Shown here: positions 1-30,904 of the stretch, piece by piece
Layout of the letters: every line of letters begins with the position of its first letter
How positions within the stretch are numbered: position 1 is the first letter of the stretch
IMG/VR virus record: IMGVR_UViG_3300042868_005166
Span: 1-30,904 of that record
Direction: 5' to 3' (one strand)
DNA: 30,904 bases
DNA from: a virus
Program-made: the position numbers and the translations under genes
Notes under the pieces: generated by a model
Seen by the model: only the letters and a program-made list of their open reading frames with translations
The model's database searches: none
Told to the model about the DNA's origin: nothing

Positions 1-338
1 CCACTATTGTAGACGAGACTGGGCTCGGAGGACGCCTGTTCCGTCAAGAATTTAACGTGATCAAGCCACTCCGTGGCTATGACTTTGGTGGAACCAAGTC
101 CAAGAAGTTGGCCTTGCTTTCGACGCTAAAGGCGATGATGGATCACGGCACATTGGTCATCCCTCGCGGGCAACCGTGGGACGATCTTCGAAGGCAGTTG
201 CTTTCATACAAGTTGAACGATAAGAAACTAGAAACAGACGCGGTGATGGCATTAGCCCTCGCTGTATGGTACGCGGCAAGGAACCCGGAGAAGCCAGTGC
301 AAGACCCGGTGTTCACCTATTATGGAGCGAGTGATTGA
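1..338 (+). CDS. terL: Terminase large subunit, C-terminal fragment
   Basis: The reading frame is open from base 3, so the gene enters from outside the window and only about the last 111 residues are visible. In the family this protein is the ATPase/nuclease motor that cuts concatemeric DNA and pumps it into the prohead through the portal. What is visible fits the end of the RNase H-like nuclease domain: an early VDETGLG stretch with an acidic residue, then an amphipathic segment with QLLSYK and a TDAVMALALA helix, a common terminase ending in which an acidic residue precedes an alanine-rich helix. An internal GTG at 57 could be mistaken for a start, but the upstream codons continue the protein. 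The stop overlaps the ATG of the portal by one base, the usual terL-portal order. The ATPase domain cannot be judged. Confidence 0.8.
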   Translation, partial: TIVDETGLGGRLFRQEFNVIKPLRGYDFGGTKSKKLALLSTLKAMMDHGTLVIPRGQPWDDLRRQLLSYKLNDKKLETDAVMALALAVWYAARNPEKPVQDPVFTYYGASD

Positions 339-2581
339 TGGCTAAGGTACGAGGCGTTCCCCGCGCATTTCAGGGGACACGAGCAATTCCAGGACAGTAC
401 ACCACTGACCCTGATGTAGCGACTCCAGCACAGATTGCCTCTATCGGCAAGGCTGTTGATAAGGCCAAGCGAATTGGCCGCGGAGAGCGTGTTTATGAAC
501 CGCTCGGCGGTGGTGCGCCACTTAAGACTTCTACGTCCCCGGCTGGGGTTTCCGGCGCTTCCTCCCGTCGAGCCCCAGCCGGGGCGACCAGCGGCATTGC
601 TGCTACTGGCCCCGCTATTGCTACTAGCCCTACCCGTGTTAACTCCTCCGCTGGCGGACAGGGCAAGCCGCTTGCCAAGCGATTCCAGAAACTCGATGTC
701 AATAAGTTGACTGAGGCTCAGGCCGTATCGGTCAAGTTGCTTGAGACGTCGCTGTCGATGCAGAACATCCCGGCCGAACAGGACGAGAACTACCTGCTCT
801 ACGGCGAAGTGCTGATGCGAAAGCAGACGGCAGAGCCAGAGCAGAACCGACTCCGAGCACTGTTCCGACGCTTCGACAATCTCTATCACCCGAACGTCAT
901 CACCATCGGTGGTCCTGACCACTGGGCCGATGACGCCACGGCACGCACGGCGGGACGAGCACACGTCTCGGTCAACGTGCACGCCGCCTACGTCAACATC
1001 CCGGCATCGCTCCAAGCCGTTATGCCGGTTATCAACTACGTCCCTGCCGGTGAGGCCCCAGAGGACCGTGATGCTGCGGCTGATGCCGAGCGACTCTTCT
1101 TCCGATGGGCAGAAGAGAATGAGTTTGATCTCATGCTCGAAGATGCCTGCTTCATCAAGTCCCTCTACGGTTACACCGCAGGCAAGATCTACTGGGATGC
1201 CGAGGCAAAACTTCCTCGCATCCGCATCGTCCAGACCCCAGAGAACCTGTACCTCGGCTTCGGCATGTCCGACTTTAGCCGACTAGACTGGGCTCTCTAC
1301 ACCTACGGCATGAGCCCGCAGGCGGTCGAAGAGGACTACGGCATCAAGGTCGTCGCCACCCAGCAGGGCGGCAAGTGGTACAACTATACTGCCTCGACGC
1401 ACGATGACCCAATTGCCAACGTTTACCAGAATCAGTTTGAGCGCAACCCGCTCAGACGCGAGACCCCGTACGAGATGCAGCAGGTCGAGGTGTTCGACTA
1501 CTGGTACAAGGTACCGGGAGCACCGGGCAAGGCCCCGACGGTATACAATGCAATCCTCGTCGGCAACACGGTTGTCAAGAACACTTCGCACCCTGAGTTC
1601 AATGGCGAGATCCCGTACGTCCTCCTTGCGAACGCTAAGGTTCCGGGAAGCCCGTACGGCAAGCCAGAACTCTACGACGTGGAGCAGTTGCTCCGCGAGA
1701 AGGACGAGCGTATCACCAACCAGGCGCAGATGATCCACTCGGTCATCGGCGGACAGATGTTCCAGTTGGTTGGACCAGAGGCACCTGACGAGGTACCACC
1801 AAACGCAATCCCGAAGCCCGGCAAGATGGCAACACCTGGCCCTGGCAACGAGATCCGTCCTATTTCTCCGTTCATTCCGCAGTTCCAGATCGAAGACTAC
1901 AACCGCCGTATCGACCGTGAGATCGCGGTGGTAACGGGCCTGAACGACCTCCTCCTCGGCCTTGCGCCGTCGGGAGTGCTCGGATCGTCCCGTGCCATTG
2001 CCTCTCTCGTCGCCAACTACGAGGCACGCATTGCGCCAAAGCGCAAGTTGCTCTACTCGTGGATCAAGCAGACGTGGAAGATGTGCGCACAGATCTGGGA
2101 GAAGAAGCAACCAGAGGTCGGCCTTGTCTTCAACGGCAACTATCGACTTGACATCACCCCGCCAGAACTGACGCCACGAGACACGCTCGAACTGGCACAG
2201 ACGGCAATCAATCTCGTCCAGAACCGAGTCTGGAGCGCGGAGCGCGCAATGGACCGTGTGGGCGTAGAGGACCCAGAGGGCGAGATGATGGTCATCCGCG
2301 AGGAGCAGACCGACGCAACCATCAACCCGTCGTCCGTGATGGCGATGGCCAACCTGATGCAGATGTTCCAGCAGATGGGGCTCCAGCAGCAGCAGGCAGC
2401 GGCCGATCAGTTTGCTCAGCAGCAGGCCAGCGTGGCAAATGTTGCACGAACACTACAAGCACCAGCGGCTGGTACGCAGTCGCTTAACCAACCAGAGAAC
2501 CAGTCACAGGTACCGGCAGAGGCCACCCCGGCCAACGCCCTAGCCGAGAACGCAGCGCCAGTCGCTGAGGAGATTGTCTAA
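338..2581 (+). CDS. Portal protein
   Basis: This 747-aa protein is called as the portal, the dodecameric ring at the capsid vertex through which DNA enters and leaves. The start at 338 is preferred over an in-frame TTG three bases upstream because GGAG lies about ten bases before it and it overlaps the terminase stop. Residues about 1-125 are a low-complexity Ala/Gly/Ser/Thr/Pro extension. The folded part begins near YLLYGEVLMRK and runs through stem/clip-like segments to about residue 650. The C-terminus is Gln/Ala-rich with runs of glutamine, as often seen in the barrel or tail of portals. The size is near that of P22/N4-type portals and larger than most siphovirus portals. Position between terminase and the head genes supports the call. 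The 12-bp inverted repeat at 537-584 lies in the N-terminal extension. Confidence 0.85.
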   Translation: MAKVRGVPRAFQGTRAIPGQYTTDPDVATPAQIASIGKAVDKAKRIGRGERVYEPLGGGAPLKTSTSPAGVSGASSRRAPAGATSGIAATGPAIATSPTRVNSSAGGQGKPLAKRFQKLDVNKLTEAQAVSVKLLETSLSMQNIPAEQDENYLLYGEVLMRKQTAEPEQNRLRALFRRFDNLYHPNVITIGGPDHWADDATARTAGRAHVSVNVHAAYVNIPASLQAVMPVINYVPAGEAPEDRDAAADAERLFFRWAEENEFDLMLEDACFIKSLYGYTAGKIYWDAEAKLPRIRIVQTPENLYLGFGMSDFSRLDWALYTYGMSPQAVEEDYGIKVVATQQGGKWYNYTASTHDDPIANVYQNQFERNPLRRETPYEMQQVEVFDYWYKVPGAPGKAPTVYNAILVGNTVVKNTSHPEFNGEIPYVLLANAKVPGSPYGKPELYDVEQLLREKDERITNQAQMIHSVIGGQMFQLVGPEAPDEVPPNAIPKPGKMATPGPGNEIRPISPFIPQFQIEDYNRRIDREIAVVTGLNDLLLGLAPSGVLGSSRAIASLVANYEARIAPKRKLLYSWIKQTWKMCAQIWEKKQPEVGLVFNGNYRLDITPPELTPRDTLELAQTAINLVQNRVWSAERAMDRVGVEDPEGEMMVIREEQTDATINPSSVMAMANLMQMFQQMGLQQQQAAADQFAQQQASVANVARTLQAPAAGTQSLNQPENQSQVPAEATPANALAENAAPVAEEIV
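537..584 (+). repeat. Perfect 12-bp inverted repeat inside the portal gene
   Basis: CCCCGGCTGGGG at 537-548 is exactly complementary to CCCCAGCCGGGG at 573-584, with a 24-base loop. It would form a very stable GC stem in the mRNA. It lies in the low-complexity linker of the portal N-terminus, where both arms encode Pro-Ala-Gly-rich peptide. There is no T-tract after it, so it is not a classical terminator. Confidence 0.75.
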
Positions 2582-5520
2582 TGGCACGTCGCGGTAGATT
2601 CGGTCGGGCAACCTCAGGGTCAGCCAACCTCAGTTCGTTCATCAGCAACCTGATCCAGAACAGCATTCAGCGCAACGAGAGTGCGCTGCTCAATGCGTTC
2701 AACGATCAGACCATGTACGGAGGGGCTGTCCCGAATGCCGGAGACATCGAGGCGTACGTAAACTCAAGGACACAGGGACTAGACCCTAACTCCGCTGAAT
2801 ACGCCTACTACCAGAACATGCTCGAAAATGCTCAGCGGGCGGAGAGAAGCCGAACGGCCAACTCTGCCTCTGCGGCATTCAACTCATCTTCTGGCGATTC
2901 ATATGAAGACTTCTATTCTACCGTGTCAGGCCTTCTCAAAGAGGACCTATCGCCAGAGGAGCGACAAGAGTTTGAGGCTTTGCTCTCAGAGAAGTCCGAA
3001 GATTTTGTCGATATCGTTGGAAAGATGTACGAGGCTGGCTCTGTAACATTTGACGAACTCCTGTCGAAGACTGATATTGCCCTTGGCAGACTATCTGGTA
3101 GCACGCTTGAAAACGCTATTGTTGGGCGTGCGGACAAGATCATTACGCGTGAGGGAACCTCATATACCAATGGTCAGGTAACCAAGGAGGGATACAAGGC
3201 CGCAGTTGACGTCGCTCTTCGCGGACTTGACGTTGGATCTCCAACAACATTTGATCTAAAAGTGAAATACCATACACTTGTTTGGAATGCCGAAGAAAAT
3301 AATCAATACCGAAAGATTATCAACTCTCAGCGCAAGGGAACTGGCGCAGAGATCAAGTCAACTAAGGCCTACATCGATTGGGCTCGTGAGGCGCTTGCTG
3401 GGCTTGAGGCTGATGGACTTGGACAGTCTGAACTTGCAAACAAGACCATCCGAAATACTATTGCAGAATACCGAAACAATCTTTCTGAACTTAGGGAACG
3501 AGCAGGAAACGAGGCATACGCTGCGAGAAAGACCGAGGCTCTTAACGCCGAGACTCAACTAAATGAGTTCGCGTCCCTTGCTGCTACCTACGTAACCGGT
3601 GCAAACATGAAGGACCTTCGAATGCAGACCGGCGGGACCATCACGATTGATCAGGTCCTTGGCGCAGATCCGTTTGCCCTCGTTCGATACTTCGACCTAT
3701 TCCCAGAAGAGCAAGCACGTTTTGATGCAGTATATGCTGACTACAAAGACGCTGCCAACTCGCTTCGAGAAACCGCTAAGGCAATCGGAGCAGGAACTGG
3801 TGGAGAGGTTGCCACGATTAGGAACAAGATGAAACTGATCGGTGAGTATGCCGGTCAGGATACGGCAATCGAAGACTACGAGGACGCCTACGATATCAAG
3901 GCGCGGAGGATCGAAGAGGCTAATGGAGATGACTCCGTGATTCAGAGAATCAACAAGGAGTGGCTATCGTTCCTCAATGGCCAAAGCACGACCATGTTCG
4001 GAAAGGGCATTGCAGTCACTAGCAATCCACAGATTGGTGGACTAATCCAGAACGAACGGGATATCTACCGAGCAGGTGTTGAGGGCGTTTCGGTTCAGGG
4101 CTACGGAAATACCATGCTGGACTACACGCTTCCACAGGCCGAAGAGGGTCGAACAAATACAGAGGTTGAGGCAGAAGAGGCTGCAAAAACCCGCGCTAAC
4201 TCAGAGGGTATTGCAAGCGGACGGTCTGTCAGGTTTATTGATGCTAACGGTGTTGGATCAACCATTCCAAATAGAGAAGTAAATCGATTCAGTGGCGAGT
4301 TTATGTTCCTAGAAAAGAACGCCGACGGCGCAAATGTGCCGACGATTCGTCAAGGAATTCCGGTTGTCGGAACCTTCCAAGCAAAAGAGATTGTAACGTG
4401 GGGGTATCACTTCCCGGATAAGGGAATCTGGGTTGACGGAACAGGAAAGACATATACCAAGCCGCCATTCAAGACAACCAACGGTGGATTCCCTGAGACC
4501 GACGTTGATGGAAATCCTATCCGAGTAACATTCCAACTAACCACAGACGACGCTGATCAGGTAAAGTCCAGAGGCGTTAACCAGTTTGCTCAGTACCCGG
4601 GTGAAGAGATCGAAGTTTCAACGGTTAAGGCCGCACTCCCTCCAGTATCGGCAGGGTTCTCTGGCGCTGGCTTTAACATCAAGGGTGTTGATGCGATTAG
4701 GAATTCTCTAACCCCAGAAGAGCAGCAAGAGTTTGACACCAAGGTTGCCGAGATCAAGGCTCAATCCGCCGAGTTTAATGCCTTCCGGGCTGGTGAACGA
4801 AACCTAGGGTTTGACAGGCAGGCCAACATTGATACGTCGGCAGCGGTTGACGTGTTCGACAGGTTCGTTGGAGGCTCGTCTACTATTGACGGATCACCGC
4901 GCCGAGCGGAAATCCTTGCCCTTGGCCCAAATGGCCAAGCCAAGTGGAGATATATGAACTACGCCGATGCATATATTGAGAAGTCTCCGGGTGTATTCGT
5001 CCGAAAGCCAGAGGCTACCGAGGTTTCTACATTTGGTAAGCCTCTTGACGAAAAGAGCCAGTACTTCCCTGCGGTCATTGACGTTAGCAAGGCAGTTGAT
5101 AATCCAAAGGTTTCTCCATTCGTGAAGGCTCCAAAGGCCACCACGACTGGTACGGCAGTATCTCAGGACTTCTTCTTCCGCAACGTCAGTAAGGGACGTG
5201 ACGGTGGCGCGATGGCTGGTGTCGGGGTACCAACCCCAGTCACCAGCGTTAAGGCGATGACATCCGCAATGCGACCGGGAGACACGTACAGCGAGGGCTT
5301 CGCCTCTGTGCGACCAACGGCATCCGTTGCCCCTGTAAAGGCATTTGTATCTCCATTCCCAACCGCTCCGGTTCAGGCGATGGGAGCCAAGTTTGGGCTT
5401 AAGTTCTCTGAAGGAGATACCCAGTCCGAGGCGATTGGAATGATTAGGGCACTTGAGCCCAAGGTCAGCACTGTTGCTCCAGTATCAACCCGCTTGACGG
5501 GTAGGGCTGGTGGGGTCTAA
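2581..5520 (+). CDS. Large virion-associated protein, unknown (979 aa)
   Basis: I do not recognise a family. The ATG overlaps the portal stop in a TAATG, so it is translationally coupled to the portal. Residues about 1-60 are basic then polar. About 75-340 is acidic and looks largely helical, with many Glu/Lys/Ala heptad-like stretches. About 340-530 is mixed helical. About 540-800 is richer in beta-type sequence (Gly/Asn/Thr/Val, with WGYHFPDKGIWVDG in the middle), and the last 150 residues are low in complexity and rich in Pro/Val/Ala/Ser. No membrane segment or catalytic motif is clear. Its place between portal and scaffold, together with the equally large next gene, suggests a structural or ejected protein. 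A tape measure is less likely because it lacks long hydrophobic helices and sits before the capsid gene. Codon use is more relaxed (more A/T third positions) than in the portal and capsid. Confidence 0.75.
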   Translation: MARRGRFGRATSGSANLSSFISNLIQNSIQRNESALLNAFNDQTMYGGAVPNAGDIEAYVNSRTQGLDPNSAEYAYYQNMLENAQRAERSRTANSASAAFNSSSGDSYEDFYSTVSGLLKEDLSPEERQEFEALLSEKSEDFVDIVGKMYEAGSVTFDELLSKTDIALGRLSGSTLENAIVGRADKIITREGTSYTNGQVTKEGYKAAVDVALRGLDVGSPTTFDLKVKYHTLVWNAEENNQYRKIINSQRKGTGAEIKSTKAYIDWAREALAGLEADGLGQSELANKTIRNTIAEYRNNLSELRERAGNEAYAARKTEALNAETQLNEFASLAATYVTGANMKDLRMQTGGTITIDQVLGADPFALVRYFDLFPEEQARFDAVYADYKDAANSLRETAKAIGAGTGGEVATIRNKMKLIGEYAGQDTAIEDYEDAYDIKARRIEEANGDDSVIQRINKEWLSFLNGQSTTMFGKGIAVTSNPQIGGLIQNERDIYRAGVEGVSVQGYGNTMLDYTLPQAEEGRTNTEVEAEEAAKTRANSEGIASGRSVRFIDANGVGSTIPNREVNRFSGEFMFLEKNADGANVPTIRQGIPVVGTFQAKEIVTWGYHFPDKGIWVDGTGKTYTKPPFKTTNGGFPETDVDGNPIRVTFQLTTDDADQVKSRGVNQFAQYPGEEIEVSTVKAALPPVSAGFSGAGFNIKGVDAIRNSLTPEEQQEFDTKVAEIKAQSAEFNAFRAGERNLGFDRQANIDTSAAVDVFDRFVGGSSTIDGSPRRAEILALGPNGQAKWRYMNYADAYIEKSPGVFVRKPEATEVSTFGKPLDEKSQYFPAVIDVSKAVDNPKVSPFVKAPKATTTGTAVSQDFFFRNVSKGRDGGAMAGVGVPTPVTSVKAMTSAMRPGDTYSEGFASVRPTASVAPVKAFVSPFPTAPVQAMGAKFGLKFSEGDTQSEAIGMIRALEPKVSTVAPVSTRLTGRAGGV

Positions 5521-8500
5521 TGCCATCGATTGTTGATCCTCGCCGAGGCGGGCGACGAACATCGCCAACCATCACTGTTCCTAAAATTGCTTATGGCGGT
5601 AGGGTATCTACCTCCGGATCAACCTCTGCTGGAAAGTTTGATGTTTCCTTAGCAGACAAGCCTGAGGAGATTACCAGTCAGGCTGGCATGCTTGCACAAG
5701 CCGCGGTTGGCATTGGGTCATCATTGATCCAGGCTGTCCCGTTTGTTGGCAAGGGAATTACCGATATCATTGGCGGTGTTGCCAAGGGAGTCTCTGAGAT
5801 TGGATTCAAAGATGGCCCAACTGTTGGCAAGGTTCTTGACGTCCCCGTCAAGGCAGTCGAGACCGCTGCAAACATTGGTCTTGAGGCACTTGCTGTCCCC
5901 GGAAAGGTGGTAGAGCGTGGAGTTTCCGAGGCTCGTGTGCGAACAATCGAAAAGGGCACAGATGCCTACGCAGATCTTCCGCAGTCCGTGCGGGATGCTA
6001 TCAATGCCGGAGACCATTCCAAGGCCGCAGAGGAACTTCAGAAGCAGGGTAAGGTATATGGCGACGGGTTCGGTGCCCTTGCCCTCTCACTGATCCTGGA
6101 CCCACTCAACTTCATTCCAGCAACGTGGATCACCAAGCCGTTCTCTGCCGCAGCCAAGGGTGTAAAGGCAGTCAAGTACGCAACAACCGGAGAATCAGCA
6201 ATCGCACGTATCGCCGCAGAGCGTGGGCAGAAGGTGCTCCGTGAATCTGTTGACGTAAAACTTTGGGAAGACCTTAACAATACTATCGGTGCCGTTCCCA
6301 AGGTCGTCAATGGCAAGAAGGTAAATCTTGCAAACCAGTCGATTGAGAACCTCAACTCGACTCTTGCTGGGCTTGAAAAGGGCGCAGCGCAGAACTCATT
6401 CCTTACCGACTCCATGCTTCGAGCAGAAGAGGTAGCCGAAGGAATTGTCAGCGATATCGTTCTGGCGGTACACCCAAAACTTGCTCGCAAGGGCGACGTG
6501 GTGATGGACCTTAAGCGTGCCCGAGAGGTATTCGAGGCAGCCTTGCCGGATGGCGCAGGCCGATTCGACGAGATCGTCGACAAGGCGCGTCGTGGCATGA
6601 CCGAAAATGAAGTGCTTGAAGAGATCAGGATTCTTCAACGATCTATTCAAAATCAGAACGTTCGACGAGAAGTGAAAGAACGCACGACGGCAGAGATTCT
6701 CAAGGCCCGTTCTTCCCACTACATTGACGACATCGACGACGGGGCGGCGCAGATTATCCGACGAAATAAGTTGGAACTTGACAGCCTCGTGGACGACGCC
6801 GTGGCAGCGGAGGACCAGGTCCGACGATGGGTGAACTACTCATTTGGTTTGGCTGACGACGAGGCCGCTGCCGTGATCTCAAAGATCATGACAACGGTTC
6901 GGTCCGGTAACCGAGAGAAGGCCCTTGACGCCCTCGAGTGGGCGCGACAGAATGCCTTTGGTAAGATCCGCCGCGATATTGGACAGTACCGGGCAGGGGC
7001 AACCGATCCTCTTTCGCAACGCCTAACGCTTGCCAGCGCACGATCACTTACGGACGATGTGGTCAAGCAAATTGACGCCGCCGTAACAAACGCATCAGAA
7101 GAGGGTGTTGGCGAAATTATCCGTGGATACGTCGACCAGTACGATGAACTCTTCGCCAAGTTTGGAAAGACCTCCGCAGGAGACATTGACCGGGAATCAT
7201 TCCTTAAGTATCTCAACGATAGGGCTGCTCGCGTGCAGGTCCTTGGTGCTGGTGCACTAGCCAATCTTCCAGAAGATGCACGAAAACTTTCGGACGCGGC
7301 TGAGAGCATTGGCTATCGACTGTCTCTCGCACCAGAAGATGGACTTAAGGAGATCGTGGACTCGTTCGACTCACTCTCTGGTCGAGAGGTTACAATGCGT
7401 TCTGTCGCTCCGTTTGCCGACCTAGTCGACGACGCGTTTAAGCCGGGCGTGGCATTGCGTGCAGAGGACGGACTGCGAGACACAAGGTCTGCCTACCGAC
7501 GACTTGTAGACATGACTCTTGGTGAGCGACGATCTAACGTCATTCGCCAGCGGTCATACGAACGATTCTTAATCGGGGCCTCAGACGTGAATATCTCTCG
7601 TGTTGATGCGCGTCGAGTGTGGACAGAAATCCACAACGAGGCTTCCAAGCGAGAGATGTCGGCAAAAGGTCTTGCCGGACTGTCATCCGTCGGAGGTCAG
7701 TTGGAGGACATTGCCAGGAAGGCACTTGGCGGAGAAAAGAACTACGACAGATTCGCCAGCGAGATGCGCAAGAAGGGTGGAAGGATTGACCCAACACTCC
7801 GTCTGTTGCTGGATTCCTACGATGGAGACCTTTCTCAGATCGGTATCCTACCAAAGTTGTCTGCTGGTGCGAAGACGCAACTTCCACAAATCATGTTGCT
7901 GACTGACTTCTTCTACCCGCTTGTCAGGTTCAGTGCATTCAACCCATTTTTCCGCTATGTCCAAGAAAACATTGAGCCGAAGTTCTTCCAGTACCTCCGA
8001 GGCATCTATGGGGATACCCGTGACGAGATCCTTGGACAGAACTATTCACGAATCATTTCCCGTTCATTTGCAGGCCGTCGTTCAGTTATCCGTGAGTATG
8101 GTGACATGCAACAGGCTATCATGCGTGCAGGACTTGTTGCCAATACCGAAGTGGCACGACACAGCACGCGCTTCATGACATCTCTTGACAAGTTGAATAG
8201 AAACCCTATCATGAAGCAGGTAACAGACGTCGGCGGACGCAAGCAGCGTGCCTTTGAAAAGATTGCATCGAGAGAGGCATCCGAGCAATTTGTTGATGCA
8301 CTTAGGGTAAACTCCCCAAAGACTCTCGATAACCTTATTGAGTTCTATGGGACTAAAGATCCATACACTATCGCATACAACCTTGCAGTTGACTACTCCA
8401 TCCGAAATGACCCTGCCGCAGCGGCCAAGTACGTGGATAGCCTACTCACCAAGGATCGCGTGGCTAAGATTGCCGGCGCTACCGCAGCGGAGCAGGCGCT

Positions 8501-9089
8501 GTACTATGATGCGGTTGACGCATTCATGTACGCGTTTGACCGTGGCGCGAAGGTCGCAAGCCGATCAATCTACTATGCGCAGGACATCCCATTTGCGGTA
8601 CGTTCGCTAAACCATCCGTTCCTTGGGGTCTACCCGCTGTCGTACATGGTCACCAAGATCATCCCAGAGTTTAGTCGGGCGATGTTCACTCGGGTTCCGT
8701 TTACACAAAAGCAGCGGATTGGTGTGGGCTACAATGCCTACCGAGAAATCTCAGAGTACGTCGATACGGAACTCCAGTATGGAGACAATTTCCTTGTCGA
8801 CCTACTAAACGATAATCCAGACTTCCTCTACTTTGTCAACATGCTCTTCCCTGCGATCCCGTCGCAGATCGGCTTTAGCATCCCGTCGTGGATGCGACAG
8901 TCTGTCGTGCAGCCGGGCCTCCGTGGAGAGGGCGTGCAATGGGAACGGGCACTCGGACTGATCAGGGATCAGGCAACGAGGGGTACGGTCCTTGGAAATG
9001 CTCAAAGCGTTTTTAGGGCAATAGAAGATGTGTTCGGGGTAGCAACAGGCGACCCGAAGGCCGAGCGTTATAACCGCTTCGGTCAATAA
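5520..9089 (+). CDS. Giant virion-associated protein, putative internal/ejection protein (1189 aa)
   Basis: This is the largest gene in the window, starting in a TAATG overlap with the 979-aa gene. Residues about 52-96 are Gly/Ala/Ile-rich and amphipathic. About 181-225 contains the segment LSLILDPLNFIPATW, a motif type I associate with very large phage virion proteins. About 240-740 is long, charged, helical sequence. About 775-840 is aromatic-rich (FFYPLVRFSAFNPFFRYV), and 1030-1130 again has hydrophobic aromatic patches (HPFLGVYPLSYMV, FLYFVNMLFPAIPSQIGF). Large size, hydrophobic patches interspersed with long helices, and head-gene context fit proteins packaged in the capsid and ejected with DNA in podoviruses. 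A polyvalent enzyme-carrying protein is an alternative, though I see no clear enzyme motif. The function remains inference. Confidence 0.75.
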   Translation: MPSIVDPRRGGRRTSPTITVPKIAYGGRVSTSGSTSAGKFDVSLADKPEEITSQAGMLAQAAVGIGSSLIQAVPFVGKGITDIIGGVAKGVSEIGFKDGPTVGKVLDVPVKAVETAANIGLEALAVPGKVVERGVSEARVRTIEKGTDAYADLPQSVRDAINAGDHSKAAEELQKQGKVYGDGFGALALSLILDPLNFIPATWITKPFSAAAKGVKAVKYATTGESAIARIAAERGQKVLRESVDVKLWEDLNNTIGAVPKVVNGKKVNLANQSIENLNSTLAGLEKGAAQNSFLTDSMLRAEEVAEGIVSDIVLAVHPKLARKGDVVMDLKRAREVFEAALPDGAGRFDEIVDKARRGMTENEVLEEIRILQRSIQNQNVRREVKERTTAEILKARSSHYIDDIDDGAAQIIRRNKLELDSLVDDAVAAEDQVRRWVNYSFGLADDEAAAVISKIMTTVRSGNREKALDALEWARQNAFGKIRRDIGQYRAGATDPLSQRLTLASARSLTDDVVKQIDAAVTNASEEGVGEIIRGYVDQYDELFAKFGKTSAGDIDRESFLKYLNDRAARVQVLGAGALANLPEDARKLSDAAESIGYRLSLAPEDGLKEIVDSFDSLSGREVTMRSVAPFADLVDDAFKPGVALRAEDGLRDTRSAYRRLVDMTLGERRSNVIRQRSYERFLIGASDVNISRVDARRVWTEIHNEASKREMSAKGLAGLSSVGGQLEDIARKALGGEKNYDRFASEMRKKGGRIDPTLRLLLDSYDGDLSQIGILPKLSAGAKTQLPQIMLLTDFFYPLVRFSAFNPFFRYVQENIEPKFFQYLRGIYGDTRDEILGQNYSRIISRSFAGRRSVIREYGDMQQAIMRAGLVANTEVARHSTRFMTSLDKLNRNPIMKQVTDVGGRKQRAFEKIASREASEQFVDALRVNSPKTLDNLIEFYGTKDPYTIAYNLAVDYSIRNDPAAAAKYVDSLLTKDRVAKIAGATAAEQALYYDAVDAFMYAFDRGAKVASRSIYYAQDIPFAVRSLNHPFLGVYPLSYMVTKIIPEFSRAMFTRVPFTQKQRIGVGYNAYREISEYVDTELQYGDNFLVDLLNDNPDFLYFVNMLFPAIPSQIGFSIPSWMRQSVVQPGLRGEGVQWERALGLIRDQATRGTVLGNAQSVFRAIEDVFGVATGDPKAERYNRFGQ

Positions 9090-9098
9090 AGAAGGAAT

Positions 9099-9115
9099 CC
9101 ACGGAAGTTCCGTGG
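9099..9115 (+). repeat. Short hairpin before the scaffold gene
   Basis: CCACGGA (9099-9105) and TCCGTGG (9109-9115) form a perfect 7-bp stem with a 3-base loop in the 45-base gap after the 1189-aa gene. It is followed by purines, not a T-tract, so it is unlikely to be a strong terminator. It could be an RNase processing or stabilising structure that separates the messages of the giant protein from the abundant scaffold and capsid. Confidence 0.6.
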
Positions 9116-9121
9116 AAGAAG

Positions 9122-9134
9122 AAGGAGTACAGTA
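9122..9134 (+). promoter_or_regulatory. Ribosome-binding leader of the scaffold gene (duplicated)
   Basis: AAGGAGTACAGTA ends immediately before the scaffold ATG and places GGAG seven bases from it. The identical 13-mer recurs before the capsid gene. The shared leader suggests a common strong translation signal for two stoichiometrically linked head proteins. Confidence 0.8.
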
Positions 9135-9695
9135 ATGCCGGATGAAGTCGTGACTCAGGCTCCCGCCGAGTCGGCTCAGATCCCAGCAGTAGAGGCTACG
9201 GCCCCTGTTGAGGATACGCCCACTCAGGTCGAGGGCGAAGACGTCGCCACTTATAAGAAGCGGCTGGCTGGTAAGGACCAAGCCCTGACCGCCACCAAGA
9301 AGGAACTCGATGCTATCCGCAAGGAGGCTGAGGACCTAAAGAGGTGGAAGGCTGAGATCGAAGAGAAGAACCTCTCGGAATACGAAAGGGCTCAACTCAA
9401 GATCAAGGCACTAGAGGAGTCCCTTGCTACACAGCAAGAGGAAGCCCGACAGGAGCGGCTCGCAAGGCAGCACCCACTCTACGCACAGTTCCGCAAGGAC
9501 ACTGCGAACTTTGATGAAGAGGCCCAAGCGGCCGCCTTCGAGAAGTTCCTTGACTCCCGCGTCGCTGAGGTTGAGTCGGCGCCTCGCATTGATCCAAATA
9601 ATCCACGGCGTGAGCCAGCAGTGGAAGTCAAGAAAGCCACAAGTGCAGACATCTCTGAAAGGATGAAGGCCTTGGGGAATCCATTTAGTCGATAA
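9135..9695 (+). CDS. Capsid scaffolding protein
   Basis: This 186-aa protein directly precedes the major capsid gene, the standard place for a scaffold, which guides prohead assembly and then leaves. The N-terminal 45 residues are acidic and Pro/Val/Ala-rich. About 45-115 is a highly charged coiled coil (Lys/Glu/Ala with LTATKKELDAIRKEAEDL). The C-terminus carries a polar, basic-ending tail (ISERMKALGNPFSR) of the kind that contacts capsid subunits. There is no protease motif. Its strong ribosome-binding site is the same 13-base leader used by the capsid gene. The call rests on position, composition and coiled coil rather than sequence identity. Confidence 0.8.
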   Translation: MPDEVVTQAPAESAQIPAVEATAPVEDTPTQVEGEDVATYKKRLAGKDQALTATKKELDAIRKEAEDLKRWKAEIEEKNLSEYERAQLKIKALEESLATQQEEARQERLARQHPLYAQFRKDTANFDEEAQAAAFEKFLDSRVAEVESAPRIDPNNPRREPAVEVKKATSADISERMKALGNPFSR

Positions 9696-9696
9696 A

Positions 9697-9709
9697 AAGG
9701 AGTACAGTA
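9697..9709 (+). promoter_or_regulatory. Ribosome-binding leader of the capsid gene (duplicated)
   Basis: This is the second exact copy of AAGGAGTACAGTA, here one extra G away from the ATG at 9711 (GGAG-ATG spacing of eight). See the copy at 9122-9134. Confidence 0.8.
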
Positions 9710-9710
9710 G

Positions 9711-10682
9711 ATGGCTACCACCACTACGGCTACCTCAGGTTTTTCTGATCTAGTACAGGAACTTGTTTCTGCACGAGCGCAAGAGGAACTGCGAGCACGA
9801 GCCGTTCACGCGATGCCGGGTCTTTATGTCCCTGCTCGCTTCATTAAGGGCACGAACACCCTCCGCTATGCACGTTACGCTGACCTCGCGGTCAACACAA
9901 CGGCACTCTCGGAAGGTACCGCGCCAACCGATAACGAACTGACGATTTCGTCCGAGTTCTTCACCGCTGCACAGTATGGTGCAACGGTTGCAGTCTCTGA
10001 CCTCGCGCAGATCGACTCGCCGCATGACCTGATCTCAATCGCAGCAGAGCGCATTGCTTATAATGCGACCCGCTCGATGGACGTTCTTGTCCGCGACAAC
10101 ATTCACGCGAACGTTCTTACGTCCGCTGTGTTTGGTGCAACTGGTGCAACGACGCTTACCCAGAACACCGCTAACTCGGCTGTTGCCGCTGCTGGCGTGC
10201 TCACGGGCGCGTTCGTTAAGAACATGGTTGCTCGACTCAAGGGCAGCAACGTTCCTCAGTTCGCTGACGGCACGTACCGCTGCATTATCCACCCTTCACA
10301 GGAATATGACCTTGTGTCAGACACCAGCGTGAATGGTTGGATCGAGGCGAACAAGTACGTCAACAACATGCCGCTTCTCACGAATGAGATTGGTATGTTC
10401 GCTGGCGTGCGCTTCATCGTCTCCTCGGACGCCAAGGTCTACGCGACCGCTGGTGCTTCGAGCGGCAACGTGTACAACGCTCTGTTCCTCGGACCAGACG
10501 CTTACACGATTGGCGACAGCCAGACCCTCCAGTCGTACTTCGTGGCTCCGGGTGGTGATCACACCGACCCACTCGCCCAGAAGGCGCTGGTTGGCTACAA
10601 GATGCGCTTCGGCTCCCTCCTGCTTGACGCAGCGGGCGCTCGATACCGTGTCTTGAAGACTCAGGCTACGGTCGCAGTCTAA
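9711..10682 (+). CDS. Major capsid protein, N4-gp56 family
   Basis: This 323-aa protein resembles the N4 gp56 family of HK97-fold major capsid proteins, which form the hexamers and pentamers of the head. Recognisable parts are the early helical LVSARAQEELRARAV segment, the segment from LRYARYADLAVNTTAL through LSEGTAPTD, and TAAQYGATVAVSDLAQIDSP, the helix rich in Arg and Met that follows (about 100-130), and the closing GALVGYK-like element (KALVGYKMRFGSLLLDAAG). Length is normal and no N-terminal prohead-protease region is apparent, consistent with a separate scaffold. Codon use is strongly biased to C-ending codons, fitting high expression. The gene starts eight bases after a strong GGAG and is followed by a hairpin and a new promoter, so the capsid transcript probably falls off here. 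Confidence 0.88.
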   Translation: MATTTTATSGFSDLVQELVSARAQEELRARAVHAMPGLYVPARFIKGTNTLRYARYADLAVNTTALSEGTAPTDNELTISSEFFTAAQYGATVAVSDLAQIDSPHDLISIAAERIAYNATRSMDVLVRDNIHANVLTSAVFGATGATTLTQNTANSAVAAAGVLTGAFVKNMVARLKGSNVPQFADGTYRCIIHPSQEYDLVSDTSVNGWIEANKYVNNMPLLTNEIGMFAGVRFIVSSDAKVYATAGASSGNVYNALFLGPDAYTIGDSQTLQSYFVAPGGDHTDPLAQKALVGYKMRFGSLLLDAAGARYRVLKTQATVAV

Positions 10683-10701
10683 GCCTTTAGGCAGATGAGT
10701 A

Positions 10702-10727
10702 CCCCCGGTGTCGTTTGACACCGGGGG
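10702..10727 (+). terminator. Hairpin terminator-like structure after the capsid gene
   Basis: CCCCCGGTGTC (10702-10712) pairs perfectly over 11 bp with GACACCGGGGG (10717-10727) across a GTTT loop. It sits 19 bases after the capsid stop. There is no T-tract (GGAAAGTC follows), so it is not a canonical intrinsic terminator. U-less hairpins of this type have been described in actinobacteria, and it could instead protect the 3' end of the capsid mRNA. Its 3' arm contains the end of the -35 box of the next promoter. Confidence 0.6.
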
Positions 10728-10743
10728 GAAAGTCAGGTAGAAT
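10715..10743 (+). promoter_or_regulatory. Consensus sigma70-type promoter for the glycosyltransferase operon
   Basis: TTGACA at 10715-10720, a 17-base spacer and TAGAAT at 10738-10743 give a near-perfect housekeeping promoter facing right. The start is expected about 10750, leaving a leader of about 33 bases before the glycosyltransferase ATG at 10783. The -35 box lies in the loop and 3' arm of the hairpin at 10702-10727. Confidence 0.8.
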
Positions 10744-10744
10744 A

Positions 10745-10779
10745 AGTCTGGGCAAGTATGGCCTAATCCAGACTGGAGG
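10745..10779 (+). promoter_or_regulatory. Leader hairpin abutting the glycosyltransferase RBS
   Basis: AGTCTGG (10745-10751) is complementary to CCAGACT (10768-10774), and the ribosome-binding GGAGG (10775-10779) follows directly. Spacing from GGAGG to the ATG is only three bases, shorter than usual. If transcription starts near 10750 part of the 5' arm would be missing, so the hairpin would mainly form in read-through transcripts. This offers a possible way to treat the two transcripts differently (inference). Confidence 0.5.
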
Positions 10780-10782
10780 AAT

Positions 10783-12021
10783 ATGAAAGTCCTAGTATGG
10801 GGCACTGCTGAGCAGGGGCCCTGCGCCTACTTCCGTGGGCATATGTTCGATGAAGAGTGGAAGAAGATGGGCATCGAAGTCCGCCACATCGACAAAGTCA
10901 ACTTCATTGCTAAAGACGAAGCAAAGGGAATGACGCAACAGGAGGCGATGGCCAAGGGCTTGCTCTCCGTTGATACCAGCGATATTGACTGGGCGGACGT
11001 TATCATGTTCCGCCGATACTACAACTGCTCCGCCAAGTGCGATACCTGCGGCGCAGCGAGTAAGGACCCGCAGTTCATCACGGGCCATGAGCACGAGATG
11101 AAGGTCCGAGACTCAATCACTGAGTGGATGTGGCCAGCCTTCGAGAGCGAGAGCAACACGAAGGCGATGATCTACGAGACGGACGACAATCACTTTCAGA
11201 TCCGTTCGTGGAATGGTTACTCACCGGATGTCGCCGCAGAGCGACCGCTCATTGAGCGGATGGCAAAGCGAGCAGACCTCATGACAACTAGTACCGGTCC
11301 CATCAAGGATGCGTACGGGTACCTAAACAATAACATTAAGGTAATTAGAAATGCAATCGATCCTTCGATTTATACGTCAAGTCGTCCTCGCCCCGAGCAT
11401 GGCGGCCAACGCCCTCGCGTGGTCTATTACGGTAGCACCGCGAGAATGCGGGACTACGCAGGATATCCCAGCGGGGTTGGCGGTAAGTGGGAAGGCGGAT
11501 ACGCCGGCAAAGCGATTGAAGACCTCCGCAAGGAACTCTGGAACGTCTTCATCGGAGTAAACCCGGGCACGGAGCACGTCATTGCTCCGTTCTTTGACGA
11601 GGCTTACCCATACGTTGAAAACATTCGAGGGTTTGCGGAGACGCTTACAGGAAGCCACGCAGACGTCGGCATTGCGCCGCTTGGCGGAGACTCCTTCGAC
11701 AAGTGCAAGTCGGAACTCCACTGGTTGGAGTACGCAATGGTCGGAGCGGCATTTATCGGTGAACGATTCAAGTACGGGGAGGCCCCGTATTCCATGGTCC
11801 GCCACGGGGTGGACGGAATGCTCGCCAAGGGGCGACAGGAATGGTTCGACGCCGTCAAGGCAGTCGTGCGAAGCAAGGATCTACGAGAGCAACTGGCAGG
11901 CGCTGCGAAGGAACGGGTGCTCAAGGAATACAACTACAAGGACAGAGCAGTCGAGTGGGCAGACGCCTTTAAGTGGGCAGTAGAGAATAAGGGGATTTGG
12001 AAGAATGGCAGAAACACTTAG
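10783..12021 (+). CDS. Glycosyltransferase, GT-B fold (GT4-like)
   Basis: This 412-aa protein looks like a two-domain GT-B glycosyltransferase that moves a sugar from a nucleotide sugar to an acceptor. The N-terminal domain (about 1-190) ends in the KVIRNAIDPSIY linker typical of GT4-type enzymes. The C-terminal domain has the donor-site pattern ADVGIAPLGG...KCKSELHWLEYAMVGAAFI (about 293-325), followed by HGVDGMLA and a C-terminal helix (REQLAGAAKERVLKEYNYKDRA). An unusual CxxxCxxC (Cys 82, 86, 89) in the N-terminal domain could bind a metal. It has its own consensus promoter and lies between the capsid and adaptor genes, so capsid or virion glycosylation is a tempting role. Modification of host surface is the alternative. 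The acceptor cannot be told from sequence. Confidence 0.75.
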   Translation: MKVLVWGTAEQGPCAYFRGHMFDEEWKKMGIEVRHIDKVNFIAKDEAKGMTQQEAMAKGLLSVDTSDIDWADVIMFRRYYNCSAKCDTCGAASKDPQFITGHEHEMKVRDSITEWMWPAFESESNTKAMIYETDDNHFQIRSWNGYSPDVAAERPLIERMAKRADLMTTSTGPIKDAYGYLNNNIKVIRNAIDPSIYTSSRPRPEHGGQRPRVVYYGSTARMRDYAGYPSGVGGKWEGGYAGKAIEDLRKELWNVFIGVNPGTEHVIAPFFDEAYPYVENIRGFAETLTGSHADVGIAPLGGDSFDKCKSELHWLEYAMVGAAFIGERFKYGEAPYSMVRHGVDGMLAKGRQEWFDAVKAVVRSKDLREQLAGAAKERVLKEYNYKDRAVEWADAFKWAVENKGIWKNGRNT

Positions 12022-12640
12022 CAGTCTACGGACAATGGTTCGTCGGGACCTACGCGACCCTAACGGGGCGACTTGGACCGACAGCGAGGTCGATGACCTT
12101 ATCAACTCAGGCATTGACTGGGTCAATGGGTTCTATCCGAAGGATGCTATTCAGACGACTGCGTTCACGCAGCCGGTCTCTGGATCAGTGTTCTCCGTTG
12201 CGCTTACTGATGTGTCGTGGCCGTTCCGCGTGGACTCCTACGACAGCGGCGGTAAGTACAAGGAGACGGTCCTCCCGTCCACCTCGGACGGCCCGAACTC
12301 AGGCTGGGAAGTGCACAACAACATTATCTTCTTCCCGCCCCACTACACGCTCTCATCGCCCGGTACGATGCGCATCTTTGGGTATAGCACATTCATCCAA
12401 CTCGCTTCGTCCACATCCACGACGGACATGGATGTAACCGCAATCAACGCTGTGCGCGTGTGGGCTCAGGCCGAGGCATTCAGCCGCCTGCTCTCTGACC
12501 GTGTGGCATTCCAGCAGTGGCAGGTCCAGTCGGGAAACTCCGATGTGTCCGCCCTATCCATGAACCAGATCGCACTGTCTAATCAACAGCGCGTGAGGCG
12601 AGAGGAAACCCGTCTCCGCAAGATGCGGAGGATTGGGTAA
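12005..12640 (+). CDS. Head-tail adaptor (connector) protein
   Basis: This 211-aa protein starts inside the end of the glycosyltransferase gene (17-base overlap) with GGAAG just before the ATG. Its N-terminus (LSSLRTMVRRDLRDP...WTDSEVDDLINSGIDWVNGF) matches the pattern of phage adaptor proteins that sit below the portal and close the head: a short helix ending in Asp-Pro, then a Trp-containing helix that starts with TDSE. The middle is beta-rich and Trp/Phe-containing, and the C-terminal helix is long and basic (RVRREETRLRKMRRIG). Such a protein joins portal to tail. It is larger than the usual siphovirus gp6-like connector, closer to podovirus adaptors. Confidence 0.6.
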   Translation: MAETLSSLRTMVRRDLRDPNGATWTDSEVDDLINSGIDWVNGFYPKDAIQTTAFTQPVSGSVFSVALTDVSWPFRVDSYDSGGKYKETVLPSTSDGPNSGWEVHNNIIFFPPHYTLSSPGTMRIFGYSTFIQLASSTSTTDMDVTAINAVRVWAQAEAFSRLLSDRVAFQQWQVQSGNSDVSALSMNQIALSNQQRVRREETRLRKMRRIG

Positions 12641-13608
12641 TGGATTTTAATCGACCGATTACCTACCAGACGGCTGGCGGAAACACCATTGACTTCAATA
12701 GCATCGGTGCCTCAGACGTAACGACTCCTGCCCCACGGGGCGGGTATAAGGTGCTGTCTGCCCGGTTCAACGAGGCTCCGTTGGTTGGGTACATCGACAA
12801 GCGGGCGCTCCGTGATGGGGCTGACGTAGCCGATACCTACCTCGGAACTCGTACGCTCTCTATCGTCTGCGGCGTATTCGGTACATCGAGCGGAGACCTT
12901 GGCGACAAGATCCAGGGGTTCCTTGATGCCATGCGTCCCATCCCACGATCATACGAGGCTGACTATGGCTTCCGCCAGTTGGCCTTCTCGCAGGCGACCA
13001 TTGATACCGCCAACTACTCGACAGGGTTCGTGCCGATGATGATGCTCGTTCGTCCTGCCACATTGCCCACGGTAACACTTACATCATCGCAGTCTATCGG
13101 CGTATCTGCGAAGGGCTTTGCTGCTACGGTAGGATTCACGCTGCTCGCAAAGACGCCGTATCGGTTCTCAGCCACCGAGCGGAGCATCGCCATTACCGCG
13201 TCTTCGGCGACTACGTCCTTTCCCAACCTGGGTTCGGCTATCGCTTTCCCAACCTTTGAGTTGATCTACTCCTCGGCTGTCTCCTATGCGGCTGCGACCG
13301 TAGCGTCGGTCACGTTCACTATGGACGCTCAGGTTCTCAAACTCAACAGCCTTGACTTTATCGACAAGACCACGACGAACGAGGTCCGTTGGTATGTCAA
13401 CTTCGAGAACCAGACTGTTCTCCGAGGGCTCCGTTCCACTGCCGGCGGGTCGTACGTCACGACCCTGAGACAGGACGTGATCGATACTGCGGTCTATAAC
13501 TTTGGATCTATCCCACCCGTTGATGATGCAGCAACCACGCTGACAACGACGTACTCCGGTAGCACGCTCGGTCTCATCAATGTGTCCTACCGTGAGGCGT
13601 GGTACTAA
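12640..13608 (+). CDS. Distal tail (Dit)-like protein
   Basis: This 322-aa protein starts in a TAATG overlap with the adaptor. The N-terminal 100 residues resemble the siphovirus distal-tail family: a beta-rich start, APLVGYIDKRALRDGADVAD, then DTYLGTRTLSIVCGVFG and a helix with IQGFLDAMRP. The C-terminal half (about 170-322) is a second beta-rich domain containing NEVRWYVNFENQTVL, like the galectin-type domain of Dit proteins. Dit forms the ring joining the tail to the hub, and the next gene encodes a hub-like protein as expected. The absence of a tape-measure gene before it is unusual. Confidence 0.6.
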   Translation: MDFNRPITYQTAGGNTIDFNSIGASDVTTPAPRGGYKVLSARFNEAPLVGYIDKRALRDGADVADTYLGTRTLSIVCGVFGTSSGDLGDKIQGFLDAMRPIPRSYEADYGFRQLAFSQATIDTANYSTGFVPMMMLVRPATLPTVTLTSSQSIGVSAKGFAATVGFTLLAKTPYRFSATERSIAITASSATTSFPNLGSAIAFPTFELIYSSAVSYAAATVASVTFTMDAQVLKLNSLDFIDKTTTNEVRWYVNFENQTVLRGLRSTAGGSYVTTLRQDVIDTAVYNFGSIPPVDDAATTLTTTYSGSTLGLINVSYREAWY

Positions 13609-16032
13609 GTGGCGTTTGACTACATTCAATTTAGTAGTTCCACTGCTGATCTAACCCTTACCAGAACACGGACAATTTCAGCGGCTGTATACGACAGCGC
13701 CACTAGTGCTGTCGATACTTCCTTCACTGGCGTCATTGTCTTCAGTGAGGACACTACTTCCATTGGTGATATCGCTATCGCCATCTCCAGCGCCACCGCG
13801 GTAGCCGGCATAGCACAGACAACCATCACAGCCACCGGTGTTGGCCAACTGGACATCAGAGCCTTCTACGGTACCGCTACCACTGACGGCACGCAATCTT
13901 TTAGCGTAACACCACGAGAAGTTCATTTCACCTCCAGCACTGCGGAGATTGCCGCAGGCTTTGCCCGTACGTTGACCGCCCAACTTCGAGACAGCGTCGG
14001 CGCGATCATGACCGACGACTCTACAACTCCAATCACCCTGACCAAAACTGGGGCAGGTGGTGTGACGGGGTTGACCACTGTTACCGCCGCTGCTGGCATT
14101 ATCTCTGCGGCAGTAACGGCGACCACAGGGGGGGCGATTACCATTACCGGCGCCTACAACTCGACGGTCACGAGTGGATCAACCACCTTCACAATCCAAC
14201 CATATCACATCGTCATCACGTCGTCAAGTACCCCGCTACCGTCAAGTAGCAACCTCGTCCTTGTGGCAGAGGTGCGCGACGTCTCGCTGTCTGTACTGAC
14301 GTCTAGCAGCGCCTCTGTAACATTCTCCCAGGCTGGCACTGGTACCCTGTCAAACATCGGCGCAGCCACCGCCCTCAACGGCGTCGCTTCGCGCCTCGTT
14401 ACGGGCAACACAGTGGGCCCGCTAACCATCACCGCTGCCGCCACCAGTGCCATCTCTGACACGCAGGTGCTCGAGATTACCAGCGCCCCAAGGGTTACGG
14501 GCTCTGGCGCACAGGGCCGCTGGTTCTCCCAGTCTCCGTTCCGCATTACCCTGTGGGACACGACAGGATCGGGCCGCGGTCGAGGTACTGTTAGGGCCGT
14601 GATCTCGGACGCAAAGTACATCGGTGTCTCATCGTATCTCAACGAGGGCGGCGAGGCGTTCTTCACGCTGCCATACAACCACCCCCAGATCGCCGAGTGT
14701 TTGCCACTCGAGCGTCACTACCGTATTGACCGATGGGACGAAGAGGACGCCGTGTACCGCACAGTCGGCACGGGCATCCTTCAGGACTATCAGGCTACCG
14801 ACAACGAGACGGTCTTCTACGGCATCGACTACATGGCGGCCCTGAACCAGACGCTGACCGACGTGTCTGCCGTGATCTCTAACCCCTCGACAACTGTAAC
14901 ATACGACAACAAGACGATCTCTGAGATTTGGCAGTCTGAACTTAGCGCCGCCCGGACTAGCACCAACTCCCGGCTCGGCTTCATTACCGTCGAAGGGACG
15001 ATCAATGCTGCCACAAAGACATACGACATCTTCACCGCCGGAGAACAGCGTGGCGAGTTCCTGTTCAACATGGCTGCCATTGCCCAGGAGGGCACGACTA
15101 GCAAAGTCGTCTTCGGCAACAGGGTTGAGTCGTCAACCCAAAGTTACGATTCCTTCTTCCTTGACATGAACTATGCTACCACGCCAAACAACAGCGTGCG
15201 GCTAGTCTACGGGTGGAATGTCAAGCGGTTCTCGTACAGCCCAAACTTCCGCAACCTGCGGACCCGGGCAGTGCTAATTGCAACAAGCATCTTCGGGACC
15301 TCTTCGTCGAAGATCTGGTCCGACTATGCAACCTCAGCCCTCGCCTCTACCTATGGCACCATCGACCGCGTGGACATCCAAGAGGACCTTATCTCACAGG
15401 AGTCTGTCTCTGCACGGGCAGCGTACAACCTAAACGAGTCTAGCCCAGAGCGTCTCAAGGTCATCAACCTTGCGGTTGTCGACGGTTCGATTATTCCGTA
15501 CAAAAACTACAAGTTGGGCGACGACGTGCGCGTAGTTATCAAGAGAGGGCTCGTTGATATTGACACGAATGTAACACTTCGTGGGCAGCAGTGGGTTGGG
15601 CGAGAGGACGGCTCCGAAGAGTTGTCGTTCGATTTCTACAACCGAAGCCAGCGAGAGTTTGAGTTGGTACCTTACCGAGAACAGAGCCCGATCTCTAAGA
15701 TCAGCGTTGAGACCGCAGTCTTCGAGCCTACCACTGACGCCGGCCCCGAGCACTTGTCTGCCGTTCCAATTGGCGATCCGTTTATGAACGGTGGGGCAGA
15801 TCAGTTGGAAACTAGCCCACAGACGCCTTCTCAGCCGCAAGACCAGAACGTACCGCCGCCCGCACCAGGGAAGGACGGAACTCCTACGGACATTCCGCAA
15901 CAGCCGTCGGCCAACATTTCAGTCAAGCCTAAGTCCAAGACGACGATTACCACCGTCGGTGCAACCACTACGGTGACGACCACTACGGGCAAGAAGAAGA
16001 AGACCTTCTCTTACACGAAGTTGGGCCGATGA
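13609..16032 (+). CDS. Tail hub / tail-associated protein with three N-terminal Ig-like repeats
   Basis: This 807-aa protein uses a GTG start directly after the Dit-like stop. Residues about 5-102, 104-198 and 200-292 are three tandem beta-sandwich repeats, each opening with a Phe/Ile-Thr/Ser-Ser motif (YIQFSSSTADL, EVHFTSSTAEI, HIVITSSSTPL) and containing an L-x-A-x-(L/V)-x-D strand, like bacterial Ig-like (Big/invasin) domains. Residues about 310-700 resemble the ReqiPepy6 gp37-like tail family, with EGGEAFFTLPYNHPQ, LLERHYRIDRWD-type and GILQDYQATDNETVFYGIDY segments. In other phages this kind of protein forms the tail-tip hub. The C-terminus (about 735-807) is Pro/Gln-rich, then Thr-rich, ending in KKKK and basic residues. 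Ig domains in phages usually aid carbohydrate or surface binding. Confidence 0.7.
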   Translation: MAFDYIQFSSSTADLTLTRTRTISAAVYDSATSAVDTSFTGVIVFSEDTTSIGDIAIAISSATAVAGIAQTTITATGVGQLDIRAFYGTATTDGTQSFSVTPREVHFTSSTAEIAAGFARTLTAQLRDSVGAIMTDDSTTPITLTKTGAGGVTGLTTVTAAAGIISAAVTATTGGAITITGAYNSTVTSGSTTFTIQPYHIVITSSSTPLPSSSNLVLVAEVRDVSLSVLTSSSASVTFSQAGTGTLSNIGAATALNGVASRLVTGNTVGPLTITAAATSAISDTQVLEITSAPRVTGSGAQGRWFSQSPFRITLWDTTGSGRGRGTVRAVISDAKYIGVSSYLNEGGEAFFTLPYNHPQIAECLPLERHYRIDRWDEEDAVYRTVGTGILQDYQATDNETVFYGIDYMAALNQTLTDVSAVISNPSTTVTYDNKTISEIWQSELSAARTSTNSRLGFITVEGTINAATKTYDIFTAGEQRGEFLFNMAAIAQEGTTSKVVFGNRVESSTQSYDSFFLDMNYATTPNNSVRLVYGWNVKRFSYSPNFRNLRTRAVLIATSIFGTSSSKIWSDYATSALASTYGTIDRVDIQEDLISQESVSARAAYNLNESSPERLKVINLAVVDGSIIPYKNYKLGDDVRVVIKRGLVDIDTNVTLRGQQWVGREDGSEELSFDFYNRSQREFELVPYREQSPISKISVETAVFEPTTDAGPEHLSAVPIGDPFMNGGADQLETSPQTPSQPQDQNVPPPAPGKDGTPTDIPQQPSANISVKPKSKTTITTVGATTTVTTTTGKKKKTFSYTKLGR

Positions 16033-16274
16033 CCTCGTCCCACTTCCACTCGCTCCTTGAGGCAATACGTGAGGTACGCTCAGATCTTTCTGAGCGCCTA
16101 GACCGCATCGAGGAGCGCCTCCGCGAGGTAGAAAGTTTTCAACATCGCGCCGAGGCTGTGGATGAGAATAGACAAAAAGATGCGCTCGCGTTAAGATGGC
16201 GTGTGGGGATCGCAGTAAGTGCTGCCGGGGCGATTGTTACAGTCGTCTTGAAGGTCCTTGGGATAGGCAACTAG
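16029..16274 (+). CDS. Small membrane protein with coiled coil, holin-like (XhlA-type)
   Basis: This 81-aa protein overlaps the hub stop as ATGA. Residues about 8-45 form a charged amphipathic helix or coiled coil (SDLSERLDRIEERLREVES) and about 56-78 are a single hydrophobic membrane span (VGIAVSAAGAIVTVVLKVLGI). This plan, coiled coil then one C-terminal span, is that of XhlA-like haemolysin/holin proteins. Its place directly after the tail genes is where lysis genes often lie. No endolysin is next to it, so holin function is inferred. A small structural membrane protein is possible. Confidence 0.55.
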   Translation: MTSSHFHSLLEAIREVRSDLSERLDRIEERLREVESFQHRAEAVDENRQKDALALRWRVGIAVSAAGAIVTVVLKVLGIGN

Positions 16275-16283
16275 GAGGAACTA

Positions 16284-17420
16284 ATGGCTTCAGATATCGA
16301 CAACGATATCGCCATGCTCCGAGGCAAAGGCCTCTCGTTCTCACAAATTGGCAAGATGTTGGGCATGACCAAGGACGCAGCCCAGAAGCGTTTCGTACGA
16401 TTTGACAAGCAGTTGAAAGACAGTTATACTCTTGGAAGTCTTCCAAAGGGAGTACTTCCTAAGGAAGTAGATAATTCTAATAATAGAAATATATATACTT
16501 CCTTAGGAAGGGTGCCACATGTCATTGAGCCAGTGGAGCCTGTGAAGGTTAAGTACCTGTCCCGTGTTGGGAAGCCTACCTCCTTGACCCGAGGCGAGTT
16601 GGTCGTTGCCGCAGGCGACTTCCAGTTCCCATTCGAGGACGGTGATGTCTTTGCTGCATTCCTAACGTTCCTTGCAACGGAGCGTCCGGACCGCATCGTA
16701 CTCACTGGAGATATCCTCGACCTGACTAGCGTATCCTCGTACGACAAGGACCCACGACTCGGTCTCCCTGTTCAGAAAGAACTCGCTCGCGCTCACCTAC
16801 GGCTCGCGGAAATCCGCGCTGCTGCTGGGAAAGAGGCGAGCATTTTGTTTGTCTACGGAAACCACGAGGCCCGCTTCTCCAAGTGGCTGGCAAAGAAGGC
16901 CCCTGAATTGGTAGGCCTTGTTGATGCCAACGGCGTGGAGTTGCTCTCGTTGGCCAACCTGCTGCGCTTCGACACACTGGGGATCCAGTCGTGCCTCGAC
17001 GAACAGCCAGTGTTCAACGGACCAGAGCATCTGCGTTCGTACTACAAGATCACGACAGACCTTATCGCCACGCATGGCACGTACTCACGCAACTCGGGCG
17101 GGGCTGCATCAATCCTGCCTATCGCTGAAGCGGCGGGCGTGTCGGTTGTCGGCGGGCACGATCACTCACAGGGTATGGCATTCCGAACGGTGGGTGGCTT
17201 TGCTGACCTACCAGAGAAGAAGATCGTTGCCATCTCGACGGGCATGATGTGTCAGCGCACGGAACTTGGGTACCTTGCGCAACATCAGGTCAGCCGATGG
17301 TCGGCTGGCTTCTCAGTCATTGAACTCTGGGGTGAGCAGGCAGGCGAGTGGCAGGCTGACTTCGCTTCGTGGACGGGATCTGCACTCGCATGGCGTGGAC
17401 GCAGGTACGAAGGCAAGTGA
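16284..17420 (+). CDS. HTH domain fused to calcineurin-like metallophosphoesterase
   Basis: This 378-aa protein has AGGAGG just before its ATG. Residues about 1-45 (MLRGKGLSFSQIGKMLGMTK) look like a resolvase/sigma-type helix-turn-helix. About 48-90 is an Asn-rich linker with odd codons. Residues about 105-340 are a metallophosphoesterase: GDFQ (Asp112, Gln114), GDILD (Asp143), GNHE (Asn193, His194), THG (His264) and GHDH (His292, His294). The family normally has Asp-x-His in the first motif, and here the His is Gln, which could change metal use or activity. Substrates in this family are phosphodiesters or monoesters in nucleic acids, nucleotides or proteins, and the substrate here is unknown. 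A fused DNA-binding domain suggests action on DNA. A consensus promoter and hairpins lie inside the gene at the domain junction. The stop overlaps the GTG of the next gene. Confidence 0.78.
   Translation: MASDIDNDIAMLRGKGLSFSQIGKMLGMTKDAAQKRFVRFDKQLKDSYTLGSLPKGVLPKEVDNSNNRNIYTSLGRVPHVIEPVEPVKVKYLSRVGKPTSLTRGELVVAAGDFQFPFEDGDVFAAFLTFLATERPDRIVLTGDILDLTSVSSYDKDPRLGLPVQKELARAHLRLAEIRAAAGKEASILFVYGNHEARFSKWLAKKAPELVGLVDANGVELLSLANLLRFDTLGIQSCLDEQPVFNGPEHLRSYYKITTDLIATHGTYSRNSGGAASILPIAEAAGVSVVGGHDHSQGMAFRTVGGFADLPEKKIVAISTGMMCQRTELGYLAQHQVSRWSAGFSVIELWGEQAGEWQADFASWTGSALAWRGRRYEGK
16402..16430 (+). promoter_or_regulatory. Consensus promoter inside the HTH-phosphoesterase gene
   Basis: TTGACA (16402-16407), a 17-base spacer and TATACT (16425-16430) match a strong housekeeping promoter, facing right. 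Transcription would begin about 16437 at the first of three hairpins. It lies in coding sequence, so chance cannot be excluded, but the spacing equals that of the promoters at 10715 and 19572. It could drive the HAD/RmlD/epimerase genes downstream. Confidence 0.6.
16432..16510 (+). repeat. Three short inverted repeats in an A/T-rich insert at a domain junction
   Basis: TTGGAA/TTCCAA (16432-16446, 3-base loop), ACTTCC/GGAAGT (16454-16468, 3-base loop) and CTTCC/GGAAG (16498-16510, TTA loop) lie within 80 bases. The second and third are variants of the same palindrome and flank an A/T-rich stretch. In frame this stretch encodes an Asn-rich linker with AGA, ATA and TTA codons that are rare in the neighbouring genes. 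Confidence 0.65.
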
Positions 17421-17809
17421 GCATTGACGAAATCATTCAGCGTTCCATCGCCGTTGACTTCGATGATACACTAGCCATCGAGGTCATGGACGAGATCGTG
17501 CCGACCAAGGGCGCCAAGGATGCGATGATTAAACTCTGGAACGCAGGGTACCTCATCGTGATCCACTCGTCCCGGGCATGGGAGGGCTTCGCCGACCGTG
17601 GCGAACGCACGCGCTGGATGGCAGAGTGGCTGCACAAGCACCACATCCCATACCACAAGATCCACACCGGGTTCGGAAAGCCGACCGCGATTGCGTACAT
17701 CGACGACAAGGCGATAAAATATGACGACAACTGGCCGGAGATTGCCAACTGGCTCATCGCACGCAGAGGCGTGAAGATGACTGGCGGAAAGACGGGAGTG
17801 AAGAAGTGA
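17417..17809 (+). CDS. HAD-superfamily phosphatase-like protein
   Basis: This 130-aa protein is called from the GTG at 17417, which overlaps the phosphoesterase stop as GTGA and has AAGG four bases upstream. An in-frame upstream start would overlap the previous gene by 50 bases and is less likely. The HAD signature is clear: VDFDDTLA (Asp14 nucleophile, Asp16 acid/base), a Ser in VIHSSR as motif II, and YIDDKAIKYDDNW as the acidic motif IV, with a small cap. HAD enzymes transfer or remove phosphate. At the head of a nucleotide-sugar cluster it may remove phosphate from a sugar phosphate, but other substrates are possible. The overlap with the next gene suggests co-translation. Confidence 0.75.
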   Translation: MSIDEIIQRSIAVDFDDTLAIEVMDEIVPTKGAKDAMIKLWNAGYLIVIHSSRAWEGFADRGERTRWMAEWLHKHHIPYHKIHTGFGKPTAIAYIDDKAIKYDDNWPEIANWLIARRGVKMTGGKTGVKK

Positions 17810-18600
17810 TTGTTATTCTTGGCACGGGGCAGGCTGCCCAACACATTGCCGATCCACTACGGGAGAGGGGCATCCCCTATCTGTTCCTCTCCCGCAAAGA
17901 CTGGGCCGACCGTGAGGAACTGATTGGCCTAATCAAGGATGCCAACCCAAAGGCAGTCATCAACTGTGCTGCTCAGCGGGACATTGCGCTCTGTGAAAGC
18001 AAGCCGCACGAGGCCGACGAGGCGAACGTGTACATCCCGCTCGCGGTCTCCGAGGCTGGCTTCCGACAGGTGTACATTAGCACGGACTATGTCTACGACC
18101 TCAACGAAAAGAACCGGACGTTGCATGAGGAAGAGCCTAGCCATGGGGCACTGTCCGTGTATGGGCAGAGCAAGTTGCGCGGCGAGCAGGTAGTGCTGGA
18201 TCGTGGCGGCATCGTCGTCCGGATCAGTAGCCCGTTCGGCCCACATAAGTCTCCATTCAAGGCATCGTTCGCTGACTTCGCAATGAGCAGCCAGAACAAT
18301 CTGGAACTGCCGTGCGACCAACACTTCAAGCCGACGTACATGCCAGACGCTGCGCCTGTAATCGTCGACCTTGCGCTCGATGGTGATCCCGGGATCTACC
18401 ACGTAACCAACGAGGGCACGACCGACTGGGCAGTGTTCGCAAGTTTCGTTCGTGAGCAGGTAAGGAACAAGGCAAAGGTCATGGCAGTAACGCGCAAGGA
18501 TAAGACCCGCCCAATGTGGGGCAACCTAAAGAATACTAAACTACCGGCACTCCGACACTGGGCAGAGGCAGTGCAGGAGTATGTGAGGAAGGGACTATGA
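17806..18600 (+). CDS. RmlD-like dTDP-4-dehydrorhamnose reductase family protein (SDR)
   Basis: This 264-aa protein is an extended short-chain dehydrogenase. The Rossmann start MIVILGTGQAAQ gives the GxGxxA dinucleotide loop. STDYVYD (92-98) is the characteristic RmlD motif, and YGQSK (Tyr119, Lys123) is the catalytic pair. RmlD enzymes reduce the 4-keto group of a dTDP-6-deoxyhexose with NAD(P)H. At 264 residues it is slightly short for the family. It starts with GTG in a GTGA overlap with the HAD gene and ends in an ATGA overlap with the epimerase, so all three are probably made together. The exact sugar is unknown, since no RmlA or RmlB is visible. Confidence 0.75.
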   Translation: MIVILGTGQAAQHIADPLRERGIPYLFLSRKDWADREELIGLIKDANPKAVINCAAQRDIALCESKPHEADEANVYIPLAVSEAGFRQVYISTDYVYDLNEKNRTLHEEEPSHGALSVYGQSKLRGEQVVLDRGGIVVRISSPFGPHKSPFKASFADFAMSSQNNLELPCDQHFKPTYMPDAAPVIVDLALDGDPGIYHVTNEGTTDWAVFASFVREQVRNKAKVMAVTRKDKTRPMWGNLKNTKLPALRHWAEAVQEYVRKGL

Positions 18601-19571
18601 AAGCACTGATCACTGGCAACCTTGGATACGTCGGGCCACTCGTGGTCCGGCAGATGAAGGATGCAGGCATCCACACTGTCGGGCTAGACACCGGATGGTT
18701 CCTGCCGACCTTCGACCTGACCGATCACGCAGACCATCTACCGGACGAGCAACTGTTCCTTGACCTGCGTTCGGATAAGCAGGCGATGCTGCCGTCCAAC
18801 GTGGACGTGGTGGTGCACCTTGCTGGCCTGTCGAACGACCCGCTCTCGGAGATCGACGACACCCTGACCAAGCGCATCAACGTGATCGGGACGATCCGTC
18901 TCATGGAACTATACCCGGAAGCCAGGCACGTCGTCGCCTCCTCGGCGTCGGTCTACGGGTCAACGGACAAGTATCATTTCTCGGAAGAGGGGGATGCGAC
19001 TAAGCCGCTGACGGCATACGCCCGGGCAAAGGTAGCGGTCGACGAGTACATCTCTTCACTCGACAAGACCTCGGACGAGTACGACGCCATCTGCCTACGC
19101 TTCGGTACGCTGTGGGGCTGGAGCCCGAACATGCGCCGGGACATCGTAGTCAATGCCTTCTGCTGGCAGGCGGCGAAGAACCGAGAGGTGGCCCCTGCCC
19201 AGAACGCACGGCGACCAATGCTTCACGTCAAGGATGCTGCCCACCTTTTGGTGGCGGCGGCTACGACCCGGCATCGTGGCATTGTGAACTGCGCAACGGA
19301 GAACACGACAGTGCTCGAGATTGCCGACAGGGTGGCACGGGCTACAGAGTCGGCCCTTGTGCCATGCCCAGAGAGCAATGCTGACGCCCGGGACTACTGG
19401 CTGGATACCCAGCGGATGTCGACGACCATTGGTCAGGGGCACCCGTTCACCTACCTAGAGCACGACAAGGAGATCATGAGGGTCTTCCGCACGGCGCAGG
19501 CAATGGGTGAGGAGTATCCGACCCGTATCCAGCGTGTAAAGCAGATCATCGAACAGGACGGACGTTTGTAA
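18597..19571 (+). CDS. NAD-dependent sugar epimerase/dehydratase (extended SDR)
   Basis: This 324-aa protein has the extended-SDR features TGNLGYVG (nucleotide loop, 6-13), HLAGLSNDP (about 73-81), SSASVYG (114-120) and YARAK (Tyr140, Lys144 catalytic pair), with a C-terminal substrate domain containing RPMLHVKDAAHLL. Such enzymes epimerise, dehydrate or otherwise oxidise nucleotide sugars. The AGLSNDP pattern is common in a WcaG-like group of epimerases. Coupled to the RmlD-like gene and followed 36 bases later by a new promoter, it closes the sugar operon. The substrate cannot be told. The product would feed the phage or host glycosyltransferase (inference). Confidence 0.75.
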   Translation: MKALITGNLGYVGPLVVRQMKDAGIHTVGLDTGWFLPTFDLTDHADHLPDEQLFLDLRSDKQAMLPSNVDVVVHLAGLSNDPLSEIDDTLTKRINVIGTIRLMELYPEARHVVASSASVYGSTDKYHFSEEGDATKPLTAYARAKVAVDEYISSLDKTSDEYDAICLRFGTLWGWSPNMRRDIVVNAFCWQAAKNREVAPAQNARRPMLHVKDAAHLLVAAATTRHRGIVNCATENTTVLEIADRVARATESALVPCPESNADARDYWLDTQRMSTTIGQGHPFTYLEHDKEIMRVFRTAQAMGEEYPTRIQRVKQIIEQDGRL

Positions 19572-19600
19572 TTGACAGGCCCCGCGTGGGGCTGTATACT
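19572..19600 (+). promoter_or_regulatory. Consensus promoter giving a probable leaderless transcript
   Basis: TTGACA (19572-19577), a 17-base spacer and TATACT (19595-19600) form a near-perfect promoter in the short gap after the epimerase gene. The predicted start falls on or next to the ATG at 19607, so the mRNA would lack a 5' leader. The spacer contains a palindrome, GCCCC-GCGT-GGGGC (19579-19592), which could be an operator or the stem of a terminator for the upstream sugar operon. Confidence 0.8.
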
Positions 19601-19606
19601 CCGACC

Positions 19607-20284
19607 ATGGAAAGCGTAAAGAGCGTGGTCGAGGGTGTCTTCAAGATTAGAGAGCCTCGCCCTTCTAAAGAGAAGTGGCGGGGTTCTTTGCTTGGTGGCT
19701 GTATTCGGGCGCACTGGTACGATTCCAACGGCGTGCCGGAGACCGAGCCATTCGCAGAGAAGTTGTTCGGCATCTTCAAGGTGGGCAATCTGTTCGGGGA
19801 GGAGATCGTTAAGATCCTTGCCGACTCAGGCAGGTTTGCCGACATACAGCCGGAGGTCCCGATTCAGATACCAGAGTGGAACTTTGCGGGCAACATCGAC
19901 GCATTGGTGACGTGGGAGGATGGCACGAAATCCGTGCTGGAGTTTAAGACCGAATCGTCGAACGCCCGCAAATACCGCAACGGACAGCCGAAGAGGGAAC
20001 ACATGGTGCAGGCATCGTCCTACGCGGCGGCGCTCAAGCACCTTGGCACACCCGTGGATGACGTGCGTGTCGTCTACATCGAGAAGGATTCCTTCTCGTT
20101 GGACGAGTACCTCATCCCGAATGAATGGCAGGACCGAGCAGTCCGAACCATTCGTGTGCTAAACTACTACGGGGATAGGAAGCCACCTCGCATCCCCGAT
20201 GCGTGGGCCAAGTCGCCGAAGGGCGGTTGGAAGTACCCATGTTCGTATTGTAGGTGGCAGACAGAATGTAGGAGCAGCCGATGA
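19607..20284 (+). CDS. Cas4/RecB-like PD-(D/E)XK nuclease with Fe-S cluster cysteines
   Basis: This 225-aa protein is called from the ATG at 19607. An in-frame GTG at 19586 lies inside the promoter and is rejected. The nuclease core is visible: Gly-Glu in NLFGEEI, GNIDALV (Asp98), VLEFKT (Glu112, Lys114) and QASSYAAAL (Gln135, Tyr139). One N-terminal cysteine (Cys32 in GGCIRAHWYD) plus three at the end (Cys212, 215, 221 in PCSYCRWQTEC) is the Cas4/AddB-type 4Fe-4S arrangement. Such phage proteins resect or trim DNA ends. Next to an Erf annealing gene it probably supplies single strands for recombination. There is no CRISPR array or other cas gene here, so this is not evidence of CRISPR. The stop overlaps the Erf start as ATGA. 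Confidence 0.82.
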   Translation: MESVKSVVEGVFKIREPRPSKEKWRGSLLGGCIRAHWYDSNGVPETEPFAEKLFGIFKVGNLFGEEIVKILADSGRFADIQPEVPIQIPEWNFAGNIDALVTWEDGTKSVLEFKTESSNARKYRNGQPKREHMVQASSYAAALKHLGTPVDDVRVVYIEKDSFSLDEYLIPNEWQDRAVRTIRVLNYYGDRKPPRIPDAWAKSPKGGWKYPCSYCRWQTECRSSR

Positions 20285-20778
20285 AACTAGCAGCGAAACT
20301 TTCACAGGTGATGGCCAAGGTTGGCTACGTCCAGAAGGGCGGGACGAACTCCGCTCAGGGGTACAAGTACGTCATGGCATCGGACGTCGCGGACAAGGTC
20401 CGAACGGCGCTCGGTGAACTGAACGTCATCATGGTCCCGGCCGCGGTTGACGTGGTATCCGAGGGGCTTACCCCGAAGGGTACGCAGGCTATCGTGACGG
20501 CACGGTACACATGGCGCTTCATTGACGGTGACACAGGCGAGACGCTGGACATCCAGACGCTCGGCTCTGGCGCTGACAGTGGCGACAAGCATGTGTACAA
20601 GTCGTCGACTGGTGCGCTCAAGTACGCACTGCTCACGACGTTCCTGATCCCTACCGGCGATGACCCAGAGAATGATGGCGGCGATGCGACCATCGCACGT
20701 GCTGCCGAGAAGATCTTTGGCGACAGTGTGAAGACTGCACCGAAGCCATCCGTAAAGCCTGAGGAGGTAGACTTCTAA
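20281..20778 (+). CDS. Erf-family single-strand annealing protein
   Basis: This 165-aa protein matches the Erf family of phage recombinases, which anneal complementary single strands during recombination and genome circularisation. Visible features are the N-terminal helix followed by YVQKGGTNSAQGYKYVMASD (an Erf-like Lys-Gly...Tyr-Lys-Tyr segment), the central GADSGDKHVYKSSTGALKYA segment (about 97-116) with its downstream LLTTFLIPTGDDPE, and a disordered acidic tail. The C-terminal 40 residues are variable in the family. It overlaps the nuclease upstream and the next gene (TAATG), fitting a nuclease-annealase pair. Confidence 0.82.
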   Translation: MKLAAKLSQVMAKVGYVQKGGTNSAQGYKYVMASDVADKVRTALGELNVIMVPAAVDVVSEGLTPKGTQAIVTARYTWRFIDGDTGETLDIQTLGSGADSGDKHVYKSSTGALKYALLTTFLIPTGDDPENDGGDATIARAAEKIFGDSVKTAPKPSVKPEEVDF

Positions 20779-21167
20779 TGGAGACAATCCTGTTTTGGTT
20801 CAGCGACAAGTTCGAGCCTGAGGAGAGGACGCTGCCATCTGGCGTGAAGATCCTTTCGTTCAAGGGTTCGATGAACTCATACGAGTATCAGTTGTGGGTC
20901 GAGGGCGGCAAGAAGGGCGACAAGCCTAACCGCTATCTCTACGTGACGTTCACGTCATTCGACGAGCCGTCATGGGATCACATCCGAAAGATCCGTGACT
21001 GGGCGAACACACAGAAGACAGAGGGCGATCCCCGCGCCGACGCTGTGGCGATTGGCAAGTGGGGTAAGAACATCGAGAAGGACGGTCGCTCGTATGCAGA
21101 CTTCACCCTTCGAGAGATCTCACGCTGCGTCTGGGGCCCGTTGTCCCAGCGGGGCAATAAGGAGTGA
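20778..21167 (+). CDS. Unknown protein of the recombination operon (129 aa)
   Basis: I do not recognise this family. It starts in a TAATG overlap with Erf. The first 70 residues look like a small beta-rich domain (strands around ILFWFSD, YEYQLWVEGG, RYLYVTFTSF). The rest is helical and charged (HIRKIRDWANTQKT), with a conserved-looking tail FTLREISRCVWGPLSQR. Tight coupling to Erf suggests a role in DNA recombination or replication. A single-strand DNA-binding role would fit a beta-rich N-terminus, but nothing proves it. Confidence 0.7.
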   Translation: METILFWFSDKFEPEERTLPSGVKILSFKGSMNSYEYQLWVEGGKKGDKPNRYLYVTFTSFDEPSWDHIRKIRDWANTQKTEGDPRADAVAIGKWGKNIEKDGRSYADFTLREISRCVWGPLSQRGNKE

Positions 21168-21373
21168 TCGAAAGCCCCTACGACGCGGTCGAAGCCTCGC
21201 GCTGTGCGCTGGACCGCATGAGTGACAACAGGACTGGGTGCAGCCGCACTAGCGAGGGCTGCCGCTGGTGCGAGCACCCGGTCCGCCCACTACTCAAGTG
21301 GGTGCGAGACTACATCGAGGACCCGAGGAACAACGTGGCAATCTCCAACTACGAGAGAGGTAAGATCATATGA
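21164..21373 (+). CDS. Small Cys-rich protein, unknown (69 aa)
   Basis: The gene starts with GTG in a GTGA overlap. Because its would-be RBS (GGAG) runs into the GTG, expression must rely on coupling, or the start may be the in-frame ATG at 21218. Residues about 25-41 hold a Cys-x7-Cys-x2-Cys-x-His motif (GCSRTSEGCRWCEH) that could bind zinc. The C-terminus is a charged helix. Ends in an ATGA overlap with the next small gene. Confidence 0.6.
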   Translation: MIESPYDAVEASRCALDRMSDNRTGCSRTSEGCRWCEHPVRPLLKWVRDYIEDPRNNVAISNYERGKII

Positions 21374-21561
21374 GTCCAGCAGTCAAGTCGGGCAAGGGAG
21401 AGCGAAGCATCGGCAAGTGGACGCCACGACCGTGCATCAAGTGTGCCCTCGCTATTGACAAGCAAGGGGACTCGTATCGTGTACAATCTATTGAGTTCAT
21501 TGGTGCTCGCCGAAGTACCGAATGGCACTGGGTGCACCGCAAGTGTATGGAGACTAAGTAG
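21370..21561 (+). CDS. Small zinc-finger-like protein (63 aa)
   Basis: The gene starts in an ATGA overlap. CIKC at about 22-25 and a C-terminal VHRKC form a possible Cys-x2-Cys...His-x2-Cys metal site around a short beta hairpin (SYRVQSIEFIG). No family recognised. The next gene starts immediately after its stop. Confidence 0.65.
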   Translation: MSPAVKSGKGERSIGKWTPRPCIKCALAIDKQGDSYRVQSIEFIGARRSTEWHWVHRKCMETK

Positions 21562-21840
21562 ATGGGTAAGATGAAGGATCTTCAGATTCAGGATCACAAC
21601 GATCTGCTTCAAGACTTTGAAGAGGCGTTGCTTGCCGACGGATTCGAGGATGCACTGGTCGGCTACGGTCGAAGGTTTAACTACCCGGTCGCTATCTACG
21701 ACTACGACAAGTGCCTTGAGGTAATGGTCGAGCGTGACGGCATGACTGAAGAGGAGGCCATCGAGTTCTTCGACTTCAACGTTGGCGGTGCCTACGTTGG
21801 GGAGAACACGCCAGTCTTCTTGATGCTCAGGAATGACTGA
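21562..21840 (+). CDS. Conserved acidic phage protein, unknown (92 aa)
   Basis: The gene follows the previous stop without a gap, with GGAG 10 bases upstream inside the previous gene. The second half (YDYDKCLEVMVERDGMTEEEA, then FFDFNVGGAYVGENTP) recalls a small conserved family found in many phage genomes, with a Tyr-Asp-x-Asp-Lys segment, a helix with an acidic EEEA, and a Gly-Gly-Ala-Tyr-x-Gly-Glu/Asp-x-Thr-Pro loop. Its function is unknown. The stop lies within the start of the resolvase-like gene (8-base overlap). Confidence 0.75.
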   Translation: MGKMKDLQIQDHNDLLQDFEEALLADGFEDALVGYGRRFNYPVAIYDYDKCLEVMVERDGMTEEEAIEFFDFNVGGAYVGENTPVFLMLRND

Positions 21841-22159
21841 CGCTGAACGCGCTCGAAGGGGCAAGAACAACCGCAAGAGGGGCAACTCCATCGAGTTAGC
21901 CGTCGCCAAAATGATTGGCGGCAAGCGTGTTGGGATGTTCGGCGGAAAGGTCGACGTGGAGAACGGACACCTAGAACTACAGATCAAGAGCGGGGGCACG
22001 TTCCCCGAGCGGATCTGGGATCTGATCCAGTCGATAGAGTATCGGTCGGACAGGCTGCGTGGGTCAGTCCACGTAAGCGCAGAAGGCGCTGGAACAAAGC
22101 GGCGCTACATGGTAACATTTGATTTGGAGGAGTATCTCAATGACGAACCATCTCGCTAA
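21833..22159 (+). CDS. Small PD-(D/E)XK nuclease, Holliday-junction-resolvase-like
   Basis: This 108-aa protein has the pattern RGNSIELAVAKMIGGKRVG-M-FGGKVDVENGHLELQIKSGG: an N-terminal helix with Glu, an Asp in GGKVDVE and a Q-x-K catalytic strand (LQIKSG), as in phage-type Holliday-junction resolvase and related endonucleases. The usual Glu-x-Lys is Gln-x-Lys, known in some members of this fold but possibly affecting metal binding. It would resolve recombination or packaging intermediates together with Erf and the Cas4-like nuclease nearby. It overlaps the next gene start at 22140 by 20 bases. Confidence 0.65.
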   Translation: MTDAERARRGKNNRKRGNSIELAVAKMIGGKRVGMFGGKVDVENGHLELQIKSGGTFPERIWDLIQSIEYRSDRLRGSVHVSAEGAGTKRRYMVTFDLEEYLNDEPSR

Positions 22160-22691
22160 CGTTTCCCTCGAGCCGAGGGTCATCCAGAACGGAGTCTATC
22201 AAGACTCTCGTGGGTACTTCCTTGAGATCGTCAAGGACCCGTACCGATCCATCCCGGGCTTCAGTGTCCGTCAAGCGAACGCATCGTGGTCGCTAGCCGG
22301 CGTGTTCCGTGGACTGCATGCTCAACTCTTCATGGACAAAGCGATGATGGTGTCGTCTGGCAAGGCGCTCATCTTTGCTGTCAACATTGACCCGATGTCA
22401 AAACTTTACGGTCAGGTAATCTCGGAGGAGATGGAGGCTGGCGACGGCAAGTTGTTCTACGCGCCGTGGTGGTGGGCCCGAGGGTTCATTGCCATCACCG
22501 ATGCAACGGTCACGTACCTCTGCTCCGCTGCATACAATGGTGCGCATGAAGTTGCAGTAAACTATCGATCATTCCCCGAGGTTGAACAACTTGTAAGCAA
22601 GCACGATGTGACGATCATCTCCGAGAAGGATACGATCTCTCCGCTTGCTGACAAGGATGCACTTGAACTCTGGGTGAAGGGAGCCAAGTGA
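22140..22691 (+). CDS. RmlC-like sugar 3,5-epimerase (cupin)
   Basis: This 183-aa protein starts at the ATG at 22140 with GGAGG nine bases upstream, inside the previous gene. The family pattern is visible: DSRGYFLEI (22-30), VRQANASWS (43-51), GVFRGLHAQ (55-62; His60 is the likely general base) and LFYAPWWWARGF (105-116), the last corresponding to the usual PPGxAHGF but with Arg in place of His. RmlC epimerises dTDP-4-keto-6-deoxyhexose at C3 and C5, before RmlD. It is separated by the recombination genes from the RmlD/epimerase cluster but probably acts in the same pathway. Its changed motif may indicate a different substrate. Confidence 0.78.
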   Translation: MTNHLANVSLEPRVIQNGVYQDSRGYFLEIVKDPYRSIPGFSVRQANASWSLAGVFRGLHAQLFMDKAMMVSSGKALIFAVNIDPMSKLYGQVISEEMEAGDGKLFYAPWWWARGFIAITDATVTYLCSAAYNGAHEVAVNYRSFPEVEQLVSKHDVTIISEKDTISPLADKDALELWVKGAK

Positions 22692-22894
22692 GCGTACCAT
22701 ACGTAAAGAGAAAGCCAAACGTTGAGGATGGATTGCTTGCGTGGACACGCGCATTCAACTACATCTACGCAGCACTCGAAGAGAAAGCAGGCAACCTGCC
22801 TGACCAGTTTAAAGATGCGGCACGCCTAACGCAGGCAACCTGTGCCGCGCAAGAAGCGACCAAGTTGGTCGGGGAGGTATCAATTGGCGACTAA
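22688..22894 (+). CDS. Small helical protein, unknown (68 aa)
   Basis: This gene begins with GTG in a GTGA overlap with the RmlC-like gene. It is almost all helix (EDGLLAWTRAFNYIYAALEEKA, AARLTQATCAAQEATKLVG), with one Cys and no recognisable motif. It overlaps the next gene start by 11 bases. Confidence 0.65.
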   Translation: MSVPYVKRKPNVEDGLLAWTRAFNYIYAALEEKAGNLPDQFKDAARLTQATCAAQEATKLVGEVSIGD

Positions 22895-23087
22895 TCCAGA
22901 GGACCGAGAAGAACAGCCTACAGCCGTCCAGAGAGCGGTCAGGGCTATCCAGGCCCCACTAAGGAGCAAGCGCCCGCGTACGGCCCTCCTACTGGCATTT
23001 GCGGGGCTTCTAGCAGCCCTTGCTCCCTTCCCATGGGGGTCATTCGCCTGTGCGGCGTTGATCCTTGTGGCTATCGATCAGGACTGA
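22884..23087 (+). CDS. Small membrane protein, two predicted spans (67 aa)
   Basis: The TTG at 22884 is the best start because GGGGAGG lies six bases before it and it gives a sensible protein, starting MATNPEDREE. Residues 1-34 are polar and basic. Residues about 35-65 contain two hydrophobic stretches separated by PFPWGS (TALLLAFAGLLAALA and FACAALILVAI), so a short hairpin membrane protein is likely. It is not recognisable as a holin, although its size and topology would allow it. Overlaps the start of the next gene as TGATG. Confidence 0.6.
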   Translation: MATNPEDREEQPTAVQRAVRAIQAPLRSKRPRTALLLAFAGLLAALAPFPWGSFACAALILVAIDQD

Positions 23088-23299
23088 TGCTGATGGGGAT
23101 CGCCTGCCCGAAGTGCAAGTCGGAGAAGATTCGGGCAACGCGAAAGCCATACAAAGTACTCACCCCCCGACTGTCGATTCGTCTATGGCAATGCGAATGC
23201 GGTGAGCGGTTCATGATTGCCAATGTCCTCGTCAAGGATACAACAGCAGATAAGTTGGAGGAGATCTACGATGCGCAAAGTACCGAAGGAATTCACTGA
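23087..23299 (+). CDS. Small zinc-ribbon protein (70 aa)
   Basis: The ATG at 23087 overlaps the previous stop; a second in-frame ATG follows at 23093. CPKC (about 8-11) and CECG (about 36-39) form a classic four-Cys zinc-ribbon core, separated by a basic hairpin (KIRATRKPYKVL). Zinc ribbons of this sort bind nucleic acids or proteins. No family recognised. Its 3' end overlaps the start of the MazG-like gene in another frame (29 bases). Confidence 0.7.
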   Translation: MLMGIACPKCKSEKIRATRKPYKVLTPRLSIRLWQCECGERFMIANVLVKDTTADKLEEIYDAQSTEGIH

Positions 23300-23606
23300 T
23301 TACTTTGGCTCACTGAACAAGGAAGCGTACGACATCCTCGTCCAACGCCAAGAAGGGTACGGCCCTGCCAACATCGAAGGGCTTGGTCCATACGGTGTGT
23401 TCTCTCGTCTTGCACTCGACAAGTGCGGGCGCATTGCAACCTCGCTGAACGGCACCATCAAGTCCGGCGTTCCGGAAGTCAGCAAGGATTGGTACAACGA
23501 TGGCGTGCGTGATGCACTCATCGACATTGCGAACTACGCCATGATTCTCATTGCGCTCGGAGAGAACAAGTGGTCAGAGGTATCCCGAGCAGGTGAGGAA
23601 AAGTGA
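23271..23606 (+). CDS. MazG-like / DUF1599 (Nmad1) nucleotide-modification-associated protein
   Basis: This 111-aa protein is called from the ATG at 23271 with GGAGGAG ten bases upstream. The helical pattern QEGYGPANI...GVFSRLALDKCGRI and DGVRDALIDIANYAMIL is that of DUF1599 (also called nucleotide modification associated domain 1), a relative of all-alpha MazG-type NTP pyrophosphohydrolases. In these, two Asp/Glu-rich helices bind magnesium and a nucleotide. In the phage it may clean up or supply an unusual or noncanonical nucleotide. That is inference: no base-modification enzyme is visible here. Confidence 0.65.
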   Translation: MRKVPKEFTDYFGSLNKEAYDILVQRQEGYGPANIEGLGPYGVFSRLALDKCGRIATSLNGTIKSGVPEVSKDWYNDGVRDALIDIANYAMILIALGENKWSEVSRAGEEK

Positions 23607-23812
23607 GCGACTTGGAAGAAGTAAGAAAGCGTTTGATCAGACTTATCGGGCAGACCAACCTCATTGACTCCGACACGAAGCAGTCGATCCTGAAGGCGAT
23701 GGGTAGCCCAGCCCTCATGCGAGAGCAGACTATTGTGCATGTCCGCTATGGTATGATCCTTGCGGTCGATGTGCTCGAGGAGTACATGAGGGAGAAGAGC
23801 GATCAGAAGTGA
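23603..23812 (+). CDS. Small helical protein, unknown (69 aa)
   Basis: The gene starts with GTG in a GTGA overlap with the MazG-like gene. It is entirely helical and charged (LEEVRKRLIRLIGQTNL, VRYGMILAVDVLEEYMREK), with no cysteines and no recognisable motif. Confidence 0.65.
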   Translation: MSDLEEVRKRLIRLIGQTNLIDSDTKQSILKAMGSPALMREQTIVHVRYGMILAVDVLEEYMREKSDQK

Positions 23813-24018
23813 TGCCGAAGCGTCCCGAGGAATACTTCAAGGCCGAGGCAAAGCGCCTCGGCCTCAGTGTTAGAGCCTACTGCCGGAAGTTTGGCATCAT
23901 CTACGCCAGCACCGTGGGCAAGGAGGCGCACCAAGATGAGCCGACGGTGCCGCTCTCATCCCTTGACGAGCGAGAGTTAGAGGTCGTCCTTTTCAGGAAG
24001 CGCAACGTCATCGAGTAG
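23812..24018 (+). CDS. Small basic protein, unknown (68 aa), end of rightward block
   Basis: An ATG at 23812 overlaps the previous stop; a GTG three bases upstream (23809) is an alternative start. The first half is helical and basic (EEYFKAEAKRLGLSVRAYCRK). It is the last gene of the rightward block and runs 42 bases into the 3' end of the opposite-strand gene at 23977-24231. No family is recognised. Confidence 0.55.
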   Translation: MPKRPEEYFKAEAKRLGLSVRAYCRKFGIIYASTVGKEAHQDEPTVPLSSLDERELEVVLFRKRNVIE

Positions 24019-24231
24019 CAGGTCGTCGTTGTCGTCGTAGAGATCGGATAACTTGTTGGCATTCATCCCCTCCCAGCACGCCATGCAGATGTACTGCACA
24101 GGGTCAACGAACACCACAGGGGCAATCTCCATGAAGTACTCCTCACACTCCCAACACTTATAAAGTTCAGGAAAGTTATCCTCGCACTCCCAACATGCGT
24201 CAGGGTCTTTCGGTCCGTATCTCCCCTCCAT
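23977..24231 (-). CDS. Small zinc-binding protein with three Cys pairs (84 aa)
   Basis: Its ATG has AAGGAG eight bases upstream and starts one base after the DnaB-like stop. Three Cys-x2-Cys pairs (CWEC at 13-16, CWEC at 26-29, CMAC at 49-52) indicate a zinc-binding fold. The C-terminus is a very acidic, disordered-looking tail (Asp-Asp-Asn-Asp-Asp then Leu-Asp-Asp). It is the last gene of the leftward block and overlaps the 3' end of the rightward gene by 42 bases. I do not recognise the family. Proximity to the helicase suggests a DNA-related role. Confidence 0.65.
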   Translation of the reverse strand: MEGRYGPKDPDACWECEDNFPELYKCWECEEYFMEIAPVVFVDPVQYICMACWEGMNANKLSDLYDDNDDLLLDDVALPEKDDL

Positions 24232-24232
24232 C

Positions 24233-25549
24233 TTAGAACTCCTTATCTTTGAATGTTGTCGTTGCCTTGTGGAACGACAGGTCTACCATACCAGTTGGAC
24301 CATTTCGGTGCTTGGCGATGATCGCCTTGACTTCTTCGTACTCGTTCATGATGTCGGGTGGGTTCTGACGCCACAGCATGAGCACCACATCGGCGTCCTG
24401 CTCGATGGCCCCAGAGTCCCTAAGGTCGGAGAGGCGTGGCTGCCCACCCTCACGGTGCTCCGATGACCGACTCAACTGCGACAGGGCGATGACTGGCTTG
24501 CCCATCTCTCGGGCGAGGCGCTTCAGCCCTCGGCTGATGTCGCTCGTCTCGGATACCCTGTTGGCATCCTTTGTCGTGCGGTCTGCCGTCATGAGTTGCA
24601 GGTAGTCGACCACAATCAGGTCGAGCCCATGCTCTGACTCGATGCGTCGGCACCGACCACGAAGATCGGCAGCGGTTGCTACAGGTGTGTCGTCGATGAT
24701 GATCTTCGCATCCAGAAGGCTGCCCGCTGATGCTGCGATGCGTGCGATGTCGATGCCCTTGATGTCGCCGCGCCGGATTCTGCCGATGTCGATGCCCGAC
24801 ACCCCCGCTACGAGGCGCGTCGAGAGTTGCTCCTTGCTCATCTCCAACGAGAACACGGCAACGCTCTTGCCATGTCGAACAGCGGCGTGCTGCGCCATGT
24901 TCAGCGCGAGGCTCGTCTTTCCCACCGAAGGGCGCGCTGCGATGATGACTAGGTCGCTGTTCTGCCACCCGCCTGTGATGCGATCGATGCTGTTCAGTCC
25001 CGATGGGATGCCGAGCCGCTCCCCCTTGTGCTCGACCATGAACTTGATCTGCTCGATGGTCTCGGGGATCAGTTGGTTCAGCGTGATCGCGTTCTCCGCC
25101 TTGCGCTTGCGGTTCAGGGAATAGATGATCGACTCCGCCTTGTCGATGGATGCATCCACCTCGGGATCATCCTCGTACCCGATCTCTGCGATCTTGTGTG
25201 CGCCAGAGATGATGGCACGCATCACCGACTTGCGCTCCACGATGGTGATGTACTGCTCGGCGTTCACTGATGTCGGCGTATCGTGCAGGTACCCCGAGAG
25301 GATGCTACCCCAACCCGGCCCCGACATGGGCTCGACCGTCGTGAGAGAGTCTGCCACCGACACGACATCGGGCACGCCGCCACGCCGCACGATGGAACGG
25401 ATGGCAGAGAACGCAGAGCGATGATCGGGGAGGAAGAAGTCCTCCTCCGAAAGCCGCTCACAAGCGATTGACGCAACAGTCGGGTCGATAAGCATCGAAC
25501 CGATGATGCTGCGCTCCGCCTCCTGTGATACTGGTGTTGTCCTACTCAT
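24233..25549 (-). CDS. dnaB: Replicative DNA helicase, DnaB family
   Basis: This 438-aa protein is the hexameric replicative helicase. The N-terminal primase-interaction domain is visible from EAERSIIGSMLIDPTV (10-25) to about 145. The RecA-like motor has Walker A ARPSVGKTS (205-213), the FSLEMS motif (233-238), Walker B LIVVDYLQLM (311-320), SQLSR (357-361) and RLSDLRDSGAIEQDAD (372-387) with the arginine-finger region following. Length is typical. It would unwind phage DNA, presumably with the host primase and polymerase, since no polymerase or primase is visible. It lies far downstream in a long leftward operon, and its ATG overlaps the stop of the upstream small ORF. Confidence 0.92.
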   Translation of the reverse strand: MSRTTPVSQEAERSIIGSMLIDPTVASIACERLSEEDFFLPDHRSAFSAIRSIVRRGGVPDVVSVADSLTTVEPMSGPGWGSILSGYLHDTPTSVNAEQYITIVERKSVMRAIISGAHKIAEIGYEDDPEVDASIDKAESIIYSLNRKRKAENAITLNQLIPETIEQIKFMVEHKGERLGIPSGLNSIDRITGGWQNSDLVIIAARPSVGKTSLALNMAQHAAVRHGKSVAVFSLEMSKEQLSTRLVAGVSGIDIGRIRRGDIKGIDIARIAASAGSLLDAKIIIDDTPVATAADLRGRCRRIESEHGLDLIVVDYLQLMTADRTTKDANRVSETSDISRGLKRLAREMGKPVIALSQLSRSSEHREGGQPRLSDLRDSGAIEQDADVVLMLWRQNPPDIMNEYEEVKAIIAKHRNGPTGMVDLSFHKATTTFKDKEF

Positions 25550-25800
25550 TTGGCTGCTCCAAGCGTCAGAAGGACATACAATCCTACGATGACTATCCCT
25601 AGCACAGTATCATGATGCTGCGTCCTCTTGCTCGGCACGGCTGGCATTCTTCGGATGCCTGATGCGGGGGACGTACCATCCGCATCCTCCGTCGTCCACA
25701 TCACAGTACCAACCGTCCGCCTCTGGGTGTCCGCACCGAGGGCATGGCTGGACGGAGTATCGTGGGTGGTATAGTTTCCAGTGTCGTTTGGCTGCGTCAT
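25546..25800 (-). CDS. Possible small membrane protein overlapping a zinc-ribbon gene (84 aa)
   Basis: This frame starts with an ATG that overlaps the stop of the 140-aa gene (ATGA) and ends in an ATGA overlap with dnaB. The C-terminal 20 residues (VLGIVIVGLYVLLTLGAA) are a convincing membrane span. Residues 1-60 are polar Thr/Asp/Ser-rich and would be the out-of-frame partner of the zinc-ribbon gene at 25610-25807. An internal ATG at 25647 would give a 33-aa peptide that contains the span and avoids most of the overlap. Only the last 64 bases are free of the other gene. It is either a true overlapping gene or a short peptide from the internal start. Confidence 0.4.
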   Translation of the reverse strand: MTQPNDTGNYTTHDTPSSHALGADTQRRTVGTVMWTTEDADGTSPASGIRRMPAVPSKRTQHHDTVLGIVIVGLYVLLTLGAAK

Positions 25801-25807
25801 CCTTCAC
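25610..25807 (-). CDS. Zinc-ribbon protein (65 aa), GTG start
   Basis: This frame carries the clear zinc-ribbon sequence CPRCGHPEADGWYCDV...GCGW (Cys-x2-Cys...Cys-x6-Cys). It has no good ATG near the stop of the upstream gene. A GTG at 25807, inside the last codons of that gene and preceded by AGAGG, is the best start, while an in-frame ATG at 25894 would lie 98 bases inside it. Its stop overlaps no clear start, unlike the competing frame at 25546-25800. The residues preceding the ribbon (WKLYHPRYSVQP) look like real protein. Confidence 0.55.
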   Translation of the reverse strand: MKDDAAKRHWKLYHPRYSVQPCPRCGHPEADGWYCDVDDGGCGWYVPRIRHPKNASRAEQEDAAS

Positions 25808-26219
25808 CCCTCTTTGTCCAGACTGATTTTGTTCGCTCTCTAGCCTTGGTTCCGACTGGGATGAGTTCGTCTTTGGCTGTGATTCTTGGTTCATAACCTA
25901 CCCCCGCAAACATGGCTGGAAGTCCTATACTACCAGCCGATAAGTCCCAATGCAACTCCGACTCCGATGTGTGAGCCGCGAGGGGCGAGCACGGAACTGT
26001 AAGCACCCGCCCTCCTATGTCGTCTGGGTCCTTCGACCCGACCGGAGAGAGGACGATCCTCCCCCATAGATTACAGTCTGGGCAGTTGATTGCTACCTCA
26101 AACTCCTCGTCAAGATGGAACTCGGGCTGATGCCCTAACTCCCGAGCCTTCCGACCCGCTGCGATGCGCTCGTCCCAGAACCGTCTCTTCTTCTTCTCGT
26201 ATGCGTGATGATTCCTCAT
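25797..26219 (-). CDS. Unknown protein with Cys motif (140 aa)
   Basis: The ATG at 26219 is preferred over upstream in-frame codons because GGAGGGGG lies directly before it and it overlaps the stop of the 53-aa gene (ATGA). The N-terminal 35 residues are basic and helical (YEKKKRRFWDERIAAGRKA). CPDC at about 47-50 and a single later Cys suggest a metal site. The C-terminal half has no recognisable motif and a basic end (KARERTKSVWTKRGE). No family recognised. Confidence 0.65.
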   Translation of the reverse strand: MRNHHAYEKKKRRFWDERIAAGRKARELGHQPEFHLDEEFEVAINCPDCNLWGRIVLSPVGSKDPDDIGGRVLTVPCSPLAAHTSESELHWDLSAGSIGLPAMFAGVGYEPRITAKDELIPVGTKARERTKSVWTKRGEG

Positions 26220-26377
26220 TCCCCCTCCTTCTCTAGTCCCTCTATGGCACGGTGGATGCTCTGCTCGATGATGATGTCGTGGCACTCGTCGCAGGTTCCG
26301 TCATACCAAAGTCCATCTAGATCGGGAAACCCGCACAGTTTACACTCCTCGTCGTCAACCGTTTTCATGTCGCTCAT
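26216..26377 (-). CDS. Very short zinc-finger-like gene (53 aa)
   Basis: This short gene is easy to miss. It starts in an ATGA overlap with the RlpA-like gene and ends in an ATGA overlap with the 140-aa gene, so it fits exactly into the coupled chain. It has the Cys pairs CKLC (12-15) and CDEC (29-32) around a Gly-Leu-Trp-Tyr-Asp-Gly hairpin, then a C-terminal helix. The two pairs strongly suggest a zinc ribbon. Function unknown. Confidence 0.7.
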   Translation of the reverse strand: MSDMKTVDDEECKLCGFPDLDGLWYDGTCDECHDIIIEQSIHRAIEGLEKEGE

Positions 26378-26754
26378 CTACCCTCCTCCAAATACCTGAT
26401 GAACACGCGATCCGTTCCCTTCCCGAGATCATGCCCGAGGGCGATGAAGGCGAGCGGGCTGATGTCGATGATCGACCTCTTCTGTCTGCACGCACCGCAA
26501 AAATCCCTGACGAGCACGCGCACCGTCCGACCTGTTGTCTTGCTCGTGATGATCGCAGTCCTCGGTCGCATCCCCCAGCGGAACCACCCCGCTGCTGCGT
26601 AATACTTCTGCTCACCCTTCAGGTATGGGTGGCACGCATCAGATCGACCAAGGAACGACACCCCCTTCGGGCAGCGGGCACCGTACCATGTAGCCCTGTC
26701 GGGGATTGACGGCTGCCCTGCGATGAGGACAGCCGCCAAGATTGCCGCGATCAT
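26374..26754 (-). CDS. Secreted RlpA-like double-psi beta-barrel protein
   Basis: This 126-aa protein begins with a short signal-like hydrophobic stretch (MIAAILAAVLIAG), then TWYGARCPKG, AAAGWFRWGMRPRTA and GRTVRVLVRDFCGAC...IIDISPLAFIALG (about 75-107). This order, with an Asp (Asp84) after the Val-Arg strand and Asp-(I/L)-Ser-x2-Ala later, matches the double-psi beta-barrel of RlpA/expansin-like proteins, which bind or cut peptidoglycan. Four cysteines (28, 41, 86, 89) could form disulfides, consistent with export. It might act in cell entry or lysis, or modify the host wall. It lies in a block of tiny genes, not with the tail genes, so its role is uncertain. Confidence 0.65.
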   Translation of the reverse strand: MIAAILAAVLIAGQPSIPDRATWYGARCPKGVSFLGRSDACHPYLKGEQKYYAAAGWFRWGMRPRTAIITSKTTGRTVRVLVRDFCGACRQKRSIIDISPLAFIALGHDLGKGTDRVFIRYLEEGR

Positions 26755-26993
26755 TCTTTCTCCGTCATCTCTGCGCCATCAATGATGGAGAACGCATGTT
26801 CCGTCCTCCACCCGCACTTCACGCAGTTGAAGAAGTACGAACTGTATCCATGGTCGTCTCCGTATGAGTATGCCTTCTCCCCCTTGTACTCCCAACCTCC
26901 TAAACCGTCGGAGACTATCTCGTACCCTACGATCTCCAACTCCTCACTGACGATCTCTCCGCCACAATCCTTGTGCGTGATCGCTTCACTCAT
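26751..26993 (-). CDS. Small zinc-binding protein (80 aa)
   Basis: Called from the ATG at 26993, because the longer frame extends through the upstream gene. Its start overlaps the 50-aa gene (ATGA) and its stop overlaps the RlpA-like ATG. The Cys-Gly-Gly at about 10-12 and the pair in FNCVKCGWRTE (about 60-64) suggest a zinc site split by a Gly/Tyr-rich loop. It has no recognised family. Confidence 0.65.
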   Translation of the reverse strand: MSEAITHKDCGGEIVSEELEIVGYEIVSDGLGGWEYKGEKAYSYGDDHGYSSYFFNCVKCGWRTEHAFSIIDGAEMTEKE

Positions 26994-27142
26994 GATACCA
27001 ACCCCCTTACTGCGAACCCTACAATGAACACCGAGGCGAATAGGAACGCCACTGTGATTCTCCACCAGAACTTGCGGCGCTTCTCCTCCTCGTTGTGCCT
27101 ACGAATAACCTGAAACAACTTTGCCCGACTGATCTCACTCAT
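26990..27142 (-). CDS. Small membrane protein (50 aa)
   Basis: Called from the ATG at 27142 (MSEISRAKLF), just inside the end of the 94-aa gene. The N-terminal half is strongly basic (RRHNEEEKRRKFWWR), and about 29-46 (ITVAFLFASVFIVGFAV) is one membrane span. By the positive-inside rule the N-terminus would be cytoplasmic. Stop overlaps the start of the zinc-binding gene as ATGA. No family recognised. Confidence 0.65.
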   Translation of the reverse strand: MSEISRAKLFQVIRRHNEEEKRRKFWWRITVAFLFASVFIVGFAVRGLVS

Positions 27143-27419
27143 ACACAACCCGCCTCTCTGCCACGTCGGCATACGCTACGTCATCCCTGTCCTTGAAGTA
27201 CTCCGCGATGGCGTCCGGCTCGGGGATCCTACCCTCTGGATCAAAGCCATGCAACTCTAGGTTGCACATGGTCCGATACGCTGCCAGAACCGCGTCGTAA
27301 TGAGTATCGTAGAATCCACCGAGCACCTGACCGTCAATGATAATCAGATTCTCGTACACTACGAACTGATCTCCGTCATCCTCTATCACCCGCGGATTCT
27401 CCTTATTCTCGTACGTCAT
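27135..27419 (-). CDS. Acidic protein, unknown (94 aa)
   Basis: AGGAGG lies five bases before its ATG, and the upstream stop overlaps it (ATGA). The sequence has two short beta segments (QFVVYENLIIIDGQVLGGFY), then a helix with an Asp-Ala-Val-Leu-Ala-Ala pattern and an acidic tail. No recognised motif. It overlaps the start of the 50-aa gene by eight bases. Confidence 0.7.
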   Translation of the reverse strand: MTYENKENPRVIEDDGDQFVVYENLIIIDGQVLGGFYDTHYDAVLAAYRTMCNLELHGFDPEGRIPEPDAIAEYFKDRDDVAYADVAERRVVYE

Positions 27420-27514
27420 AGAACCTCCTTACCAAAACTGCTGAAGAATAGTGCGGCAAAGATAAGCAGTGCCACAACCTTCATCCTGACCGTATCCTTC
27501 TCGTACTCCGTCAT
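27416..27514 (-). CDS. Very short membrane peptide gene (32 aa)
   Basis: This ORF, from the ATG at 27514 to the TGA at 27416, encodes a polar start and one membrane span (VVALLIFAALFF). Both ends are in ATGA overlaps, with the 116-aa gene upstream and the 94-aa gene downstream. The last codons contain the RBS of the next gene. Such a tiny single-span protein could be a regulator of a membrane complex or a lysis factor. The coding call rests on the coupling. Confidence 0.55.
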   Translation of the reverse strand: MTEYEKDTVRMKVVALLIFAALFFSSFGKEVL

Positions 27515-27861
27515 GCTACCCCCCTCTCTGCTGCTGCCCTCTCCGTGATCTTTGCCACGGAGTAGTGCGAGTCCACGATACCATCATCCAGTCCCCTTGC
27601 ATAGGCTCGCATCAAGTAGTATGCAATGCGCTTCGGCACCGCACCGATCCCGAGTACGTCCCTCACTCCCCCTGCGCGATTCACCTTCTGATACAACTTC
27701 CACCCCCCATACTCTCCCTGCAAGTAGTACCACCCCAGCGTGGAGCGGGCGATACCCTCCTCGTACTCCGTGTAGGCTCCGGTCCCCTCGGGGTGCCCTG
27801 CCCTACGGTTGATACCATCAACCACCTGCTGCAAGTCCTTCTTCGTGATCTGTTCGCTCAT
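27511..27861 (-). CDS. Unknown protein (116 aa)
   Basis: Called from the ATG at 27861 (MSEQITKKDL), preceded by GGAGGGTGAGATC. The first 20 residues are helical. WYYLQGEYGGWKLYQKVN and a helical end with Ala-Tyr-Ala-Arg-Gly-Leu-Asp-Asp-Gly follow. The aromatic pattern is like small conserved actinobacteriophage proteins, but I cannot name a family. It overlaps the 32-aa gene (ATGA). Confidence 0.7.
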   Translation of the reverse strand: MSEQITKKDLQQVVDGINRRAGHPEGTGAYTEYEEGIARSTLGWYYLQGEYGGWKLYQKVNRAGGVRDVLGIGAVPKRIAYYLMRAYARGLDDGIVDSHYSVAKITERAAAERGVA

Positions 27862-27875
27862 GATCTCACCCTCCT

Positions 27876-28082
27876 TCAATACACTCCAGTGCCGCCACAC
27901 CCGCACACACCGTCCTCGCACTGTGCGCCCTCCTCTAGGATCATAGCGCAACCGTACTTCTCCGAACGGTGCTCCTCACACTTCACGCAATACGCTGTGA
28001 GGACCCCGCTCTCGTTATTGTCCGCGTGATACTCTGCCTCTTTGCCGCAGAAGCACCACAGAATCTGATCGTCTACGCTCAT
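27876..28082 (-). CDS. Cys-rich zinc-binding protein (68 aa)
   Basis: This 68-aa protein has CFCG (10-13) and a CVKC pair (about 32-35) followed by a His, plus a Cys-rich tail (QCEDGVCGCGGTG). It is preceded by GGGGAGAGATC, and its start overlaps the upstream gene stop. The two pairs suggest a zinc ribbon, and the tail may hold a second metal site. It has no recognised family. Confidence 0.7.
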   Translation of the reverse strand: MSVDDQILWCFCGKEAEYHADNNESGVLTAYCVKCEEHRSEKYGCAMILEEGAQCEDGVCGCGGTGVY

Positions 28083-28303
28083 GATCTCTCCCCCTCATGC
28101 TCTTCGCACGTATCCCCTTCGTCGGGGTATGCGAGCACTGCACTGCACAACTCTGAAGCGCATTCTCGCAGACCGTATCCGTCACCGTTATCCACGCTGA
28201 TCTCACGCACCCCGTTCGCATCCAGTGTGTGTGCCCACTCTAATGCCTGCTCTAGGGTATCAAAGCGGGCGCTGATCTCCACGAACGTCTTCTCTTTGCT
28301 CAT
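28079..28303 (-). CDS. Small protein, unknown (74 aa)
   Basis: The ATG has GGAGGAGTC directly upstream and is in an ATGA overlap with the preceding gene. The N-terminal part is a beta-alpha unit with an ISARFDTLEQALEWAHTLD segment, as in small phage accessory proteins, then VREISVDNGDGYGL and a Cys/Glu tail. I do not recognise it. Confidence 0.65.
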   Translation of the reverse strand: MSKEKTFVEISARFDTLEQALEWAHTLDANGVREISVDNGDGYGLRECASELCSAVLAYPDEGDTCEEHEGERS

Positions 28304-28527
28304 GACTCCTCCTGCATACGCTGCGCATACTCCAGTGATCCCTTGGTGCCCGCCTGCACCTCGTATCGTGATGGTACGTAGTTCCCCCAGTAATCTGTGT
28401 GCCCAACCTCACCGAGCACACACTCACCGTCCTCTATGGCACGCATAGCCGCCCGCCCTACGGATCCTTCTAGCCGCCATGCCATGCCACTGTCAATCAA
28501 CTCTTGAAGATTATTCACGTCAATCAT
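28300..28527 (-). CDS. Conserved small phage protein, unknown (75 aa)
   Basis: The ATG has GGAGGTGGAATC just upstream and overlaps the preceding stop. HTDYWGNYVPSRYEVQAGTK is a compact, well-defined segment that resembles small proteins in actinobacteriophages. About 3-20 forms a helix containing Met-Ala-Trp-Arg-Leu. Its function is unknown. Confidence 0.7.
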   Translation of the reverse strand: MIDVNNLQELIDSGMAWRLEGSVGRAAMRAIEDGECVLGEVGHTDYWGNYVPSRYEVQAGTKGSLEYAQRMQEES

Positions 28528-28877
28528 GATTCCACCTCCACTGTGCTGCCTGTACTGAAGTCATAGACTGCCGCCTGACCGTACTCACGCGCGACCCGCA
28601 TGGCGTCATGCAGCGTCGCTGTGATGAGCACCGGGTCCACGTGGATTCTGCCACCGTCAATCCATGCACCTACTGCACGTGCTCCCCTGTGCGCATACCC
28701 CTGCGCCACGGACTCCAGCGCCATGATGACTGCGAACTCATCCGCGCCCGCCTCCAGTGTGACTGCCGTGCCGTGCTCCACCCCCACTGCGTACCCTCGC
28801 TGCGGGGTGATCGGCTGAAGGGTATCGGCTGCGAACGTGCCGCCACCGTCCCTGATGATCTGCTCCAGCGTTCCCAT
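28524..28877 (-). CDS. Unknown protein (117 aa)
   Basis: Called from the ATG at 28877 with the leader GATAGGAGGGATC directly upstream. The longer frame would overlap the leader. GTFAADTLQPITPQRGYAVG, then GRIHVDPVLITATLHDAMR and REYGQAAVYDFSTGS, form a compact alpha/beta protein similar in style to small conserved actinobacteriophage proteins. No catalytic motif is visible. The stop overlaps the next gene's ATG. Confidence 0.7.
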   Translation of the reverse strand: MGTLEQIIRDGGGTFAADTLQPITPQRGYAVGVEHGTAVTLEAGADEFAVIMALESVAQGYAHRGARAVGAWIDGGRIHVDPVLITATLHDAMRVAREYGQAAVYDFSTGSTVEVES

Positions 28878-28890
28878 GATCCCTCCTATC
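28874..28890 (-). promoter_or_regulatory. Duplicated translation leader, copy 1
   Basis: GATAGGAGGGATCATGG on the minus strand spans the RBS and start of the 117-aa gene. An exact copy spans the start of the 84-aa gene (29137-29153). The GGAGG-to-ATG spacing is four to five bases. Confidence 0.75.
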
Positions 28891-29140
28891 CTGCGCTCTG
28901 CGTGGTGGCAACATGCCACCCTCTGCCCGGGCAGCCCACCCCGACTGCCTCACCCCATACACTGACTGAATTAGGCGCTGGGTATGGCTCTACCCTCACC
29001 CGCGCACTACATAGGCGGCATGATGCCACCGCGTACGCATTCCAGCCCGTGCCGTATAGGTGCGAGAACTTCTTCAAGATGTGCCCACGATCCGTCGCTG
29101 CCTGTCTGGCGATCCCTCGCAACGCTCGCATGTCTTCCAT
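28886..29140 (-). CDS. Small protein with Cys motif, unknown (84 aa)
   Basis: The ATG is preceded by the same GATAGGAGGGATC leader as the downstream 117-aa gene. It has an N-terminal helix (MRALRGIARQAA), an ILKKFSHLYGTGWNAYAVAS segment, CRLC (about 42-45) and a later Cys (VGCPG). The Cys-x2-Cys may bind zinc. No recognised family. Confidence 0.65.
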   Translation of the reverse strand: MEDMRALRGIARQAATDRGHILKKFSHLYGTGWNAYAVASCRLCSARVRVEPYPAPNSVSVWGEAVGVGCPGRGWHVATTQSAG

Positions 29141-29153
29141 GATCCCTCCTATC
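29137..29153 (-). promoter_or_regulatory. Duplicated translation leader, copy 2
   Basis: This is the second copy of the 17-base sequence GATAGGAGGGATCATGG on the minus strand. It follows the perfect hairpin at 29155-29180 and reads into the 84-aa gene. Confidence 0.75.
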
Positions 29154-29154
29154 C

Positions 29155-29180
29155 GGGGAGGGGGTATGCACCCCCTCCCC
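29155..29180 (-). repeat. Perfect 10-bp hairpin between the first two leftward genes
   Basis: GGGGAGGGGG (29155-29164) pairs perfectly with CCCCCTCCCC (29171-29180) over a TATGCA loop. It lies in the 52-base gap after the first leftward gene and just upstream of the RBS of the second. No T-tract follows on either strand. It may limit read-through, protect an mRNA end, or act as a processing site that sets expression of the rest of the block. Confidence 0.75.
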
Positions 29181-29192
29181 CTATCCCTGACT

Positions 29193-29573
29193 CTAGCAGG
29201 CTGTTAGTGCCAGCACAATCCTAGCGCGGGCGCCGTCCTCTGCTAGTTGCTGCTGGTATGCCTGATCCTCAGCGACTGCCCTGCGCACGATACTCTGATG
29301 CCTACTCGTGGTGACGGAGTACTTCTCCGCCGGCACGATCCAGCCGCGATCCTTGGTGAACCATGCGATGGGAGTGAAGTAGGAGCGCACCACGTAGGTT
29401 ATGCGACCCCCCTCACAATCCGCACGCCACTGCTCGTATGCCTCCCCGCGCATGATCCCCTCGTAGAAGGATGATCCCCCGCGCACCGATTCTGCGTTCA
29501 ATGCGCCCGCGTGGAACGTCATGCGCTCCGCGATCGCTCGCACTGCCTGTCGCTGGTTGATCCGTGCTGCCAT
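29193..29573 (-). CDS. Conserved small phage protein, first gene of leftward block (126 aa)
   Basis: This gene, with AGGGGGT before its ATG, is the promoter-proximal leftward gene. Segments such as YVVRSYFTPIAWFTKDRGWI, EKYSVTTSRHQSIVRRA and the helical start INQRQAVRAIAERM resemble a small conserved protein of actinobacteriophages, whose function is unknown. A strong hairpin follows its stop. Confidence 0.7.
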   Translation of the reverse strand: MAARINQRQAVRAIAERMTFHAGALNAESVRGGSSFYEGIMRGEAYEQWRADCEGGRITYVVRSYFTPIAWFTKDRGWIVPAEKYSVTTSRHQSIVRRAVAEDQAYQQQLAEDGARARIVLALTAC

Positions 29574-29692
29574 GTCTGTACCCCCTATGCCCTAGCGGGC
29601 TGCGTCACCCCTGCTGGGGAGACTGTCTGCCGCTAGGAGGCATGGTCTCATGCTCGCTGTGCTCATGTCAATGGGGTAAGTGTTAACGTTTG

Positions 29693-29708
29693 ATTAAGTT
29701 TCCTTAAC
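29693..29708 (+). repeat. Operator-like near-palindrome, copy 1
   Basis: ATTAAGTTTCCTTAAC is nearly palindromic (TTAAG/CTTAA). TTAA half-sites recur at 29683, 29694 and 29704, about one helical turn apart. A 15/16 match lies in the opposite orientation at 30080-30095. Confidence 0.7.
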
Positions 29709-29905
29709 CTGTATGGATACTGTGGGGGAGTATGTGAGGGGGTGTATGTGAGCCGGGCTCAGGTGAGGGGTGCTCAGGTTCGGAGGGCATGCCTGCTGAA
29801 GTGGGGTGGGGGGGGTAATACACACTCCCCCCTACCTAGACAAGGAGGCTTGTCTGCCACGACAAGGATGGTTGACTTTTTCTGCACCCCCCCTCGCCCC
29901 CCAGC

Positions 29906-29911
29906 ATTATA
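29906..29911 (-). promoter_or_regulatory. Possible leftward promoter -10 box
   Basis: On the minus strand this is TATAAT, a perfect -10 box. There is no good -35 box (TTACCA lies 19 bases upstream). If used, it would start a transcript near 29899, with a leader of about 325 bases before the first leftward gene. It could need an activator. Confidence 0.35.
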
Positions 29912-30079
29912 GGCGACAGGCGTGCGTGCGTGGTAATACCCCACCTCCTAAACTTTGCATACCCTCTGACAACCCCCCGCCTCCGTCCAAGCACAAAGTG
30001 ACTACCGGCCTAGGCTTTTCATTGACAGGTATATGAACGAGAAGGCTTTTCAGCGTCTATGTAAAAACCTGCATATATT

Positions 30080-30095
30080 GTTAAGAAAACTTAAT
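30080..30095 (-). repeat. Operator-like near-palindrome, copy 2 (inverted)
   Basis: On the minus strand the sequence is ATTAAGTTTTCTTAAC, 15 of 16 bases identical to copy 1 at 29693 but inverted. Its TTAA half-sites at 30081 and 30091 are ten bases apart. Confidence 0.7.
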
Positions 30096-30127
30096 ATGTA
30101 AGAAGTGTCAAAAAGGGGTCGTTTTTC

Positions 30128-30140
30128 TGGTATATATATA
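30128..30140 (+). promoter_or_regulatory. Possible extended -10 promoter before the 159-aa gene
   Basis: TGGTATATATATA contains the TGN extended -10 signal and a TATATA box with no recognisable -35. It would start a transcript near 30143 with a long structured leader. It may be only an AT repeat. Confidence 0.3.
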
Positions 30141-30164
30141 GGGGGGTAAGGGGGGTCGAGGAAA

Positions 30165-30210
30165 GGCTCCCCGACTTCCAAGCATGTAAAACTAAAAAGA
30201 AAGGGGAGCC
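30165..30210 (+). repeat. Hairpin in the leader of the 159-aa gene
   Basis: GGCTCCCC (30165-30172) is exactly complementary to GGGGAGCC (30203-30210) with a 30-base A-rich loop. A second, weaker pairing, CCCTCC (30231-30236) with GGAGGG (30243-30248), lies further down the same leader. The structures could control translation or transcript stability. Confidence 0.55.
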
Positions 30211-30270
30211 GAGAAGGCCCCCGAAGATCTCCCTCCGGTTAAGGAGGGGTCTACCCATAGGAGTGTAACA

Positions 30271-30750
30271 ATGGCAAGCGACTATCTGGAGCGATCCAAG
30301 TCCGCTAATAAGTCGATGGGGAAGAAGGCTAAGGCCGTCCGTCGACAGCAGAGCCGTGCCGCCAACGAGGCCGTAGCGTTTGTTACATCTGGCCCAAAGG
30401 AAACTAGAGGGAAGTACTCTGAACTTGGGGTGGGCGCCAATAAACTTTCTGGCGTAGCGAAAGCACTTCGTGCCTCCGGGCAAACTCAAAAAGCAGCAGC
30501 CGTCGAGTCAAGGCTCGTGTCAAAGGTTTCCGGCGAGAAACTTAGACAGTCTGTTAATTCCTACAAGGAAAGGTATTATTCAAACTGGAACAAGAAGTCT
30601 TTGGAGGAGGGTGTTCCGGCATTTGAGTTTCCAAGGTCTATTCCAATTAATGCCAATGCACGAGGAAGACTTGCTAGGGCCATTGAAAGTAGGATTAAGT
30701 CCGAGTCACTATTCACACGAGCCCCAAAGAATAGCAAGAAGGCAAAGTGA
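30271..30750 (+). CDS. Basic protein, unknown (159 aa), start of second rightward block
   Basis: This protein has AGGAG seven bases before its ATG. It is strongly Lys/Arg-rich throughout (GKKAKAVRRQQSRAANEAV, KKSLEEG near the middle), and ends APKNSKKAK. It contains a helical middle part (KLSGVAKALRASGQTQKAAA) and no cysteine. Basic composition fits a nucleic-acid-binding protein, or a protein packaged with DNA. I do not recognise a family. It may open the operon that leads, outside the window, to the terminase. Its stop overlaps the next start as GTGA. Confidence 0.7.
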   Translation: MASDYLERSKSANKSMGKKAKAVRRQQSRAANEAVAFVTSGPKETRGKYSELGVGANKLSGVAKALRASGQTQKAAAVESRLVSKVSGEKLRQSVNSYKERYYSNWNKKSLEEGVPAFEFPRSIPINANARGRLARAIESRIKSESLFTRAPKNSKKAK

Positions 30751-30904
30751 TTCAGCGCCTCGAGAAGGCGCAACGCTACGTTGATGCTGCCAAGGAGATC
30801 CTAAACCTCACCCAGTGGGATATCAAGGTCAAGGACTACCCTGCGGCAGAGGATGCGTACGCCGACATCGAGGCACATGATGTCCTCTGGCATGCCAAAC
30901 TCCG
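30747..30904 (+). CDS. Unknown protein, N-terminal part only
   Basis: An ORF starts with GTG at 30747 (GTGA overlap) and is open to the window end, 52 codons. It begins MIQRLEKAQRYVDAAKEILN and continues TQWDIKVKDYP. A helix followed by a Trp-Asp-Ile-x-Val strand is seen at the start of some small phage SprT-like metallopeptidases, but the metal-binding HExxH motif is not in view, so this is a guess. No other features are visible. Confidence 0.6.
   Translation, partial: MIQRLEKAQRYVDAAKEILNLTQWDIKVKDYPAAEDAYADIEAHDVLWHAKL

Follow-up and report, generated by a model that had tools for sequence, protein, structure and literature searches.

The window analysed here is a 30,904-nucleotide stretch of viral DNA (positions 1 to 30,904 of IMG/VR record IMGVR_UViG_3300042868_005166), and on its plus strand, at 16284 to 17420, lies an open reading frame for a 378-residue protein that combines an HTH domain with a calcineurin-like metallophosphoesterase domain. 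This gene hosts the element described below and stands at the boundary between the structural genes and the DNA-metabolism genes. In profile searches the PF00149 match of the product exceeds the family cut-off, and phrog_221 is matched across the catalytic domain with an E-value of 3.5e-35; by sequence, the protein is a phage calcineurin-like metallophosphoesterase belonging to phrog_221, and its metal-binding motifs (GD, GNHE and GGHDH) are unchanged among relatives. The family is widespread, with 867 phage records matching the window enzyme. AlphaFold places helices at residues 2-10, 15-22 and 26-41 and the start of the enzyme domain at about residue 101, while the linker between them is predicted to be disordered (pLDDT about 30). 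The HTH domain modelled alone reaches a pLDDT of 89 and resembles Lrp, NarL and sigma region 4 in shape (weak E-values, TM up to 0.9). The full-length model is moderate, and because its pLDDT is only 61 no enzyme-level claims are built on it. Homology to the lambda O protein was not found, the profile matches being to metallophosphoesterase and weak HTH-type models only.

The linker contains a promoter followed by three palindromes, with an A/T-rich stretch using AGA, ATA and TTA codons at the junction of the HTH and enzyme domains, as the earlier note had described. The promoter, of sigma70 type and identified by motif match and in the alignment of relatives, occupies 16402 to 16430 on the plus strand, with TTGACA at 16402-16407, a 17-nucleotide spacer and TATACT at 16425-16430, and agrees with the consensus at 11 of 12 positions. 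Promoter-like matches at a 9/12 threshold are not rare in the window (five found against 3.3 expected), and the linker promoter ranks among its best. The remaining parts are unstranded. At the expected transcription start lies a GGAA/TTCC dyad, TTGGAAgtcTTCCAA (16432 to 16446; arms TTGGAA at 16432-16437 and TTCCAA at 16441-16446), and the alignment reveals a similar GGAA..TTCC arrangement, with indels, in most relatives. Dyad 1, TACTTCCTAAGGAAGTA, follows at 16453 to 16469 (arms ACTTCC at 16454-16459 and GGAAGT at 16463-16468), and dyad 2, TACTTCCTTAGGAAGGG, at 16496 to 16512 (arms CTTCC at 16498-16502 and GGAAG at 16506-16510), the latter recovered both in the alignment and by an inverted-repeat search. 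They are separated by the A/T-rich stretch (16470 to 16495), a candidate DNA-unwinding element according to the stability scan and the alignment, the conserved first part of which is GATAATTCTAAT; the AGA, ATA and TTA codons are located in this part and in dyad 2. Although the palindromes had been recognised individually, it had been overlooked that dyad 2 is the reverse complement of dyad 1 over 15 bp, so that the two pair into a perfect inverted repeat (16455-16469/16496-16510), the only perfect one in the window with arms of at least 13 bp and a spacer of up to 60. These sites fall in the linker that follows the predicted DNA-binding domain, an assignment drawn from its fold. A tRNA search returned none.

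Relatives of the gene were collected from IMG/VR (51 loci, then two more) and sorted into four groups by their N-terminal domain and linker; none were found among the GTDB species genomes. Group 1 has seven distinct members (the window, L005, L007, L008, L049, L052 and L071), all of which carry the linker element. Group 2 shares the same HTH, with a nearly identical recognition helix, but at the equivalent position it has an unrelated C/G-rich repeat array of GGGGGA-type units, present in one to four copies 19-21 bp apart, whose copy number changes in-frame. In groups 3 and 4 the N-terminal domains are different ones and no such element is present. In L013, L015 and L040-L048 the phosphoesterase domain is joined to unrelated N-terminal domains and several of these lack a DnaB match; exchange of the N-terminal domain seems to go along with that of the replication module. 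The N-terminal linker of two group 4 members (L040 and L045) carries an in-frame duplication, DIQDGRR(S/F)NGRRSAADIQDGRRFNG.

Several lines of comparison point to constraint on the DNA itself. In codon alignments the group 1 promoter reads TTGACR-17-TAYAMT in all seven members, at the same codon positions and with a spacer that is always 17; its consensus score is 11-12 of 12 in six of the seven contigs and 9 of 12 in the last. A conserved tyrosine is always followed by T or N, a choice that preserves the -10 hexamer, and the six positions separating this tyrosine from the conserved aspartate are variable. When codons were randomised, the promoter match had a P of 0.005-0.15 per sequence, values that are not independent given that the sequences are related. 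The block CTTCCTAAGGAAGTAGATRATTCTAAY - N14 - AATACTTCCTWWGGAAGTAG is kept across group 1 with few changes, and the distance between dyads 1 and 2 is exactly 43 bp throughout, while neighbouring codons carry indels and the promoter-to-dyad distance varies by about 20 bp. Synonymous-codon identity in group 1 amounts to 0.90 in the element, as opposed to 0.52 in the rest of the gene and to 0.81 in the best of 311 same-shape blocks elsewhere. Furthermore, the DNA identity of the element exceeds that of the enzyme domain in 21 of 21 relative pairs, even though the linker protein is predicted to be disordered. Similarly, synonymous-codon identity reaches 0.95-1.00 in the group 2 linker compared to 0.62 for the whole gene, and this constraint occurs without a group 1-type promoter. 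Groups 3 and 4, which served as controls, display no excess linker constraint. Within the enzyme domain, positions 16983-17045 of the window also have raised synonymous-codon identity in group 1 (0.77) and not in the other groups.

On these alignments, the linker very probably harbours a functional DNA-level element, and the sequence comparison supports a promoter with palindromes under selection as DNA, more than a protein linker. The earlier note had offered two explanations, a small mobile or regulatory insert and a nested transcription unit giving a small RNA or an HTH-less enzyme. A mobile or recent insert is disfavoured by the presence of the element at the same place in every HTH-bearing group 1 relative and, since pattern scans of IMG/VR recovered the paired and the group 1 elements in this gene family only, the paired one among 2.9 million viral contigs, and relatives show no presence/absence variation, we consider it unlikely. 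In the same collection a lone 17-mer dyad occurs in 22 stretches, those outside the family amounting by a rough estimate to about the number expected by chance. A scan for the C-rich motif of group 2 returned eight stretches, mostly known group 2 contigs; the two that were new correspond either to this gene or to a contig that ends within the linker. Because groups 1 and 2 are constrained at the equivalent place and the groups with other N-terminal domains are not, the linker appears to be something other than an ordinary one or a recent insert. As for the nested unit, a transcription start is plausible in view of the conserved promoter, but its proposed products did not hold up: an HTH-less enzyme started at the in-frame GTG (16512-16514) is unlikely, as the other distinct relatives read GTT, AGA or ACT at this codon and none of them has a start codon there, and the structured small RNA is treated below.

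Among the seven group 1 contigs, the window included, duplex stability over 40 bp reaches its contig-wide minimum at the linker in five, and in the remaining two the linker lies within the top three instability peaks; the C/G-rich arrays of group 2 create no duplex-stability minimum at the linker. GC skew at fourfold sites climbs from negative to positive across the gene in all seven group 1 contigs (same-strand genes, z 1.3-3.7) and flips once more around 24 kb, where the coding strand switches. This change could stem from differences in codon usage between late and early genes; it is a weak, confounded sign, and for this reason GC skew was rejected as evidence sufficient by itself for an origin. 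A DnaB match is found in every tested group 1 or 2 contig except the short G006; it is absent from all five group 4 contigs and from G015 of group 3, and in G016, also of group 3, it is more distant. The co-occurrence of the HTH with DnaB may reflect a single ancestry. A family-A DNA polymerase was not detected in any of 22 contigs from groups 1-4.

The reading that we favour, with a probability of roughly 0.5, is that the linker DNA is a cis-acting phage replication origin, or part of one, inside the gene of its own putative initiator. It resembles an embedded origin because an upstream promoter, a pair of symmetric sites and a stretch that melts easily come together in the gene of an HTH protein. 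The HTH of the phosphoesterase would bind the paired dyads, which at 43 bp are about four helical turns apart, and the A/T-rich stretch between them would melt, aided by transcription from the upstream promoter, which would thereby prime or activate replication. The phage DnaB-type helicase could then be loaded at the melted stretch, after which a host polymerase would copy the phage genome.

Origins within initiator genes are known from other phages. In lambda, iterons and an A/T-rich tract lie in the middle of gene O, lambdoid phages differ in iteron number, which alters the length of O, and the extra iterons of Stx phages add 13 residues to the protein (PMC7466680). The window is alike in having symmetric, protein-binding-like sites and an A/T-rich tract inside a gene, conserved as DNA and placed in the linker after a predicted DNA-binding domain; transcription runs through the lambdoid origin as it may here, a DnaB-type helicase is used there and a phage-encoded one is available for loading here, and the in-frame variation in iteron number is comparable to the copy-number change of group 2. 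The two differ in that the C-terminal part of the window protein is a metallophosphoesterase and not the C-terminal domain of O, that the window has two dyads with the tract between them whereas lambda has four iterons with the tract beside them, and that in the window the promoter sits inside the gene and binding is predicted. In SPP1, oriL in gene 38 consists of direct repeats and a DNA unwinding element, and the phage encodes the DnaB-type helicase gp40 (PMC6316719). The window would parallel this in combining repeats and a candidate unwinding element in a putative initiator gene with a phage DnaB-type helicase; however, gp38 has no detected relation to the HTH-phosphoesterase, and SPP1 also has oriR, whereas only one site was found in the window. 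Rickettsia palindromic elements and similar inserts likewise place palindromic DNA at tolerant positions within open reading frames. Unlike these, the paired element is not dispersed, and all its occurrences fall in this gene family.

More distant homologues are known from mycobacteriophages. Gp47 of the cluster A mycobacteriophage Bxb1 and gp48 of A10ZJ24 share the phrog_221 enzyme domain at about 25% identity, in alignments that start at about residue 53 of the query and leave out the HTH; these genes are not known to carry an embedded element, and Bxb1 gp47 additionally directs a serine integrase. Bxb1 gp47 is reported to be required for phage DNA replication (title of Savinov 2012, as cited in PMC12287305), while one mycobacteriophage can do without its homologue in one host (PMC12287305), which counts against an origin, as does the existence of homologues without the N-terminal HTH. 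The constrained array of group 2 at the equivalent place would support an origin, the sequence parallel being incomplete in that the array is C/G-rich and without a melting minimum; the similarity of the HTH helix in groups 1 and 2 despite their differing repeats counts against it.

The main rival, built from the same parts and in our judgement possible but rather unlikely, is an internal promoter whose transcription would drive the downstream nucleotide-sugar and recombination genes, with the dyads as repressor operators, possibly for autoregulation by the HTH-phosphoesterase. In its favour, the promoter is near-consensus and conserved and the dyads lie at about +10 to +75, and both the Lrp/NarL/sigma-region-4 shape of the HTH (weak E-values) and the location where structural genes meet DNA-metabolism genes are in keeping with it. 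However, the other promoters in the window and in six relatives lack further copies of the dyad, the spacing of the dyads is fixed while their distance from the promoter shifts by about 20 bp, the group 2 linker is constrained without such a promoter, and the exonuclease gene already has a separate conserved promoter. The latter, a second TTGACA-17-TATACT at 19572-19600 right before the exonuclease gene, is conserved in L007, L008 and L052; its spacer contains a GGCCCCgcgtGGGGC dyad that is not evident in those contigs. A further promoter, TTGACACCGGGGGG..TAGAAT, follows the capsid gene at 10715-10783 and is succeeded by a hairpin close to where the glycosyltransferase gene begins; every one of the seven group 1 contigs has the TTGACAYCGGGGGGAA promoter, with hairpin arms that vary from contig to contig. 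The window also encodes nucleotide-sugar enzymes (RmlD-like, epimerase and RmlC-like) and a glycosyltransferase at 17806-19571, 22119-22691 and 10783-12021.

An element acting as RNA, in which hairpins of the promoter's transcript serve as a small RNA, a put-like antiterminator or an attenuator, is improbable. The hairpins begin at the expected 5' end, and the single-strand fold of the linker beats dinucleotide shuffles (z -6.9 as DNA and -5.7 as RNA in the window), being very strong also in L005 and L071, but it is missing from L007 (z -0.9), L008 (z -0.4) and every group 2 member, and an Rfam search gave no match. Since L007 and L008 form the long hairpin only weakly and no base pair has changed on both sides in compensation, the conserved object is, as far as the alignments tell, a pair of double-strand dyads and not an RNA fold; in dyad 1 the outer three base pairs are intact in all seven members and 91% of pairs are kept. 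A site for packaging, recombination or partition, bound by the HTH protein or a host factor, appears quite improbable as well. Its paired symmetric sites occur at one place per genome, and several group 2 contigs (L034-L039 and L060, two of them of 41 kb) start or stop within the C-rich linker; yet group 2 contigs from other samples read through it, and the ends, which look like assembly breaks at C-runs, are probably due to assembly or sequencing breaking off at repeats, so a packaging end was rejected. Moreover, inspection alone places a small-terminase-like HTH gene at another site, close to the large terminase, and the annotated genes include no integrase or partition genes. Finally, an unconstrained linker that is A/T-rich and palindromic by accident would agree with the predicted disorder of the protein, but is very improbable, being contradicted by synonymous-site conservation above the rest of the gene in two groups and in neither of the two control groups.

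To conclude, we tentatively suggest, at somewhat less than even odds, that the HTH-metallophosphoesterases of this family of uncultured phages form a new class of replication initiators with their own origin in a coding linker, and that lineages have swapped the origin type, A/T-rich paired dyads for G-rich phased repeats, at the same position of the gene. Phage metallophosphoesterases are common and one of them is reportedly needed for DNA replication; if true, such a class would link this reported role with origin recognition. The presence of the enzyme and a candidate origin in one gene would make the mechanism testable with the purified HTH domain and 120 bp of DNA, and a short in-gene DNA signal of this kind can be recognised from metagenomes alone through its synonymous-site conservation.
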